From NCBI GenBank assembly GCA_002238825.1, contig MPNC01000001.1, positions 682,001 through 746,000 on the forward strand: a DNA stretch of 64,000 nucleotides, written 5' to 3'. Source of the DNA: SAR202 cluster bacterium bin87. GTDB lineage: Bacteria > Chloroflexota > Dehalococcoidia > Lucifugimonadales > UBA3495. The notes beneath the pieces were generated by a model that worked only from the letters and a program-made list of their open reading frames with translations, was not told the origin of the DNA and searched no databases. Shown piece after piece: positions 1-64,000 of this stretch. A program made the translations under genes and the position numbers. Positions within the stretch are counted from its first letter, which is position 1, and every line of letters begins with the position of its first letter.

Positions 1-1194
1 ACCCACGAGGAGAAGGCCCAGCTTTGGAGTGAGCTGGAACCACTGCTCCCCCGCGCCGCGGCGCCCGCCACTCCGGAGCGCGAAGTGATCCAGGGGCGTG
101 CGCATGCTCCGTGGCTCAACGGAAACGGCGTGCGTGATGGCCGCAGCGGCCTTTCCGAGTCGGGCATGATGCTGCTGGTCAGCGCCCAGGATAAAGCCGA
201 GGCGCTGGAAGCCGACCGCGGCGGCGCCGACATCATCGATTTGAAAAACCTGCAAGAAGCCTTGGTGGGCTCTGCCCATCCCAGTCTGGTCAGGGAAGTG
301 CGGGAGATCATTCCGCCCCACAAGCACGTCAGCGTTACTCTCGGCGTCGTTCCCAACCAGCCTGGTACCGTGGCCATGGCCGTGCACGCGGCGGCGATGA
401 TGGACGCCACTTCCGTCAAGGTGGGTTTCCAGGTCGCGGACTACGATATGGCGGTCGAGGTGCTGCGGGAATCCCGTGCCGCCATCGGCAACGCCGAAAC
501 CAAGTTGATCGGCTCGCTGTTCGCTGACAACCTGCTCTTCGAGGGAGGCCTCGACCCTCACCTCATGGTCAACTTGGCCATCGACGGCGAGTGCGACGGC
601 TTCCTCATCGACACCCTGACCAAGGACGGTCGCAACCTGTTCGACTTCATGCCTGAACCCGTGCTCCGTGACATGGTCATGCACGCGAAACAGGAAGGCC
701 TGAGCACTGCGCTCAGCGGTCATCTCAAGCTGGAAAACCTGGACGAACTGGCCCGCATCAATCCCGACATCGTAGGCGTTCGCGGTGCCGTGTGTTCCAG
801 CGGCGAGCGGGACCGCGCTGTGGCCTGGGAGGCGGTGGCCTACTTCAAGGAGCAATTGGACCTCCGCAAGAGCGGCCTGATTGACGTGCGCGCCCCGGTC
901 GGCGCTGCACCCCGTGGCAACGGCTACGGGAACGGCAATGGAAACGGAAACGGTAACGGCTGGACCGTGATCGATGGCCGTGGCAAGAACTGCGCCGGCG
1001 TCATTGCAGCGCTGAGCCGCCAGATGGAATACGACCGCAGTTCCTTTATCGAGGCGATCCTCCACGACGCGCTCAACATCTACGACGTCATCTACTGGGC
1101 CGAGCAGGCCGGACACCGCCTGTTGACCCAGCGCAAGGAAAACGACGGCACCCTGCGGGTGTTGATTGAGCCTTACGGCAACGGCAGTCACTGA
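1..1194 (+). CDS. MfnB-like (5-formylfuran-3-yl)methyl phosphate synthase fused to a TusA-like domain (5' end outside window)
   Basis: The middle of this protein matches the MfnB/DUF556 TIM barrel, which condenses two glyceraldehyde-3-phosphates to the furan precursor of methanofuran. Counting from the GTG at 85, that domain covers residues 28-260. The expected catalytic residues are visible: Asp52 and Lys54 in GGADIIDLKN, Lys112 in TSVKVGFQ, and Asp176 and Lys180 in IDTLTKDG, followed by the family hallmark GVRGAVC near 231-237. A Gly/Asn linker (278-292) then leads to about 70 residues resembling TusA/SirA sulfur-carrier domains, with Cys303 in a GRGKNC motif. A stand-alone MfnB could start at ATG 166, but the reading frame is open and coding-like back to base 1, so the real protein probably has another domain upstream. 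No other methanofuran genes are in the window. The MfnB call is fairly firm; the TusA call is by pattern only. Confidence 0.75.
   Translation, partial: THEEKAQLWSELEPLLPRAAAPATPEREVIQGRAHAPWLNGNGVRDGRSGLSESGMMLLVSAQDKAEALEADRGGADIIDLKNLQEALVGSAHPSLVREVREIIPPHKHVSVTLGVVPNQPGTVAMAVHAAAMMDATSVKVGFQVADYDMAVEVLRESRAAIGNAETKLIGSLFADNLLFEGGLDPHLMVNLAIDGECDGFLIDTLTKDGRNLFDFMPEPVLRDMVMHAKQEGLSTALSGHLKLENLDELARINPDIVGVRGAVCSSGERDRAVAWEAVAYFKEQLDLRKSGLIDVRAPVGAAPRGNGYGNGNGNGNGNGWTVIDGRGKNCAGVIAALSRQMEYDRSSFIEAILHDALNIYDVIYWAEQAGHRLLTQRKENDGTLRVLIEPYGNGSH
916..960 (+). repeat. In-frame GGN-AAY hexanucleotide repeat coding a Gly-Asn linker
   Basis: About seven GGN AAC/AAT/TAC hexamers run in frame and encode alternating Gly and Asn between the two domains of the MfnB-TusA protein. 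A similar Gly/Asn tract occurs at the C-terminus of the small protein at 16711-17067. Hexamer repeats of this sort can change length by slippage without breaking the frame. Confidence 0.7.
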
Positions 1195-1236
1195 CGGTCT
1201 GCCGCCAGTGGCGCGGCACGTTCAGAGATATTCAAC

Positions 1237-1266
1237 GGGGCGGGAGTGATCCCGTCCCAGCCTTTT
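1237..1266 (+). terminator. Hairpin terminator after the MfnB-TusA gene
   Basis: GGGCGGGA, loop gtga, and TCCCGTCCC form a stem with one bulged base, followed by a short pyrimidine tract containing TTTT. It lies 43 bases after the stop codon and just before the next promoter. Confidence 0.5.
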
Positions 1267-1281
1267 CCCGTTTGGAGTTCG

Positions 1282-1310
1282 TTGACCGCGTTTTCAGGCC
1301 GCCATATAAT
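1282..1310 (+). promoter_or_regulatory. Sigma-70-type promoter for the molybdenum hydroxylase operon
   Basis: TTGACC (1282-1287) and TATAAT (1305-1310) are separated by exactly 17 bp. The expected start near 1317 gives a leader of about 70 nt ending in a GAGGGAGGG ribosome site before ATG 1388. Confidence 0.65.
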
Positions 1311-1387
1311 CCCCGCAGACCGACGCTGAGCAGGAACGCTCGTACCTGAAAAGTACGCTGTACTGGCGTCGGCGAGGGAGGGCTTAT

Positions 1388-2308
1388 ATGGCTCGTTTCG
1401 ACTATCTGGAGCCGCACTCTTTGGATGAGGCGCTCGGGATGCTGGAGAAACACGGCGCCCGAGCGCGTCTCGTTGCCGGCAGCACCGATTTCCTGGTTCG
1501 ATGGCGTACCGGTGTGTGGCGACCCGAGATTGTGGTCTGCATGCAGCACGTACCCGGATTGGACGGTCTGCAGTTCAACGATGACGACGGCCTGTCCATC
1601 GGCGCAATGGTCACTGTCCAGGACATCGAGCAGAATGACATCGTGCGGACCCGCTATCCCGCATTGGCTGCTGGCGCCACCGCCTTTGCCGGTGTTCAGG
1701 TGCGCAATCTCGCCACCGCTGTCGGCAACGTTTGCAATGCCTCGCCGGCCGGGGACACGCTCCCCGCGTTGCTGGCCTACGACGCCCAATGCCGTATCGT
1801 GAACTCCAACGGGGAGCGCTGGGCGCCTTTGACCGAAGTTTTCGTCGGGCCGGGTCAAACCGCGGTCGGCGCGGGAGAGATTATGACGGAACTCCGGCTA
1901 CCGACTCCGCCGCCGAACTCGGGCGGCCTGTACATCAAGCACAGTCCCCGGGGCGCGATGGACATATCCGCCGTGGGCGCCGCTTCCGTGATGAGTTTGG
2001 CATCCGACGGGACCTGCGCCTCGGTCAGGATCGCATTGGGCGCCGTGGCCCCCACGCCCATACGGGCCTTCGGAGCCGAGGGACGTCTGATCGGCCAGGT
2101 TCCTACGGACGAAAACATTGCCGAATCCGCGCGGCTGGCGGCGCAGTCTTCGCGTCCCATCGCCGACGTGCGAAGCGGCGCGGAGTATCGCCGGGAAATC
2201 GCCCAGGTCCTCACCGAACGTACCCTGCGACACGCCGCGCTCACCGCGCTCGGCGACGTTCCCGATTTTGACGATGTCCGACGCCTGGCCGTGCAAACTG
2301 CCTGGTAA
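1388..2308 (+). CDS. FAD-binding (medium) subunit of a xanthine dehydrogenase-family molybdenum hydroxylase
   Basis: This 306-residue protein carries the flavin that passes electrons from the 2Fe-2S subunit to an acceptor in CoxM/XdhB-type enzymes. The FAD pyrophosphate motif AGSTDFL is near residues 31-37. The second flavin motif, VRNLATAVGN followed by SPAGDTLP, is near 103-125. Length is normal for the family (about 280-300). It is the first gene of a three-gene operon, with the small subunit 20 bp and the large subunit about 530 bp downstream. A GAGGGAGGG ribosome site lies just before the ATG, and a good promoter lies upstream. The substrate cannot be read from this subunit. Confidence 0.9.
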   Translation: MARFDYLEPHSLDEALGMLEKHGARARLVAGSTDFLVRWRTGVWRPEIVVCMQHVPGLDGLQFNDDDGLSIGAMVTVQDIEQNDIVRTRYPALAAGATAFAGVQVRNLATAVGNVCNASPAGDTLPALLAYDAQCRIVNSNGERWAPLTEVFVGPGQTAVGAGEIMTELRLPTPPPNSGGLYIKHSPRGAMDISAVGAASVMSLASDGTCASVRIALGAVAPTPIRAFGAEGRLIGQVPTDENIAESARLAAQSSRPIADVRSGAEYRREIAQVLTERTLRHAALTALGDVPDFDDVRRLAVQTAW

Positions 2309-2328
2309 CCGGCCGCGAGGTTGACAAC

Positions 2329-2805
2329 ATGAAACAGCCGCTCAATCTGAACATCAACGGCGAAAACCGGTTGATGCTGGTGGAACCGTACTACTCCCTG
2401 CTGGACTGCCTGCGCGACGACGCTCAGTTGACGGGAGCCAAGAAAGGCTGCGACGAGGGCGACTGCGGAGCGTGCACGGTGCTGATGGACGGCAAGCCCG
2501 TGACCTCATGCCTGGTATTGGCCCACAGCGCCCATGATTCCGCCATCACCACTATTGAGGGACTGGCCGACGTGGATGGTCTGAGTCCCGTGCAAAAAGC
2601 GTTCGTGGAACATGGCGGCCTGCAATGTGGCTTCTGCATCCCCGGATTGATCATGTCGGCCACGGGCTTCTTGCAGGAGAATCCGAACCCGACGGAGGAG
2701 GATGTCCGTTTCGCCATCGGCGGCAATCTGTGCCGGTGCACCGGGTACGCTCGCGTCGTGGAAGCCGTCATGGCTGCGGCTCAGGAAATCAGGGAAACCA
2801 GCTAA
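2329..2805 (+). CDS. 2Fe-2S (small) subunit of a xanthine dehydrogenase-family molybdenum hydroxylase
   Basis: This is the 158-residue electron-transfer subunit with two [2Fe-2S] clusters. The N-terminal plant-type ferredoxin ligands are Cys41, Cys46, Cys49 and Cys61 (in GCDEGDCGACTV and SCL). The C-terminal helical-domain ligands are Cys100, Cys103, Cys135 and Cys137 (CGFC and CRCTGY). All eight ligands are present and the length is standard. It sits between the flavin and molybdopterin subunits, the usual medium-small-large order of cox/xdh-type operons. Confidence 0.95.
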   Translation: MKQPLNLNINGENRLMLVEPYYSLLDCLRDDAQLTGAKKGCDEGDCGACTVLMDGKPVTSCLVLAHSAHDSAITTIEGLADVDGLSPVQKAFVEHGGLQCGFCIPGLIMSATGFLQENPNPTEEDVRFAIGGNLCRCTGYARVVEAVMAAAQEIRETS

Positions 2806-2837
2806 TCGTCCCGCTCCGGCAGCGATGGAGGCAACTC

Positions 2838-5120
2838 ATGACAACGCAGTTCAAAGTTCTGGAACGCAACTACCCTCGCGTCGACGCGTATGAAAAAGTT
2901 ACCGGGCGCGCCACGTACGCTTCCGATGTGTATCTTCCGGGAATGCTGGCCTGCAAGTTGCTGCCCAGCACGCGAAGCCACGCCCGCATCGTGCGGCTGG
3001 ACACCAGCAAGGCCGCGTCGCATCCTGGGGTGAGGTGCGTCGTCACGGGTACGGATTTCCCGGATTTCCGGTTCGGCTCCGGCGCTTTGCGCGACCGGTA
3101 CGTTATGCCGCGTGAGGTGGTCAACTTCGTCGGCGAGCCGATCGCTGCAGTAGCGGCTGACGACGAAGCCGCCGCGCAGGAAGCAATCGAACTCATCGAG
3201 GTCGAGTACGAGGACCTGCCCGCAGTGGTAAACCCATTGTCGGCCATCGGGTCCGGAGCCGCCACAGTGCATCCGGAGTTGGAGAACTACGAAGGATACG
3301 GGTTCACCCTGGGACATAACGTCAGCACGTTGCTGGACGCCGACCGGGGCGACGTTGATCAGGCATTCCGGGACGCCGACGTGGTGGTGGAGGACGTATA
3401 TCGTTCCCAGGGGATCAACCAGGGGTTCCTGGAACCGATGGCCTGCGTCGCGGATGTCGAACCCAATGGCCGGCTGGTCATTTACGCTTCGACCCAGGGC
3501 CCGTACCAGATCCGGGCGGCGCTGGCGAGCGTCCTGGAAATTCCGGTGTCCCGAATCCGGGTCGTGGCGATGGAACTCGGCGGCGGGTTTGGCGCCAAGC
3601 TGAGGCTCGCTTTCGAGGCGTTCCCGGCCCTGTTGGCGATGAAAACCGGGCGACCCGTGAAGCTGGTGAACACCCGCGAGGAAGTCTTCACCATGAACGG
3701 GCCCCGGCTCCCGGTGACCAACTATATCCGGTCCGGCGTAATGCAGGACGGTACCATAGTCGCCCGCGAGGCCTACACGATTTTCGACGTGGGAGCGTAC
3801 CTGGGAGCGGGTCCCAACTCCGGCATTGGTCACGGCATCGGCGCTTACCGGGTTCCCAACTTCCGGCTGCGCTCCTACGGCGTATATACCAACAAGATCT
3901 ACGTGGGATCGTACCGGGCCTCCGGGGTCGCCGACATGACCTTCGCCGTCGAGTCCCACATGGATCGTATCGCCCATGAATTGGGAATCGACCCGTACGA
4001 CTTGCGCGTCAAGAATGCCCTGCGGGAAGGCGATGTCTCCGTGAGCGGAGCGGTCGTCCCCACCAATGGGCTTATGAACACTCTCGAGGCCATCAGGGAA
4101 AAGATCGATTGGCCGCGCGACCTGGAGGACGGCCACGGCGTGGGATTGGCCTTGTGCGAGTGGAGGAGCGGCAGCGGCCCTTCGACAGCGGCGATCAGCG
4201 TCAACGATGACGGCACGGTGAGCTTGCTGACCGGTTCGGTGGATATCTCGGGCAGCGACACCTCCCTGGCGGCCATAGCAGCCGAGGCGTTGGGTATCCC
4301 GATGGAAAACGTGGTCGTTTCCAAACGCGACACAGATCAAGCGCCGTACACCGGGCAATCGGGTGGCAGCCGCATCGTTTACAGCCAGGGCACTGCGGTG
4401 CAGCGCGCGGCCGAGAACACTGTCGAAAAACTGACGGCCCTCGCGGCCGAGCGACTGGGCCTCCCCGAGGATGCTCTGGGATGTGAAGACGGCCGCATCT
4501 ACGTGATGGACAACGAACCGCAGGGCCTCACCTTCGCGCAGTTGGCGGCCGCCAGCATCACGTCGCGTGGCGGACCGATCATCGGCACCGCTTCGCTGTC
4601 CAGCATGCCCTACACTCCGGTATTCGCCGCCCAGGCAGCCGAGGTCAAGGTCGACCGGGCAACCGGACAGGTCAAAGTGCTCCGCTACATTCAGGCCCAG
4701 GACGTCGGGACTGCCATCAACCCCATGGCTGTCGAAGGGCAGCTTGACGGCGGGGTCGTGCAGGGGATTGGCCGGGCCCTGACCGAAGACCAGCAGTTCG
4801 ACCCGGAGACGGGCGCCGTTCGGAACCCATCGTTCGCCTCGTATCTGATGCCTCTGGCAATCGACCTTCCCGAACTCGAGAACGTGCTCATCAACGTCCC
4901 GGCGCCGGACGGACCCTTCGGCGCGCGCGCGGTGGCGGAACCCCCCGGATTCGGTCCGCCGGCCGCCATAGCCAACGCGGTATACGACGCCGTGGGTGTC
5001 CGCATCAAGGAGTTGCCGTTATCCGGCGAGCGGGTGCTCGCCGCCCTGAACGGCCAGAACGCGGAAATCGACTTCGACGTTGATGCCCTCAGGCGAGCGG
5101 AGGGTGTTGCCGCCGACTAA
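2838..5120 (+). CDS. Molybdopterin-binding (large) subunit of a xanthine dehydrogenase-family hydroxylase
   Basis: This 760-residue catalytic subunit binds molybdopterin and hydroxylates its substrate with water-derived oxygen. Visible motifs include GGGFGAK in the first molybdopterin region and AVAEPP near the C-terminus, carrying the conserved catalytic Glu. The loop that in form I CO dehydrogenase reads AYxCSFR is here YVGSYRASG, so this is not a canonical aerobic CO dehydrogenase. A purine, nicotinate, aldehyde or other heterocycle substrate is more likely, but which one is unknown. I chose ATG 2838 because a GATGGAGG ribosome site precedes it and the homologous start FKVLERNYPRVDAYEKVTG follows at once. 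The open frame to 2625 only shadows the upstream gene. Cofactor supply could come from moaA/moaC at 36-37 kb. Confidence 0.9.
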   Translation: MTTQFKVLERNYPRVDAYEKVTGRATYASDVYLPGMLACKLLPSTRSHARIVRLDTSKAASHPGVRCVVTGTDFPDFRFGSGALRDRYVMPREVVNFVGEPIAAVAADDEAAAQEAIELIEVEYEDLPAVVNPLSAIGSGAATVHPELENYEGYGFTLGHNVSTLLDADRGDVDQAFRDADVVVEDVYRSQGINQGFLEPMACVADVEPNGRLVIYASTQGPYQIRAALASVLEIPVSRIRVVAMELGGGFGAKLRLAFEAFPALLAMKTGRPVKLVNTREEVFTMNGPRLPVTNYIRSGVMQDGTIVAREAYTIFDVGAYLGAGPNSGIGHGIGAYRVPNFRLRSYGVYTNKIYVGSYRASGVADMTFAVESHMDRIAHELGIDPYDLRVKNALREGDVSVSGAVVPTNGLMNTLEAIREKIDWPRDLEDGHGVGLALCEWRSGSGPSTAAISVNDDGTVSLLTGSVDISGSDTSLAAIAAEALGIPMENVVVSKRDTDQAPYTGQSGGSRIVYSQGTAVQRAAENTVEKLTALAAERLGLPEDALGCEDGRIYVMDNEPQGLTFAQLAAASITSRGGPIIGTASLSSMPYTPVFAAQAAEVKVDRATGQVKVLRYIQAQDVGTAINPMAVEGQLDGGVVQGIGRALTEDQQFDPETGAVRNPSFASYLMPLAIDLPELENVLINVPAPDGPFGARAVAEPPGFGPPAAIANAVYDAVGVRIKELPLSGERVLAALNGQNAEIDFDVDALRRAEGVAAD

Positions 5121-5144
5121 ACGGCGTCAGGATTTGGACCCGAC

Positions 5145-5170
5145 GCGGGGTGGGCGCAGGCCCGCCCCGC
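5145..5170. terminator. Hairpin between convergent genes
   Basis: An 11-bp stem, GCGGGGTGGGC with GCCCGCCCCGC (one G-U pair), has a four-base loop. It lies between the convergent stops at 5120 and 5180. There is no clear T tract, so terminator function is inferred from position and stability. Confidence 0.45.
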
Positions 5171-5179
5171 ATCTCCGCC

Positions 5180-5599
5180 TCAGTCGGACCGTCCGTACAC
5201 GTGCGACGGCGTCACCAGGACTGCGTAGCGACGGTCGTCCCGCATCGCCTGGTCGTACTCAGGCCAGTTGGGATGCTCTTCTCCCGCGGCGGTTCGGTAC
5301 ACGTCGCGCAGCGTTTCCCGGTATTCGTCGGCCGAGGCTTCGTTGACCCCGACCAGCCTGGCCTCCCCTTCCAGGACCAGGAAGTTGCGCCAGTCGCCGG
5401 TGCCGACCAGGATCGTGCAGCGAGAGTCTCGCCGCAGATTCCGGAGCTTGGCACGGTCGGCAGTGGTCGTAAAGGCCACTCCGTTCCCGTACAGGCCGCA
5501 AGTAACAATGCTCATCTGTCCGGCGCCGTTGCGGCGGAAAGTGGTCAACGCGCCATTGTGATTGCCCGTTAAAAACTGGCGTTGCGCTTCGGTTAGCAT
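5180..5599 (-). CDS. PPOX-class (pyridoxamine 5'-phosphate oxidase fold) FMN/F420-binding protein
   Basis: This 139-residue protein has the split-barrel PPOX fold: an N-terminal TEAQRQFLTGNHNGALTTFRRNG stretch split over two strands, VAFTTTADRAKLRNL with the phosphate-contacting region, and the late HPNWPEYDQAMRDDRRYAVLVTP segment typical of Rv1155-like F420-dependent reductases. Members reduce small molecules or bind flavin or F420; the substrate is unknown. A strong AAGGAG ribosome site lies 7 bases before ATG 5599. It follows sbcC by 52 bp on the same strand and may be co-transcribed with it, although no functional link is obvious. Confidence 0.75.
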   Translation of the reverse strand: MLTEAQRQFLTGNHNGALTTFRRNGAGQMSIVTCGLYGNGVAFTTTADRAKLRNLRRDSRCTILVGTGDWRNFLVLEGEARLVGVNEASADEYRETLRDVYRTAAGEEHPNWPEYDQAMRDDRRYAVLVTPSHVYGRSD

Positions 5600-5651
5600 C
5601 GAAATCTCCTTTTGGTGGGCAGGACGCCACCGGTCAACTTGATTGGAATGG

Positions 5652-8219
5652 TCAGCTCAGCCAGAACTGCGAGCCGTCGCCGGTTTTAAGGACCTCTATC
5701 CTGACCGGGAACAGGTCTTTGAGCTCATCCAGGTGTGTGATGACGATGATCTTTTCGAAGTCATCCTGGATTGACGCGATTGCGTCCACGATGCGCTCGC
5801 GCCCGGCCGCGTCCTGGGTGCCGAAGCCTTCGTCGATGAACAGCGTCGGCAGTGGCAACCCCATGCGCTGGGCCAGCACCTTCGACAAAGCGATGCGCAG
5901 CGCCAGGTTGATGCGGAAAGCCTCGCCGCCGCTGAAAAGATCATAGCTGCGCGATCCCAGCTCGTCGCTGACCAGGATGTCCAGAGTCTCAGCCACGTTG
6001 CCGGATTGGCGCACCCGTTGAGTTTCCAGCTTGACGGCCAACCGATTGTCCGTCATGCGACCCAGCAGCAGGTTGGCCTCGGCTTCAATCCGCGGAACGG
6101 CAGCGTCGATCAGCATCGCCGGAACGCCACTGCGGCCGAAAGCGCTGTAGAGATCGGAGTAGACTCCCTGTTCCGTATTGGAGGATGACCGACGAGTTTC
6201 CAACGCATCAATCTCTTCAAGGTACGAAACCCGGCGCTCCGCGTCTCCATGCAGCCGTCCCTGCCTGGCGAGGAGCGCGTCGCGGTCGGCGAGAAGACGC
6301 TCCACGGCTTTGTGCGCATCCGCCGCCTCTCGTTCTCGCTCGGGCAGATCCGCAACCGCCGATTGAGCAGCGTCCAGGGTCGCCTGGGCGCCTTGCATCT
6401 CTTCATGGAGCCGGACCAATAGATTGTTGGTCTGGCCCAACGACGTCTCATCCGCGGGCAATCGGGCCCGCGCGTCCTGCAGTCTTCGCGACTCGTCGTC
6501 CCAGTGTTGCAGCGCTCGGACGTTCGCGGTGGCATCGTCGAGACTCTGCTCATCGTATCCGAGTGCGACGATCGCGATTTCCACTTCGTCCAAAGCAGCG
6601 CGCTCGTCAAGCGCGAAATCGTCATGGGCCAACGTTTTCTGCAGCCGTTCCAGGCGTGGCAGCGATGTTGCCAGTTGCTCAGCGGCCGCTTCGCATTGGC
6701 GCTGTTCCTGCTTCAGGCGACCTCGCTGCTGTTGGATCCGCTGCCGACGCCGGGCAAGTGAGGCGTCGCCGTCGGCAATCCGGGTTTGCAGGCCCTCGAG
6801 CCTGGCGGACAAACTTTGCAGGGACTGCTTGATTTCGTCGTGGAGGGCGAGTTTGGCCTGGATCTCGGCGTCATACCAGGCCGAAATGTCGCCGCAGGCG
6901 TGCTCGCTGAGAGGTGTCCGGCAAAGGGGGCACACCGCGCCCGCCGTGTGCATCTCCCTCTGCCGGGCCCGCAAATCAGTTCCCTCTGCGACGCAACGGC
7001 CCAGATCCGCCTGCGCCAGGGCGATGTCACGTTGCAGGTCGCCGGATTCGGCGATCTCCGTTTCCAGCGTGGTCTGGTCGGCGGCTAGAGCCGCCTCCGC
7101 CTCCGCCAATCCCAGCAACTGGCGGGCAACTTCTTTGGAGCGGTCCGCGGTCGGGCGGAGCGTGTTATCTACGTGATGCTTCAACTGTACCGCTTCGGCT
7201 GCGAGTTGCGCTTGGGTGCGCTCGACCACAGCTTGCAATTCGCTGCGTCGGTCGCGCAGCCGGTCATACTCAGCCCGTGAGACTTGCAGCCGCTCCATTT
7301 CGGATCGCGCAGACGCCAGTTCCCTTGCCCCCGCGCATATTTCCTCGGAACGCTCCTCCAGGGCTCGGGCCCGGTCGATCCGTTCCGCGATGGCGGCCGC
7401 GGAGGTTTCGGCATGCTCTATATCGGTACGGAGGTTGTCGATCCGGTGGCCCGCAGTGGCCGCTTCCACCTGCTTCTGGCGCAACGCGGCGACCGCGTCC
7501 CTCAGCCGGCCAGCATGAGCCGAAGTTTGCTCGATTGCTTCGCCCAGCCGGGAGAGCCGGACCGTTATCTCCCCGAGTTCTTCGGTGGGGTCGGGTATGG
7601 CGTCCACCAGATTGCGATTTTGCGCCAGCGCTCCCTCGGTCCGCACAACTTCCGACTGCCAGTGGTCCCGGCGCCCAGCCGCCGATATCTGTAGGGATTC
7701 GTAGAGGCTGAGGTCGAGGACGGACGCTAGGACCGCTTTTCGCTCCGCCGGTGTCTTGCGCGTAAATTCGTCCGCGCGTCCCTGCAGCAGGAACGCGGTA
7801 TTGACGAAGGTGTTGTAGTCCATTCCGACCAGGTTCTGGATTTTCCAGATGGTCTCCCGAACCGAATTGCCGCTTACGGACCGCGGATCTCCGGCGTCAT
7901 CCAGGATGAACAGGTCCACCTCGGTGCGACCTTGTCCCGTGCGGCGCCGGCGGCGAATGGCCCGATACTCCTGCCCGCGCGCCAGAAAGTCCAACTCAAC
8001 CCGGCATTCCGACTCGCCATACGCGATCAGGTCGTTGTGGTTCTGGGTGCCGGTGCGTGCCTGGCCCCACAGACACCAGGTCATGGCGTCCAGAAGCGCC
8101 GACTTGCCATGGCCGTTGGCTCCGCACAGGCAGGCTACGTGTATTCCCCTCAGATCCAACGGCGGGACATCTTCTCGGTAGCACAGAAAGTTACGGACCG
8201 AAAGCCTCAGAGGGATCAT
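5652..8219 (-). CDS. sbcC: SbcC/Rad50-type DNA repair exonuclease ATPase subunit
   Basis: This 855-residue SMC-like ATPase works with SbcD/Mre11 to cleave hairpins and process double-strand ends. The Walker A motif GANGHGKS is at residues 33-40. Long alpha-helical coiled coils flank a zinc hook CPLC at 430-433. The C-terminal half carries the ABC signature FSGGEAFRINLAL, Walker B LFIDEGFG and the H-loop VITHLD. Length is shorter than E. coli SbcC (about 1,050) because the coiled coils are shorter. The usual partner sbcD is not adjacent: a divergent ABC exporter lies upstream and a PPOX protein downstream. A TGATACAAT extended -10 box lies so close to ATG 8219 that the mRNA may be leaderless. 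Confidence 0.9.
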   Translation of the reverse strand: MIPLRLSVRNFLCYREDVPPLDLRGIHVACLCGANGHGKSALLDAMTWCLWGQARTGTQNHNDLIAYGESECRVELDFLARGQEYRAIRRRRRTGQGRTEVDLFILDDAGDPRSVSGNSVRETIWKIQNLVGMDYNTFVNTAFLLQGRADEFTRKTPAERKAVLASVLDLSLYESLQISAAGRRDHWQSEVVRTEGALAQNRNLVDAIPDPTEELGEITVRLSRLGEAIEQTSAHAGRLRDAVAALRQKQVEAATAGHRIDNLRTDIEHAETSAAAIAERIDRARALEERSEEICAGARELASARSEMERLQVSRAEYDRLRDRRSELQAVVERTQAQLAAEAVQLKHHVDNTLRPTADRSKEVARQLLGLAEAEAALAADQTTLETEIAESGDLQRDIALAQADLGRCVAEGTDLRARQREMHTAGAVCPLCRTPLSEHACGDISAWYDAEIQAKLALHDEIKQSLQSLSARLEGLQTRIADGDASLARRRQRIQQQRGRLKQEQRQCEAAAEQLATSLPRLERLQKTLAHDDFALDERAALDEVEIAIVALGYDEQSLDDATANVRALQHWDDESRRLQDARARLPADETSLGQTNNLLVRLHEEMQGAQATLDAAQSAVADLPEREREAADAHKAVERLLADRDALLARQGRLHGDAERRVSYLEEIDALETRRSSSNTEQGVYSDLYSAFGRSGVPAMLIDAAVPRIEAEANLLLGRMTDNRLAVKLETQRVRQSGNVAETLDILVSDELGSRSYDLFSGGEAFRINLALRIALSKVLAQRMGLPLPTLFIDEGFGTQDAAGRERIVDAIASIQDDFEKIIVITHLDELKDLFPVRIEVLKTGDGSQFWLS

Positions 8220-8228
8220 CGTGGGCCG

Positions 8229-8237
8229 ATTGTATCA
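8229..8237 (-). promoter_or_regulatory. Extended -10 promoter of sbcC, predicted leaderless transcript
   Basis: TGATACAAT on the minus strand matches the extended -10 form TGnTAYAAT. Its predicted start, near 8222, is only about 3 nt before the sbcC ATG at 8219, and there is no Shine-Dalgarno sequence. An identical 9-mer drives the divergent ABC gene. Confidence 0.5.
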
Positions 8238-8311
8238 CCAGGAAGATTGCATCCGGGTGGTTACGACGACGACGCCCGCCCCCTGCCCGGGAAAAGCGGT
8301 TGGACTACCAG

Positions 8312-8320
8312 TGATACAAT
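8312..8320 (+). promoter_or_regulatory. Extended -10 promoter of the ABC exporter genes
   Basis: TGATACAAT is 24 bases before ATG 8345, in the 125-bp divergent region shared with sbcC. There is no good -35 box at 16-18 bp, as expected for an extended -10 promoter. Confidence 0.5.
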
Positions 8321-8344
8321 TTTTGTCGAGGAATTCCACCGAAC

Positions 8345-9136
8345 ATGCCGAACCCCATAAGCAACACCACCAAGGGAACCGGTCCCGTCATAGTTGTAGA
8401 GGAACTGCGAAAGCGCTACGGCGATATCCAGGCAGTTGACGGGATTTCATTTGAAGTGGACCGAGGTGAGGTGTTCGCCCTGCTGGGCCCGAATGGGTCC
8501 GGCAAAACCACCACCGTCGAAATCATCGAGGGCATGCGTTCCGCCGACAGCGGACGCGCCACCGTGGCCGGCATCGATGTGAGCAAGAACCCCAACGCGG
8601 TCAAACAACTCATCGGCGTGCAGTTGCAGAGCAGCGCCTTCTTCGAACACCTCAAACTCGCTGAACTGCTTCGCATGCTGGGAAGCATCTACCGCGCCAA
8701 GGTCGACCCGGAACCTCTCCTCGAGGCGGTGGACCTGGCGGAACGCAGATCGGCGTCCTTTCGGACTCTCTCAGGTGGACAGAAACAGCGTTTTGCCATC
8801 GCGGCCTCGCTCGTCAACGACCCGGATGTGGTGTTCCTCGACGAACCCACCACCGGTCTGGATCCCCAGGCACGTCGGCTGATCTGGGATTTGGCGAAAA
8901 CCTGGAAGCGGGAAGGCCGCACCGTTGTCTTGACGACCCATTACATGGAAGAAGCCGAGGAACTGTGTGATCGCGTGGCGGTCATGGACAGCGGCAAAAT
9001 CATCGCCATGGCATCTCCCGCCCAACTGATCGACCAGTTGATTGGCCGAGGGTTCCACCGCGAGCAGGAAGTACGGCTGGCTACGCTGGAGGACGTGTTC
9101 CTCGATCTGACCGGCCGGACGCTTCGGGAGTTTTAG
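8345..9136 (+). CDS. ABC-2 type exporter, ATP-binding protein
   Basis: This 263-residue ATPase subunit powers an ABC-2 exporter. Walker A GPNGSGKT is at residues 48-55, the Q-loop near VQLQSS (94-99), signature LSGGQ at 144-148, Walker B VVFLDE at 164-169, and the H-loop TTHYMEEAEEL follows. The C-terminal REQEVRLATLEDVFLDLTGRTLREF region, broken over the usual DrrA-like tail, is typical of drug or antibiotic exporter ATPases. The permease begins one base after its stop (TAGGATG), so the two are translationally coupled. The exported substrate is unknown. Confidence 0.9.
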   Translation: MPNPISNTTKGTGPVIVVEELRKRYGDIQAVDGISFEVDRGEVFALLGPNGSGKTTTVEIIEGMRSADSGRATVAGIDVSKNPNAVKQLIGVQLQSSAFFEHLKLAELLRMLGSIYRAKVDPEPLLEAVDLAERRSASFRTLSGGQKQRFAIAASLVNDPDVVFLDEPTTGLDPQARRLIWDLAKTWKREGRTVVLTTHYMEEAEELCDRVAVMDSGKIIAMASPAQLIDQLIGRGFHREQEVRLATLEDVFLDLTGRTLREF

Positions 9137-9137
9137 G

Positions 9138-10217
9138 ATGCTCGCGAAGCCGGCCGTTTATCTCACCTGGTGGTCGATCAAGATGTGGTCGCGGGATCGC
9201 GCGGCCATGTTCTGGACGTTCTTCCTGCCCCTGGTAATCATGGTGATCTTCGGCCTTTTGAACTTCGGCGAACTGGGTAAAGTAGACGTCGGGATCGTCG
9301 ACCGTGCCGACAACGAGGCTTCGAAGAATTTCATCGAAGGCCTGACCCGGATCGACGCGCTGCGAATCACGACGGGTACGGCTGATGCCGAGCGCGCCGC
9401 ATTGGCCGATGGAAAGCGCGACCTGGTGATCGCGTTGCCGGAGGACCTGGCCTCGGCGCCGGGCGGCAGCGAAATCGTCGCCTGGTACCACGGAAGCCGG
9501 CAAACCGAGGCGCGGCTGGGGCTCACGGTGATGCAGTCCGCCGTCGACGAGCTGAATTTTGCCATCACCGGCGCCGAACGGGTGGTCACGCTGACCGAGG
9601 AGGCGGTGGAGGCGCGTGACCTGGGATACATCGATTTCCTGATGCCCGGCGTGATTGGCATGGCAATCATGCAGTTGGGGTTGTTCAGCGTGGCGTTCAG
9701 TTTCGTCACGATGAAACGTGAGGGAGTGCTGCGGCGGCTGCTCGCCACCCCGCTAAACCCAACGTCGCTACTGATCGCCCAGGTAATCACCAAGCTGATC
9801 GTTGTGGTGATCCAGACGGTCATCCTGGCCGCGGTGGCGGTGTTCCTGTTTGGCGCGGAATTCGCCGGCAACTTTTTCGCGGTGCTGCTCGCGGCCGCAA
9901 TGGGCGGAGCGGTGTTCCTGGCAATGGGCTTCGCCGTGTCCGGTTGGGCCCGCACGGAGCAACAGGCGGCGCCACTGGCCAACATAGTATCGCTGCCCAT
10001 GATGTTTCTGTCCGGTGTATTCTTTTCCCGGGACGTCCTTCCCGATATCCTGCAGAGGATCACCGATTTTTTGCCCCTCACCTACCTGGTCGAAGCCATT
10101 CGGGGCATGACCGTGGAAGGGGACACGATTTTGATGCAATGGCCGAATTTTCTGGGCCTGGCGGTGTGGCTTGTGGTAGCGTTTGTCATAGCCAACCGCA
10201 CGTTCCGCTGGGAGTGA
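9138..10217 (+). CDS. ABC-2 type exporter, permease protein
   Basis: This 359-residue membrane subunit has one N-terminal membrane helix (AAMFWTFFLPLVIMVIFGLL, about residues 24-43). A large extracytoplasmic domain follows (about 45-165). Five or so helices fill the C-terminal half, including VIGMAIMQLGLFSVAFSF and the final FLGLAVWLVVAFVIANRTF. That matches ABC2_membrane family topology (YhgE/DrrB/YadH-like). It pairs with the ATPase directly upstream. The next gene, ffh, starts 48 bp later and may be transcribed from the same promoter. Confidence 0.88.
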   Translation: MLAKPAVYLTWWSIKMWSRDRAAMFWTFFLPLVIMVIFGLLNFGELGKVDVGIVDRADNEASKNFIEGLTRIDALRITTGTADAERAALADGKRDLVIALPEDLASAPGGSEIVAWYHGSRQTEARLGLTVMQSAVDELNFAITGAERVVTLTEEAVEARDLGYIDFLMPGVIGMAIMQLGLFSVAFSFVTMKREGVLRRLLATPLNPTSLLIAQVITKLIVVVIQTVILAAVAVFLFGAEFAGNFFAVLLAAAMGGAVFLAMGFAVSGWARTEQQAAPLANIVSLPMMFLSGVFFSRDVLPDILQRITDFLPLTYLVEAIRGMTVEGDTILMQWPNFLGLAVWLVVAFVIANRTFRWE

Positions 10218-10265
10218 TCCCGCGAGCCCTCCAGACAAGCGCCGAGGCTACGGGAGTGAAACGGG

Positions 10266-11591
10266 ATGTTTGACAATCTGACCGAACGATTGACCGGGAT
10301 TTTCGGCCGCCTGCAGGGCAAAGGCCGCCTGACGGAAAAGGACATCGATGACGCGCTCGGCCAGGTGCGCCGGTCGCTACTCGAGGCAGACGTGAATTTC
10401 CGCGTTGCGCGGGAGTTCGTGGCGACGGTGAAAGACCGTGCGTTGACCGGCGAAGTTCTGGAAAGCCTCTCGCCCGGTCAGCAGGTGGTCAAGATCGTAC
10501 ACGAGGAATTGACCTCCGTATTGAGCGCGGGAGACCACCGCCTCACGCCGGCCAGCCAGTTGCCTTCCGTGCTGATGCTGGTAGGTTTGCAGGGTTCGGG
10601 CAAGACCACCACCGCGGCGAAGCTGGCGATGCAGATGAAACGGCAGCAACACAGCCCGATGTTGATTGCGGCGGACCTCCGGAGGCCGGCCGCGATCGCC
10701 CAACTGGAGTCGCTTGGTAAGCAATTGGACATCCCGGTGTACTCCGAAGACCCGGGTTCCTCAACCCCGGCCAAGGTCGCCATCGCCGGGGTTCGCCGGG
10801 CCACCGAGTTGGCCCTGACGTGGGCCATCGTCGACACCGGCGGGCGTCTGCATATCGACGACGAGTTGATGTCCGAACTGGAAGAGGTGAAGCAGGCGGT
10901 CTCTCCTTTCCAAACCATCCTGGTTGTGGATGCCATGACCGGCCAGGACGCGGTCAACGCCGCCGAAGAATTTCACCAGCGCGTGGGCCTGGACGGCTTG
11001 ATCCTTTCCAAGATGGACGGGGACGCGAGGGGCGGGGCGGCGCTGTCGGTCACCAAGGTCACCGGTGTGCCCATCAAGTTCATCGGCACGGGAGAACGCA
11101 GCGACGCGTTGGAGCAGTTCCACCCCGACCGCATGGCGTCGCGCATCCTCGCCATGGGCGATGTAATGACGCTCATCGAGCGCGCGCAGGAAGCGGTGGA
11201 CGAGGATAAGGCTCGCGAACTCGAACGCAAGATGCGCACCGCGTCATTCACGCTGGACGATTTCCTGGATCAGATCCAGGGAGTGAAAAAAATGGGCGGC
11301 CTGGCATCGGTGATGGAAATGATGCCCGGAATGGGTCGCCAGACCAAGAAGATGCAGGACCAGTTGGACGAGTCGGAGCTGAAGAAAACCGAAGCCATCA
11401 TCCGCTCAATGACGCTGGAAGAGCGGGGAAAGCCGGAGATCATCAAGGGCAGCCGGCGCCGGCGCATTGCGCTGGGCAGCGGCACCAACCCGTCCGACGT
11501 GAACCGGGTGCTCAACCAGTTCAAGCAAACGCAGCGGCTGATGCGCCAGTTTTCGAACAACCCCAAGGGGTTGATGCGGATGCTCCGCTGA
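10266..11591 (+). CDS. ffh: Signal recognition particle GTPase Ffh (SRP54)
   Basis: This 441-residue protein binds 4.5S RNA and nascent signal sequences and delivers ribosomes to FtsY at the membrane. The N domain covers about residues 1-95. The G domain has P-loop GLQGSGKT at 107-114, the DLRRPAAIAQL element at 137-147, a GDARGGAALS motif and TGER. The Met-rich M domain from about 320 includes GGLASVMEMMPGM and ends with SNNPKGLMRML. The G3 motif reads DTGGR instead of the near-invariant DTAGR, an odd but conservative change. No SRP RNA gene was found in the window. Confidence 0.96.
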   Translation: MFDNLTERLTGIFGRLQGKGRLTEKDIDDALGQVRRSLLEADVNFRVAREFVATVKDRALTGEVLESLSPGQQVVKIVHEELTSVLSAGDHRLTPASQLPSVLMLVGLQGSGKTTTAAKLAMQMKRQQHSPMLIAADLRRPAAIAQLESLGKQLDIPVYSEDPGSSTPAKVAIAGVRRATELALTWAIVDTGGRLHIDDELMSELEEVKQAVSPFQTILVVDAMTGQDAVNAAEEFHQRVGLDGLILSKMDGDARGGAALSVTKVTGVPIKFIGTGERSDALEQFHPDRMASRILAMGDVMTLIERAQEAVDEDKARELERKMRTASFTLDDFLDQIQGVKKMGGLASVMEMMPGMGRQTKKMQDQLDESELKKTEAIIRSMTLEERGKPEIIKGSRRRRIALGSGTNPSDVNRVLNQFKQTQRLMRQFSNNPKGLMRMLR

Positions 11592-11601
11592 TTACGTCAG
11601 G

Positions 11602-12534
11602 CTAGGATCCGGCAATTCGGCCGGAGCGGAGCGCCACGAACAGGTATGACGTGGCGTGGGAACGCCAGGGAGACCAGCGCTCGGAAAACGCGAGCAGTTG
11701 AGCGTCGTTGATCTCTTCGCCGTCGAAGTACAGGGCGCTGACGGTCCGGCGCAAAGCCAGGTCGCCGATCGGGAACCCGTCCGGGCGCGACAGGGCCCGC
11801 ACCAGAACCCACTGCGCCGTCCATTGCCCGACGCCTCGCATGGCCACCATGCGCTTCACCACCTCGTCATCCTCCAGGTCGTGCATACTGGCGAAATTGT
11901 CACCAGAATCCAGCGCGGCGCGCGCGATGCCCTGGATGTACTCGGCCTTCCGGAAACTGAGCTTGAGTTGGCGCAGGTCATCGACTTCGGCGGTTGCCAA
12001 CGATTCGGCGCGAGGGAAGGCATACCATTCGCGGTCGGAGACCGTGGCTCGAACACCGTAGGTCTCTATGAGCAGGCTGCGGATGATCCTGGCCACATTG
12101 GTCGCAATCTGTTGCCCCATGACTGCCTGCACCAGCGCCTCGTAAACCGAGGCGGATCGGGTGTTGTGGTACCCATAGAAATCGTTGACCACGGACGCCA
12201 GAACGGGATCTCCGGTAACCGCATCGTAAAACGGCCTGACGTCCTGGTCGCAACCCAGGAGCCAGGTGATCTGCTTCGCCGCTCGATCGGCGTCGGCACC
12301 GGTGATGTCGTCCCCGGTGAGCTCCACCAATAACTCCGGTTGGTCCACAGTTCCTACCGAGCGCACGGTCGCCAGCGCGACGTTGTCGCCCAGATCCACG
12401 AGCCGGAGGTACCGACCGTCGTCGTACTCCTCGGTTTTGAATTGCTGGTCTCGGGAATAATTGGGCTGACCCGCCGTCAGCTCGAAATCGTAGGGCGGTA
12501 CCGGGCGGACGGTGGTGACCAAGGTGGTTTCCAT
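11602..12534 (-). CDS. AlkA-type DNA-3-methyladenine glycosylase II (HhH-GPD)
   Basis: This 310-residue base-excision repair glycosylase removes alkylated purines. An N-terminal AlkA-N-like region (about 1-115) is followed by the HhH-GPD domain: LVQAVMGQQIA near 134-144, the helix-hairpin-helix MRGVGQWTAQ at 232-241, and the catalytic Asp258 in FPIGDLALRR. Its ATG overlaps the stop of the upstream ThpR gene (TGATG), so translation is coupled. It is the last gene of a leftward cluster that also encodes a Mug-type glycosylase. It converges on ffh with a 10-bp gap. Confidence 0.88.
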   Translation of the reverse strand: METTLVTTVRPVPPYDFELTAGQPNYSRDQQFKTEEYDDGRYLRLVDLGDNVALATVRSVGTVDQPELLVELTGDDITGADADRAAKQITWLLGCDQDVRPFYDAVTGDPVLASVVNDFYGYHNTRSASVYEALVQAVMGQQIATNVARIIRSLLIETYGVRATVSDREWYAFPRAESLATAEVDDLRQLKLSFRKAEYIQGIARAALDSGDNFASMHDLEDDEVVKRMVAMRGVGQWTAQWVLVRALSRPDGFPIGDLALRRTVSALYFDGEEINDAQLLAFSERWSPWRSHATSYLFVALRSGRIAGS

Positions 12535-13121
12535 CAGATTTGCACCTCTCCCAGGCTGGAGTATCGGGCGCCGCGGGGCGTGAGCACACTTCGATACAAC
12601 CGAACGGTATCGGGACGCCAGCTACGGATGACCGGCAACCTGGCCCGGGTCACAGCATCGGATATCGCCTGGCGTTGTCGGGGGGTTACCTGGTCGCGTA
12701 CTCGACCCAGCGTCAGGTGGGGTCGGAACGGGCGGCCATCCATTGACCAGCCAAGACCGGAAACCGACTGCTCGGCACGGTGGTGCAAGTCTTCCAGACT
12801 TTCAGAACCGCCGGAAACTCCGGCCCAGATCACCCTGGGGTTCCTGCTGGAGGGAAAGGTGCCCAGAGTCGACAGAGCCAGCGTTGACGGGCTGGCCTCA
12901 TCGAAGTTCTCGGCGATGGCGTCCAGGATTCGGGGCACGATTCGCGAGTCCGTGGGACCCAGGAATTTTAAGGTCAAATGAATGCCGTCCGGAGAAACCC
13001 AACGCACCCCGGAGGGCAGAGGACGGCTCAACACCGCGATCGTTTCAGCCAGTTGGCGGATCCATTCCTCCGGCAACGGCAACGCGATGAACGTCCGCAG
13101 GGTTTCTGACGCGGTGCTCAA
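12534..13121 (-). CDS. thpR: RNA 2',3'-cyclic phosphodiesterase (ThpR, 2'-5' RNA ligase family)
   Basis: This 195-residue 2H phosphoesterase has the two catalytic motifs HLTL at residues 48-51 and HLTL at 135-138, plus the family start TFIALPLPEEW. ThpR opens 2',3'-cyclic phosphates and can ligate tRNA halves in vitro. The start codon appears to be TTG at 13121, overlapping the TGA of the upstream gene as TTGA, and its own stop overlaps the alkA start. The three genes therefore form one tightly coupled unit. Length matches the family (about 180-190). Confidence 0.88.
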   Translation of the reverse strand: MSTASETLRTFIALPLPEEWIRQLAETIAVLSRPLPSGVRWVSPDGIHLTLKFLGPTDSRIVPRILDAIAENFDEASPSTLALSTLGTFPSSRNPRVIWAGVSGGSESLEDLHHRAEQSVSGLGWSMDGRPFRPHLTLGRVRDQVTPRQRQAISDAVTRARLPVIRSWRPDTVRLYRSVLTPRGARYSSLGEVQI

Positions 13122-14503
13122 GAGGCCAACTCGGCGCGCCAGCGATTTAGTTCCAGATACCAGAAGGCCAAATCGTTCAGGGAATAACGCGCGTTGGCCG
13201 GGCTGGGGTTCGGCAGCACGAACACTCGGCTGGAGCCGATCAAAAGGTCCTGTCTACCGAGCTGCAGGTTTCCGGCGTTTTTGATGCCCTCGCCGTGGCG
13301 CAGATAGGCGCGGTACGCCGTGAGGCCGTGGAAGCAGGCGATGCGCGGAACATGACTGAGCAGTTTCTCACGCAGGGTGGGCGCGTCCCGGCGGTAGTCG
13401 GCAGCCGTCAGGCCGGATGCCTGACTGGTGGGACGTTTGACCACGTCGGTGAAGCCGATGCCGTCGGCCAGCAGCGAGGCGTCATCTCCGGGTCCGACAG
13501 GCCGGCCCACGAAATTTGCCGCGGTCAGAGCTGACCAAAACCGGTTGCGGGGATTGGCAAAATAGTGGCCGGCCCGGACCGACCGGGTCGACGGGTTCAG
13601 GCCAATAAGGACAATGTCCAAACCGGGTTCCAGATAGTCGGGCAGGGTTTCCATGGGCTGATCGCCGGGGTTCACCAGCGAACAGGCATTGGCGCCCATG
13701 ATTGCGTCGGTGTCACTCTGCGGCAGGCCGGCAGACCGAACGTGATCGATGACCCGGCGATGCTTGAGCAGCGGGTAATCGGTGCCGAAAAGGACCCGGT
13801 CGGCGCCGGCGATCGTGGCCGCCGCGGCGATTGCCGACGGACGATACAGATAAGGGAGCGCCGCGGTGTCGTACCAAACGTTTTTCAAGGCGTCGGCAAC
13901 CTCGGGCATCGCGGCATAGAAGGGGAGGCCTCCGCCCAGATGGGCGAATACGATGCGGTTTGCCGGGAAGTTCTTCGCGAGTTGCAGCAATAGATCCGGA
14001 GTTGAAGATCCTTTGCCGGGGTACTGGTGACCCACGGGCTCAGAGGCATGGACCACTATCGGCGCGTTACGGGCGCGCAGCAGCGTCATCAGGGGGGACA
14101 TGACGGTGGGATCACCGATGTCGAAACCCTGGCTGTCGGCGTGAAGCTCTCCTATGCCCACAGCCCCGGCATCCAGGCACCGCGAAGCCTCGCACACGGC
14201 TGCTTCGCCCCATGCCGGATTGACGGACGCGAAGGCGGTGATGCGGTCAGGTTGAGCCAGGGATGACTGTATGAGGTAATCATTAACCTGTGCGGCGATA
14301 TCCGGGTCGGTCCAGCCAAATCCCATGGCTACGGCGTGATTGACACCAGAGACGTCCATGTCTCGCAGCAGCTGTACCGCGTCCGCGAAACGGCCGCCGG
14401 AGTCGGGGAACAGCGCGGCATAGGTGGCGTCCCGATCCGTCAGTTCATCGTGGCGAGAGGCGAAATCAGGAGGAAGAATGTGGCAGTGGCTATCGACAAT
14501 CAT
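13118..14503 (-). CDS. Amidohydrolase-2 domain fused to a Mug-type G/U(T) mismatch DNA glycosylase
   Basis: One uninterrupted 461-residue frame joins two normally separate enzymes. Residues 1-280 are an amidohydrolase_2 TIM barrel with metal ligands His6 and His8 (DSHCH), His152 (VHAS), His188 (AHLGGGLPF) and Asp242 (GTDYP). Residues 285-461 match Mug/TDG uracil-DNA glycosylases: GLNPS at 301-305 with Asn303, HYFANPRNRFW at 313-323, GIGFTDVVKRPT at 348-359 and the late NPSPANA at 432-438. The join IMGANACSLVNPGDQP reads like a normal amidohydrolase end, so this is a simple fusion. ATG 14503 is favoured because the homology begins there and a TATACT -10-like box sits at 14547-14552; a GTG at 14557 is possible. 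It is followed by thpR and alkA in an overlapping operon. The amidohydrolase substrate is unknown. Confidence 0.8.
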   Translation of the reverse strand: MIVDSHCHILPPDFASRHDELTDRDATYAALFPDSGGRFADAVQLLRDMDVSGVNHAVAMGFGWTDPDIAAQVNDYLIQSSLAQPDRITAFASVNPAWGEAAVCEASRCLDAGAVGIGELHADSQGFDIGDPTVMSPLMTLLRARNAPIVVHASEPVGHQYPGKGSSTPDLLLQLAKNFPANRIVFAHLGGGLPFYAAMPEVADALKNVWYDTAALPYLYRPSAIAAAATIAGADRVLFGTDYPLLKHRRVIDHVRSAGLPQSDTDAIMGANACSLVNPGDQPMETLPDYLEPGLDIVLIGLNPSTRSVRAGHYFANPRNRFWSALTAANFVGRPVGPGDDASLLADGIGFTDVVKRPTSQASGLTAADYRRDAPTLREKLLSHVPRIACFHGLTAYRAYLRHGEGIKNAGNLQLGRQDLLIGSSRVFVLPNPSPANARYSLNDLAFWYLELNRWRAELAS

Positions 14504-14836
14504 CTGCGGTATTCCGCCGTGCGACGGGCGAGAGTTCACCCGATCAGTATAGACCACCCGTCGGCAGGACCCGACATGCTGATCGGGAGTGACGCCGGCA
14601 ACGTCGAATGACGATCACGGTGGCAATTTGGTTCCGGTTCGCGGTTGAGACTGCCCCCACGTCGTCACGCGGAGACGGGCGTAATATTGCCGCGGGCCAA
14701 TCCGGTCGGCGTTCGACGCCAGCATTCGACGGATCGGGCTCCGAGGGTCGCGTCGCGCTTATGGACAGGCTTACAGGCCAGGAATATAATCTTGTCGGCT
14801 CGCATTATTATCCCCTTCTATATCGCAGGTGACGTA
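14504..14836. other. Divergent intergenic region (333 bp)
   Basis: No convincing gene lies here. It holds a possible minus-strand -10 box TATACT (14547-14552) for the amidohydrolase-Mug operon, and a good plus-strand promoter at 14762-14790 for the transketolase pair. The open plus frame from 14645 is rejected as coding because the promoter lies inside it. No repeats or stable hairpin stood out in 14580-14750. Confidence 0.5.
14762..14790 (+). promoter_or_regulatory. Sigma-70-type promoter of the transketolase operon
   Basis: TGGACA (14762-14767) and TATAAT (14785-14790) are 17 bp apart. The predicted start near 14797 gives a 40-nt leader with AGGTGA four bases before the TTG start at 14837. 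Confidence 0.6.
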
Positions 14837-15661
14837 TTGGCAGCAGTCAACCAACCGCTTCAGACCGTTGAGGAGATGCGGGCAACGTCCCTGCAACTGA
14901 GACGCGACAGCCTGGAAATGATCTACGGGGCCGGCAGCGGCCATCCCGGAGGATCGCTGTCAGAGATCGACATCCTGGTGGCCCTTTATTTCGGGGTGAT
15001 GCGCTACGACGCCGCCGACCCCGCATGGCCGGACCGGGATCGATTCATCCTCAGCAAGGGGCACGCTTCACCGGGATTTTACACAACGCTTTCGATGGCT
15101 GGATATTTCGGACGGGAGGAACTGTCCTCCTACCGGAAGACCGACGGATTGCTGCAGGGCCACGCCCACCCGATGACGCCGGGTGTTGAGATGAACTCCG
15201 GTTCGCTGGGCATGGGGCTCTCCTTTGCGTTGGGTCACGCCCTGGCGGCGCGGTTGGATGGGAAAGACTACCGCGTGTTCGCGCTGCTCGGTGACGGGGA
15301 GTGCCAGGAAGGCGAGGTGTGGGAAGCGGCAATGTCGGCCGCTCACCACCGCGCTACCAATCTGACCGCCATCGTCGACCGCAACCGCATCCAGAACGAC
15401 CGGTTCACTGACGAGGTCATGACCCTTGAACCCCTGGCGGACCGTTGGCGAGACTTCGGGTGGAACGTCATAACCTGCGACGGGCACGAGCACGTTGAAG
15501 TATTGCGGGCCCTCGAAACCGCATCGGAAGGCGGGCCAACGGCGATCATCGCCAACACCGTGAAAGGCAAGGGCGTCAGTTTCATGGAAAACAATCCCGC
15601 CTTTCACGGGCGAGCGCCCAACGCTGAAGAGTACGAAGCAGCGCTCAAGGAGCTGGCCTGA
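14837..15661 (+). CDS. Transketolase, N-terminal (TPP-binding) subunit
   Basis: This 274-residue protein corresponds to the first half of transketolase. It shows GSGHPGGSLS near residues 33-42, SKGHASPG near 73-80 and the TPP/Mg motif GDGECQEGEVWEAA from 152, ending in a DRNRIQND segment. Split two-gene transketolases are common in archaea, Clostridia and Chloroflexi. TTG 14837 is chosen because AGGTGA precedes it, the length then matches the family (about 275), and the promoter lies downstream of the longer in-frame starts. ATG 14873 is an alternative. The stop overlaps the next ATG (TGATG). Role: transfer of two-carbon units in the non-oxidative pentose phosphate pathway. Confidence 0.88.
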   Translation: MAAVNQPLQTVEEMRATSLQLRRDSLEMIYGAGSGHPGGSLSEIDILVALYFGVMRYDAADPAWPDRDRFILSKGHASPGFYTTLSMAGYFGREELSSYRKTDGLLQGHAHPMTPGVEMNSGSLGMGLSFALGHALAARLDGKDYRVFALLGDGECQEGEVWEAAMSAAHHRATNLTAIVDRNRIQNDRFTDEVMTLEPLADRWRDFGWNVITCDGHEHVEVLRALETASEGGPTAIIANTVKGKGVSFMENNPAFHGRAPNAEEYEAALKELA

Positions 15662-16608
15662 TGGCGACACAACGGGCATCCGCGGCCACGCGGGAAACCT
15701 ACGGCCGGACCCTGCTGACCCTGGCGGACGACCACCCTGACATCGTGGTCCTGGGCGGCGACCTGAACGTGTCGACGTTCGTCCATCTCTGGCGGGACCA
15801 GTATCCCGAGCGGTTCTTCGACTTCGGGCCGGCCGAGCAAAACATCGTCGGCGTTGCCGCCGGGTTGGCCGCTGCCGGAAAGGTGCCCTTCGTCAGCACG
15901 TTCAGCGTGTTCGGCACGGGAAGGCCCTACGACCAATTGCGTGTCCTGATCTCGCAACCGTCGTTGAACGTAAAACTGGTTTGCACCCATGCTGGCATCC
16001 TCACCGGCGAGGACGGCATGTCGGCCCACGGAATCGAAGACCTGTCGCTCATGTGCGCATTGCCTTCGTTCACGGTGATCACGCCGGCCGACGCCCCCGA
16101 AACGGAGCAGGCGGTGCGAGCCATCGCCAGCACGAAGGGGCCAGTCTACGTACGGCTGCCCCGGGCGGCTACACAGATAGTCCACGACAACGGCTACAAG
16201 TTCGAGATCGGCACGGCGGACCTGCGGAAGCCGGGAAGTGACGTGGCCATCGTCGCCATGGGGTCGCTGGTGGCGCCGGCTCTGGACGCCGCCGATAGCC
16301 TGGCGGGTCAGGGAATTGACGCACGCGTGGTCAATCTGCACACGCTGGCGCCGGCGGACGAGGCGGCGATCATTGCCGCGGCGCAGGAGACCGGCGCCAT
16401 CGTGACCGCCGAGGAGCATTACGTTCACGGAGGGTTGGGCAGCGTAGTCGCCGGAGTCCTGGCCCGGAACTGTCCGGTTCCGGTGGAAATGGTGGCCCTG
16501 TACGGTTACACCAGCTCGGGTCCGGCCAACGAGCTGATGGAGAAGAACGGCCTGACTGCGGCGGGCGTGGAAGCGGCCGTCCACCGGGCGCTGAAGCGCA
16601 AGAGCTAG
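15661..16608 (+). CDS. Transketolase, C-terminal subunit
   Basis: This 315-residue protein supplies the pyrimidine-binding and C-terminal domains of the split transketolase. FFDFGPAEQN near residues 52-61 carries the catalytic Glu59 that activates thiamine diphosphate. VCTHAGILTGEDGMSAHGIED and GPVYVRLPR, each in shorter blocks, mark the Pyr domain. The C-terminal transketolase_C domain starts near 190. It is translationally coupled to the upstream subunit and followed by a strong Rho-independent terminator. Confidence 0.9.
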   Translation: MATQRASAATRETYGRTLLTLADDHPDIVVLGGDLNVSTFVHLWRDQYPERFFDFGPAEQNIVGVAAGLAAAGKVPFVSTFSVFGTGRPYDQLRVLISQPSLNVKLVCTHAGILTGEDGMSAHGIEDLSLMCALPSFTVITPADAPETEQAVRAIASTKGPVYVRLPRAATQIVHDNGYKFEIGTADLRKPGSDVAIVAMGSLVAPALDAADSLAGQGIDARVVNLHTLAPADEAAIIAAAQETGAIVTAEEHYVHGGLGSVVAGVLARNCPVPVEMVALYGYTSSGPANELMEKNGLTAAGVEAAVHRALKRKS

Positions 16609-16648
16609 CTCAGGTCGCCAATAACGTGGCTGGCCTCAGTGAAGATCG

Positions 16649-16681
16649 AACGGCCCGGTGACTACCCCGGGCCGTTTTTTC
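16649..16681 (+). terminator. Rho-independent terminator after transketolase
   Basis: A perfect 10-bp stem, AACGGCCCGG with CCGGGCCGTT, has an 8-base loop and runs into TTTTTT. It lies 40 bases after the stop at 16608. Confidence 0.85.
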
Positions 16682-16710
16682 GGGAACGAGATTGGGCGGC
16701 AAAAACGGCG

Positions 16711-17067
16711 TCAGGTCCCCGACCCGGGGGGTGACAGCGGCCCGTGGCCTCGACCGTTGCCGTTACCGTTGCCGCCGGAGTAATCGTCATATCCGGCATT
16801 GCTGAACACCCGGATCTCGGTGCCCTGAAACACGTGGAAGTGGTGCGTGTCGTGTTCGGTACCCACGGTGTTCAGCATGTCAGCGTCGATATCCGAGAGG
16901 ATCTCATCAATCTGCTCTGCGGTAAGGTTGGAATTCACCGCGATGGATACGTGAGCCAGTCCGGGCATGAAGTGGGTGTCGATCCGACCCACCGGTTGTT
17001 CGCCGTCGAGGATGAGATATGCCTCGGACTGGGGCGTGCGAACTTCGCGCTCGTAGTCGAAGGGCAT
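16711..17067 (-). CDS. Small orphan protein with a Gly/Asn-rich tail, linked to proBA
   Basis: I do not recognise this 118-residue protein. It has a compact, probably alpha/beta body (about residues 1-90) with VGRIDTHFMPGLAHVSIAV and the His-rich TEHDTHHFHVF. The low-complexity tail GGNGNGNGRGHGPLSPPGSG has no signal peptide or membrane segment. ATG 17067 is preferred over the start at 17109: it lies 10 bases after the proA stop and has a GAGG-type ribosome site, while the longer form would overlap proA. It is the third gene of a proB-proA operon, which suggests a shared transcript but not a known function. The Gly/Asn tail echoes the linker of the protein at 1-1194. Confidence 0.6.
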   Translation of the reverse strand: MPFDYEREVRTPQSEAYLILDGEQPVGRIDTHFMPGLAHVSIAVNSNLTAEQIDEILSDIDADMLNTVGTEHDTHHFHVFQGTEIRVFSNAGYDDYSGGNGNGNGRGHGPLSPPGSGT

Positions 17068-17077
17068 TGGTCCCGCC

Positions 17078-18349
17078 TCACCCGCGAACCTGACCGTCGC
17101 CGCGGACAATCCACTTGTAGGAAGTCAGCTCACGAACGCCCAGAGGGCCGCGGGCGTGGAATTTTTCGGTGCTGATGCCGACCTCCGCGCCGAAGCCAAA
17201 CTGCGCCCCATCGGTAAACCGCGTGCTGGTGTTGTGGTAGACGGCGGCCGCGTCGACTTCGTTGAGAAACCTTTCGGCGGCCTCGCCGTCCCGGGTGACG
17301 ATGGCTTCAGAGTGGCCAGAGCCGTAGGTCTGGATGTGCTCCAGGGCATCGTCGAGGCTATCCACCACCCTCACGGCGGCAATGAGCGCCAGGAACTCAC
17401 GGCCCCAGTCGTCTTCCTGAGCCGGGATGGTGTTGAATCCGCTGTCGGGGCCGAGGATGGTCAGCGCCCGGTGATCGCAACGCATCTCGACGCCGGCATC
17501 GTTCAACTGGCTGGCGATTCCGGGCAGGCAACGCCCGGCAACCTCGGAATGAACCAGCACGGTGTCCAGCGCGTTGCAAACCGTGGGTCGCTGGACCTTG
17601 GCGTTGTAAACGATGTTGGCGGCCATTTCGGCGTCGGCGTCGCGATCAACGTAGGTATGGCAAACGCCCACGCCGCCGGTCAGCACAGGCATGGTAGCGT
17701 TGGCGCCCACATAGTTGATCAGACCCGAGCCGCCGCGCGGCACAAGCAGGTTGATTTCGTCTCTCATCTGGAGCATGACGTCGACCAATGAGCGGTCAGT
17801 GTCGGCAACGAACTGCACGGCATCGGTTGAAAGACCCGCTTCGCCGATGGCGCGATGAACCAGGTCAACCAGAGCCGTGTTTGATCGCAGGGTCTCTTTG
17901 CCTCCGCGCAGGAGGCAGGCGTTGCCGGACTTGAGGGCGAGCGCGACAATATCGGTGGTGACGTTGGGTCGGCTCTCGTAGATGCTGGCGATGACGCCCA
18001 ACGGAATGCGACGCTTCTGGACGTCCAGGCCGTTGTCCAGCGTGAATCCCTCGATCAGTTCGCCAACCGGGTCCTCGAGGGCGGCGACCCTGCGGACATC
18101 GGCAGCCATGCCGTTCAGTCGGTCGGAATTCAGCAGGAGGCGATCCAGGAAAGCCAGGTCAATGCCGTCGGCCTCCGCGTCCCGGTAATCGGCCTCGTTA
18201 GCTGCCAGGACAGGCCCCGGTTCGGTTTCCAGGGCGTGGGCGATGTTTTCCAGGGCGTGGTTGCGGGTCTCGGCGGGCGTGCGGGCCAGCACGGCAGAGG
18301 CGGCCTGGGCGGCGGCGCCCTGCTTGCGGAGGCGATCAGCGGCGTTCAT
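17078..18349 (-). CDS. proA: Gamma-glutamyl phosphate reductase (ProA)
   Basis: This 423-residue protein catalyses the second step of proline synthesis, NADPH reduction of gamma-glutamyl phosphate to glutamate semialdehyde. Family landmarks are LGVIASIYESRPNV, GNACLLRGGKE, LLVPRGGSGLI, the catalytic Cys in VQRPTVCNALDT, and the end motif GPLGVRELTSYKW. The start is ATG 18349, with GGGAG six bases upstream and a normal family length. The frame extends upstream to 18694, but that part overlaps proB and is not homologous. It follows proB by 32 bp. Confidence 0.95.
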   Translation of the reverse strand: MNAADRLRKQGAAAQAASAVLARTPAETRNHALENIAHALETEPGPVLAANEADYRDAEADGIDLAFLDRLLLNSDRLNGMAADVRRVAALEDPVGELIEGFTLDNGLDVQKRRIPLGVIASIYESRPNVTTDIVALALKSGNACLLRGGKETLRSNTALVDLVHRAIGEAGLSTDAVQFVADTDRSLVDVMLQMRDEINLLVPRGGSGLINYVGANATMPVLTGGVGVCHTYVDRDADAEMAANIVYNAKVQRPTVCNALDTVLVHSEVAGRCLPGIASQLNDAGVEMRCDHRALTILGPDSGFNTIPAQEDDWGREFLALIAAVRVVDSLDDALEHIQTYGSGHSEAIVTRDGEAAERFLNEVDAAAVYHNTSTRFTDGAQFGFGAEVGISTEKFHARGPLGVRELTSYKWIVRGDGQVRG

Positions 18350-18381
18350 TTTTCTCTCCCGTCGCGAATTCCCGATTGCTG

Positions 18382-19572
18382 TCAGAGCAGCACCAGGTTG
18401 TTCCGGTGGATGACTTCCTGGCCGTAATGGTAACCCAGAGTGTCCACTATTCGATCTGAGCGCATCCCCCGGATGCGTCGTACATCGGCAGCCGCGTAGT
18501 TGGCGATACCGCAGGCTACGTGGTGGTCCGCCAGGTCGGATACGTAGATGATGTCGCCGCGACTGAATTCGCCGACAACGTTGCGGACGCCGGCGGGCAG
18601 CAAACTCACCGCGCCCTGACGCAGGGCCGACACGGCGCCGTCGTCCACCACCACCTGGCCCCACACCGTATCGCCCACGCGCGACAGCATCCACCGCTTG
18701 CGAGCTTCAAGCTTGCTCTGGGCCGGCTTGAAGAATGTACCGACGGGTTCCCCGCGGGCAACACCCAGCAGCGCCCCCGGGTTGCGCCCGCGGCAGATGG
18801 CCATGGCGATACCGGAAGTAGTGACCAGACTCGCGGCGTGGAGCTTGGTGGGCATGCCGCCGCGCGCCCAGGCGTTTCGGTGCTCGCCGGCCATGGCAAA
18901 CACGTTTTCATCCACGGAGTCAACCGCTTCAATGCGGGTGGCCGTGGGATCCGAGCCGGGGTCTGCCGTGTATAGACCGTCCACGTCCGACAGGATTATG
19001 AGCAGGTCTGCGTCAATCAAGGCGGCGATCAGCGACGAAAGACGATCGTTGTCTCCGAATACCTCGCCGATTTCGTCTGTGGCGACAACGTCGTTCTCGT
19101 TGACGATGGGGACTACGCCGAGATCGAGCAGGGACAGCAGGGTGTTGCGCACGTTGAGGTATGACTGGCGTTGGGAGAGGTCGTGGAGGGTGAGAAGCAC
19201 CTGGGCAACGCCAATGTCGTGACTGGCGAACAGGTCGGCATAGGTATGCATCAGCCGGCTCTGACCCAACGCGGCGAAGACCTGCCGGGTGGGAATATCC
19301 GGAATAGCGGGCGTCTCGGCGGCAGATTGGCGGCCGGCAGCTACCGCCCCCGAGGTGACCAGGAGCATTTGAGCCTCATCCACTGCGTGGAGCTGGGCAA
19401 TTTGGGCCACCAGGTCGCGCATGACGTTGAGGTCCAGCGCATCGCCCGCTTCTCCGGTGAGCACGCTGGTGCCGGCCTTGACCACAATCCGATGGTAGGG
19501 AGATGCGTCCCCGCCCTCAGCGGACTCAAGCGATAACGTGGCGGGGTCGGTCGTGTGCCGCGATATTGACAT
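18382..19572 (-). CDS. proB: Glutamate 5-kinase with C-terminal PUA domain (ProB)
   Basis: This 396-residue enzyme phosphorylates glutamate as the first and usually proline-inhibited step of proline synthesis. The amino-acid kinase domain shows IVVKAGTSVLTG (about 29-40), LLVTSGAVAAGR, VPIVNENDVVATDE and ILSDVDGLYTADP. The PUA domain begins near residue 300 (VWGQVVVDDGAVSALRQG). The N-terminus is about 25 residues longer than usual, so a later start is possible, but ATG 19572 fits a promoter about 40 nt upstream. It leads the proB-proA-orphan operon. proC is not in the window. Confidence 0.93.
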   Translation of the reverse strand: MSISRHTTDPATLSLESAEGGDASPYHRIVVKAGTSVLTGEAGDALDLNVMRDLVAQIAQLHAVDEAQMLLVTSGAVAAGRQSAAETPAIPDIPTRQVFAALGQSRLMHTYADLFASHDIGVAQVLLTLHDLSQRQSYLNVRNTLLSLLDLGVVPIVNENDVVATDEIGEVFGDNDRLSSLIAALIDADLLIILSDVDGLYTADPGSDPTATRIEAVDSVDENVFAMAGEHRNAWARGGMPTKLHAASLVTTSGIAMAICRGRNPGALLGVARGEPVGTFFKPAQSKLEARKRWMLSRVGDTVWGQVVVDDGAVSALRQGAVSLLPAGVRNVVGEFSRGDIIYVSDLADHHVACGIANYAAADVRRIRGMRSDRIVDTLGYHYGQEVIHRNNLVLL

Positions 19573-19608
19573 CGAAAAGGTCCGGTTATCTCGTGGAGGG
19601 CTCGCTGA

Positions 19609-19617
19609 ATTATATCA
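19609..19617 (-). promoter_or_regulatory. Extended -10 promoter of proBA
   Basis: TGATATAAT on the minus strand is an extended -10 with a perfect TATAAT, about 37 bases before ATG 19572. It resembles the TGATACAAT boxes at 8.2-8.3 kb. No good -35 box is visible. Confidence 0.5.
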
Positions 19618-19780
19618 CCCGGCCATGTCTATCCGTTCGGAACACCCTCGCGTTCGGGGTCGGCGGCGTCGGTTCGCCGCCGAACGGTTTCGAACCCAGG
19701 GTACCGGGCGTCCAACATCCAGCCCACTGCTCAAGCCGCTGCTAGGGTATCCGCATGCGGTTGCCCGACGACTGTGCGCT

Positions 19781-19809
19781 TGGACACGGCGAGTTAACAA
19801 GCGTACAAT
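19781..19809 (+). promoter_or_regulatory. Sigma-70-type promoter of mfd
   Basis: TGGACA (19781-19786) and TACAAT (19804-19809) are 17 bp apart, the same layout as the transketolase promoter. The predicted start is near 19816, about 67 nt before ATG 19883. Confidence 0.62.
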
Positions 19810-19882
19810 TTTTGCGCGGGGCTGGCCCATGGTCAGTCCCGTATCGGCGTGTGAAGAACCACCACCATGGCCTGGGTGAACA

Positions 19883-22800
19883 ATGGCGCTAACCGGATTG
19901 CTTTCGCTGTTTGCAACACAACCGAGGATGCGGCGGCATCTGCGGAACGTGGATCGTCCGGGCCCGAGCGGGCCCCTGGCAATCGATGGCGACCACCAGG
20001 CGGTTTACGTCGGCGCTCTCTGGCAACTACAACAGCGACCCGTGGTGGTGATCACCCCCCGCCTGGAGGACGCCCGGCGACTTCACGACCAACTTTCGGA
20101 ATACCTGGGTGACGAAGCGCCCGTGCACCTGTTACCAGAACCGGAAGTGCTGGCTTTCGAACGATTGGCGGTCGATGGGCGAACCGGGAACCAGCGACTG
20201 TCCGCGCTGGTGGCGTTGGCTAGCTACGACGCGTCGTCCGCCGACGGTGCGATACCGCTGGTGGTGACGTCGCTGGCTTCGGCGCTCAGATTGACGTTGC
20301 CGCCGGAGGTGGCAACCGGGCGACACCCCGCCGTGAACAACGCTCACGAACTGACCCGGGGACAGCGGATCGGGTCGGTAGACTCGTTGCTGGCCGCATG
20401 GGTTGAACTCGGCTACCAACGGGAGCCGCAGGTAGAGATCCCCGGAACGTTCAGCCTGCGTGGAGGAATACTCGACGTTTTTCCGACCGACGCGGGTTTG
20501 CCCTACCGGGTGGAACTTTGGGACGACGAAATCGACACCATCCGGCGATTCGATCCTGAAACCCAGCGATCAGTGGGCGATGCCGACCGTATCAGCATCG
20601 TGGCGGCGCGGGAGCAGCTGCCCGAGTTGAGCGACACCGCATGGTTCGACGAACGACGGGCCAGGATAGATCTGAGCGCGTGCAACGGTGGGACGATCGC
20701 GAGGTTTCAGGAAGAACTGGCGCATTTGCTGACCGAACCCAACCCGGAAACCCTTGCGTTCTACAACGGGTTCCTCAACCGGCATACCCTGGCCGATTAC
20801 CTTCCGGCTGACACCATCGTTGTGATGGACCGGCCCAACCGTTTGTCCGGGGAAGCGGAGGAGCAGGAGGCCAAGTACGAGCAGCAGCGGACCAGCCGCC
20901 AGGACCGTGGGGAACTCCCCTACGGTTTTCCGTCGCCCTCCACCGAGTGGCTCCGGATGTCCGAAAAGATGCACGCCGCCGGTACAACCACCGTAAGCAT
21001 GGAGCGTTGGGGCACCGAGGACACGCCGACTATTTTGCAATCGTTGCCCGATCAGAGCGCGGGTTTGGACTTTTTCACCAGGGACGTCGCGGAGAGGGTG
21101 ACTCAGGGCGGAGCGGTGGTAGCCGTGACACAACACGCGGCTCGGTTGGTTCAGGTTCTGGAGGAGGCCGGGGTCGCTGCAACGTTGGAAGACAGCCTGC
21201 GGATCCGCCCCCGCGCCGACCGGGTCCAGGTACTGACCGGGGCGCTGAGTCGCGGCTGGCAGACCGAGGCGACGGACAACGAACCTGCAGTGGCGGTTTA
21301 CAGCGACGCCGAGCTGTTCGGCACCGTGAAACGGAGGAGCTACCGCCCGTCCCGCACCCGACGTGACCTGGGTGATGCGGTGGCCCTGGGAGACCTGGTC
21401 CCGGGCAGCTTCGTGGTCCACATCGACCACGGAGTCGCCAAGTTTGTTGGCACCACTCACCTGGAGTCCACGGGCGACGACCGCGAGTACCTGGTGCTGG
21501 AATACGCCGAGGACGACCGGCTCTACGTTCCCACCGAGCAGTTGGACCGGCTGGGGGCGTACGTGGCCGCCACCGACCAGCCGCCAACGCTCACCCGGTT
21601 GGGCGGGAGCGAGTGGCAAAGGATCAAGGACCGAGCCAAGGGCGCCGCCAGGGAGATCGCCCAAGAATTGCTCCGGCTCTACGCAATCCGTGAAACCGTG
21701 AGTGGACATCGTTTCGGCCCGGACGCGACCTGGCAGCGGGACCTGGAAGACTCGTTCCCGTACCAGGAAACGCCAGATCAGATGCAGGCCATCGACGAAG
21801 TCAAGAACGACATGGAGGCCGACAAGCCCATGGACCGCCTGATTTGTGGCGACGTTGGCTACGGCAAGACCGAAGTCGCCCTGCGGGCGGCCTTCAAGAC
21901 GGTCAACGAGGGCATGCAGGTGGCGGTGCTGGTGCCCACCACGGTGCTGGCCCAGCAACACTACGCTACCTTCGCCGAACGGCTTGCCCCCTATCCGGTG
22001 AAGGTCGAGGTGCTGAGCCGGTTCCGGACTCACAAAGAGCAGGACGAGGTGGTGGAAGCGGCAAAGTCCGGCATGGTCGACATCGTGATCGGAACACACC
22101 GCATCCTGCAAAAGGACATGGGGTTCAAAAACTTGGGGCTCGTGATTATCGACGAGGAACACCGGTTCGGGGTTGCGCACAAAGAACGCCTGAAGCAGAT
22201 GCGCGCCGAGGTGGACGTGATGACGTTGAGCGCGACACCCATTCCGCGCACGCTGCACATGGCGCTTGCCGGCGTGCGGGACATGAGCGTGATCCACACC
22301 CCGCCGGAGGCCCGGTTGCCGGTCAAGACCTTCGTATCCGAAGACAGCGCGGAACCGGTGCGCGAGGCGATTCTGCGGGAGTTGGAGCGGGACGGCCAGG
22401 TGTTCTTCCTGCACAACCGGGTCCGCACGATCCACAGCGTAGCGGATGAACTCGCGAAGCTCGTACCAGAAGCCCGGTTCGCGGTGGGGCATGGTCAGAT
22501 GCCGGAAACGGAGCTGGAAGAGGTGATGGTGGCATTCGCCAACCGGGACGCGGACGTGCTGGTTTGCACCACCATCATTGAGTCGGGGCTGGACATGCCC
22601 AACGTGAATACGATAATCATCGATCGGGCGGACCGGTTCGGCCTGGCCCAGTTGTACCAGCTGCGCGGCCGGGTTGGCCGCGGAGACCACCGGGCCTACG
22701 CCTACCTGCTATTGCCGGACAGCCAGGAAATCACTGAGGCGGCCAGCAAGCGCATCCACGCCATCCTGGACGCCAATGAACTGGGAGCCGGGTTTCGCAT

Positions 22801-23524
22801 CGCCATGCGCGATCTGGAAATCCGTGGCGCGGGGAACCTTTTGGGCGCCGACCAGAGCGGTCAGATCCACGCGGTTGGACTCAACCTGTACTCCGAGTTG
22901 CTCAACCAGGCGGTGCAGGACCTGGCTAATCGCGATCCGGGCGAGACCAGCGCAGAGGCGCAGCCCCCGCCGCGCATAGATCTGCAGCTGCCGGCGTTCA
23001 TACCGCCGGGCTATATAGAGCACATGCCGGCCCGGCTGGCTTTCTACCAGCGACTGTCCAACATCACCGATCGCTCGCAGATCGCAGCGGTTCAATCCGA
23101 TATGGAAGACCGGTTCGGCCCGGTGCCTCAAGAAGTGAGTCACTTGCTGGCGATTACCGAGTTGCGTTGCCTGGGGTCGACAGCGGGGGTCGAGTCTATT
23201 GCCACCAGCAGTGACGGGATCATCACCGTGGTGTTCCGGCATCCAGTGGGCGACGCGCGGCAGGCCTTGCAGAACAAGATGGGGCCGGGGATCCGGGTCG
23301 GCCGGCGTGATATGGAAGTGCGGACGGCGGGCGACACCGATTTCGGTATGGCGCGGTTGGGTCGCGCACTGCGCCGGGTGGCCTCGTTCGTCGACGAGAT
23401 GCGAGCGGCAATGGAGGAAGCGGCGGCAGACTCGGCGCAGCCGGCGATCCCTGCTGCCCCCGAAGCGCCTTCACGGAACCGGAGACGGCGACGGCCGGCG
23501 AGACAGCCGGTCGCCGCCGACTGA
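19883..23524 (+). CDS. mfd: Transcription-repair coupling factor Mfd
   Basis: This 1213-residue translocase removes RNA polymerase stalled at lesions and recruits UvrA. The order is an N-terminal UvrB-like region (about 1-350, including GGILDVFPTDAGLPYRVELWDDEID in parts), the RNA polymerase-interacting CarD-like domain near 495-570 (LGDLVPGSFVVHIDHGVAKF), then the RecG-like motor. Walker A GDVGYGKT is near residue 655, the DEEH box IIDEEHRFG follows, and motif VI LYQLRGRVGRGDHRAYAY is also visible. A TRCF C-terminal domain (D7) spans about 1030-1150. A charged Arg-rich tail follows. Length is slightly above E. coli Mfd (1148). It has its own promoter. Confidence 0.97.
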   Translation: MALTGLLSLFATQPRMRRHLRNVDRPGPSGPLAIDGDHQAVYVGALWQLQQRPVVVITPRLEDARRLHDQLSEYLGDEAPVHLLPEPEVLAFERLAVDGRTGNQRLSALVALASYDASSADGAIPLVVTSLASALRLTLPPEVATGRHPAVNNAHELTRGQRIGSVDSLLAAWVELGYQREPQVEIPGTFSLRGGILDVFPTDAGLPYRVELWDDEIDTIRRFDPETQRSVGDADRISIVAAREQLPELSDTAWFDERRARIDLSACNGGTIARFQEELAHLLTEPNPETLAFYNGFLNRHTLADYLPADTIVVMDRPNRLSGEAEEQEAKYEQQRTSRQDRGELPYGFPSPSTEWLRMSEKMHAAGTTTVSMERWGTEDTPTILQSLPDQSAGLDFFTRDVAERVTQGGAVVAVTQHAARLVQVLEEAGVAATLEDSLRIRPRADRVQVLTGALSRGWQTEATDNEPAVAVYSDAELFGTVKRRSYRPSRTRRDLGDAVALGDLVPGSFVVHIDHGVAKFVGTTHLESTGDDREYLVLEYAEDDRLYVPTEQLDRLGAYVAATDQPPTLTRLGGSEWQRIKDRAKGAAREIAQELLRLYAIRETVSGHRFGPDATWQRDLEDSFPYQETPDQMQAIDEVKNDMEADKPMDRLICGDVGYGKTEVALRAAFKTVNEGMQVAVLVPTTVLAQQHYATFAERLAPYPVKVEVLSRFRTHKEQDEVVEAAKSGMVDIVIGTHRILQKDMGFKNLGLVIIDEEHRFGVAHKERLKQMRAEVDVMTLSATPIPRTLHMALAGVRDMSVIHTPPEARLPVKTFVSEDSAEPVREAILRELERDGQVFFLHNRVRTIHSVADELAKLVPEARFAVGHGQMPETELEEVMVAFANRDADVLVCTTIIESGLDMPNVNTIIIDRADRFGLAQLYQLRGRVGRGDHRAYAYLLLPDSQEITEAASKRIHAILDANELGAGFRIAMRDLEIRGAGNLLGADQSGQIHAVGLNLYSELLNQAVQDLANRDPGETSAEAQPPPRIDLQLPAFIPPGYIEHMPARLAFYQRLSNITDRSQIAAVQSDMEDRFGPVPQEVSHLLAITELRCLGSTAGVESIATSSDGIITVVFRHPVGDARQALQNKMGPGIRVGRRDMEVRTAGDTDFGMARLGRALRRVASFVDEMRAAMEEAAADSAQPAIPAAPEAPSRNRRRRRPARQPVAAD

Positions 23525-23527
23525 CCG

Positions 23528-25144
23528 CTACTCGCTGGCCGCGGGCTCCATGTCCGCGGCCGCCCCGACCTCGTTTCGGCGTCGCCGGCGACGCCGGAGG
23601 GCCAGCACAAGGGCAACGATCGCGATCACCACCAGCACCGCGGCGCTAACTACCCCGGCCAGAATCATCCACAGCGTGGAATAGTCTTCCGGCGTGGCAA
23701 CGGAGAAGTTCAGGCGAGCGTTTGGAGCGGCCGCAGACGGGTTCTGCCCGACGGCGTTGTAGTCCCAATGCTGCAGCTCGCCCAATTCGGCGGCGTAATC
23801 CATAACGGAACGCAGGTCGGACGCTTTGACGATCAGTTCCATGCTGACCCGATGTCGGTCTCGGTTTTGGAACTCATTCCAGTGTTCCACAAACCCGCCC
23901 CGGCTCTCAGCCTGGGCACGTACCTTCTCCGCGACTCCGGTGGGATCGGAGGAGTCCAGGGACATGGAAGCGCCGAGTTCCACGTCGGAGCGGATGCCCA
24001 ACGTGAGGCGCGCGTTGGCCACTTCGTTGAGCGGCGTGGGTCCAACCGAGCTGAGCTGCCTACCCGAGGGAGCGCCGAGAGTGGCGGCGTAGTCCATCAG
24101 ACCGGCAAGGTCAGCCGGTTTCACGAAAACGGTCAGGTCAACGATCCGGCCGCTTCCTTCGTCAAACTCACGCTTTTCGCCGATGTAACCCCCGAGAGCT
24201 TCCACCCGGGCGATCACGGAATCGGCCGTGGATGACGGGTCATCTACGGACAGTTGCAGGGATCCCACTGGCGGATCGGCAGCGTACTGAGCGGGCAAGC
24301 GCAGGTTGACCGTAATTAGCGAAGTGGCGACGCGGCCAGTGAGATCGCGCTGCGTCGCTTCGACGTGCTCGATGTCGGAACGGACCTCCGCGATGCGCTG
24401 CTCGATCTGGATGATGTCCTCCACCGTGGGCGCGTTTTCCAGCAGCGTGACGAGCCGTTCCTCCTGGGCGTACCAGGCGGTGAGCCGAGCCTCGTTGTCG
24501 ATCAGTCTTTCGGTCACGTCCGTCGAGGAGACCCCTTCGTCGGTGACGCGCCCCATCCCACGCAGGGAGTCGAGGCCGTTATTGAGCCGGTCCGCCGGCA
24601 CTCGAATCCGCACGGTAGCGGAACGGTATCCGGCTTCGCCATAGACTTCGGAGGATTCGACCCACCCTCCACCCTGAGCAGCCAAAGCCTCGACCTGGCG
24701 GACCATCGCGTCGATGTTGGTGACTTCGAGGCTCATCCACGATTCCACGATCAGCTTTCGCGCGGTTTGCGATTGCACCGATTGCGAGGATGCACCATCC
24801 AGCGATTCCTTTCCAGTGCGGCCCACGGCAGCAGCCGGCGCGGCGGGTGCCGCTTGCTGCTGCGAGGCCGGTTGGGGAACAGCAGTCGCGGCGGCGGCGG
24901 CACCGCTGGCCTGTCGGCCGAACCGATCGGCGCCATCGGAGCCGGCCGGGCCAGGTGCGCCCGGTGGGCCCGACCGTTGCTGGGCGGACTCCGGGGCGGA
25001 GGCGAAGTCATCAGCATAATATAGCGCTTCCGTCATCGCCGGTGCCGCCGGCGACTCGGCCGCCCCACCGCAGGCGAGCGCGAACACCGCTAAGACCAGC
25101 ATCAGTGTGGGAATCCAGGTCCTTCTAAGGTTACGGATACGCAT
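23528..25144 (-). CDS. DUF4349-domain lipoprotein with C-terminal membrane anchor
   Basis: This 538-residue envelope protein starts with a lipoprotein signal, LMLVLAVFALACGG, with the lipobox Cys near residue 25. A Pro/Ala/Gln-rich linker follows (about 30-115). The DUF4349 region shows MSLEVTNIDAMVRQVEALAAQGGGW, VRIRVPADRLNNGLDSLRGMG and EDIIQIEQRIAEVRSDIE in short blocks, and two or three related copies continue to about 490. Near 500 is a membrane helix (LWMILAGVVSAAVLVVIAIV) followed by RRRRRR. The function of DUF4349 proteins is unknown. The ATG at 25144 is chosen because the signal peptide starts there; the longer frame runs across the tRNA-Pro region. It converges with mfd, with only three bases between the stop codons. 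Confidence 0.8.
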   Translation of the reverse strand: MRIRNLRRTWIPTLMLVLAVFALACGGAAESPAAPAMTEALYYADDFASAPESAQQRSGPPGAPGPAGSDGADRFGRQASGAAAAATAVPQPASQQQAAPAAPAAAVGRTGKESLDGASSQSVQSQTARKLIVESWMSLEVTNIDAMVRQVEALAAQGGGWVESSEVYGEAGYRSATVRIRVPADRLNNGLDSLRGMGRVTDEGVSSTDVTERLIDNEARLTAWYAQEERLVTLLENAPTVEDIIQIEQRIAEVRSDIEHVEATQRDLTGRVATSLITVNLRLPAQYAADPPVGSLQLSVDDPSSTADSVIARVEALGGYIGEKREFDEGSGRIVDLTVFVKPADLAGLMDYAATLGAPSGRQLSSVGPTPLNEVANARLTLGIRSDVELGASMSLDSSDPTGVAEKVRAQAESRGGFVEHWNEFQNRDRHRVSMELIVKASDLRSVMDYAAELGELQHWDYNAVGQNPSAAAPNARLNFSVATPEDYSTLWMILAGVVSAAVLVVIAIVALVLALRRRRRRRNEVGAAADMEPAASE

Positions 25145-25218
25145 GTCAACAGCCCCCTTGCAACTGCCCATCATACGGAACAGCGCCACCAGCGGTTTGC
25201 GGGGCGGCCCTGCGGGTA

Positions 25219-25227
25219 TGCTACAAT
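25219..25227 (+). promoter_or_regulatory. Extended -10 promoter of tRNA-Pro
   Basis: TGCTACAAT is an extended -10 box ending 11 bases before the mature 5' end of the tRNA. Confidence 0.5.
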
Positions 25228-25238
25228 TTGAACATAGT

Positions 25239-25314
25239 CGGGGTGTAGCGCAGTGGCTAGCGCGCCACGTTCGGGACGTGGAGGTCGGTGGTTCGAATCC
25301 ACTCACCCCGACCA
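25239..25314 (+). tRNA. tRNA-Pro (CGG)
   Basis: The acceptor stem CGGGGTG pairs with CACCCCG, the D stem GCGC with GCGC, and the anticodon stem CCACG with CGTGG. The loop TTCGGGA puts anticodon CGG at 25272-25274. The T loop is GGTTCGAATCC and the 3' CCA is encoded. It sits between the DUF4349 gene and the FAD-linked oxidase. Confidence 0.95.
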
Positions 25315-25342
25315 TTATTTTTGCCCGAACAGGAGGGACGCG

Positions 25343-26947
25343 ATGGCGCGCCGCAGTTTCTGGGCCTGGGGAATGGAAGACCGCGAGCCGTCGACTGCGG
25401 ACTACGCGGCGATGGCGGAGCGGATCCACCGACGGTACGGGGTAACGCTGCCGGCTCCGCAGCCTCCCACCGACGCTGATCTCAATCTCCGCCAGCCCCG
25501 CTTCACGCCGCATCCACTGGTTGCTGAGTTCTGCAGCATGGATGACCATGACCGAGCGGCGCACACCTACGGGCGCAGTTTTCGTGATCGCATCCGTGGG
25601 TTCAAGTGTGATTTCCCAAACCCACCCGACGTGATCGCGTATCCCCGGACAGAAGAAGAGGTCACGCGGGTTCTAGGCTGGTGCGCCAATTCCAACATCG
25701 TGGCGATCCCGTATGGCGGCGGCAGCACCGTCGTGGCCGGCGTGGAGCCTCCGGAAGCGGAAAAGGTCTGCACGATCGATTTGACGCGGCTGGACCAGGT
25801 TCTGGAAGTAGACCAAACTTCTCGGGCCGCAAGAATTCAGGCCGGCGCCCTGGGACCCGCGCTCGAAGCCCAGTTGCGACCGCACGGATACACCCTGCGC
25901 CACTTCCCGCAGAGCTTCGAGTTCTCGACCCTGGGCGGGTGGATTGCCACCCGAAGCGGCGGGCACTACGCGACCAATCACACGCACATCGACGACTTTG
26001 TGGAGTCGGTGCGGATGGTGACGCCGGCCGGATTATGGGAGTCGCGCCGGTTGCCCGGCAGCGGCGCCGGGCCTTCCCCGGACCGGATCGTAATCGGCAG
26101 CGAGGGCATCCTGGGCATCATCACCGAGGCGTGGATGCGGATACAGGCGCGTCCCCGATTCCGCGCATCCGCGGGTGTGGTTTTCGATGGGATGCACACC
26201 GCCTCGGAGGGAGCGCGGCTTGTCGCGCAGGCCAAGCAGTGGCCGGCCAACCTGCGCATGCTGGACCCGGCGGAAGCGGAAGACTTCGCCGGCCTGGACG
26301 GGAAACAGGCGCTGCTGATTATCGGGTTCGAGTCGGCCGAAATCCCGCAGCGCGACAACATCCGTCAGGCGGTGACCATCGCCAGGGACGCCGGCGGGAT
26401 GATCGTGGAAGAGGATATTCAGGTCGCCGACGCCGCCGAACGGTCGGCATCCTCGGCCGGACGCCAGGGCGCGGTGGGCAACTGGCGTGATTCGTTCATC
26501 AACGCGCCCTACGAACGGAACGCGACCATCGGGTTTGGCATCGTGGCCGAAACCCTGGAAACGTCAATCACCTGGGAACGCTGGCCGGCGATGGACGAAA
26601 TGGTCCGGGGCGCGCTGCACGATGCGCTCCAGCGGACCTGCGGCGGCGGACGCGTGTCCTGCCGCTTCACGCACGTTTATCCGGATGGGCCCGCGCCCTA
26701 CTACACCTTCGAAGCCCTGGGGCAGGTGGGCGGCGAGTTGGAAGCCCACGCCGAGATCAAGCAGGCAGCCTCGGACGCGGTCATGACGGCCGGCGGAACC
26801 ATCACCCACCACCACGCGGTGGGACGGTCCCACCGACCTTGGTACGACGCGCAGCGCCCTGACCCGTTCGCCGCGGCGCTGCGGGCGGTCAAGCGTTCGG
26901 TGGACCCGAACGGAATACTCAATCCGGGCGTCTTGATTGACCCATAA
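25343..26947 (+). CDS. FAD-linked oxidase (alkyl-DHAP synthase / glycolate oxidase-like)
   Basis: This 534-residue flavoprotein has a PCMH-type FAD-binding domain (about 95-270) with the pyrophosphate motif PYGGGSTVVAG at 123-133 and SFEFSTLGGWIATRSGGHYATNH in pieces near 193-215, followed by an FAD-oxidase_C domain to the end (HHHAVGRSHRPW near 495, and DPNGILNPGVL). The overall pattern is closest to alkyldihydroxyacetonephosphate synthase and D-lactate or 2-hydroxyglutarate dehydrogenases. Which substrate it uses is not clear. AGGAGG lies 6 bases before ATG 25343; the frame upstream only reads through tRNA-Pro. A zinc alcohol dehydrogenase follows 36 bp later and is probably co-transcribed. 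Confidence 0.85.
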   Translation: MARRSFWAWGMEDREPSTADYAAMAERIHRRYGVTLPAPQPPTDADLNLRQPRFTPHPLVAEFCSMDDHDRAAHTYGRSFRDRIRGFKCDFPNPPDVIAYPRTEEEVTRVLGWCANSNIVAIPYGGGSTVVAGVEPPEAEKVCTIDLTRLDQVLEVDQTSRAARIQAGALGPALEAQLRPHGYTLRHFPQSFEFSTLGGWIATRSGGHYATNHTHIDDFVESVRMVTPAGLWESRRLPGSGAGPSPDRIVIGSEGILGIITEAWMRIQARPRFRASAGVVFDGMHTASEGARLVAQAKQWPANLRMLDPAEAEDFAGLDGKQALLIIGFESAEIPQRDNIRQAVTIARDAGGMIVEEDIQVADAAERSASSAGRQGAVGNWRDSFINAPYERNATIGFGIVAETLETSITWERWPAMDEMVRGALHDALQRTCGGGRVSCRFTHVYPDGPAPYYTFEALGQVGGELEAHAEIKQAASDAVMTAGGTITHHHAVGRSHRPWYDAQRPDPFAAALRAVKRSVDPNGILNPGVLIDP

Positions 26948-26983
26948 ACGGATAGCCTGCCGGGCAGGAAGGAGGGACTTGCC

Positions 26984-28012
26984 ATGCGAGGAGTAGTTTT
27001 CACCGGAGACAAAGAAGTCGAGATTCGCACGCTGCCAGACCCCCAACCGGGGCCGGGCGAGGTCGTCATCGCCATGAAGGCCTCTGGCCTCTGCGGCAGC
27101 GATCTGAGGCACTATCGCGCTCCCAAAGCCGACCGCGGTGACCCGGCCAACCTGAAAGTGGCCGGTCACGAACCCTGCGGGGTCATCGCCGAAATCGGGC
27201 GCGGCGTGACGGAGGTGGCGGTTGGCGACCGGGTGATGATGCACCATTACACGGGCTGTCGGGCCTGCACCATGTGCCGGATCGGATACACGCAGATGTG
27301 TCTGCACGGATCCACCGTCTACGGAACCGGAGCCAATGGCGGACACGAGGATTACCTGATTTGCCCGGCGTACACCTGCGTAAAAATGCCGGATGGTTTG
27401 GACTTCGACGAGGGCTCGGCGTGCGCGTGCGGAACGGGAACAGCGTTCTGGGCGTTGAAGCGGCTGAACATATCGGGCGACGACACGCTCGCCATATTCG
27501 GCCAGGGCCCGGTTGGCGCCAGCGGCACCATGTTTGCCAAGGCCATGGGAGCGCGGGTCATCGCGGTGGACGTTGACACGGAACGACTCGAACTGGCGCA
27601 ACGCCTGGGCGCGGACGTGTGCATCGACGCCGGCACGCAGAACCCGGTGGAAGCCATACGGGAACTCACTCACGGCGAGGGTTCGCCGGCGACCCTGGAT
27701 TGCACCGGTCGTCCGGAGGCGCGGATCAACGCGGTAGACTCCGCAATGCTGTGGGGCCGCGTCTGCTTCGTCGGTGAGGGCAACACCACGACCTTTGATG
27801 TCAGCCCGCAGATCATCCACAAACAGTTGACCATCCTGGGGTCGTGGACCTTCAGCCTGAACGGGCTGGAGGAGGTTGCACGGTTCGTAGTAGACCGTCA
27901 GGTGCCGCTGAAGGAACTGTTCACCCACCGGTTCACGCTGGACCAGGCCGACGAGGCGTACAAGCTATTCGAGGCCGGCGGAACCGGGAAGGTCTGCTTT
28001 ACCTGGGACTGA
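26984..28012 (+). CDS. Zinc-dependent alcohol dehydrogenase (MDR family)
   Basis: This 342-residue medium-chain dehydrogenase oxidises alcohols or polyols with NAD(P). Catalytic zinc ligands are Cys37 in LCGSD and His62-Glu63 in AGHE. The structural zinc site is complete with Cys92, Cys95, Cys98 and Cys106. The Rossmann motif GQGPVG is at 173-178, followed by the acidic VDVDTERL that favours NAD. AAGGAGGGA stands 8 bases before ATG 26984. It follows the FAD-linked oxidase in the same operon, so the two may act in sequence on one substrate, which is inference. Confidence 0.9.
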   Translation: MRGVVFTGDKEVEIRTLPDPQPGPGEVVIAMKASGLCGSDLRHYRAPKADRGDPANLKVAGHEPCGVIAEIGRGVTEVAVGDRVMMHHYTGCRACTMCRIGYTQMCLHGSTVYGTGANGGHEDYLICPAYTCVKMPDGLDFDEGSACACGTGTAFWALKRLNISGDDTLAIFGQGPVGASGTMFAKAMGARVIAVDVDTERLELAQRLGADVCIDAGTQNPVEAIRELTHGEGSPATLDCTGRPEARINAVDSAMLWGRVCFVGEGNTTTFDVSPQIIHKQLTILGSWTFSLNGLEEVARFVVDRQVPLKELFTHRFTLDQADEAYKLFEAGGTGKVCFTWD

Positions 28013-28049
28013 TCCCAGTGCTGCCGATAGTCACGCCATCAAACGAAAA

Positions 28050-28070
28050 GGGGCGCCGGTCAGGCGCCCC
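28050..28070. terminator. Bidirectional terminator between convergent genes
   Basis: GGGGCGCC and GGCGCCCC form a perfect 8-bp stem with a 5-base loop. The AAACGAAAA on its left reads as TTTTCGTTT on the minus strand, so it mainly ends the flavoprotein gene at 28086 and may also end the alcohol dehydrogenase gene. Confidence 0.7.
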
Positions 28071-28085
28071 CTCTGCCATTCGTGG

Positions 28086-29129
28086 TCAGGTCAGTCTTGG
28101 CAAAACCTTCTTGTTGAACAGCCGCAGGGAGGCCGTCTGCATTTCGTCGGGCATCAGGTTGCCGTAGTTGATCTCGTAGATCATCTGGTCGAGGCCAAGG
28201 GTCTCTTCGAGCTCGGTAAGGCGCTCCGTGACCGCGCCGGGGGTTCCGTAGACCACCTTGTCACGGAGCCAATCGTCGTAATCCATGCCCAGGATGATGC
28301 GGCTCTGTTCAGCCCAGTCGCCGGTGGTGCCGGCCCGACCCGCATAGGAGCCCACTCGCTCTCCCAATCGGGTGATTGAGTTCATCGCCGAATCCATCGG
28401 GTTACGATATGCCGCCTCGGCGTCCTCATTGACATAAATCGGGACGCGCAGTCCAACCTTGCCTTCTCCGGGATGTCCAGCCGCCTTCCACGCGGCGCGG
28501 TATTCGGCCATGGGGCCAGCCAACTGGTCCAGGGTGAACACGCGGGACGGGTTGACGATTAACGGATACCCCATGGCGCCGATGATGGGGAAACTCTCGG
28601 CTGAAGTGACGCCCACGGTAATGGGCGGATGGGGCTTCTGGTACGGCCGTGGCGTAACGGTGAGCTCGTCGCAAGAGTAGTGCTCGCCGTGGAAGGAGAA
28701 GGTCTCCTGCGTCCAGGCGGACATGACGATTTCCAGGAACTCATCAAAACGGCTGCGGCTCTCCTCGAAGGTCACGTTGAAGCCCTCGTGGACATTGGGG
28801 AAAGTGCCCCGGCCGACGCCCAGCTCGACCCGGCCGTCGCTGATGTGGTCAAGGGTCGCCATCTCCTCCGCCACGCGGATCGGGTGACCCAGTGGCAGGC
28901 AGTAGACGGCGGTGCCAATACGCATGGTGCTGGTCTTTGCGGCAATTGCGGTGGCAATCATCACCGGAGACGCAAGCACGCGCTCCATGTTGAAGTGGTA
29001 CTCGGCGAGCCAAACCGATGCTACGCCCAGGTCTTCGGCCTCCTGGACCAACCGGAACGACTGGGTAAAGGCGTCGTGGTGATCGCCGTCAATGGGCCGG
29101 GGAAACTCGAGAAAGAGTCCGAACTCCAT
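28086..29129 (-). CDS. LLM-class flavin-dependent oxidoreductase (luciferase-like)
   Basis: This 347-residue protein has the bacterial luciferase-like TIM-barrel fold. It starts MEFGLFLEF and continues with VASVWLAEYHF, LPLGHPIRVAEEMATLDHISDGR and the loop GVGRGTFPNVHEGF, all standard for FMN- or F420-dependent monooxygenases of the LLM class. Substrate and cofactor cannot be told apart from sequence alone. ATG 29129 is fixed by AGGAGGACAGGC just upstream. It follows an acyl-CoA synthetase by 44 bp in the same direction. A paralogue of different length lies at 32943-34142. Confidence 0.88.
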   Translation of the reverse strand: MEFGLFLEFPRPIDGDHHDAFTQSFRLVQEAEDLGVASVWLAEYHFNMERVLASPVMIATAIAAKTSTMRIGTAVYCLPLGHPIRVAEEMATLDHISDGRVELGVGRGTFPNVHEGFNVTFEESRSRFDEFLEIVMSAWTQETFSFHGEHYSCDELTVTPRPYQKPHPPITVGVTSAESFPIIGAMGYPLIVNPSRVFTLDQLAGPMAEYRAAWKAAGHPGEGKVGLRVPIYVNEDAEAAYRNPMDSAMNSITRLGERVGSYAGRAGTTGDWAEQSRIILGMDYDDWLRDKVVYGTPGAVTERLTELEETLGLDQMIYEINYGNLMPDEMQTASLRLFNKKVLPRLT

Positions 29130-29173
29130 GCCTGTCCTCCTCGTAGTGGATGATAGCGCCGGGTTGCAGCCGG

Positions 29174-30796
29174 TTACACCTGCGAACCCTGGATGCGGCG
29201 CTCCTGGCCCTGCCATTCCTTGTCGCGCAGGATGTATTTCTGGATCTTGCCCGTGGCCGTCTTGGGCAGGTCGCCAAATTCGACGCTCTTGGGCGCCTTG
29301 AAATGGGCAATCCGATCACGGGTGAAATCGATGATTTCGTCGGCCGTGAGCCGGCCGCCATCACGGGGAACGACGAAGGCCTTGGGAACCTCGCCCCAGC
29401 GCTGGTCGGGCACGCCGACGACGCAGACCTCAAGGACGCCGGGGTGCTCCATGATGACCTTCTCAACTTCCTGGCTGGAAATGTTCTCCCCGCCGGAGAT
29501 GATGATGTCCTTGGAACGGTCCTGAAGTTCGATGTAGCCATCGGGATGCCAGACGGCGAGATCGCCGGAATGGAACCAACCGCCGCGGAACGCCTCGGCT
29601 GTGGCATCGGGATCGTTGTAATAGCCCTTCATCACGGCGTCGCCCTGCATGACGACCTCGCCCATGGTCTCGGCGTCGCGCGGGATGTCGTCCATGGTCT
29701 CGTCGACCACGCGGAGGCCGGAACCGTAGACTATAAAGGGTACGCCCTGCCGGGCCTTGACCCGAGCCAGGTCGTCGCTGCCCATGTCGTCCCACTCGGG
29801 CTGGCCGGCGGCGACGGTACATGGCCCGTAGGTCTCGGTCAGGCCGTACACGTGGATGATCTCGGCGCCCATGCCCTCGATGGTGCGGATGACCTGCGGC
29901 GCGGGCGGGGCGCCGGCTGTCATGATCGTCAGGCCGGAAAGGTCGGCGCTGGCGGCTTCCGGAGCAGAGTAAAGGCCGGTCAGCACGGTGGGCGCGGCGC
30001 AAAGGTGAGTGACGGACTCCTCGCGAATGAGGCGGTAGACCTCGGCGGGATCGACCCGGCGCAGGCAAACGTGGGCCCCGCCCACGGCGGTAACCGCCCA
30101 GGGGAAGCACCACCCGTTGGCGTGGAACATCGGCAGCGTCCACAGGTATATGCTGCGCCAGTTCATACCCATTTCCATGGCCTCGCCAAGCGCGTTGAGG
30201 TACGCGCCACGCGGGGTGAACTCCACTCCCTTGGGCATGCCGGTGGTGCCGGACGTGTAGTTGATGGTAAGGGTGTCGTTTTCGGTGGCCGGGCCCGGGA
30301 GTTCCGGCATCGGGTCGACGCTGGCCAGCCACTGCTCGTATTCCGGGCCGGGAATATCCGTGGCCAGTGGCGCGGTATCGCGCACCTGCACGTAGGTTTC
30401 CACACCGGGGCAATCCTCGCGCAACTGGCGCACGGTATCAGCGAGTTCCGAGTCGAACACCAGCACCTTCGCTCCGGAGTGGTTGAGGATGTACGCGATT
30501 TCGCGGGGCGAAAGGCGTATGTTCAACGCCACCAACACCGCTCCGATCCCCATGGGGCCAAAGTTGGCCTCGAGCATGGAGGGCAGGTTCGGCAGCAGAA
30601 AGGCCACGCGGTCGCCGGGCCCGACGCCGACGCTGCGCAACGCGGCAGCCTGGCGGCGCACCCGCTCGTAAAAAAGAGCGTAGGTGGTAACCGCGCCGTT
30701 GTAAACGCAGGCTGCACGGTGGGGATACACGGCGGCGCTGCGTTCGAGGAACAGAAGTGGAGTCAATTTCTGGGTCGATGCAGTCGGGATTGTCAT
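29174..30796 (-). CDS. Acyl-CoA synthetase (AMP-binding, medium/long-chain fatty acid-CoA ligase type)
   Basis: This 540-residue ANL-superfamily enzyme activates a carboxylic acid with ATP and CoA. The phosphate-binding loop YTSGTTGMPKGV lies near residues 185-196. LPMFHANGW, MTAGAPPAP, VYGLTETYGP, the hinge region GWFHSGDLAVWHPDGYIE and the C-terminal Lys in LPKTATGKIQKYILR are all present. It resembles AlkK/FadD3-type ligases. The ATG at 30796 has AGGGTGA upstream and matches the family start; the frame to 30961 is intergenic. It heads a two-gene unit with the downstream flavoprotein. Confidence 0.88.
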   Translation of the reverse strand: MTIPTASTQKLTPLLFLERSAAVYPHRAACVYNGAVTTYALFYERVRRQAAALRSVGVGPGDRVAFLLPNLPSMLEANFGPMGIGAVLVALNIRLSPREIAYILNHSGAKVLVFDSELADTVRQLREDCPGVETYVQVRDTAPLATDIPGPEYEQWLASVDPMPELPGPATENDTLTINYTSGTTGMPKGVEFTPRGAYLNALGEAMEMGMNWRSIYLWTLPMFHANGWCFPWAVTAVGGAHVCLRRVDPAEVYRLIREESVTHLCAAPTVLTGLYSAPEAASADLSGLTIMTAGAPPAPQVIRTIEGMGAEIIHVYGLTETYGPCTVAAGQPEWDDMGSDDLARVKARQGVPFIVYGSGLRVVDETMDDIPRDAETMGEVVMQGDAVMKGYYNDPDATAEAFRGGWFHSGDLAVWHPDGYIELQDRSKDIIISGGENISSQEVEKVIMEHPGVLEVCVVGVPDQRWGEVPKAFVVPRDGGRLTADEIIDFTRDRIAHFKAPKSVEFGDLPKTATGKIQKYILRDKEWQGQERRIQGSQV

Positions 30797-30996
30797 TATG
30801 ATCACCCTGAGCGGCAGTTCGATATTGGCGAGGATTTGGCCGCATTTTGTACCGTGCGGTTGGAATTGTCCAGCACGATCTATTCGGGTATTCTGCCGGC
30901 GGCCACCGAGTAATGCTAAGCGGCGGGTGCCGCCTAATTCACGAACCATCCGAACAGCCAAGGCTGTGCCGGAACCCTTGGACAGGACTTAAAGCA

Positions 30997-31905
30997 ATGA
31001 CACAGCAACAACGTGATTTTATCGGATATGGAGAACATCTCCCGGCGGTCCAATGGCCGCGCGGCGCGCGCATCGCCATCTCGGTGGTGGTGAACTACGA
31101 AGAAGGGAGCGAGGCGTCGCTGCTGGACGGCGACGGGTATCACGAAACGAACAACGAAGTGCCTTCACCCGTGCCGGCGGGGCAGCGGGACCTGTTCAAC
31201 GAGTCGTTTTTCGAGTACGGCAGCCGAGTCGGGGTCTGGCGGATACTGAACCTGCTGGACAAGTACAACGCGAAGAGCACGTTTTTCTCATGTGCGCTGG
31301 CCTTCGAGCGGAACCCGGAGGTTGCGCGCGCTGTCGTCGAGCGCGGCCACGAAGTCTGCGGGCACGGCTACCGGTGGGAGGAATACCACAACAAGACGCG
31401 CGACGAGGAAGCCGAAGCGATCCGCATGACGGTGGAATCGTTGACCAGGACCACCGGCGAACGGCCAGTGGGCTGGTTTACCAGGTATGGCCCCAGCGTT
31501 AACACCCGGGAGTTAGTGGTGGAAGAAGGCGGTTTCGTCTATGACAGCGGGGTATTCAACGACGACCTGCCGTATTACACGGAGGTGCACGGCAAGCCGT
31601 GGCCGGTTTTGCCATATAGCTTCGAGACCAACGACGCCCGCTTCTGGCGGGGCGGCCTCAACAGCGTCGGCGACTTCTACGAGTACATGAAGGACACCTT
31701 CGACGTGCTGTACGAGGAAGGACGCACCCACCCCAAGATGATGTCGGTGGGCTTGCACTGTCGCATCGCGGGACGGCCGGCGCGGTCACGGGCCCTGGAT
31801 CGATTCCTGCGGTACGCGCGCAATCACCCCGGCGTGTGGTTCGCGCGGCGCGATGAAATAGCCCGGTGGTGGCTCGAACACTATCCGCCGGGGACGCTAC
31901 AGTAA
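30997..31905 (+). CDS. Polysaccharide deacetylase-family protein, PuuE allantoinase-like
   Basis: This 302-residue NodB-homology protein begins FIGYGEHLPAVQWPRGARIAISVVVNYEEGSE in consecutive short motifs, the arrangement seen in PuuE-type (cofactor-independent) allantoinases and putative urate-catabolism proteins. Later motifs are YGSRVGVWRIL, ALAFERNPEVARAVVERGHEVCGHGYRW, TGERPVGWFTRYGPSVNTR and VYDSGVFNDDLPYY. PuuE hydrolyses allantoin to allantoate. No urate oxidase or other ureide gene is nearby, so the substrate remains open. ATG 30997 matches the family start. The 200-bp gap to the divergent acyl-CoA synthetase holds only weak promoter-like sequence (TTGTCC at 30867, TATTCT at 30889). 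Confidence 0.8.
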   Translation: MTQQQRDFIGYGEHLPAVQWPRGARIAISVVVNYEEGSEASLLDGDGYHETNNEVPSPVPAGQRDLFNESFFEYGSRVGVWRILNLLDKYNAKSTFFSCALAFERNPEVARAVVERGHEVCGHGYRWEEYHNKTRDEEAEAIRMTVESLTRTTGERPVGWFTRYGPSVNTRELVVEEGGFVYDSGVFNDDLPYYTEVHGKPWPVLPYSFETNDARFWRGGLNSVGDFYEYMKDTFDVLYEEGRTHPKMMSVGLHCRIAGRPARSRALDRFLRYARNHPGVWFARRDEIARWWLEHYPPGTLQ

Positions 31906-31913
31906 ACGAACGT

Positions 31914-31944
31914 GAAGGGGGCGGCCGCGCTGGCCACCCCCTTC
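31914..31944. terminator. Hairpin terminator between convergent genes
   Basis: GAAGGGGG-C-GGCC pairs with GGCC-A-CCCCCTTC with one internal mismatch and a 5-base loop, between the stops at 31905 and 31970. It is symmetrical enough to serve both strands. Confidence 0.6.
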
Positions 31945-31969
31945 CTTCGGCTCCGGGAGCCATTCACGG

Positions 31970-32755
31970 CTAACCGGGCCACTCGCCCAGTTGGATGATG
32001 GAAAAGACGGCGCCGTCCGGGTCGAACAGAACAGCGAAACGGGCGAAGTCCTCGATGTCGCGGGGCTCGACACAGATTTTCCCACCGAGTTCCTGAGCCT
32101 TTGCTACGGCGGCGTCGACGTCGTCCACACCGAAATAAACTCCCCAGTTGGGCGGCACCGGGCCCCAGTCTTCGCCGATCTGGAGGATGCCGGCAACCTG
32201 CACGCCCGAAACCTTCACGAGCGTATACGGGAAGTCGGTGTTGGGGTCGGGCGCCGCTTCAGCCTGCAGCAATTGAGTGTAAAAGGCCGACGCGGACTCA
32301 GGGTCGGTTGTCGCCAGCTCGAACCAGCAGAGAGAGCCGGGCTCGTGCATCTTGCCGGCGCCGGCGTGCTTGAGGGGATACCAAAGCCGCAGGACGGCGC
32401 CTTCCTGGTCCTGGATCAGCGCCATACGCCCAACGTCCATTACGTCGAAAGGTTCCATCAGGACGGTGCCGCCGGCGTTTCGAGCTCGTTCCACCGCGGC
32501 GCCGAGGTCGTCGACCGTGACGTAAACACTCCAGTGCGGCGGCAGGTTCTCCTGGCCGGGACCGGGTTCAGCGGATGCGCATACCGGAACGCCGTTGTGG
32601 CTGAACATGGTGTAGACCATGCCGGGTCCGGCGGGGTGGTCATCGTACGTCCAGCCGAATAGAGCGGAGTAGAAGTCCTTGGCGACCTGACCGTTTTTGC
32701 ACAGCAGGTCGGCCCAGGACGGGGAGCCGGAGGAGTATTCGGTTATTTCGGGCAT
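31970..32755 (-). CDS. Two-domain VOC (glyoxalase/bleomycin-resistance-like) protein
   Basis: This 261-residue protein contains two tandem vicinal-oxygen-chelate domains. The first, about residues 10-125, has SPSWADLLCKNGQVAKDFYSALFGWTY spread over its opening strand and helix. The second, about 135-258, has SLCWFELATTDPESASAFYTQLL likewise. Such pairs resemble actinobacterial hydroxylase-like or glyoxalase proteins of unknown substrate. ATG 32755 is chosen because GGAGG lies 8 bases upstream; the in-frame ATG 32770 overlaps that ribosome site. It is 187 bp downstream of a luciferase-like gene, with a palindromic repeat between them. Confidence 0.82.
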   Translation of the reverse strand: MPEITEYSSGSPSWADLLCKNGQVAKDFYSALFGWTYDDHPAGPGMVYTMFSHNGVPVCASAEPGPGQENLPPHWSVYVTVDDLGAAVERARNAGGTVLMEPFDVMDVGRMALIQDQEGAVLRLWYPLKHAGAGKMHEPGSLCWFELATTDPESASAFYTQLLQAEAAPDPNTDFPYTLVKVSGVQVAGILQIGEDWGPVPPNWGVYFGVDDVDAAVAKAQELGGKICVEPRDIEDFARFAVLFDPDGAVFSIIQLGEWPG

Positions 32756-32886
32756 GAGGTTGGCCTCCAATTCGATGATGCACGAATCAGCATAGCAGGC
32801 AGTCTCGAAAATCGTCGGATTGGTTTGTCACCAATTTAACCGCCGCGTGAATGGTCAGGAGCCGGTCGTCGTCGGTCACGCAAAAA

Positions 32887-32916
32887 AGTAAGGGCGAATG
32901 GTCATTCGCCCCTACT
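32887..32916. repeat. GTAGGGGCGAA-type palindromic repeat, copy 1
   Basis: A 14-bp inverted repeat, AGTAAGGGCGAATG and CATTCGCCCCTACT, has a 2-base centre and one mismatch. A related copy with the same core is at 55806-55837. Both are intergenic. Position and symmetry suggest a mobile palindrome (REP or MITE-like) that may also act as a terminator for the LLM gene at 32943. Confidence 0.7.
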
Positions 32917-32942
32917 GCGCACACGGCTATTTGCGTGGCCGG

Positions 32943-34142
32943 CTAGTTGTCGGCGGGTACGGCCACCTCAACTTTGGTGTCCTTGAAAGCCGGCATCACT
33001 TCCTCGGCGAACCACTGCAGTTGCTCGAGGATCACGGACTGCGGAGTGCCGACCGGCTGGCCGACCTGGACGCGCTTCAACCCCGGGTAGCGCTCCTCGA
33101 CGCCTTTGAGCAGCTCGATGACGCGATCGGGCGGGCCGGCAAGGACGCTGCCGTTTTCGATGGCATCCTCGATGGTCGGAAGGCCGGCGTTGGGCGCGAT
33201 TTCAGGATTGCTCATGTCGCGGATCTGCTGATCGGAAAGGCCGCGCGTCAGACGCAGAGGGCCGAACATCTTGAGGTTTTCTTCGTAGTACCGGGCCCCC
33301 TGGCGCGCAGCCTCTTCAACCGTAGGGGCCATGTGGAAGTGGAAGCCAACGGCCAGATCCTCGCCCAGTTCGGCGTCGGGCTTGCCGTTGCGCCGGAGAG
33401 CGTCACGGTAGCCGTGCATGATCCCGTCCATGGCCCCGCCCTCGGAGGATCCCCCTCCGATGACGCCCTTGATGCCCATCTTGGCCATGAACTCCAGGGC
33501 CCGACCGGTGCCGCCCTGGATGGGCTGCCAGCACTCGACCGGAAGGGTCTTGGGCCGGGGAACGAGCGTGATTTCCTCGAGGGGGTAGCCGCGGTAGGGC
33601 ACTCCCTGCGGCGGGAAGTTGTAGTGCTTGCCCTGGTGGGAGAATGACCGCTCGTGGAAGGCTTTGAAAATGACCTCGACCTGTTCCTCGAAGAGATCGC
33701 GGTTAGCCGGCTGGTCCATGAGCGGGGAACCCAGGGACTCCACTTCGCGAGTGTGGTAGCCGCGACCCACGCCGAAGGTCACCCGGCCCTTGGTGAGCCA
33801 GTCGGCCATGGCAAAGTCCTCGGCAAGGCGCAGCGGGTGCCACATGGGAGCGATGTTGAAACCGCAACCGAAGCGCAGGCGTTCGGTCACGTGCGCCAGA
33901 TGGACGATGAACATGAGCAGGTTGGGGATGCACTCGTACCCCTCGGGCTGGAAATGGTGCTCCGCCATCCAGAAGGTATCGTAGCCGTGCTTGTCCAGGG
34001 TTTGCGCGATGGCCACACCCTTGTCGAACGCCGTGGCCAGGAACTCGTCGGAATAAGTGCGGTCGTTGACCGCGACGCCGGCGTAGCCGACGTTCTCCAT
34101 GTCGACATGGCCGGCATACAGACTGTCAAAAGTGGTAATCAT
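32943..34142 (-). CDS. LLM-class flavin-dependent oxidoreductase (luciferase-like), second copy
   Basis: This 399-residue protein belongs to the same superfamily as the one at 28086 but is only distantly similar. Landmarks are YDTFWMAEHHFQPEGYECIPN in short blocks, NIAPMWHPLRLAEDFAMADWLTKGR and GVGRGYHTREVE. A long insertion carries GGGSSEGGAMDGIMHGYRDALRR. Many SAR202-type bacteria hold large paralogous sets of such enzymes, thought to open recalcitrant organic molecules. ATG 34142 has GGGAGG 8 bases upstream. The frame to 34235 is not supported. Substrate unknown. Confidence 0.87.
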   Translation of the reverse strand: MITTFDSLYAGHVDMENVGYAGVAVNDRTYSDEFLATAFDKGVAIAQTLDKHGYDTFWMAEHHFQPEGYECIPNLLMFIVHLAHVTERLRFGCGFNIAPMWHPLRLAEDFAMADWLTKGRVTFGVGRGYHTREVESLGSPLMDQPANRDLFEEQVEVIFKAFHERSFSHQGKHYNFPPQGVPYRGYPLEEITLVPRPKTLPVECWQPIQGGTGRALEFMAKMGIKGVIGGGSSEGGAMDGIMHGYRDALRRNGKPDAELGEDLAVGFHFHMAPTVEEAARQGARYYEENLKMFGPLRLTRGLSDQQIRDMSNPEIAPNAGLPTIEDAIENGSVLAGPPDRVIELLKGVEERYPGLKRVQVGQPVGTPQSVILEQLQWFAEEVMPAFKDTKVEVAVPADN

Positions 34143-34181
34143 CAAGTGCCTCCCGCAATTGGGCGCGATCTGCGCGAAAGA

Positions 34182-34198
34182 CGGTTCGCCGCGAACGG
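34182..34198. promoter_or_regulatory. Operator-like palindrome in a divergent intergenic region
   Basis: CGGTTCGCCGCGAACGG is an inverted repeat, GTTCG-N3-CGAAC with flanking partial symmetry, between divergent genes. It differs from the palindrome at 19670-19687 by a single inserted C. Function is inferred only from symmetry and placement. Confidence 0.35.
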
Positions 34199-34295
34199 GA
34201 ACCGTAGGGTGATGGCATTTTAGGCCAAGCGACACGGCGGTTCAACCGTCGCAAACCTTGAATTACGAGGGCAACTCTGGCAAGATATCGACATC

Positions 34296-35207
34296 ATGAG
34301 AGTTGGCGCATTTGAACTACAGGAACCCCTGCCGGAACTGCGGGATCCGCACGTTTTCGCGATGATCCGCCCATGGGTGGATGTCGGCAGTGTCGGCACG
34401 CTGACGTTGAACCGCCTGGAACGGTACCTCGGCTCCAAGGAATTGGGCCGACTGCACCGCCCCGGCGAGTTTTTCGACTTCACCAGGTATCGTCCCAGCA
34501 TGCGGCTTGTGGACAACGAGCGCCGGGTGCGCGTCCCCAACAGCATTATCCGGTATGCCACGACGGAAAACGGACCGGATTACCTGTTTTTCCACCTGCG
34601 GGAGCCCCACGCCAACAGCGAGACGTACACCGACTCGATCCTGGAAGTGGTCGAACAATTCAACGTGAAGCGGTACTGCCGGCTGGGGGCAATGTACGAC
34701 GCGGTTCCGCACACCCGTCCCCTGTTGGTCACCGGCTCCCTGGGCTCGGTGCCACAGTCACGGTCGGTGCCCAACCTCAAGTTGCGCGGCAGCACCTACC
34801 AGGGCCCCACGACGATCATGAACTTGGTCTCTGACGGCATTGATAAACTGGAAATCGAGGCCATCAACTTCATGGTGCACCTCCCGCAGTACGTCCAACT
34901 TGACGAGGACTACAACGGGACGGCACGCATGATCGAGGTGCTTTCGTCCGTGTACTCGGAGATCCCCTCTGACCTGGCCCCCACGCGGCGAGGCCAGCGG
35001 CAATACCGGGAACTTAATGCGGCAGTGGAGCGCAACTCCGACCTCCAGGGCCTCATCAAGCAGATGGAAGACTACTACGACACCAACGAGGCCGAGGGCG
35101 AGACCCCCGAAGAAACCGCAAGCCAGGAAGATGCGGTGGCGTTGTCACCGGAGATCGAGCAGTTCCTGAGTGAACTCGGCGAGGAATTCGGGCAGCGGGA
35201 CGAATAA
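34296..35207 (+). CDS. PAC2-family protein (proteasome assembly chaperone-like)
   Basis: This 303-residue protein matches the PAC2/DUF75 family: IRPWVDVGSVGTLTLNRLERYL near residues 24-45, LFFHLREPHANSETYTDSILEVV in two blocks near 97-119, and TGSLGSVPQSR near 145-155. Bacterial PAC2 proteins are common in Actinobacteria and Chloroflexi and their role is not settled. The C-terminal 50 residues are strongly acidic. ATG 34296 stands about 150 bp from the divergent flavoprotein gene. A strong terminator follows. Confidence 0.78.
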   Translation: MRVGAFELQEPLPELRDPHVFAMIRPWVDVGSVGTLTLNRLERYLGSKELGRLHRPGEFFDFTRYRPSMRLVDNERRVRVPNSIIRYATTENGPDYLFFHLREPHANSETYTDSILEVVEQFNVKRYCRLGAMYDAVPHTRPLLVTGSLGSVPQSRSVPNLKLRGSTYQGPTTIMNLVSDGIDKLEIEAINFMVHLPQYVQLDEDYNGTARMIEVLSSVYSEIPSDLAPTRRGQRQYRELNAAVERNSDLQGLIKQMEDYYDTNEAEGETPEETASQEDAVALSPEIEQFLSELGEEFGQRDE

Positions 35208-35231
35208 GCGGCCAGCATCGAGAAACAAACG

Positions 35232-35261
35232 AGCCGGGTCAAGTGACCCGGCTTTCGTTTT
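35232..35261. terminator. Bidirectional Rho-independent terminator
   Basis: AGCCGGGT and ACCCGGCT form a perfect stem, extendable by two pairs. It is followed by TTTCGTTTT on the plus strand and by GTTTGTTTCT when read on the minus strand. It ends both the PAC2 gene and the leftward tRNA-Met transcript. Confidence 0.8.
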
Positions 35262-35278
35262 GCGCTCTCGGTGAGCGA

Positions 35279-35353
35279 TGGTGGCGACGGATGGATTCGA
35301 ACCAACGACCTAGCGCTTATGAAGCGCCCGCTCTGCCACTGAGCTACGTCGCC
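35279..35353 (-). tRNA. tRNA-Met (CAT)
   Basis: On the minus strand, GGCGACG pairs with CGTCGCC. The D arm is GCTC-AGTGGCAGA-GCG, and the anticodon stem GGCGC/GCGCT encloses TTCATAA with anticodon CAT. The T loop is GGTTCGAATCC. Discriminator A and CCA are encoded. Its form fits elongator Met; an Ile tRNA with modified CAT cannot be excluded by eye. Confidence 0.93.
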
Positions 35354-35399
35354 TACCGAGCGGCCTCGACCAGACGCCGATGCTACCGCAGACCAATCT

Positions 35400-35429
35400 A
35401 TCGTAAGGCTCGCCCGGCTGGGTTGTCAA
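35400..35429 (-). promoter_or_regulatory. Promoter of tRNA-Met
   Basis: On the minus strand a perfect TTGACA (35429-35424) is followed after 18 bp by TACGAT (35405-35400), about 45 bp upstream of the mature tRNA end. Confidence 0.55.
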
Positions 35430-35433
35430 TCGA

Positions 35434-35805
35434 ATGACCGCACAGTATCAACCAAGCGGCGAAGATGACGCCCTGTGGCAAGTGGCTGCCAGCCTTGAAA
35501 CGATCGTCGCGGACCTGTGTCGTCGACTGCAGCCGTTCCCATCATTCCTCGGAATGACGACGATACAGGCGATTGAGCTCGATCCGACGCCGGCGCCCGT
35601 GCGCGACCTGGGATGCGTGGTCCTGACGCCCGACGGCGTGATCGCTGAACTGGACGTAACCGCGATCCCGGGCGTCGTCGGCGTGCTGGAAGTCGACCAG
35701 GTCGAGGAGTTCAGGCTTCTGGAGTTGCCCGCGCCGGCGCGCCTGATCTACCTGACCGAGGCGGTACGTGTCCTGGCCGCGGAAATCGCCGGGCGTAACG
35801 GCTAG
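35434..35805 (+). CDS. Hypothetical 123-residue protein
   Basis: I do not recognise this protein. It begins with a helical stretch ([21 protein letters not shown], about residues 12-32) followed by a beta-rich body, [21 protein letters not shown], and [31 protein letters not shown] in short segments. There is no signal peptide or membrane helix. No clear ribosome site precedes ATG 35434. Its stop codon shares the four bases CTAG with the stop of the convergent moaC gene. The codon pattern looks like the neighbours, so I accept it as a gene with moderate confidence. Confidence 0.5.
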
Positions 35806-36311
35806 GCGCCGGTAAGATCGACGTCGCCAGACTGGCCGCCGGTCTTGCGCAGCAGGCGCACGCCGTCGATACGCACGGCGCGGTCTACGGCCTTGCACAT
35901 GTCATAGACGGTGAGCGCGGCCACCGAGACCGCAGTCAGGGCCTCCATCTCGACGCCGGTTTTGCCCGAGGTGGTTGCGGTGGTCGTTATCCGCACCCGG
36001 CTTTCGTCTTCCTCCAGTTCCAGCTCCACATCCACCTTGTTCAGCGGCAAGGGATGACACAGGGGAATAAGCTCGGAGGTTTTCTTGGCGCCCATGATGC
36101 CGGCCAATTGGGCGATGGTGAGAACGTCGCCCTTTTTCATCAGGCCGTCGCGGATCAGGGCGAGGGTGGCCGGTTCCATGACTACGTACCCACAGGCCTG
36201 GGCCATGCGATCCGTGACGGGCTTCCAGCCGACGTCCACCATCCGGGCGCTCCCGTCCTCGGCCAGGTGGGTGAGTTGGTCGGCGGGCTTGCCGGCGTTC
36301 TCCGCGGTCAT
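35802..36311 (-). CDS. moaC: Cyclic pyranopterin monophosphate synthase MoaC
   Basis: This 169-residue enzyme converts the MoaA product to cyclic pyranopterin monophosphate in molybdenum cofactor synthesis. Family motifs are [12 protein letters not shown] (24-35), [17 protein letters not shown] (74-90), [11 protein letters not shown] (117-127) and LTVYDMCKA (133-141) with active-site residues Asp137 and Lys140. ATG 36311 is preferred: it lies 10 bases after the moaA stop with GAGGAA before it. The longer TTG start at 36332 would overlap moaA. It is the last gene of a leftward run and needed for any molybdoenzyme such as that at 1.4-5.1 kb. Confidence 0.95.
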
Positions 36312-36321
36312 GGGTTCCTCG

Positions 36322-37338
36322 TCATCCGCCAATGTGGTACATCTCGACCTTGGTCCGCGCCGCGGCTTCGGCCGTGGTCAGTTCGGTCCGCTCCTCGGAG
36401 TAACGGTCGCGACGCACCTTCCAGGCCCCGGCGATGATGGCGGCCAACTCGTCGTCAGACGCACCCCGACGCATGGGCCCGCGCAGGTCGACCCCATCTG
36501 TGGCGAAGAGGCAGGTGTACAACTTGCCGTCGGTGGACAGGCGGGCGCGTGTGCAGTTGGCACAGAACGGCTGCGTCACCGAGGCGATCACGCCGATTTC
36601 GCCGGAGCCGTCGCGGTAACGCCAGCGATTGGCGACTTCACCCACGTAGTTGGGTTCGGCCGGCTCAAGGGGCAATTCCGCGTCAATCATGGCCACGATT
36701 TCGGCGGCGGAGACGACCTCGTCGAGTTTCCAACCGTTGCGGTTGCCGACATCCATGTACTCAATGAAACGGACGATGTGCCCCGTGCCTTTGAAATGTC
36801 GAGCCAGGTCGACGATGGTGTGGTCATTCACCCCTTTCTGGACCACGGCGTTGATCTTTACGGGATTCAACCCGGCGTCCGACGCGCGGCCTATACCGTC
36901 CAGAACCCGGCGGGTGCCAAAGCCTCGTCCGTTCATCTGCTTGAACACTTCATCGTCCAGGGAGTCGAGGCTGACTGTGATGCGGTCCAAACCGGCCTCG
37001 GCCAGTTGCGTCGCCTGCTGGGCGAGGAGGTAGCCATTTGTGGTCAGGGTGATATCGTCGGCCCCGGGGATGGCGGCCAACTGAGCGAGCAACTTGGATA
37101 GATCAACGCGCAGTAGGGGCTCGCCGCCAGTAATCCGCAACTTGTTCACGCCCGCGTCGACAAACAGCGCCGCCAAGCGCGATATCTCCTCGAAGGTGAG
37201 GATTTCATCCTTGGGCAGAAACTCGTATGCCTCGCCGAAGATCTCGGCCGGCATGCAGTACGGGCACCGGAAATTACACCGGTCTGTGACCGATATCCGG
37301 AGGTCTCTGAGTGGGCGGCCGAAGAGATCGGTGATCAT
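36322..37338 (-). CDS. moaA: GTP 3',8-cyclase MoaA (radical SAM)
   Basis: This 338-residue radical SAM enzyme catalyses the first step of molybdenum cofactor synthesis from GTP. The SAM cluster ligands are Cys21, Cys25 and Cys28 (CNFRCPYC). ITGGEPLLR is at 69-77. The second [4Fe-4S] cluster ligands are Cys259, Cys262 and Cys276. The protein ends in the GG pair that is typical and functionally important in MoaA. It is 18 bp downstream of rdgB and 10 bp upstream of moaC. Confidence 0.96.
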
Positions 37339-37356
37339 GCTGCTGCCAACGGTTAT

Positions 37357-37968
37357 CTATCGGTCCAACAAGGCCGGAAGCATTGTGCGCGCTTTCCGGG
37401 CTGCGTCGGAGCGATGGCTGATACGGTTTTTGATTTCAAGGGGCGCCTCCGCGATGGTTTGCCCCAGGGAAGGCAGGTAGAACACCGGGTCGTAGCCGAA
37501 ACCGTGTTCACCTTCCGGTTCGAATTGTATCATTCCCGCGACGGAGCCGACGGCCGTGCCGATAACCGCGCCGCCAGGAGCGGCGATGGCGGTGACACAG
37601 CGGAACCGGGCGATGCGTCGATCCCAGAGTACGCCGGCGAGATTGTTGAGCAGGAGGGCAACCCGGTCGCCGTCGGACCGGCAGGCGTCCCCGCCGTAGC
37701 GGGCGGAATACACGCCGGGGTCGCCACCCAGCGCATGGACCTCCAGCCCGGAATCGTCCGAAATCGTGGGCAGGTTGGACAGGCGGGCATACTCGCTGGC
37801 CTTGAGGCGGGCGTTGGCCAGGAACGTGTCGCCGGTCTCGTCGACGTCCCCAGAAACCCCGGCATCGTCCAGCGAGATCAGTTCGACTGGCCAGTCGGCG
37901 AGCAACTCGCGGTACTCGCGCATCTTGCCCGGATTGCGGGTGGCAACGACCAGGACGGTAGACGACAT
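37357..37968 (-). CDS. rdgB: XTP/dITP diphosphatase RdgB (HAM1 family)
   Basis: This 203-residue house-cleaning pyrophosphatase hydrolyses non-canonical purine triphosphates. It shows VVATRNPGKMREYRELL at the start, the ETGDTFLANARLKA segment (44-57), the metal-binding ISDDSGLEV (about 69-77), PGVYSARYGG, and the C-terminal FGYDPVFYLPSLGQTIAE and ISHRSDAA motifs. Length is standard. Its ATG is only 2 bp from the stop of the CoA-transferase gene, so the two are co-transcribed without an obvious metabolic link. Confidence 0.95.
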   Translation of the reverse strand: MSSTVLVVATRNPGKMREYRELLADWPVELISLDDAGVSGDVDETGDTFLANARLKASEYARLSNLPTISDDSGLEVHALGGDPGVYSARYGGDACRSDGDRVALLLNNLAGVLWDRRIARFRCVTAIAAPGGAVIGTAVGSVAGMIQFEPEGEHGFGYDPVFYLPSLGQTIAEAPLEIKNRISHRSDAARKARTMLPALLDR

Positions 37969-37970
37969 AA

Positions 37971-39209
37971 CTAGACAACACCTTCGGCAGCAAGCGCCTG
38001 GAGATCAGGGTCCGCAAGACCCAGCCATTCCCCGTAGACGGCGGAGTTGTGCTCGCCTACGGTGGGGCCCATGTGGCGCAACTCTCCGGGTGTCTCGCTG
38101 AATTTTGGCACCAAGCCGAGCATCCGCGTTTGTCCCAACTCCGGGTCCTCAATGTCGACGATGTCATCGCGGTCCTGGAAATGGGGATCGGCAACAATGT
38201 CGGCGCTGTTGTAGACCGGGCCAACGACCCCACCGGCCGGGATCAGCTCGTCCATGATGGCGTTGGTGTCGCGGGAACCCAGCCATTCCTGGAGCACCAC
38301 GTTCAGCGAATCCTTGGACTCGAGGCGCGCCGCATTGTTGGCGAATCGCGGGTCGGAAAGCAGTTCGTCCAGCCCCATGGCCCGCGCGAGGCCCTCCCAG
38401 GTGTTCTGCGAGGTGGCTGACAGGCCAAGCCAACGTTCATCCCCGGTGCGGTAGAGGCTGCGCGGGGCTGCATCGGGAAAGTCGTTGCCGACGCGTTCCC
38501 GGATTTCCCCCAACCGATCGTAGATAGTGAGGTGTGGAATGCAGAGACGGAAAAGCGGCTCGAAGAGGCTGAGGTCAACCACCTGCCCGGTTCCCTTGCC
38601 ACCGTCCCTCGCATCAGCGCCCCTCCGGTAGATGGCCATCATGCCGGCCATGGCGCCGAAAACTCCGGCGATCTCATCCGCCAGCGGGATTGGCGGCAGG
38701 TTGGGCGGAGTTTCGGGAAAACCCGTCATGCCGATGTAACCGCTCATGCACTCGGCGATGGTGCCGAAACCGGGGCGGTCCCGGTACGGCCCGGTCTGTC
38801 CAAACCCCGAAAAACGCAGGATCACCAGCCCAGGGTTGACGTCGCCGGCGTGGAGGTCCGATGGACCGAGGTTCCAGCGCTCCAGGGTTCCGGGCCGGAA
38901 CCCTTCAATCAGGACATCCGCTTGCGCAGCCAACTGTTTGAGGATTTCTTGGCCTTTCGGGTCGGCCATGTTCAGCGTGATGGACTGCTTGTTTCGAGAG
39001 TGGACCTTCCACCACAGCGACACGCCGTTGTAGAAAGGGCCCCAATTGCGCAGAGGATCTCCGGAGCCCGGCCGTTCAACCTTGACCACCTCGGCCCCGA
39101 AATCGGCCATGAGCGAGGAAGCGGTGCCGCCAGCCACGATGATGGACAGATCCAGTACGCGAAGCCCGGCCAGGGGTCCTGCTGCTGATTTTGATTCTGA
39201 AGCGGTCAA
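37971..39209 (-). CDS. CaiB/BaiF-type (class III) CoA-transferase
   Basis: This 412-residue enzyme moves CoA between carboxylic acids. It begins PLAGLRVLDLSIIVAGGTASSLMADFGAEVVKVERPGSGDPLR in successive motifs, followed by SRNKQSITLN, ADVLIEGFRPGTLERWNLG and the GFGTIAECMSGYIGMTGFP region. The active-site Asp is probably that of LADEIAGVFGAMAGMMA. The C-terminal part (PAGGVVGPVYNSADIVADPHFQDRD, in pieces) is also typical. The acid substrates are unknown. It sits between an alpha/beta hydrolase and rdgB in a leftward operon. Confidence 0.9.
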   Translation of the reverse strand: MTASESKSAAGPLAGLRVLDLSIIVAGGTASSLMADFGAEVVKVERPGSGDPLRNWGPFYNGVSLWWKVHSRNKQSITLNMADPKGQEILKQLAAQADVLIEGFRPGTLERWNLGPSDLHAGDVNPGLVILRFSGFGQTGPYRDRPGFGTIAECMSGYIGMTGFPETPPNLPPIPLADEIAGVFGAMAGMMAIYRRGADARDGGKGTGQVVDLSLFEPLFRLCIPHLTIYDRLGEIRERVGNDFPDAAPRSLYRTGDERWLGLSATSQNTWEGLARAMGLDELLSDPRFANNAARLESKDSLNVVLQEWLGSRDTNAIMDELIPAGGVVGPVYNSADIVADPHFQDRDDIVDIEDPELGQTRMLGLVPKFSETPGELRHMGPTVGEHNSAVYGEWLGLADPDLQALAAEGVV

Positions 39210-39275
39210 AAGCCCATTCCTGTCAGGTCGATGCGGTGAGCGTCAGTGGCGTTGCGGCGAGTGTGTCCGCTGCGG

Positions 39276-40145
39276 TCAGTCGCCGAACCAATCAATTATT
39301 GCATTCAGCACATCGTTAGGATATTCCATGGGCAGGAAGTGGCTGCCCTTGCCCAAGGGTTTCACCACGGAGCCGGACACCAATTCGCTGAACCGCTGGA
39401 CTCCAGGGTCATCGAGGCGCTGGGAACCGGGGTAGTCGGCGAGCAGCAGCAGCCAATCGCCGGGCAGCTCGTTGAGGTATTGCTCCACCTGGAGATCATC
39501 GCGCATGCCGTAGAATGTGGCCTCGGTTTCCGGGAGGCATTTCAGCTCGGCTCGCCCGTCGGGCAACAGCCTGGTTCCTCCCTCGATGAATTGACGGTAG
39601 GGTTCGTCCTCCCAATCTTTGAACGCAGCGCGGGTACGGTAGGCATCGAACATTACCTCGCGGGACTCCCACACCGCACGTTTCATCCGCGTCCGCTCGG
39701 CGCGCCGGGCCAGATCCTGGCTGGGCGCCGACGGCGCATCGTTGCTGACCCTGGTTTCCACCAACACCACGCGGTCGAATCTGCCGGGCAAGAGCTTCGA
39801 CGCGATGATCGCGGCCAGCCCGCCGGATGAATGACCGATTACCCGAGGGGAATCGATGTCCATGGCCTCGACGATGGCGGCCAGGTCTTCTCCGGCGTAT
39901 TCGAACTTGTAGCCCTTGTCGGATTTGTCGGTGTCGCCATGTCCCCGCTGGTCAAACGCCAACACCCGGTAGTGTTCGGCCAACCGGCGCGCGACTGGCT
40001 TCCACGGCCAGGCGCAAAGTCCGGTCGCGTGGAGCATCAACAGAGGGGGATTCGATGGGTCACCCCATTCCAGGTAATGGTGGCGGATCCCATTGGCGGC
40101 AACGTAGTGGCTGGTCCAGTCGTCGGTTGTTGAATCTCTGGGCAT
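39276..40145 (-). CDS. Alpha/beta-hydrolase fold protein
   Basis: This 289-residue hydrolase has the oxyanion segment LMLHATGLCAWPW (37-48), FDQRGHGDTDKSD (64-76) and the nucleophile elbow GHSSGG (104-109, Ser106). The late catalytic His lies in GKGSHFLPMEYP. It resembles esterases, C-C bond hydrolases or lactonases, with no substrate evident. ATG 40145 has GAAGG eight bases upstream; the longer start at 40181 would overlap a CATAAT -10-like box (40180-40185). It is divergent from nuoA and heads the leftward five-gene run that ends with moaC. Confidence 0.82.
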   Translation of the reverse strand: MPRDSTTDDWTSHYVAANGIRHHYLEWGDPSNPPLLMLHATGLCAWPWKPVARRLAEHYRVLAFDQRGHGDTDKSDKGYKFEYAGEDLAAIVEAMDIDSPRVIGHSSGGLAAIIASKLLPGRFDRVVLVETRVSNDAPSAPSQDLARRAERTRMKRAVWESREVMFDAYRTRAAFKDWEDEPYRQFIEGGTRLLPDGRAELKCLPETEATFYGMRDDLQVEQYLNELPGDWLLLLADYPGSQRLDDPGVQRFSELVSGSVVKPLGKGSHFLPMEYPNDVLNAIIDWFGD

Positions 40146-40183
40146 CGGTAGGCCTTCAGTTTGGTTTGTGGTGCTGGTCATTA

Positions 40184-40192
40184 TGCTATAAT
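40184..40192 (+). promoter_or_regulatory. Extended -10 promoter of the nuo operon
   Basis: TGCTATAAT combines a perfect TATAAT with the TGn extension, 54 bases before the nuoA ATG at 40247. No strong -35 box is visible. On the opposite strand CATAAT (40180-40185) could serve the divergent hydrolase. Confidence 0.5.
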
Positions 40193-40246
40193 GCCGCCGC
40201 CCAATTATCCAGACCATACGGTCTGTCGAAACGAGAAGCCGCTCCG

Positions 40247-40633
40247 ATGCTCGAAGACTACTTTGGCCAGTACGGCTTGATCGCCATCTTCCTGGTCATC
40301 TCCATAGTTGTGCCGTGCAGCATGTTGCTGGCGTCGCATGGGCTGTCCCGCTTCGGCATCCGCCCGGATCGACCGAACGCGGTCAAGCACGACACCTACG
40401 AGTGCGGTGTGCAGACCATCGGCGGCACGTGGAACCGGTTCCAATTCCGATACTACATGTTTGCCATCCTCTTCGTGATATTTGACGTTGAGGTGGTGTT
40501 CCTGTACCCGTGGGCGACCAAGTTCCTGACTCTGGAATTGTTTGCCCTGATTGAAATGGCGGTATTCGTCGGGATCCTGCTGCTGGCCTGGGCGTATGCC
40601 TGGCGCAAGCGGGATTTGGAGTGGCAGGGCTGA
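40247..40633 (+). CDS. nuoA: NADH-quinone oxidoreductase subunit A (NuoA)
   Basis: This 128-residue membrane subunit of complex I has three helices (about 10-32, 69-90 and 95-117). The conserved loop between helices 1 and 2 reads [44 protein letters not shown] in consecutive motifs, including the Cys of YECG. ATG 40247 gives the normal family length; the frame back to 39827 is antisense to the hydrolase. It is the first gene of the nuo operon. Confidence 0.95.
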
Positions 40634-40638
40634 ACCGA

Positions 40639-41271
40639 ATGGCAGAGCAAACGGGTTTCACCATGCCCTCGTCCGGCGGACCGCTGCACAGCCGGACCTG
40701 GGACATCGACCGTTCTGAAGGGCAGTTGGTCAACGAACTGATCGCTGCTTCCCAGTCTCCCATCGAGGTACCATCCATCGAGGTGCCGGAAGACCTGCAG
40801 CGCAACCTGATGGTGACGTCAGTGGACGCTCTGGTGAACTGGAGCCGGAAGTCGGCGCTGTGGCCGGTGTCCTTCGGGCTGGCCTGCTGCGCTTTCGAAA
40901 TGATGGCAACGGCCATGGGCCGGTTCGACATCTCGCGATTCGGTATGGAAGTGTTCCGCGCCTCTCCGAGGCAGGCCGACCTGATGATCGTGGCCGGCAC
41001 CGTCACCTGGAAGATGGCTCCGCCCATCCAGCGCATCTACGAGCAGATGGCCGAACCGCGCTGGGTAATTTCCATGGGGGTGTGCGCCACCAGCGGGGGG
41101 CCGTATTACGGGTCTTACAGCGTGGTGCCCGGCGTCGACCACATCATCCCGGTGGACGTCTACGTGCCGGGGTGTCCTCCCCGTCCTGACGCGCTGCTGT
41201 ACGGCATCATGGAACTTCACGAGAAAATCAAGAAGTACCGCAACCTGGGCGACGGGAGCTTCAAGCCGTGA
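40639..41271 (+). CDS. nuoB: NADH-quinone oxidoreductase subunit B (NuoB)
   Basis: This 210-residue subunit carries the terminal cluster N2, which hands electrons to quinone. All four ligands are present: Cys83 and Cys84 ([11 protein letters not shown]), Cys149 (GVCATSGG) and Cys179 ([11 protein letters not shown]). The N-terminal 55 residues before the core are less conserved. ATG 40639, six bases after the nuoA stop, is preferred; a GTG at 40621 inside nuoA is possible. Confidence 0.95.
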
Positions 41272-41711
41272 CGCTGCCCGCGGTGTCCGGGGAGACCCTG
41301 GCGCGACGCCTGAGGGAGGCTGCTCCTAACTCGGTTGTTGAGTGGAGCGAGGCGGCAGTTTGGGTGGAGCCGGGCTCGCTGGACTCGGTCGCCAGCGTCC
41401 TCCACGACGATGCAGAGATCGACTTCAAGTTCCTGAACTCGATCAGCGCCATTGATTTCGTGGAGCACTTTGAGCTGGTGTACCACCTGACCTCAATCTC
41501 CAGACGGCACACGGGGGTGGTGCGCAGTCGGGTATACGGGCGCGAGGAGCCGACAGCGGCCTCGGTGGTTGGAGTGTGGAAAGGCGCGGATTTCCAGGAA
41601 CGGGAAATCTGGGACCTGATGGGCGTCCGCTTTATTGGCCATCCCAACATGAAGCGCATCATGCTGTGGGAGGGGTTTGATGGCCATCCGTTGCGCAAGG
41701 ACTTCCTGTAA
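41268..41711 (+). CDS. nuoC: NADH-quinone oxidoreductase subunit C (NuoC)
   Basis: This 147-residue peripheral-arm subunit has the 30-kDa domain hallmark [36 protein letters not shown] over its last 36 residues. It is a separate gene, not fused to NuoD. The GTG start overlaps the nuoB TGA as GTGA, so translation is coupled. Confidence 0.93.
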
Positions 41712-41744
41712 AACCCCAGCCCTGAGTTTCCGAAGCCGCAAGCC

Positions 41745-42851
41745 ATGACCATCCGCACCGAACCAATGACGGTCAACGTGGGGCCGCAGCACCCCAGCAC
41801 GCACGGCGTGTTCCGGGTCCGCATCACGTTCGATGGCGAGGATATTGTCGAAGTCGAGCCCGTACTGGGATACCTGCACCGGGGCTCCGAAAAGCTGGCC
41901 GAGGAGCGCAACTACGTGCAGGTGGTGACCCTGACGGACCGCCTGGACTACACCTCCTCCATGATCAACAACCAGGCCTATTGCCTCGCCGTGGAGCAAC
42001 TGCTGGGCATCGAGCCGCCGCCGAGAGGGAAGTACCTGCGCACACTGGCCGCCGAACTTCAGCGCATTGCCAGCCACCTGATCGCGGTGGGTTTCTTCGT
42101 GCAGGAATTGGGCGCGTTCGGCACTCCGTTGATGTACACATTCCGCAGCCGCGAGCGCATCCTGGACCTGTTCGAAATGCTGTGCGGCGCCCGCGTCACC
42201 GTCAGCTACATGCGCCCGGGCGGTGTTTTCGCCGACACTCCGGCAGATTTCTGGCCGGCTTTGGAGCAGTTCCTCGAGGATTTCGAGGGAGAGCTGGAAG
42301 AAATCGAGAACCTGCTGCTCAGCAACGAAATATTGATGGTTCGCACCCGTGGCGTCAGCCCTCTGCCGGCGGACGTGGCGATCAACTGCTCGGTCAGCGG
42401 ACCGGTGCTGCGGGCCAGCGGCGTCAACTGGGACTGGCGCAAGATGGCTCCGTACGACGCCTACGACCAGGTCGAGTTCGACATCCCGGTGGGCCAAAAC
42501 GGCGACAATTACGACCGCTTCTGGGTGCGCATGCAGGAAGTGCGCCAGAGCCTCCGCATCGTGCGGCAGTGCGTGGCGCAAATTGAGCCCGGTCCGGTGC
42601 GGCAGGAGTTGCCCTTGGTCCTTCGGGCAGCGCCGGGCGCGGAAGCATACGGCCGGGTGGAGGCTTCCAAAGGCGAATTGGGGTTCTTCCTGGTCAGCGA
42701 CGGCGGAGTATCACCCTATCGCTGCAAGATCCGCTCGCCTTCCCTGATCAACTTGACGATTACGGAACATCTGCTCCTCGGTTGGAAGCTGGCCGACATG
42801 ATCGTGTCGCTGGGCAGTGTTGACATAAACATGGGCGAGGTCGACCGGTAA
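41745..42851 (+). CDS. nuoD: NADH-quinone oxidoreductase subunit D (NuoD)
   Basis: This 368-residue 49-kDa subunit forms the quinone site with NuoB. Motifs are GPQHPSTHGVFRV near residues 10-22, the quinone-pocket LGYLHRGSEKLAEERNY (near 41-57), GRVEASKGELGFFLVSDGG and RCKIRSPS, ending with the typical GEVDR. Its stop overlaps the nuoH start (TAATG). Confidence 0.96.
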   Translation: MTIRTEPMTVNVGPQHPSTHGVFRVRITFDGEDIVEVEPVLGYLHRGSEKLAEERNYVQVVTLTDRLDYTSSMINNQAYCLAVEQLLGIEPPPRGKYLRTLAAELQRIASHLIAVGFFVQELGAFGTPLMYTFRSRERILDLFEMLCGARVTVSYMRPGGVFADTPADFWPALEQFLEDFEGELEEIENLLLSNEILMVRTRGVSPLPADVAINCSVSGPVLRASGVNWDWRKMAPYDAYDQVEFDIPVGQNGDNYDRFWVRMQEVRQSLRIVRQCVAQIEPGPVRQELPLVLRAAPGAEAYGRVEASKGELGFFLVSDGGVSPYRCKIRSPSLINLTITEHLLLGWKLADMIVSLGSVDINMGEVDR

Positions 42852-44098
42852 TGCGGTGCGTGAGCAACGCCGAAGGGATGCTCAGCGCCGATGGAGTGCT
42901 GGGCGGCAACCCGCTTTTTTATTTCATCTACAACGCGGTGGCCCACATCGCTCCCTGCTGGCTGAGCTACCTCATCTCCGGCCTGGTCATCATGCTGATC
43001 CTGATCAACGCGGTGTTGCTGGGTGCGGCGGTCGTCAGTTGGGGTGAGCGCAGGCTCCTGGGCCGGTTCCAGAATCGCGTGGGCCCCAACCGGTGGGGAC
43101 CGTTCGGCGCGTTCCAACCGATTGCGGACCTGGCCAAACTGATCACCAAAGAGGACATCGTTCCCTACGGCGCCGACAAGCTCGCGTTCACTGCCGTTCC
43201 GATTATCATGGTGGCCGCCGTGCTGCTGGGCACCGCGGTGCTCCCGTTCGCCAAGGACGTGGCGCTGGTCGATCTGAACGTTGGGGTTCTCTTCGTGTTG
43301 GCCGTTAGTTCGCTGACCTCCATCGCGATATTCACCGCCGGGTGGGCATCAAACAACCGCTACGCGCTCTTCGGCGCCGGGCGGGCAGTTGCGGTGTTGC
43401 TCAGCTACGAAGTGCCCGTGGTGCTGTCGTTGCTGGGGGTGGTTATGGTCGCAGGATCGATGTCGCTGGGCGACATCGTGGCTGCCCAGGCCGTGCCCTT
43501 CTTCCTGGTCCAGCCGCTCGCCTTCTTCGTGTTCATTGCCGGGATGTCCGCCGAATTGAACCGCACTCCCTTCGACGTCGCGGAGGCGGAGTCGGAGATC
43601 ATCGCCGGCTATCACACCGAATACAGCGGCATTAAATTCGCGCTGATCCAGGCCGCCGAGTTCGGTGGCGTGCTGGTGGTGTCGGGTCTGATTGCGACTC
43701 TGTTCCTGGCCGGTTGGGCGGGTCCGGCGGCCGATTGGCTCGGCTGGCTGTGGTTCCTGATCAAGGTCTTCATCGGTATCTTCCTGTTCGTCTGGATCAG
43801 GTCGACCTACCCCAGATTGCGTCTCGACCAGATCATGGCCGTGTGCTGGAAATTCCTGATGCCGCTGAGCATAATCAACCTGGTAGCCGTGGTGCTCGAG
43901 GTGTTCTTCCTGCGCGACGCCAACGGGTCGCTGAGCACCGCAGACCTGTGGATAATGGCCGGCATCAATATCGTCCTGGCCGGCGGTTCGATCCTCTTCT
44001 TCGGGCGCTTCATCAAGGAAAAGGTCCGCACCGAGGCGCCCACAGCGGCCGCGACAAATCAGGTCGTGCCCGGCGTGTCGACCATTGGAATGCGGTAG
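42851..44098 (+). CDS. nuoH: NADH-quinone oxidoreductase subunit H (NuoH)
   Basis: This 415-residue membrane subunit links the quinone tunnel to the proton pumps. It has about eight to nine helices and the conserved segments ERRLLGRFQNRVGPNRWGPFG, ADLAKLITKED, the E-rich loop SAELNRTPFDVAEAESEIIAGYHTEYSG and WIRSTYPRLRLDQIMAVCWKFLMP, each read in shorter parts. It is slightly longer than usual because of N- and C-terminal extensions. Confidence 0.95.
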   Translation: MRCVSNAEGMLSADGVLGGNPLFYFIYNAVAHIAPCWLSYLISGLVIMLILINAVLLGAAVVSWGERRLLGRFQNRVGPNRWGPFGAFQPIADLAKLITKEDIVPYGADKLAFTAVPIIMVAAVLLGTAVLPFAKDVALVDLNVGVLFVLAVSSLTSIAIFTAGWASNNRYALFGAGRAVAVLLSYEVPVVLSLLGVVMVAGSMSLGDIVAAQAVPFFLVQPLAFFVFIAGMSAELNRTPFDVAEAESEIIAGYHTEYSGIKFALIQAAEFGGVLVVSGLIATLFLAGWAGPAADWLGWLWFLIKVFIGIFLFVWIRSTYPRLRLDQIMAVCWKFLMPLSIINLVAVVLEVFFLRDANGSLSTADLWIMAGINIVLAGGSILFFGRFIKEKVRTEAPTAAATNQVVPGVSTIGMR

Positions 44099-44116
44099 AA
44101 AAGCGGGGGTGACGCA

Positions 44117-44695
44117 GTGTACGGACTGGAAATGGTAAAAGGGCTGGCGGTAACGCTCTCGAACCTGATGCGCAAACCTTTCACGACCTCATATCCGGAG
44201 CAGCGGATCCGGCAGCATCCCCGTTTTCGCGGCGAGGAGTTCACGTGGTACGAGGAGCGATGCACGGGTTGCGCGTCGTGCGCGAAGTACTGCCCGCTGG
44301 GCATCATCAAGATCGTCACCTCCCCCAGCGAAACCGCGCCGTTGCAGGGCGACAAGTATCGCCTGGAAACCTTCGACATCGAGCTGCAGCGATGCATGTT
44401 CTGCGGCCTGTGCGTCGAGGCCTGCCCCTATGACGCACTGTTCATGGGCAGCGGGTTTGAAGAGGGTCAATACAAGCGGACGGATCTGGTGATCACCATC
44501 GACCGGTTGCGTCAGGCCGAAAAGAACCCCAGCACCTGGTTCCGCCCGCAACTGGAGGGGATGGACTACCGCCCGGGCGAAGGAAGGCCATTGGGATGGC
44601 GCGAGGTCGGCCGCGAAAATTGGCGCTGGCACCAGCACGAAAAAGCCGGAATGCGTCTCGCCGCCGGCCGCGACGACAGCGAGGGCGAAGCCTAG
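44117..44695 (+). CDS. nuoI: NADH-quinone oxidoreductase subunit I (NuoI)
   Basis: This 192-residue ferredoxin-like subunit binds clusters N6a and N6b. The ligand sets are Cys49, Cys52, Cys55 and Cys59, and Cys93, Cys96, Cys99 and Cys103. The start is GTG. With NuoEFG absent it is a plausible docking point for a ferredoxin or F420 donor, by analogy with archaeal Fpo and other 11-subunit enzymes; that role is inference here. Confidence 0.95.
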   Translation: MYGLEMVKGLAVTLSNLMRKPFTTSYPEQRIRQHPRFRGEEFTWYEERCTGCASCAKYCPLGIIKIVTSPSETAPLQGDKYRLETFDIELQRCMFCGLCVEACPYDALFMGSGFEEGQYKRTDLVITIDRLRQAEKNPSTWFRPQLEGMDYRPGEGRPLGWREVGRENWRWHQHEKAGMRLAAGRDDSEGEA

Positions 44696-45280
44696 ATGTG
44701 GTTTGAGCATCTCGTTTTCTGGGCGCTGTCGGTGGTCGCCATCGGGGGAGCGCTAGGAGTCGTGCTGGTTCGCGACCTGTTCCGCGCGTCCCTGATGCTG
44801 GCCATGGCGTTTGTAGCGGTGGGCGGGCTGTTCGTGATGATGAACGCCGAATTTCTGGCGGTGGTGCAGATCCTGATTTACGTGGGGGCCATCGCCGTCT
44901 TGTTCATCTTTGCGGTTATGCTTACCCGCGATGTGCAGCAGGGCAACACTCCCAACCGTTTGCAGATCCCGGCTGCGGTGGTGTCGGCGCTGGTGCTGGC
45001 TGCGATGATTGCCACTGCGGTCACTACCGACTGGACGACCTTGGCCGGCGCCGGATTGGAGGCCAAAGCCCAACTGGCGCAGACGCAGGCGGTGGGCATT
45101 CCGGACGCCGCCGACCTGACAAACGCCGGTTTGACCCCGGCCGAAGTCGCAAGCGTGAGCAGCGGCGGTCTCGCCGATTTGTTGATTGGAAATTTCGTCC
45201 TGCCGTTTGAAGCCGTTTCGCTGCTGTTGTTGGGCGCCGCCATCGGAGGCCTGGCGCTGGCGCGGGGTCGCGGGAGATAA
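44696..45280 (+). CDS. nuoJ: NADH-quinone oxidoreductase subunit J (NuoJ)
   Basis: This 194-residue membrane subunit has five predicted helices. It shows VVLVRDLFRASLMLAMAFVAVGGLFVMMNAEFLAVVQILIYVGAIAVLFIFAVML in consecutive parts, including the conserved pi-bulge region after EFLAVVQ. A longer loop (about 115-160) precedes the last helix. It starts immediately after the nuoI stop with no intergenic base. Confidence 0.93.
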   Translation: MWFEHLVFWALSVVAIGGALGVVLVRDLFRASLMLAMAFVAVGGLFVMMNAEFLAVVQILIYVGAIAVLFIFAVMLTRDVQQGNTPNRLQIPAAVVSALVLAAMIATAVTTDWTTLAGAGLEAKAQLAQTQAVGIPDAADLTNAGLTPAEVASVSSGGLADLLIGNFVLPFEAVSLLLLGAAIGGLALARGRGR

Positions 45281-45284
45281 GGCT

Positions 45285-45614
45285 TTGACGCTCGAAACGC
45301 TACTGATTGTAGCCGCGATCATTTTCTGCATCGGTCTCTATGGAGCGCTGGCGCGCCGGAACTTCATAGCGGTGCTCATGTCCATTGAGCTGATGTTCAA
45401 CGGCGTGAATCTGACGCTGGTGGCGCTGGGGAGATACGTTGCGCCGTATGCGGTGCAGGAGCAGCTTTCCGCGGTGTTCACCGGGCAGGTGTTCGCCGTG
45501 TTCATCATCACCGTAGCCGCCGCGGAGATCGCGCTGGGGCTGGGCATAGTCTTTGCCGTATTCCGGTCCAACGAAAGCGTCGATCTGACCGACGCCGCAG
45601 CCCTGCGCCACTAA
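45285..45614 (+). CDS. nuoK: NADH-quinone oxidoreductase subunit K (NuoK)
   Basis: This 109-residue subunit has three helices and the two membrane Glu residues needed for pumping (in SIELMFNGVNL and VAAAEIALGLGIV). The start is probably TTG 45285, because the helix-1 sequence LETLLIVAAIIF follows directly, GGGAG lies just upstream, and the resulting length is normal. Longer frames overlap nuoJ. Confidence 0.92.
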   Translation: MTLETLLIVAAIIFCIGLYGALARRNFIAVLMSIELMFNGVNLTLVALGRYVAPYAVQEQLSAVFTGQVFAVFIITVAAAEIALGLGIVFAVFRSNESVDLTDAAALRH

Positions 45615-45667
45615 GATCAGCTTCTCATCAAGATGCAATACGCGACAACGCAAATCATTCTTCGAAT

Positions 45668-45862
45668 ATGTGGGTAGAGTTCAAACGCGCCCCGAACTTG
45701 ATGGCGGCGGAGATCTGGAAGGAAGTGCTGGAGGCGGAAGGCCTGCCCAGCCGCATCCTGCCGGACGGCGACATCCTGGACTGGAGCGAGCGGATCCCGT
45801 TCGTCATCTACGTGCCCAAGGGCCGGGAACACGTCGCGGAAGAGATCGTAAGGAAGCTGTGA
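45668..45862 (+). CDS. Small DUF2007-like protein inside the nuo operon
   Basis: This 64-residue protein lies between nuoK and nuoL. The pattern APNLMAAEIWKEVLEAEGLPSRIL, then a variable loop, then FVIYVPKGREHVAEEIV resembles DUF2007 (a putative signal-transducing or ligand-binding domain), although no cysteines are present. No membrane helix is seen, so it would be cytoplasmic. It starts 53 bp after nuoK and ends 13 bp before nuoL, so it is almost certainly co-transcribed. It has no strong ribosome site. Its role in complex I is unknown. Confidence 0.65.
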   Translation: MWVEFKRAPNLMAAEIWKEVLEAEGLPSRILPDGDILDWSERIPFVIYVPKGREHVAEEIVRKL

Positions 45863-45875
45863 GGATCGCCGGAAC

Positions 45876-47912
45876 ATGCTGACCGAATCCCTGGTATGGG
45901 CAATCTTCCTGCTGCCGGTGGCGTCTTTCCTGTTGATCGGGTTGGTCATCCGGCCGCTCGGTCCGGCTTTCGCCAAGACCGCCGGTTACGTCACGATCGC
46001 GGCGTTGGGAATCGGGTTCATCCTGTCGGTTTGGTTGCTGCGGTCATCCGCCCACGGCGAGGTTTATGACTTCGCGCCGTACCTCTGGCTGGGCCTGGGT
46101 CCGGCGACGATTGAAGTCGGCTTGCTGCTGGACCCTCTCACCAACGTCATGCTGGTCGTGGTCACCGGCGTGAGCCTGATGGTCCAGATTTACTCCATGG
46201 GGTACATGGATGGCGACGAGAGCTTCGCCCGCTACTACGCCTACATGTCCCTGTTCAGCGCTTCAATGATCGGCCTGGTGCTGGCGGTAAACGTCGTCCA
46301 GATGTATGTATTCTGGGAGCTGGTGGGCCTCTCGTCCTACCTGCTGATCGGGTTCTGGCACGACCGGCCGGCGGCGGCCGCTGCGGCGAAAAAAGCGTTC
46401 ATCATCACCCGGATCGGCGACGTTGGGTTCCTGCTTGCCATAATCTACCTGTTCTTCCAGGCGGACGATTTTGCCGCCCACGGGTTGAACGCCCTGCACA
46501 TCCCGCACATCTGGGAGGCGGCCGCTCCGGTTGCCGCCGGTGGCGCGGGCATAGTCGCCGGCGGCGCTCTCGTGTGGCTGTGTTTGGGCCTGTTCGCCGG
46601 CGCGGCGGGAAAGAGCGGACAGTTTCCGCTGCACACCTGGCTTCCCGACGCCATGGAAGGCCCGACCCCGGTGAGCGCGCTGATCCACGCCGCAACGATG
46701 GTTGCGGCCGGGGTCTTCCTTGTGGGACGGTTCTTCCCGGTGTTTGCCGAGTCGGAAGCGGCAATGATGGTCGTTGCGCTGATCGGCGCGTTCACCGCAG
46801 TGTTCGCGGCGACTCTGGGTCTGGCCGCCAACGATATCAAGCGGGTGATGGCCTATTCCACCGTCAGCCAACTGGGCTACATGATGGCCGCCCTGGGCGT
46901 GGGAGCGTACAACGCTGCCCTGTTCCACCTTTTCACCCACGCATTCTTCAAGGCCCTGCTGTTCCTGGGAGCCGGCAGCGTGAACCACGCGGCTGGAACC
47001 TTCAACATGATGTACATGGGCGGTCTCCGGAAGGCGATGCCGGGCACCTATTGGCTCACCGTCATCGGCGCGCTGAGCCTGGTGGGTATCTTCCCGCTGG
47101 CCGGATTCTGGAGCAAGGACGAAATCCTGCTGGAGTCCTGGCTCGCCGGTGGACCCGTGCCGGCGTCGATCAGCCTGCTGGTTTTTGCGATGCTGTTGGT
47201 GGGCGTGCTGCTGACGGCGTTCTACACCTACCGCATGGTGCACCTCACCTTCCACGGAGAGTTCCGGGGCGGAGGAGAACGTGAGCTTCACGACGCCCAA
47301 GAGGCCGGCCAACCGGCGCCCACAGGTGTCAGTCACCACATGCACCTGGGCGAATCTCCGTTGGTGATGGTAATCCCCATGGGGGTCCTCGGTTTCAGCG
47401 CGATTGTGGCCGGCTGGCTCGCGAATCCGATCGGGGTCAGCAGCATCTTTGGGCTGATACCCTCGCACTGGTTGACGGAATACTTCGCCTCGGGTCTCCA
47501 TGACGGGCATCACGCGCCGCCGTTCAGCATCCCGATAGCCGTCGTATCCAACGCCGTGGCCATCGCCGGCATCGGATTGGCGGTGCTGACCTACGCCTGG
47601 CCGCGACCGTTCACTACCTCCGAGCCGTTGAGCCGGGGCGGGCCTCTGCACACCCTTCTGGCCCAGCGATATTACATGGACGATCTCTACGAGGGGGTCA
47701 TCGTCGGTCGGGTCTTCTACCGCACGGTTGCGGCGATAGCCGACTGGTTCGACCGCAATATCGTCGACGGAATCGTTGGCCTGCTGGGCTGGCTATCCCG
47801 GAACATCGGCGGCCTGATTGCGCTGGCCCAAAATGGGCAGGTGCAGACCTACCCGCTGATCGCGGCCGCCGGCGGACTCGTCATCATCATCCTGTACCTG
47901 GCCTTTGGGTAA
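45876..47912 (+). CDS. nuoL: NADH-quinone oxidoreductase subunit L (NuoL)
   Basis: This 678-residue antiporter-like subunit has about 16 helices and a C-terminal lateral-helix region. Core motifs are FARYYAYMSLFSASM, VFWELVGLSSYLLIGFW with the pumping Glu, AGKSGQFPLHTWLPDAMEGPTPVSALIHAATMV read in parts with its conserved Lys and His residues, and LFHLFTHAFFKALLFLGAGSV. A His-rich loop (HHMHLGE and HDGHHAPP) follows at about 485-550. Confidence 0.95.
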   Translation: MLTESLVWAIFLLPVASFLLIGLVIRPLGPAFAKTAGYVTIAALGIGFILSVWLLRSSAHGEVYDFAPYLWLGLGPATIEVGLLLDPLTNVMLVVVTGVSLMVQIYSMGYMDGDESFARYYAYMSLFSASMIGLVLAVNVVQMYVFWELVGLSSYLLIGFWHDRPAAAAAAKKAFIITRIGDVGFLLAIIYLFFQADDFAAHGLNALHIPHIWEAAAPVAAGGAGIVAGGALVWLCLGLFAGAAGKSGQFPLHTWLPDAMEGPTPVSALIHAATMVAAGVFLVGRFFPVFAESEAAMMVVALIGAFTAVFAATLGLAANDIKRVMAYSTVSQLGYMMAALGVGAYNAALFHLFTHAFFKALLFLGAGSVNHAAGTFNMMYMGGLRKAMPGTYWLTVIGALSLVGIFPLAGFWSKDEILLESWLAGGPVPASISLLVFAMLLVGVLLTAFYTYRMVHLTFHGEFRGGGERELHDAQEAGQPAPTGVSHHMHLGESPLVMVIPMGVLGFSAIVAGWLANPIGVSSIFGLIPSHWLTEYFASGLHDGHHAPPFSIPIAVVSNAVAIAGIGLAVLTYAWPRPFTTSEPLSRGGPLHTLLAQRYYMDDLYEGVIVGRVFYRTVAAIADWFDRNIVDGIVGLLGWLSRNIGGLIALAQNGQVQTYPLIAAAGGLVIIILYLAFG

Positions 47913-47918
47913 ACCCGC

Positions 47919-49457
47919 ATGCCGACCGGATTCAACGGCCTCCTGACCGTAACCGTTTTCCTGCCCGCCGTAGCGGCTCTGCTGCTGGCCGTCGGGCTGG
48001 TGCGGGATGTTCGCCACATCCGCTGGTTCGCCGCGGCCGTAGCCGCAGCCGACCTGGTATTGTCGGTGATCGTTTTCGCGCTGTTCCAGCGGGGAGGAGA
48101 AAGGTTCCAACTGGTCGATCGGCTCGACTGGATCACCACCGATACGGTGCAGGCCAGCTACCTCCTGGGAGTGGACGGGATCAGCGCCCCGCTGGTCATG
48201 CTGACCGGGTTGCTTGGCCTGTGCGCCGTCTTCGTGTCCTTCCACATCAGCAACCGCGTGCGCGAGTATTTCATCTGGCTGTTCGTGCTGCAGACCGCCG
48301 TGCTGGGCGTGTTCACAGCGCTGGACTTCCTGCTGTTCTTCCTGTTCTGGGAAATCGAGCTGGTGCCGATGTACCTGTTGATTTCGACCTGGGGAACCGG
48401 GCGGCGCGAATATTCGGCGATGAAGTTCCTGATCTTCACGATCCTGGGCTCTGCATTCATGCTGGTTGCCATCGTGGCGGTGTTCGTGAGCGCCGGGGTG
48501 GGCAGCTTCGATATGACGCGACTGTTGGAACCGGGAGGCGCATTGGACGCGTCCCGCGCCGCGCTGCCGATGGGGGTCTTGTTCTGGCTGTTCTTCATTG
48601 CCTTCGCAGTAAAGCTTCCGACCTGGCCGGTCCACACCTGGTTGCCGGATGCTCACACGGACGCCCCCACCGCCGGCAGCGTGATGCTGGCCGGCGTGAT
48701 GCTGAAAATGGGAGGCTACGGCCTCCTGCGGGTCAACGCCGGAATGTTCCCGGAGCAATTGCAGCAATTCGCGATGGCCATTGTCGCCCTCGGCGTCATC
48801 AGCGTGCTGTATGGCGCGGTGGTCACGTTGCGGCAAACCGACCTGAAACGGCTCATTGCGTATTCCAGCGTCAGCCACATGGGGCTGGTGCTGATTGGAC
48901 TGGGCTCCGTCGCGGTTGTGGGCGGCGCTCTGACCGACGCCGGCCTGACCGGCGCGGCCATGCAACTGTTCACCCACGGCACTATCACCGGATTGCTATT
49001 CGTGGCCGTGGGCATCCTGTACGAGCAGACGCACACGCGGCACATACCGGACCTGGGCGGCCTGGCGAACCGCATGCCGATACTCTCCGGGGCGTTCCTG
49101 ATCGCTGGAGCGGCCTCCCTGGGGTTGCCTCTGCTGAGCGGGTTCGTGTCCGAGATACTGGTCTTCTTCGGAGCATTCCGGGCATTCCCGGCACTGACGA
49201 TCCTGTCGGTTCTGGGCATCATACTCGCCGCCGGGTATATCCTCTGGATGCTGCAGCGAACGCTGTTTGGCCCCCGGCCAGCGCGTTGGGATAACCTGAC
49301 CGACGCCTCGCCGGTGGAATTGGTTCCGGTGGCCCTGCTGGTCATCAGCATAGTCGCGGTGGGCGTTTATCCCGCCTGGCTGACCGAGGTGTTCCGCGAC
49401 GGCCTGGAACCCATAGTGAGCGGCTACAACGCCGGGCTGGCCGGAATCCCCAAGTAG
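47919..49457 (+). CDS. nuoM: NADH-quinone oxidoreductase subunit M (NuoM)
   Basis: This 512-residue antiporter-like subunit has about 14 helices. Motifs are LGVDGISAPLVMLTGLL, LFFLFWEIELVPMYLLI with the key Glu, FAVKLPTWPVHTWLPDAHTDAPTAGSVMLAGVMLKMGGYGLLR in pieces and LIAYSSVSHMGLVLIG. It begins six bases after nuoL. Confidence 0.95.
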   Translation: MPTGFNGLLTVTVFLPAVAALLLAVGLVRDVRHIRWFAAAVAAADLVLSVIVFALFQRGGERFQLVDRLDWITTDTVQASYLLGVDGISAPLVMLTGLLGLCAVFVSFHISNRVREYFIWLFVLQTAVLGVFTALDFLLFFLFWEIELVPMYLLISTWGTGRREYSAMKFLIFTILGSAFMLVAIVAVFVSAGVGSFDMTRLLEPGGALDASRAALPMGVLFWLFFIAFAVKLPTWPVHTWLPDAHTDAPTAGSVMLAGVMLKMGGYGLLRVNAGMFPEQLQQFAMAIVALGVISVLYGAVVTLRQTDLKRLIAYSSVSHMGLVLIGLGSVAVVGGALTDAGLTGAAMQLFTHGTITGLLFVAVGILYEQTHTRHIPDLGGLANRMPILSGAFLIAGAASLGLPLLSGFVSEILVFFGAFRAFPALTILSVLGIILAAGYILWMLQRTLFGPRPARWDNLTDASPVELVPVALLVISIVAVGVYPAWLTEVFRDGLEPIVSGYNAGLAGIPK

Positions 49458-49477
49458 TCACCAAAACCGGAAACGCA

Positions 49478-50992
49478 ATGACAGCATATGACCTCTACCT
49501 GATTGCGCCCTATCTGGCCATGGCTGCCCTGGCCATGCTGGTGATAGTCGCGGATCTGGTCACCCGTCGCACCGGTTTCCTGGTTGGACTGTCATTTGCC
49601 GGGCTGGCCGCGCCGGCGGCATTGAGCGCCTGGCAATTGGTGGACCTGACCAGCAGCGGGGCCACAGAGCTGACTGCGGAAAGCTCGGTCATCCTCTATA
49701 CCCTGTCCATAGATCGGTTCGCGCTGTTTTTCAACTTCCTGATCCTGGCGTCCGTCGGGCTGGTGGTCCTGGTGTCCAACGATTACGTGCGGCGTATGGA
49801 GCGGCTGCAGGGCGAGTACTTTGGTCTCATGCTGCTGTCGGCCACCGGCATGATGCTGATGGCGGCGGCCAGCGAGCTCATCTCCATCTATATCGCGCTG
49901 GAGTTGACCACCCTGCCCCTGGCGGCCCTGGCGGCGTTCCTGCCCAACGCGCGTTCCAGCGAAGCGGGAATGAAGTTCCTCATAATCGGGGCGATCAGCA
50001 GCGCGGTAATGCTTTATGGAATGGCGCTGTTGTACGGGTTCACCGGCAGCACGCGCTTGGACGAGATCGCAGTGGCGCTGGCAGCAAGTCCACAGTCTGG
50101 CGTCCTGCCCTTCGGGAGCATGGCGGTGCTGCTGTCGGTGGTGCTCCTGCTCGTGGGTTTCGGTTTCAAGATGTCCGCCGCTCCGTTCCAGATGTGGGTG
50201 CCGGACGTATACGAGGGGGCGCCGACCCCCATGGTCGCGTTCCTGTCCGTGGCGAGCAAGGCAGCCGCTTTCGCGCTGGTCCTGCGCGTCTTCTACATCG
50301 GATTCGACGCGCTGGACGGCGACTGGTGGGTGCTCCTGGCCGGATTGGCCGCGCTGTCCATGACCATCGGCAACCTGGTGGCGATAGCCCAACGCAACAT
50401 CAAGCGGATGTTCGGCTACAGCACCATCGCCCACGCGGGCTACATCCTGGTCGGGGTTGCCGCCGTGACTACCGTGGGTGACGATTCCGCCAGTTTCGGG
50501 CCCAGCAGTGTGCTGTTCTACCTGGTGGCCTACGCCGCGGCGAACCTCACGGCTTTCTTCGCCATCGTGTGCATCGGCAACCGGATCAATAGCGACGAGA
50601 TCGAGGACTACGCCGGAATGCTGAGGCGGGCTCCGTTCCTCGCCATCGCGCTGGCCCTGGCCCTGATTGCCCTGATAGGGGTGCCTCCCACCAGCATTTT
50701 CATGGCAAAGATCTATATCTTCGCGGCAGCCATCAACACCGGCGAATCGCTGATGACCTGGCTGGTCATCATCGGGGTGGTGAACAGCGTGATTTCGGCC
50801 TATTACTACCTCCGCGTGATCAAGGTGATGTTCCTGCAGCCCGCGATTCACACGGAGCGATTGGGCGGTTCCTGGCCGGTCAACGTGGCGGTTGGCGTGG
50901 CGGCGCTGTGCGTGATTTGGCTCGGCGTGGCGCCGGTGGCTATGTTCAGAGCCGCAGAGCGGGCGGCGGTTGTGCTTCTGGCCGGTGGGTAA
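49478..50992 (+). CDS. nuoN: NADH-quinone oxidoreductase subunit N (NuoN)
   Basis: This 504-residue antiporter-like subunit is the last structural gene of the operon. It has about 14 helices, with ELISIYIALELTTLPLAALAAF, GFKMSAAPFQMWVPDVYEGAPTPMVAFLSVASKAAAFALVLR in parts, and IAQRNIKRMFGYSTIAHAGYILVG. The NAD kinase gene starts 22 bp after its stop, so it may share the transcript. Confidence 0.95.
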   Translation: MTAYDLYLIAPYLAMAALAMLVIVADLVTRRTGFLVGLSFAGLAAPAALSAWQLVDLTSSGATELTAESSVILYTLSIDRFALFFNFLILASVGLVVLVSNDYVRRMERLQGEYFGLMLLSATGMMLMAAASELISIYIALELTTLPLAALAAFLPNARSSEAGMKFLIIGAISSAVMLYGMALLYGFTGSTRLDEIAVALAASPQSGVLPFGSMAVLLSVVLLLVGFGFKMSAAPFQMWVPDVYEGAPTPMVAFLSVASKAAAFALVLRVFYIGFDALDGDWWVLLAGLAALSMTIGNLVAIAQRNIKRMFGYSTIAHAGYILVGVAAVTTVGDDSASFGPSSVLFYLVAYAAANLTAFFAIVCIGNRINSDEIEDYAGMLRRAPFLAIALALALIALIGVPPTSIFMAKIYIFAAAINTGESLMTWLVIIGVVNSVISAYYYLRVIKVMFLQPAIHTERLGGSWPVNVAVGVAALCVIWLGVAPVAMFRAAERAAVVLLAGG

Positions 50993-51014
50993 AGATGAAG
51001 GCGGGTTGGCGCAA

Positions 51015-51866
51015 ATGAAAACGGTCGGCATTGCCTACAACGACCTGATCCCGGAAGCCCTGGATCTGGCCCACGCAATCTTCGGCGAGTTGAATCTTGG
51101 CTCAAATAGCTGGATCCTGCGGGCCGAAGACGCGGAAGACCTGAACCTGAGGGCCCGGGAAACCGACCTTGTCATCACCATCGGCGGCGATGGAACGATC
51201 CTGAGGGTCAACCGCGCCATAGCGCCCCGGGGCATCCCTTTGCTGGGCATCAACATGGGCCGCCTGGGTTTCATGACCGAACTTACCGTTCCGGGCGTGA
51301 TGGAGGAGTTGCCGCGTTACCTCGCCGGCGGCATGCGCGTTTCCGAACACAGCATGCTCATGGCCACGGTTTATCGACGCGGCGACGACGAGGGGACGGT
51401 CGGCGAGGGACCCTACCATGCGCTCAACGACGTGGTGCTGTCCCGGAGCCGGGTGTCCCGAGTGATTACGGTGCGGGCCGTCATCGACGGCGCGGACGTG
51501 TCGACATTCCGAGCGGACGGTGTGATCCTGGCGACGGCTACGGGCAGCACCGGGTATAGTTTCGCCGCCGGAGGACCCATCGTGGACCCGCTGTCCGACG
51601 ACGTGGTGCTCACCCCGCTGGCATCTCACGTGGGTTTGACGACCCCGCTGGTTCTGCGCCCGACCAGCAGCGTCGATTTTCACCTGGAGGGCTCGCAGGA
51701 AGCGATCATCAGCGTGGACGGGTTCGAGAACCACCCCATCGAACCGGGCGACTGGGTGCGCATCACCCGCAGCCCGTACCGGGCTCGGTTCCTCAGGGCC
51801 AACGAGCACAACTATTTTTGGGCGACACTGACGCGAAGGCTGGGTTTCAGCCTGCAGGGCCGGTAG
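51015..51866 (+). CDS. nadK: NAD kinase
   Basis: This 283-residue enzyme phosphorylates NAD to NADP. GGDGTILR is at residues 57-64, GINMGRLGFMTEL near 78-90, the metal/nucleotide segment ALNDVVLSR (the usual NE pair reads ND) near 136-144, and ATATGSTGYSFAAGGPIVDP later. The start is ATG 51015; the frame upstream overlaps nuoN. It stands directly behind the nuo operon and ahead of two NUDIX genes, a setting that suggests coordinated control of pyridine nucleotides. Confidence 0.94.
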   Translation: MKTVGIAYNDLIPEALDLAHAIFGELNLGSNSWILRAEDAEDLNLRARETDLVITIGGDGTILRVNRAIAPRGIPLLGINMGRLGFMTELTVPGVMEELPRYLAGGMRVSEHSMLMATVYRRGDDEGTVGEGPYHALNDVVLSRSRVSRVITVRAVIDGADVSTFRADGVILATATGSTGYSFAAGGPIVDPLSDDVVLTPLASHVGLTTPLVLRPTSSVDFHLEGSQEAIISVDGFENHPIEPGDWVRITRSPYRARFLRANEHNYFWATLTRRLGFSLQGR

Positions 51867-51877
51867 GCACGAGCGAA

Positions 51878-52426
51878 ATGAGCACGTTTCCGGATAACGA
51901 ACCCACCATTTCTTCGCGTCCCATCTACAGCGGGCGGATCATCGACGTACGGGTCGATACGGTCCGGTTGCAAAACGGCCGCGAGAGCACCCGGGAAATC
52001 GTGGACCATGCGCCGTCGATTTGCGTGGTGCCCGTGGACGCGGAAGGCAACGTCCTGATGGTGCGCCAGTACCGAAAACCGGTGGACCAATTCCTGCTCG
52101 AGGTGCCGGCCGGAGGCATTGAGGCCGGCGAGACCCCTGAAGAAGCAGCCCAGCGGGAACTCCAGGAAGAAATCGGGCACACCACGGACAACCTGCTTGC
52201 CATGAGCGCGTTCTGGCTGGCGCCGGGCTGGTGTTCCGAGTTCATGTACTCGTTCCTGGCTACCGATCTGAAGCGGGCGGCGCTGGACTCTGACGAGGAC
52301 GAATTCATCGAGGTGGTCCGGGTACCGTTGTCCGGAGCCATGGACGTGATCGCTTCCGGCGAGGTGCAGGACGCGAAGAGCGTGGCGTCCCTTCTGCTGG
52401 CGCTGCAGACGCTCGGCGCCGACTAA
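51878..52426 (+). CDS. NUDIX hydrolase, ADP-ribose pyrophosphatase type (first of a tandem pair)
   Basis: This 182-residue protein has the NUDIX box from Gly80 to about residue 102 ([23 protein letters not shown] in parts), preceded by LMVRQYRKPVDQFLLEVPAG, the arrangement of ADP-ribose/ADP-sugar pyrophosphatases. ATG 51878 begins the homology, 11 bp after nadK; the frame to 51818 overlaps nadK. The next gene is a paralogue of identical length whose NUDIX box is at the same position. Confidence 0.9.
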   Translation: MSTFPDNEPTISSRPIYSGRIIDVRVDTVRLQNGRESTREIVDHAPSICVVPVDAEGNVLMVRQYRKPVDQFLLEVPAGGIEAGETPEEAAQRELQEEIGHTTDNLLAMSAFWLAPGWCSEFMYSFLATDLKRAALDSDEDEFIEVVRVPLSGAMDVIASGEVQDAKSVASLLLALQTLGAD

Positions 52427-52436
52427 CGCCTCCCCA

Positions 52437-52985
52437 ATGACCGACACGATGGACAGGCGGGCGGATTCGGTTCCGCGATGGATCTACCGGGGACAGTTCA
52501 TCAGCCTGAGGGAGGAATCTGTCCTTTCGGAAGACGGGGAAGAGAGCGGATGGGCCACCGTCGAATACCCATCCTCAGTGTGCGTGGTGCCGGTGTTTCA
52601 GGATGGGACGGTGATGCTGGTTCGACAGTTTCGGAAGCCGGCTGAAGAGTTCCTGCTGGAAGCGCCGGCCGGAAAAATGGAGCCGGGGGAGTCCCCCGAA
52701 ACCACCGCGGTCAGGGAGTTGCAGGAAGAAATCGGATACACCGCTGGCCGACTGGATCGGTTGACCACGTTCTTTACGGAACCTGTGCTGTGCACCCAGC
52801 GCATGCATGTTTTCCTGGCGAGGGACTTGACACCGGCCAAACTGTCAGCCGACGAGGACGAGTTCATCGGAGTGCGAAGGGTTCGGTTGGAACAAGCAAT
52901 CGACCTGATCGCAGACGGATCGATACGGGACGCCAAGAGCATTGCGTCGCTGTTGCTAGCGATGCGGGTTATGGGCGATAATTAG
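52437..52985 (+). CDS. NUDIX hydrolase, ADP-ribose pyrophosphatase type (second of a tandem pair)
   Basis: This 182-residue paralogue follows its twin by 10 bp. The NUDIX box starts at Gly79-Lys80 ([23 protein letters not shown] in parts) after [19 protein letters not shown]. The C-terminal [37 protein letters not shown] region mirrors the DEDEFIEVVRVPLSGAMDVIASGEVQDAKSVASLLLA of the first copy. The pair arose by local duplication. Such enzymes often work as dimers, so a heterodimer is possible but unproven. Confidence 0.9.
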
Positions 52986-53062
52986 CCGCCGCTAATCGGC
53001 TCGCCGCTTGTGAGCGCCAACAAACGCCGGACATTGCGGCGCCCGGCCGGAGGAAAACATAC

Positions 53063-54751
53063 ATGGCAGAGGTTTTGCAACACGACGTGTTGGTGGTCGG
53101 CGCGGGTCTGGCCGGCATGCGGGCCGCAATCGCGGCGCGGGCCGGCGGCGCGAACACCGCCATCATCAGCAAGGTGCATCCGGTTAGAAGCCATTCGAAT
53201 GCGGCCCAGGGCGGCATCAACGCCGCGCTGCTGGACCGAGGCGACGATTGGGAAGACCACGCCTATGACACCATCAAAGGCAGCGACTTCCTGGGCGACC
53301 AGGACGCCATCGAAGTGATGTGTCGTCAGGCAGGCGCCTCCCTGATCGACATGGAGCACATGGGGGTCACGTTCAACCGTGACGACGACGGCCGGTTGGG
53401 CACCAGGGCATTCGGCGGCCAGCGGCGGGCGCGCACCTTTTTCGTGGGTGACTTCACGGGACAGGCGTTGCTCCACGTGATGTTTGAACAGCTCATCAAG
53501 TCGGGTGTGCAGCGCTACGAAGAATGGTTCGTCACCGCCCTGATCATGGAAGACGGGCATGCCGCCGGCGTCATGGCTTTGGAGATTCGCACCGGCGAAC
53601 TGCATTTGATACGAGCGAAGTCTGTCATCCTCGCCACCGGCGGGTGTGGACGGCTGTTCGAGCCCAGCACCAACGCGCTCATCGTCACCGGCGACGGCAT
53701 GGGGCTGGTGTACAACGCGGGCGGACAGCTGATGGACATGGAGATGGTGCAATACCATCCCACCACCCTGGCCGGCAGCGGCGTGTTGATTTCCGAAGCA
53801 GCTCGAGGCGAAGGCGCCTACCTTCGGGACAAAGACGGGAACCGGTTCATGGAGAAGTACGCTCCCAACATGATGGAGCTGGCTTCGCGCGACGTGGTGT
53901 CCCGTGCCGAACAGACGGAGATCAACGGCGGCAACGGCGTCGACGGGTGCGTATATCTGGACTGCACGCACCTCGGTGAGGCGCTTATCATGGAAAAGCT
54001 AAGCCAGATCAGGGAGATCGGCATCGACCTGGCCGGAACCGACATGATCCGGGAGCCCATTCCGATCCGGCCCGGCATGCATTACATCATGGGGGGCATC
54101 AAGACCGACATTGAGGGCCGAACCAACCTGAATGGTGTGTACGCCGCCGGTGAGTGCGCCAACGTGAGCGTGCACGGCGGGAACAGGCTCGGAGCCAATT
54201 CGCTTCTGGACACCATCGTGTTCGGCGAACGGGCGGGGAACCACGCGTCGGAGTTCACGCGTCGCATGAGCTATCCTGAATTCGACATCAACGGCACGAT
54301 GAACCGCGAACGGCGCCGGATCCAGGAGATGCTGGACCGTCCCGAGAATGGGGACCGGTGGTCGGCCATTCGGCGGGATATGGGTGAGTCGATGAACCGG
54401 AACGTCGCGGTTTTCCGCAATGAAGAAGGCATCGAGGAAACCATCGACGACCTGCACCAACTGCGCCGCCGATACGAGAACGTACCGGTCCACAACAAGG
54501 GCAAGAATTTCAACACCGACCTGATTTTCGCGCTGGAGTTGGGGTACATGCTGGACTGCGCCGACACCATCGCGGTCGGAGCCCTGGATCGGAAAGAAAG
54601 CCGGGGCGCACAGTTCCGCACGGATTACCCAGAGCGGAACGACGAAGAATGGCTGCACCACATCGTCCTGACCAAGGGCGACGGAGGACCCGTAACATCC
54701 GAATTGCCGGTGACCATAACCAAGTGGACGCCGGAGGAGAGGAAATACTAG
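53063..54751 (+). CDS. sdhA: Succinate dehydrogenase/fumarate reductase flavoprotein subunit
   Basis: This 562-residue FAD subunit oxidises succinate or reduces fumarate. The dinucleotide motif GAGLAG is at 13-18. [13 protein letters not shown] starts at 44, with His44 the likely site of covalent [45 protein letters not shown] in parts, and [16 protein letters not shown] follow. There is no Tat or Sec signal, so it acts in the cytoplasm. GGAGG lies 10 bases before ATG 53063. It is followed at 3 bp by the iron-sulfur subunit. Confidence 0.95.
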
Positions 54752-54754
54752 GCT

Positions 54755-55762
54755 ATGGACGTTACCATCCGGGTGAAACGACAGGATCCGGACGCGGAAG
54801 GCGAACGCCGGCTGCCCTACTGGCAGGAATACCCGGTCACCATCGCTGACAATGCCACGGTCCTGGACGCGCTGATCCAGATACGGGAAGACGATGACGG
54901 CACGCTGTCGCTGCGATGTTCGTGTCGCAGCGCGATCTGCGGGTCGTGCGCGATGCGCATCAATGGTCATGCGGGCCTGGCCTGCAAGACCATTGCCAAC
55001 ACGGTGGTGCAGGACGGCGTCATCACCGTGGAACCCGCCGGCGTCATGCCGGTGGTCAAGGATCTGGTCGTCAACTTTGACCTGTTCTGGGAAAAGATCG
55101 AAGCGGTCGACCCGTTCCTGAAGCACATGGGCCGGGAACCGGAAGGTGAGTACATCGTGTCCAACGACGCGATGCTGCATCTTTCCGGTGTTACCGCCTG
55201 CATCATGTGCGGAGCCTGCGTCTCCGACTGTACGGTGCTCGAGGTGGACCCGACCTTCCTGGGTCCCGCGGCGCTGGCCAAAGCATACCGGTTCACCGCC
55301 GACCCGCGCGACGGCGACAGCGACGGCGTGTCCATGGAACGTCTGTGGGCGCTGAGCGAACCCACCGGCGTCTGGGACTGCACGCGATGCAACGAATGCG
55401 TCCAGGCCTGCCCCAAGGGCGTGGCGCCCATGGACCGCATCATGGCAATCCGCGAGCAGGCGATACAGCAGGGTTACACCAACAACAACGGCGCCCGCCA
55501 TACCGACGCGTTCACCGACTCGGTTGGGCACAGCGGCCGTCTGGACGAGCTGCGTCTCCCCATCAAGTCGGTCGGCGGGTTCACCAACATGCCGGCGCTG
55601 ATGGACTACATGCCGGTGGCGTTCCGCGCTCTCCGCAGGGGCAAGGTGCCGCCGATCGCGCACAAAAACGTGGAAAACGTCGAAGCCGTGCGTAGGCTTT
55701 TCCGCCAGCTGGAACCGAATCCGCCGGAGCCGCAGGTCAGCAACAACTCCCCATTCGGGTAG
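54755..55762 (+). CDS. sdhB: Succinate dehydrogenase/fumarate reductase iron-sulfur subunit
   Basis: This 335-residue protein carries the three clusters. [2Fe-2S] ligands lie in CSCRSAICGSC (Cys57, Cys62, Cys65) and Cys77 in LACKT. The ferredoxin-like half has CIMCGACVSDC and CTRCNECVQACPKG. It is about 80-90 residues longer than typical SdhB, with a C-terminal extension after the last cluster (from about residue 250) that could mediate contact with the CCG subunit. A palindromic repeat separates it from the next gene. Confidence 0.94.
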   Translation: MDVTIRVKRQDPDAEGERRLPYWQEYPVTIADNATVLDALIQIREDDDGTLSLRCSCRSAICGSCAMRINGHAGLACKTIANTVVQDGVITVEPAGVMPVVKDLVVNFDLFWEKIEAVDPFLKHMGREPEGEYIVSNDAMLHLSGVTACIMCGACVSDCTVLEVDPTFLGPAALAKAYRFTADPRDGDSDGVSMERLWALSEPTGVWDCTRCNECVQACPKGVAPMDRIMAIREQAIQQGYTNNNGARHTDAFTDSVGHSGRLDELRLPIKSVGGFTNMPALMDYMPVAFRALRRGKVPPIAHKNVENVEAVRRLFRQLEPNPPEPQVSNNSPFG

Positions 55763-55805
55763 TGGTCGCGTCCATCGGTCACGGAACCACTGTCATCCCA
55801 AGGCC

Positions 55806-55837
55806 AGTAGGGGCGAACCAATCTTCGCCCCTATACT
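55806..55837. repeat. GTAGGGGCGAA-type palindromic repeat, copy 2
   Basis: AGTAGGGGCGAA and TTCGCCCCTATACT flank a 6-base centre, forming a hairpin with one 2-base bulge. It lies between sdhB and the sdhE-like gene, about 30 bases before the latter's start. The core matches the copy at 32887-32916. Confidence 0.7.
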
Positions 55838-55867
55838 AGTGGCCCATTGATCCAAGAGGAGGAACTC

Positions 55868-56749
55868 GTGAAGTACGCTTTCTTTCCGGGCTGCGTTTCC
55901 CAGGGTGGAGCGCCCGAGCTTTACCCGGCGGCGCACATGGTCTGCCAGCGGCTGGGGATAGAACTGGAGGAAATTCCCGGTTGGACGTGTACCGGGGCGG
56001 GCGTCATCCAGGAAAAGAACCAGCTGTTTGGTGACACTCTGAACGCCCGGAACTTCGCCAAAGCGGAGCGGATGGGCCTCCCAATACTCACCATTTGTAG
56101 CACCTGCCAGGGCGTCATGTCACAGGCAAACCACCGGATGCGCGACCCCGAATACCTGGCGGAAATCAACTCCTACCTGGCCGAGGAAGGGCTGGAGTAC
56201 AGCGGCCAGTCCGAGCCCAAGCACATGCTGTGGATACTGATCGAGGATTATGGACTGGACCGTTTGGGCGGCTACATAACCCGCCAACTGACGGACCTCA
56301 AGATCGCACCCTTCTACGGTTGCTACATCGTACGGCCAACTGAAGCGCTGGATATAGCCGACCACCCGGAACGGCAGCAGTCGCTGGAAATGCTGATACA
56401 GACGCTGGGCGCGACGCTGGTGGATTTCGAGGGCAAGACCCGCTGCTGTGGCTTTCCGATCCTCACCATCAACCAGAAGAACTCGATGGCCATGGTGGGC
56501 AAGCACACCTCCGAGGTCAAAGACCTGGGGGCCGATGCCATGGTCACCCCGTGTCCGTTGTGTCATCTCAACCTGGACGGGTTCCAACCCAAGGCAGCCT
56601 CGCAGGCCCGCCGGTCTATTGACCTGCCGATTCTGCACATGCCCCAGCTGATCGGGTTGGCGATGGGCATGTCGCCATCCGAGTTGGGCATGAAAAAGCA
56701 CATCATCAGCACGGGTCCGCTGGAAGTCAAAGCCGGTTTGCGACGCTGA
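55868..56749 (+). CDS. SdhE/MfrE-type CCG-domain subunit of succinate dehydrogenase (HdrB-like)
   Basis: This 293-residue protein has two CCG domains, as in heterodisulfide reductase HdrB and in the anchor subunit of non-classical (type E) succinate:quinone reductases and methylmenaquinol:fumarate reductases. The second set is complete: Cys152, Cys193-Cys194, Cys229 and Cys232. The first reads Cys9, Cys41-Thr42, Cys77 and Cys80, so one of the paired cysteines is replaced by Thr. The GTG start at 55868 has AGAGGAGG six bases upstream. No transmembrane cytochrome b subunit (SdhC/D) or SdhF follows, so membrane attachment may be peripheral. It ends in a strong hairpin terminator. Confidence 0.88.
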
Positions 56750-56775
56750 ACTGGTACGCAGGCTGTACCGAAAGA

Positions 56776-56805
56776 GTGAAGGGCGGGAATCATCCCGCCC
56801 TTCAC
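56776..56805. terminator. Bidirectional hairpin terminator
   Basis: A perfect 13-bp stem, GTGAAGGGCGGGA with TCCCGCCCTTCAC, has an ATCA loop. It lies between the convergent stops at 56749 and 56830. Confidence 0.75.
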
Positions 56806-56829
56806 CGTTCTGTCCGCTGCCTGTGGATG

Positions 56830-58125
56830 TCATCCCTTGATGGTCGGCGCGACTTCCCGAATCGCCGCGACCGTCTGGTCGATGTCGGCGTCAGTGTGGG
56901 CGATCGACGGATAGAATTTCTGCGGCCACGACTTGAGGATCCCGCGCTCCAGCAGTCCGAAGTTGAGACGCGACAGGGGTTGGCCATCTGCCGCCAGGCC
57001 GTCACGGAAGTTCCGGACTGGGTGCTCCGCAAAATAGATGTCGAAGATCGCGTCCTCGCCGACGCTCTGCACGGAGAACCCCTGCTCTTCACAGGCATCT
57101 GCCAGGGCGGCACGGATACGCCCTCCAACCTCATGGAGGCGATCGTAGGCGCCTTCGGTGCGTAGTTCGGCCAACGTGGCGAGGCCGGCGGCGCACGCGA
57201 TGGGAAAACCGTTCAGCGTGCCGATCTGGTCAACGTAGTCATCGGCCGACACTGCGGCGCGGTCATAGACGGACATCACGTCAGCATTCCCCATCAGCGC
57301 CGCCAGTGGGTATCCGCCACCCATGATTTTGCCGACAGTGCACAGGTCGGGGGTCACCCCGTAGTATTCCTGGGCCCCGCCGTAGGCGAGGCGGAAGCCC
57401 GTGACGATTTCGTCAAAAATCAGCAGCAGGCCGGCATCCTGAGTGATCTTGCGGAGGCCCTGAAGAAAGCCGGCGTCGGGAGCGATGGTACGTTGCAGTG
57501 GCTCGACAATCACGGCAGCGATCTCATCCTTGTGTGCCGATATGATCGCGGCCGTGGTGTCGAGGTCATTGAACTGGGACACCAGCATCAGGTCGCTCAG
57601 GGCCCCGGGGATGCCAGCGGTGTTAGGTTCGGCCTGCGGGAACTCGACAGCCGCTGAGGCGAAGACGGACATCATGGCGTAATCGCTGGTGCCGTGGTAG
57701 CCGCCCTCGAACTTGAGGATCTTTTCCTTGCCCGTGTACGCCCGAGCCACGCGCATGGCCTGGAAGCAGGCGTCGGTGCCGCTGGTGGTGAAGCGCACCT
57801 GCTCGGCGCAGGGAACAGCCTTCACGAGCTCCTCGGCCAGCAGCACAGCCTGATCGTTGGTGGCGAAAAAGGTCGAGCCACGGCTCACCGCGGACAGAAC
57901 GGCATCGGTGACCGCGGGGTGGGCGTGTCCCAGGATCATGGGCCCGGAGCCCATCAACCAGTCGACATACTCGTTGCCGGACACGTCCCAGATACGTCCT
58001 CCCTTGCCTTCCTTGACCAGGAACTTGAGGTCATCCGGATACGAGGTGTTGCCGGTGCCGCTACCGGGGAAATACTGTGCGGCTTTTTCCAGGAGGTCCC
58101 GTTCGAGTGGTGTCCGTTGGGTCAT
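56830..58125 (-). CDS. Class III aminotransferase, glutamate-1-semialdehyde aminomutase-like
   Basis: This 431-residue PLP enzyme resembles HemL: an N-terminal QYFPGSGTGNTSYP, GSGPMILGHAHPAV (60-72), the phosphate-binding TTSGTDACFQAMRVARAYT (113-131), EGGYHGTSDYAMM (140-152), FDEIVTGFR with Asp238, and the PLP lysine Lys266 in TVGKIMGGGYPLAALMG. Many Chloroflexi carry several such paralogues acting on other substrates, so a role in tetrapyrrole synthesis is not assured. ATG 58125 has GGGAGG and sits about 28 nt after the predicted transcription start. The upstream in-frame ATG at 58161 overlaps the -10 box. Confidence 0.85.
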   Translation of the reverse strand: MTQRTPLERDLLEKAAQYFPGSGTGNTSYPDDLKFLVKEGKGGRIWDVSGNEYVDWLMGSGPMILGHAHPAVTDAVLSAVSRGSTFFATNDQAVLLAEELVKAVPCAEQVRFTTSGTDACFQAMRVARAYTGKEKILKFEGGYHGTSDYAMMSVFASAAVEFPQAEPNTAGIPGALSDLMLVSQFNDLDTTAAIISAHKDEIAAVIVEPLQRTIAPDAGFLQGLRKITQDAGLLLIFDEIVTGFRLAYGGAQEYYGVTPDLCTVGKIMGGGYPLAALMGNADVMSVYDRAAVSADDYVDQIGTLNGFPIACAAGLATLAELRTEGAYDRLHEVGGRIRAALADACEEQGFSVQSVGEDAIFDIYFAEHPVRNFRDGLAADGQPLSRLNFGLLERGILKSWPQKFYPSIAHTDADIDQTVAAIREVAPTIKG

Positions 58126-58159
58126 GTTGGCCTCCCGCAGCGCATAAGATTGTTGCTTC

Positions 58160-58165
58160 ATTATA
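58160..58165 (-). promoter_or_regulatory. -10 box of the aminotransferase gene
   Basis: A perfect TATAAT on the minus strand, directly preceded by TG, lies 34 bases before ATG 58125. No clear -35 box is seen. Confidence 0.4.
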
Positions 58166-58185
58166 CATACCGCAAAATGACGAAA

Positions 58186-58206
58186 GGGCGGGTTGGCAAC
58201 CCGCCC
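58186..58206 (-). terminator. Rho-independent terminator of the idh-mdh operon
   Basis: GGGCGGGTT and AACCCGCCC form a perfect 9-bp stem with a 3-base loop, followed on the minus strand by CTTTCGTCATTTT. It lies 38 bases after the mdh stop. Confidence 0.7.
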
Positions 58207-58244
58207 CAGTTCGACTTTGGGTGCGCCGGAGTATTCCGACCACG

Positions 58245-59189
58245 CTATGCGGCTTCCTCTCTGGCTTTTGCCATTACATCGACCAATTCCTGCACGGAAG
58301 CGGCCGAGGACTGCAAAGCGGACATTTCTTCGTCGGTGAGACTGATCTCGATCACTTTCTCCATGCCGCCCGCGCCGATCTTGACGGGAACGCCAACGCA
58401 CAGCCCGTTGATGCCGTACTCTCCCTCGAGGTAGGCGCAGCCGGGCAGGATGCGCTTGCGGTCCAGCAGGATCGCCTCGACCATCTGGGTGATCGCTGCC
58501 GACGGGGCGTAAAAGGCCGAGCCCTGCTTGAGCAGAGCGACGATTTCGCCGCCGCCTTCGCGGGTCCGCTGCACGATGGAGTCGATGCGCTCCTGGGACA
58601 GGAGTTCCGACAACGGGATGCAGCCGACGGTGGTATAGCGCACCAGGGGCACCATATCGTCGCCGTGCCCGCCCAGCACCATGGCCTGGACGTCGTCGAC
58701 CGAAACGTCAAGTTCCTGGGCGATGAAGGTCCGGTAGCGGGCGGTGTCGAGAACGCCGGCCATTCCGAACACGCGGTTGCGGGGGAAACCGGAGGACTGG
58801 AAAACGTTCTGCACCATGGCATCCAGCGGGTTGGTAACCGCCAGGATGATGCAGTTCGGGGAGTGCTTTACCACTTCCTCGGTGACTGCGGAGGTGATGC
58901 GCATGTTGGTCAGCAACAGGTCATCGCGACTCATGCCCGGCCGTCGGGCGATGCCCGCCGTGATCACCACGACGTCGGAACCCGCCGATTCCTCGTATCC
59001 GTTCGAACCGGTGATCAGGGCGTCGGAGCCGATGACCGGCCCGGACTCGAGCATATCAAGACCCTTGCCCTGTGGCAGATCTTCTACTACGTCAACAAGA
59101 ACCACGTCGGCATAGCCGAGCTGGTGGATCCGTTGGGCGGTCGTGGCGCCGACATTTCCGGCACCGACGACGGTTACTTTGCTTCGCAT
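58245..59189 (-). CDS. mdh: Malate dehydrogenase (LDH-like type)
   Basis: This 314-residue enzyme interconverts malate and oxaloacetate with NAD. GAGNVG is at residues 9-14, and the acidic [16 protein letters not shown] favours NAD. The substrate loop [17 protein letters not shown] carries the Arg pair at 82-83, which marks malate rather than lactate specificity. NPLD, DTARYRT and GGHGDDMVP (His175) follow. ATG 59189 has GGAGG upstream and matches the family start. It follows isocitrate dehydrogenase by 34 bp in one operon. Confidence 0.94.
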
Positions 59190-59223
59190 GTGTTGAGTGG
59201 TCCTCCGATTGATTCGGGTTTGA

Positions 59224-61452
59224 TTAGATGGCATCCACGATGGCGTTCAACGTGGCACTGGGCCGCATGGCTGTGGCGGACTTCTCGTGGTCAGGGCGGT
59301 AGTACCCGCCGATGTCCACGGGTTCGCCCTGACAGTCGATCAGTTCCTGAACGATCCTATCCTCGCTTTCGGTCATCTGGCGGGCGACCTCGGCGAAGCG
59401 GGCTTTCAACTCGGGGTTTTTGTCCTGGTTCGCCAGCGCCTGCGCCCAATAGAGGGCGAGGTAGAAATGGCTTCCCCGGGTGTCGAGTTCGTTCACCCGA
59501 CGGGAGGGGTTTCGCTGATGTTCCAGATGCTCACCTATCGCCTGGTCCAGCGTCTCCGCCAGAAGCCGCGCGCCGTCGTTGTCATACACTTCTCCGAAGT
59601 GCTCAAACGAGGCAACCAGGGCGCAGAATTCACCCAGAGAGTCCCACCGCAGATGTCCTTCTTCGACGAATTGCTGAACGTGCCGGGGAGCCGAACCACC
59701 GGCGCCGGTCTCGAACAGTCCGCCGCCGTTGAGCAGGGGTACCACGGAGAGCATCTTGGCGCTGGTTCCCAACTCGAGGATCGGGAACAGGTCGGTCAGG
59801 TAGTCGCGCAGCACGTTCCCGGTCACGGCGATGGTGTCCTGGCTGGCGCGGCTCCGCTCCAACGTGGATTTCATGGCATCCAGGGGCGGCATGATGCTGA
59901 TGTCCAGCCCCGAAGTGTCGTGGTTGGGCAGGTACTGGTTTACCTTCTTGATGAGTTCAGCGTCGTGGGCCCGGTTCTGGTCGAGCCAGAAGATGGCGGC
60001 CTGGCCGGTCAACCGGGAGCGGGACACGCCGAGCCTGACCCAGTCCTGGATCGGGGCATCCTTGGTCTGGCACATGCGGAAGATGTCGTCTGTTTCGACG
60101 CTCTGCTGCATCAGCGTAGCGCCGTTGGCGTCGACCACGCTGATCGTCCCGTTGCCCGGCGCCTTGAAGGTCTTGTCGTGGGAACCGTACTCCTCAGCCG
60201 CCTGGGCCATCAGACCCACGTTGGCGACGCTGCCAATCTTTGACGGGTCGAGGGCTCCGTGCTGCTGGCAGTCTTCGACAACCGCCTGGTAAATGGTGGC
60301 ATAGGAGCGGTCGGGGATCAGAGCGACGGTGTCGTGCAAATCGTTGTCAGGGCCCCAGGTGCGTCCTCCGTCGCGGATGACCACCGGCATGGAGGCGTCG
60401 ATGATGGTGTCGCTGGAGACGTGCAGGTTGGTGATGCCCCGGTTCGAGTTCACCATCATCAAATCCGGGCGGCGGTCGTAACACGCCTGGATGTCAGCCT
60501 CGATCTCAGCGCGCTTGGCTTCGGGCAGGTCCTGGATCTTGGTCAGCAATTCGGCGACGCCATTGTCGGCGTCTACGGCCACGTGGGCCAGGGCTTCGCC
60601 GTGCTTGTCGAACACGTCCTGGAAGAAGACCGAAACGCAGTGCCCGAATATGATCGGGTCGGACACGCGCATCATGGTGGTCTTGACGTGCAGGCCGAGC
60701 AGAACGTCGTCCGCTTTGGCCTTATCCATCTCTTCGGCGTAAAACCGGCGCAGGGCCGCGGCATTCATGACGGCGCAGTCGAGTATTTCGTTAGCCTGAA
60801 TTGGTATGCCCGATTTGAACTCGGTCACGCTCCCGTCGTTGCCGGTAAATACAATGGAGGCCGACCCCGCCTGTGTGGTGGTTACCGCCACTTCGCTGCT
60901 GAAAAAGTCTCCATCGTTCATGTGGCTGACGCGGGTCTTGGAGACCTCGGGCCAGTCCTGCATCATCCGGTGAGGATTTCGCAGGCCGTGCTCCTTGACG
61001 GCATTTGACGACCGGCGATCGGAGTTGCCTTCGCGTATCACCGGGTTCACGGCGCTGCCAACCACCCGAGAGTAACGCGCCAGAGTCTCACGCTCTGCGT
61101 CGTTGGCGGGCTGATCGGGATAGTCCGGAATGTCGTAACCCTTGGCCTGCAACTCCGCGATCGCGCCTTTCAGCTGTGGAATCGAGGCGCTGATGTTGGG
61201 CAGCTTGATCAGGTTCGCCGACGGCTCCAGGCACAACTCGCCGCACATCCGCAGGTAATCTGGGATCTTCTGCTCGTCGGTCAGATTGTCCGGGAAATTG
61301 GCGATGATGCGACCTGACAACGAGATATCCCAAGTGTCGAGTTCAATCCCCGAACTCTTGGTGAACGCCTGCAGAATTGGCAGCAGTGAGTGAGTTGCCA
61401 GGAACGGCGCTTCATCAGTCTCGGTATAAATGATCTTGGCGGCTTCTGCCAT
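59224..61452 (-). CDS. Monomeric NADP-dependent isocitrate dehydrogenase
   Basis: This 742-residue protein is the large single-chain type of isocitrate dehydrogenase, unrelated in length to the usual dimeric enzyme (about 420). It begins [21 protein letters not shown] and shows [13 protein letters not shown], the duplicated central domain with [10 protein letters not shown] and [13 protein letters not shown], and the GGYYRPD motif near the end, all typical of the Azotobacter/Corynebacterium-type enzyme. AAGGAGGAG lies 5 bases before ATG 61452. A TATAAT box stands about 120 bp upstream. With mdh and sdhABE it covers adjacent TCA-cycle steps. Confidence 0.95.
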
Positions 61453-61530
61453 GATCTCCTCCTTAGCAAGTAGATTTCACGGGCCGATACGGGTTGCCAA
61501 GGATTGTTGGACTACAGGCCCGAACGGAAA

Positions 61531-61551
61531 GCCGGATGTCCAGCATCCGGC
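61531..61551 (-). terminator. Hairpin terminator of the small membrane-protein gene
   Basis: GCCGGATG and CATCCGGC form a perfect 8-bp stem with a 5-base loop, followed on the minus strand by TTTCCGTTC. It lies between the small gene at 61694 and idh. Confidence 0.55.
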
Positions 61552-61569
61552 ACAGGTAAAACCTTAGAG

Positions 61570-61575
61570 ATTATA
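61570..61575 (-). promoter_or_regulatory. -10 box upstream of isocitrate dehydrogenase
   Basis: A perfect TATAAT on the minus strand lies 118 bases before ATG 61452, predicting a leader of about 110 nt that contains the hairpin at 61531-61551. No clear -35 box is visible. Confidence 0.35.
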
Positions 61576-61616
61576 CACACGAATAAAGTTGAATGGTACC
61601 CGATTCCCGATTGAGC

Positions 61617-61696
61617 GACTTGCAAAACGGGCGTTCGCAAAACGGGCCTAGCGAACTGGCCTGAGCGGGCGGCGGACTTGCGAAACTCGGGCGTTA
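61617..61696. repeat. Imperfect short direct repeats near the accessory boundary
   Basis: GACTTGCAAAACGGGCGTT (61617-61635) and GACTTGCGAAACTCGGGCGTT (61676-61696) are imperfect direct repeats about 40 bp apart. A third partial copy, TCGCAAAACGGGCC, follows the first at 61635-61648. Confidence 0.5.
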
Positions 61697-61978
61697 CTCT
61701 ATCACTGTCCTCCTTGCCCCGCAGACCACACAAACATACGTCGTAGCGGATGGCGGTGCGCCAACGATCCGCAGTGCCCGATTCGATTGCCATATATGCC
61801 GGCGGCGAATCTTGCATCGCAGCCAACGGACGACGTGCCGGCATAGGTACCCAATCCATTCCAGTTTGAACCGGCCCGCCCAAACCCAACCGCCAAAAAC
61901 GATAATCAGCAACCCCACAATTTTCGCCCAATCGGCGTTCGGCAAAATGCCCACGACCGCTTCAATCAGTGCATCCAT
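61694..61978 (-). CDS. Small membrane protein with a C-terminal CxxC motif
   Basis: I do not recognise this 94-residue protein. It has one hydrophobic helix (AKIVGLLIIVFGGWVWAG, about residues 18-35), a basic middle (RHVVRWLRCKIRRRH), and YVCVVCGARR near the end that could bind zinc. A GAGGG sequence lies about 12 bases before ATG 61978. It is followed by its own hairpin terminator. Its place beside a transposase and an orphan terminator suggests an accessory gene. The composition is more AT-rich than in neighbouring operons. Confidence 0.5.
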   Translation of the reverse strand: MDALIEAVVGILPNADWAKIVGLLIIVFGGWVWAGRFKLEWIGYLCRHVVRWLRCKIRRRHIWQSNRALRIVGAPPSATTYVCVVCGARRTVIE

Positions 61979-62039
61979 CTATGCACACCCTCTGTGATAA
62001 TTTCCGGGGTCAACTGTCCACCACCGCCGGTCAGGAGTT

Positions 62040-62085
62040 TGGCCGGTTTTGGGCTGGTAATGCAGCCTGAAACCGGCCATTTTTT
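62040..62085 (+). terminator. Strong plus-strand terminator with no visible upstream gene
   Basis: TGGCCGGTTT pairs with AAACCGGCCA, and inside it GGCTG pairs with CAGCC around a 6-base loop; TTTTTT follows. The nearest upstream gene lies on the opposite strand, so this either ends an unannotated short RNA or insulates the transposase gene from outside transcription. Confidence 0.75.
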
Positions 62086-62105
62086 GTGATCCCGGCGCAA
62101 ACCCG

Positions 62106-62135
62106 TTGTCCTGCCCCGGTTCGAGGTCTTACAAT
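62106..62135 (+). promoter_or_regulatory. Promoter of the transposase gene
   Basis: TTGTCC (62106-62111) and TACAAT (62130-62135) are 18 bp apart. The predicted leader of about 75 nt holds a GCCAACGAG/CTCGCTGGC stem with one mismatch before the AGGAG ribosome site. Confidence 0.45.
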
Positions 62136-62215
62136 GCCGTCAACATAAAAACGCCGCCAACGAGAGCCTAACCTCGCTGGCGACAGACCGTCCAACGTCT
62201 GACAGGAGCACGGTC

Positions 62216-63496
62216 ATGCTCAATATAATGCCGCTGCCGGCGGGTCGTCAACCGGGCGATCCAGGCATTCCCGATTTTGGCCTGATTGGGACAATCCTCG
62301 ACGAATTGCACTGCGACGAACTGATAGAACGACTGAACGATTACCGCTGGACCGGACGGCCCGGCTACGCCCCGGAGGTCATGTGGCGGGCAACGCTCGT
62401 GCGGTACCTGCTCAGGTTACGGTACACTCGCGACCTCATAGCCCAACTCAAAGCATCCCGCCTTCTCAGGCGGGTTTGTGGTTTAAGAGAGGCGGTGCCG
62501 CACGAGGGCACGTTCTCCCGTTTCTACGCGAGGCTGGCGGAGCACCAGGACCTCGTTGACGCCGCTATCGCTCAACTGGCCGAGCGGGTCGGCGAGGAAA
62601 TCGAACGGCTGCGGGGCGATGGCGCTCTGCCCGACGACGCGCCGGAACCGGGCCGCATGGTCGCCCTCGACAGCAGCGACGTTGAAGCATGGGGCAACGG
62701 CAAGGGCAAAACCAAAGCCGACGCCGAAGCGAAATGGGGCCACCGGACGGCGAAACTGGCGGTTGAAGGCAAAGAACTGTTCTACGGGTACAAGCTCCAC
62801 GCCATCTGTGATGCCTACCACGGCACGCCGTTATCGTGGGAAGTACGGCCCGCCAACAAGAACGATAGCCCGGAACTGCCCGGCTTGATGGACCAGCTCA
62901 AAGACAACCACCCCAACCTGCCGGTGCGCTACGTCATGGGCGACCGGGGTTATGACGCGCTCTCTAACTTCCAATACCTTGACCGCCAGAAGATCCTCGC
63001 CGTTATCGACGTGAGAGACACCAACAAGAATGGCCTCTACACCGCCCAGGGCCAGCCCCGCTGCATAAGCGGTCAAGCTATGGAGTACGTCCGCACGGAT
63101 CGCGGCAAGGGCCACCTGTTCCGCTGCCCCGACGGTGGCTGCCAGCTCAAAGGCGACAAGCCGTGGCTGGGTAAGAACTGCGAGAACGAGCACTACGAGG
63201 GCTGGGACGGCGACCTGCTCCGGCGCGTGGGCCGCTTGCCGAGGGCGAGCAAGCGGTGGAAGCGACTGTACAAGCGGCGGACGATTGTGGAGAGGATGTT
63301 CGGCAGCCTCAAGCGGTCAAGGCTGCTCGACCAGCACTGCTACCTGGGCATCAACAAAGTCCGGCTGCACATCGGGGTCTCGCTGCTAACCTACACGGCG
63401 ACCATGCTGGGCCGGCTGCTCGAGGACGACTACGCTGGTATGCGCGAGATGAAGGTCGAGATGCCCGTCGCCAACTGGACGGCGCGGGCGGCTTAA
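62216..63496 (+). CDS. DDE transposase, IS4/IS5 superfamily (DUF772-type N-terminus)
   Basis: This 426-residue transposase has the N-terminal DUF772-like region (GRPGYAPEVMWRATLVRYLLRLRYTRDLI in parts, about 48-76) and an RNase H-fold catalytic domain. The acidic triad is Asp152 (VALDSSDV), Asp243 (MGDRGYDA) and Glu359 (RRTIVERMFGSLKR). GYKLHAICD near 191-199 and extra Cys residues (304, 309, 322) in the insertion also fit IS1182/IS5-like enzymes. The frame is intact. AGGAG is 9 bases before ATG 62216. Confidence 0.9.
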   Translation: MLNIMPLPAGRQPGDPGIPDFGLIGTILDELHCDELIERLNDYRWTGRPGYAPEVMWRATLVRYLLRLRYTRDLIAQLKASRLLRRVCGLREAVPHEGTFSRFYARLAEHQDLVDAAIAQLAERVGEEIERLRGDGALPDDAPEPGRMVALDSSDVEAWGNGKGKTKADAEAKWGHRTAKLAVEGKELFYGYKLHAICDAYHGTPLSWEVRPANKNDSPELPGLMDQLKDNHPNLPVRYVMGDRGYDALSNFQYLDRQKILAVIDVRDTNKNGLYTAQGQPRCISGQAMEYVRTDRGKGHLFRCPDGGCQLKGDKPWLGKNCENEHYEGWDGDLLRRVGRLPRASKRWKRLYKRRTIVERMFGSLKRSRLLDQHCYLGINKVRLHIGVSLLTYTATMLGRLLEDDYAGMREMKVEMPVANWTARAA

Positions 63497-63539
63497 CACG
63501 CTAGAATAGTATCGTCAAACCAACACCGGGAGAGAGACC

Positions 63540-63743
63540 ATGCCCTATCAAATCACAGCCACGCAAATACGAGACCTGCTCGACGAAGCTCAGAACCTTA
63601 AAGACCTTCAATCAGGGGCTGCCCAACTGTGTGCAACCATCGCCTGTGGACGAGCGTTGATTGGGGTCATGGAGCGACTTGAACGGATTGCCGGGGATGT
63701 CAGCGATACGTCTGGCATCATCGCCGAGAAGTACGGAGAGTAA
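63540..63743 (+). CDS. Hypothetical 67-residue protein
   Basis: I do not recognise this protein. It is short, acidic and mostly helical (TQIRDLLDEAQNLKDLQ, then ALIGVMERLERIAGDV), with two Cys residues at about 31 and 36. It has no membrane segment. GGGAGAG lies five bases before ATG 63540 and a TAGAAT box is at 63502-63507, so it looks like a real gene. It lies 43 bp after the transposase and may be cargo of the same accessory region. Confidence 0.5.
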   Translation: MPYQITATQIRDLLDEAQNLKDLQSGAAQLCATIACGRALIGVMERLERIAGDVSDTSGIIAEKYGE

Positions 63744-63771
63744 CGTCTGCCGGCACGAGAAATCGGCATAC

Positions 63772-64000
63772 TCACCGCAAGTGCCACTCTCTGAACACAG
63801 TCCGCCGGTCGTCGATAGTCTGTCCTTCAAACGTCCAGTCTCGCGGCCCGTTGGCGTCCTCTGTGCCCATGGCTTTTGCTGCGGCGGCAGTCAGCGACAG
63901 GAGCTCGCCATCGTACTTCACCTCAGTCGGGTACAGCCGAGTGACGATGCAGGTTTTGGTTTCGTCGGCGGCCAGGATCAATTTGTCCCCCAGGCGAATG
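63772..64000 (-). CDS. C-terminal part of a protein with a RAMA-like domain (5' end outside window)
   Basis: The minus-strand frame is open to the window edge, so only the last 75 or so residues are visible. The segment VKYDGELLSLTAAAAKAMG followed by RDWTFEGQTIDDRR resembles the RAMA (restriction enzyme adenine methylase-associated) or DUF4357-type domain, whose usual pattern is a short strand, a Ser-x-Ala-Ala-Ala helix and a Trp-centred strand ending in Leu/Asp-x-x-Arg. Such domains sit at the C-terminus of methyltransferases, nucleases and related proteins. The TTG at 63981 is not a likely start. The identification is tentative. Confidence 0.45.
   Translation of the reverse strand, partial: IRLGDKLILAADETKTCIVTRLYPTEVKYDGELLSLTAAAAKAMGTEDANGPRDWTFEGQTIDDRRTVFREWHLR

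Follow-up and report, generated by a model that had tools for sequence, protein, structure and literature searches.

An amidohydrolase barrel fused to a Mug-type DNA glycosylase: a novel domain architecture formed from neighbouring operon genes in a genus of SAR202 bacteria

Introduction

Glycosylases of the Mug/TDG type (UDG family 2), represented by E. coli Mug (1mug) and human TDG, combine the UDG fold with a G-[IL]-N-P motif 1 and an NPS or MPS motif 2. The amidohydrolase family PF04909, with ACMSD and the gamma-resorcylate, 5-carboxyvanillate and iso-orotate decarboxylases, consists of TIM barrels with HxH/His/His/Asp metal ligands. A third set of relevant enzymes are the TatD-type metallonucleases (class II: YcfH, YjjV, TATDN3), whose ligand set is an HxH, a glutamate on strand 4, two histidines and an aspartate. 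The TatD enzymes of human and E. coli are AP endonucleases, and the metal of TATDN1 is bound by Glu112, His149, His174 and Asp222 (PMC10085689).

The gene described here lies in a 64,000-nucleotide stretch of the genome of SAR202 cluster bacterium bin87 (contig MPNC01000001.1, positions 682,001-746,000), hereafter the window. It encodes a PF04909 barrel and a Mug-type glycosylase in one frame and gives a known glycosylase family a novel domain architecture, derived from the merger of neighbouring operon genes. The first-pass annotation knew of no described enzyme built in this way, and a literature search, covering both this architecture and repair glycosylases in SAR202, likewise found none. 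The gene fusion is genuine, and the locus is probably best explained as a recent merger, with two co-translated enzymes tethered in cis.

Results and discussion

The fused frame

The features of the locus, all on the minus strand, are as follows.

13118-14503, minus: fused ORF, amidohydrolase barrel plus Mug/TDG glycosylase; 461 aa, same fused frame in seven congeners
13676-14503, minus: N-terminal PF04909 TIM-barrel domain, residues 1-276; Pfam E=4.3e-33; AlphaFold of the barrel alone pLDDT 95.1, pTM 0.92
14480-14488, minus: HxH metal ligands H6-C-H8; across 30 homologues, H6 is invariant and H8 conserved to at least 90%
14147-14149, minus: E119, strand 4; invariant in the subfamily and shared with TatD, whereas the other PF04909 paralogues within the genus have Lys here
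14048-14050, minus: H152, strand-5 ligand; invariant
13940-13942, minus: H188, strand-6 ligand (AHxGGG); invariant
13778-13780, minus: D242, strand-8 ligand (GTDYP); invariant
13649-13675, minus: junction/linker, residues 277-285 (VNPGDQPME); internal ATG at 13652-13654, residues 282-284 with pLDDT <50
13121-13648, minus: C-terminal Mug/TDG (UDG family 2) glycosylase domain, residues 286-461; profile and fold matches
13589-13603, minus: Mug motif 1 GLNPS (G301-L-N303-P-S) with N303 at the catalytic position; alignment, residue numbering
13190-13210, minus: Mug motif 2 NPSPANA (N432-P-S-P-A-N-A); alignment, residue numbering
12534-13121, minus: ThpR/LigT, RNA 2',3'-cyclic phosphodiesterase, next operon gene, overlapping the fusion stop; TIGR02258 142 bits, over cut-off
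11602-12534, minus: HhH-GPD DNA glycosylase, AlkA-like, following operon gene; PF00730, NF007641 below cut-off, conserved order

The frame runs through 461 residues with 0 internal stops. A GTG is found in frame 18 codons upstream of its ATG, and the aligned homologues start at the ATG (MIVD/MIID). The single intact frame, the metal ligands and the glycosylase motifs claimed in the first-pass annotation could all be located by residue, and from these intact active-site residues both domains look active. In the AlphaFold model of the whole protein (pLDDT 93.8, pTM 0.68), the fusion consists of two firm domains, and their position relative to each other is not confidently predicted.

The glycosylase domain

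The C-terminal half matches the UDG superfamily model PF03167 over residues 288-443 (E=2.6e-19, over the Pfam cut-off). The Mug models NF007570 and TIGR00584 cover residues 284-459 with E ~1e-27, but score below their curated cut-offs (100.0 bits against 144, and 96.8 against 402.6, respectively), so that the status of an E. coli-type Mug equivalog is not claimed. The UDG fold and the two motifs place the domain in the Mug/TDG family. Fold comparison gave Z 28.0 with human TDG (rmsd 1.4 over 178 residues) and Z 25.4 with E. coli Mug, at 32-35% identity, and the G-L-N-P of motif 1, the catalytic-position Asn and the NPS of motif 2 are common to all. Unlike both of these enzymes, the fused protein bears an amidohydrolase barrel at its N-terminus; it also differs from human TDG in having no TDG tails and from E. 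coli-type Mug in its scores below the NCBIfam cut-offs. Judged by its family, the C-terminal half would excise uracil or thymine from G mispairs. Two further proteins of the UDG superfamily over the Pfam cut-off are encoded in the same genome outside the window (G000:C32:614000-614410 and G000:C53:11596-12114), so that it has other UDG-type glycosylases besides Mug.

Distribution and operon ancestry

Eight of the 14 species of the genus carry the fusion as a single frame, and the remaining six have two adjacent genes. The search for other proteins sharing both domains, proposed in the first-pass annotation, thus yielded fused homologues in seven congeners, with 70-81% identity to the window protein, and homologues are not always encoded as two genes. 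The carriers are MAGs of uncultured Dehalococcoidia (Chloroflexota), two of the eight being single-contig chromosome-level assemblies (scan of genome contigs). Within a set of 60 relatives the fusion was confined to the genus, every relative examined outside it having separate genes, and among 400 Chloroflexota the fusion was found in the window's own genome only; a fusion widespread in the phylum is rejected for this sample. Purifying selection acts on both halves (dN 0.08-0.26 against dS 0.75-2.6), which, with the recurrence of the frame, excludes chance as its origin. The linker, with a dN of 0.3-1.15, is poorly conserved in sequence.

The two domains descend from neighbouring genes of an operon. 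In about 30 additional loci outside the genus, they stand side by side as two genes and keep the same order; the loci from the scan of genome contigs were retrieved with the fused protein as the query, a procedure that favours adjacency. Most loci outside the genus have amidohydrolase, Mug, ThpR and HhH-GPD glycosylase in this sequence, and L108 and L109, from two further lineages of the class, have amidohydrolase-Mug-ThpR as well. In the window, the fusion is followed by ThpR and the AlkA-like glycosylase, with ends that overlap (11602-13121), forming a compact repair-type operon that much of the order retains. Since the surrounding gene order (proBA, transketolase, ffh) is likewise conserved in many relatives, gene order by itself is a weak indication of function. 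The restriction of the fusion to one genus, with separate genes outside it, points to a young merger within an older repair-type operon. By this course of events, an old and closely packed operon of these four genes would have lost, within the genus, the stop and start separating amidohydrolase and Mug, which overlapped or nearly touched, and both enzymes would now be made as one polypeptide with a short flexible linker. Tethering may provide, at most, a fixed 1:1 expression and co-localisation.

In a seven-gene tree, seven fused species group together and the eighth (L044) sits with the unfused clade. A single clade of fused species was rejected by the concatenated tree (AU p=0.022), the single-gene trees being weakly resolved. 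At the L044 junction (L044:6740-6830), the last barrel helix (DAIMGGNAAxLL) is lost and the glycosylase is joined at a different point. Taken together, the AU result and this different junction imply either two fusions or one fusion plus one split. Repeated fusion, if it occurred, would be a hint that the fusion brings some functional benefit besides mere tethering.

The barrel and its possible action on abasic sites

In the Pfam search of the fused protein, the PF04909 match spans residues 3-273 with 115.7 bits against a gathering cut-off of 26.4, covering positions 1-283 of the 289 in the profile. The metal site of the family is complete, with the HxH (H6, H8), the strand-5 and strand-6 histidines (H152, H188) and the strand-8 aspartate (D242). 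The best solved folds are aromatic decarboxylases with Z ~27, and the best 50 matches listed consist of decarboxylases (Z 24-27) and other PF04909 proteins; TatD chains were absent from these 50, by which similarity to them is not excluded. The barrel thus resembles the PF04909 decarboxylases in its whole-domain Pfam match, its TIM-barrel fold and its ligands, and differs from them in being shorter, in an invariant strand-4 glutamate, in a conserved EPVGHxYPGKG loop and in the glycosylase fused to it. By sequence, it clearly belongs with PF04909 and not with TatD, and its predicted fold also places it with PF04909, its nearest solved relatives including enzymes whose substrates are small carboxylated rings. 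The N-terminal half is predicted from its family to be a metal-dependent hydrolase, probably binuclear, which may have retained the activity of its stand-alone orthologues.

The strand-4 glutamate is what brings the TatD enzymes into consideration. E119 is invariant across 30 homologues, whereas PF04909 paralogues from the genus have Lys at this position and the ACMSD alignment shows Gln, and with E119 the barrel has the order HxH-E-H-H-D of class II TatD (HxH on strand 1, E119 on strand 4, H152 on strand 5, H188 on strand 6, D242 on strand 8). A coupled two-step repair could therefore be considered, in which a TatD-like metallonuclease barrel incises or trims the abasic site that Mug leaves behind and so relieves product inhibition; the AP endonuclease activity of TatD enzymes fits such a role, as do the RuvA, HhH-GPD, ThpR and RdgB genes adjoining the orthologues. 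Profile similarity to TatD is weak. The TatD Pfam model (PF01026, cut-off 27 bits) found no match in the window protein at any E-value up to 10, and four unfused orthologues reached 19.8-20.8 bits (E 2e-4 to 6e-4), below the cut-off. An hhalign comparison of the barrel with TatD (E=3e-4, probability 40%) paired E119, H152 and D242 with E91, H127 and D200, but left H188 unpaired with a TatD histidine and the HxH outside the aligned range, so that these two ligands correspond by strand order only; the EPVGHxYPGKG loop had no TatD counterpart in the alignment. Against a nuclease also stand the clear PF04909 sequence, the decarboxylases that come first among the structure matches, and the presence of TatD, Nfo and Xth in the same genome. 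With Nfo and Xth present, a missing AP endonuclease was rejected as the reason for a nuclease partner. On balance, the coupled-repair reading is unlikely.

The barrel without Mug

The stand-alone barrel was found in 102 of 400 Chloroflexota genomes (own genome included, E<=1e-60). Of the 33 genomes of the same order or class that have the barrel in this search, 31 have no detectable Mug, the exceptions being G089 and G192, a count obtained by comparing the list of barrel matches with that of Mug matches. The amidohydrolase is thus much more widely distributed than Mug. Order members lacking Mug often have the barrel directly adjoining ThpR (L126, L127, L130, L134, L137). In other Chloroflexota, its neighbours are RuvA (L147, L148, L149, L157), an MBL-fold hydrolase (L150-L155), ThpR (L159-L162), an HhH-GPD glycosylase (L160) and an RdgB-type pyrophosphatase (L166). 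Across these Chloroflexota lineages (L147-L166), the stand-alone amidohydrolase is repeatedly seen beside nucleic-acid genes of varied kinds. Barrel orthologues also occur with no Mug nearby in Desulfobacterota and Synergistota, and no recurring partner was seen among the barrel neighbours in these two groups and in Spirochaetes. A barrel present without Mug and with varied neighbours argues against a function dependent on the Mug product and mildly for a role in nucleic-acid or nucleotide upkeep. Its recurrent nucleic-acid neighbours leave room for a real joint function.

These distributions bear on the suggestion of the first-pass annotation that the barrel processes the base released by Mug, for example by deaminating or ring-opening it. 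Decarboxylation of the pyrimidine can be counted with these, and the most specific form of the proposal would be a reaction like that of iso-orotate decarboxylase. The physical fusion speaks for such a clean-up, as does uracil-5-carboxylate decarboxylase among the aromatic decarboxylase fold matches of the barrel (Z 24.8, 24% identity), but this fold rank is common to many aromatic decarboxylases, E119 is absent from ACMSD, and no sequence feature specific to pyrimidines was found in the barrel. Moreover, repair sets free only a very small flow of uracil, which salvage can handle. With the barrel mostly encoded in genomes lacking Mug and standing elsewhere alone or beside other nucleic-acid genes, the suggestion is not supported, and we regard it as improbable.

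Both actions are special cases of a broader proposition, namely that a Mug-type glycosylase and a dedicated metal-dependent partner (TatD-like AP-site nuclease or released-base processor) form a hydrolytic two-step repair enzyme, and that the barrel is an unrecognised phylum-wide DNA-metabolism enzyme named 'amidohydrolase'. This remains doubtful. Through the fusion, a widely conserved subfamily of amidohydrolases is tied to base excision repair, and a ready expression construct for testing the link is at hand. If the barrel does act on AP sites or the excised base, many proteins named 'amidohydrolase' would have a role in DNA repair; if it has no such action, the locus would be a clean case of operon-to-fusion evolution.

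Junctions and the origin of the merger

In the unfused congeners, the stop and start of the two genes overlap or nearly touch, e.g., GCATGACTGA in L051 and TGATGG in L018. Outside the genus, in L012:2300-2400 (G038) and in L011 (G035), the two genes share one frame and are separated by a lone TGA; the L012 junction reads LLGL*AMETLPDYL, and both loci are one stop codon short of fusion. Among the fused species, the junction spacing is identical in six, five of which have an ATG there and L039 a CTG instead. The internal ATGs two codons ahead of the glycosylase start were preceded by no Shine-Dalgarno-like stretch in the fused species, the window included. The L043 junction is shorter, and from 20 codons before to 11 codons after the glycosylase start there is no in-frame ATG, GTG or TTG; the L043 glycosylase can therefore be made only as a fusion.

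A loss of the stop between such overlapping genes could also have been neutral, tolerated because both domains fold alone and bringing zero functional gain. The former overlap or near-contact of the genes, the poorly conserved linker and the domain packing predicted without confidence are all consistent with this, whereas the retention of the fusion in eight species at 70-81% identity, the linker length fixed in six of them and a fusion that possibly arose twice argue against it, making a purely neutral event very unlikely. As for a sequencing or assembly error hiding a stop, start or frameshift at the junction, the possible flaw named in the first-pass annotation, one continuous frame in eight assemblies of independent origin, including two single-contig chromosomes, rules it out. 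The preferred reading is still a genuine fusion of two enzymes tethered in cis.

Some long frames with Mug elsewhere in the class (L106, L114-L119, L121, L122) were discarded as candidates: they have no similarity to amidohydrolases and look like overlong stop-to-stop frames. An Rfam scan of the window detected no family over threshold apart from tRNA, of which two genes are present, at 25239-25311 on the plus strand and at 35282-35353 on the minus strand.
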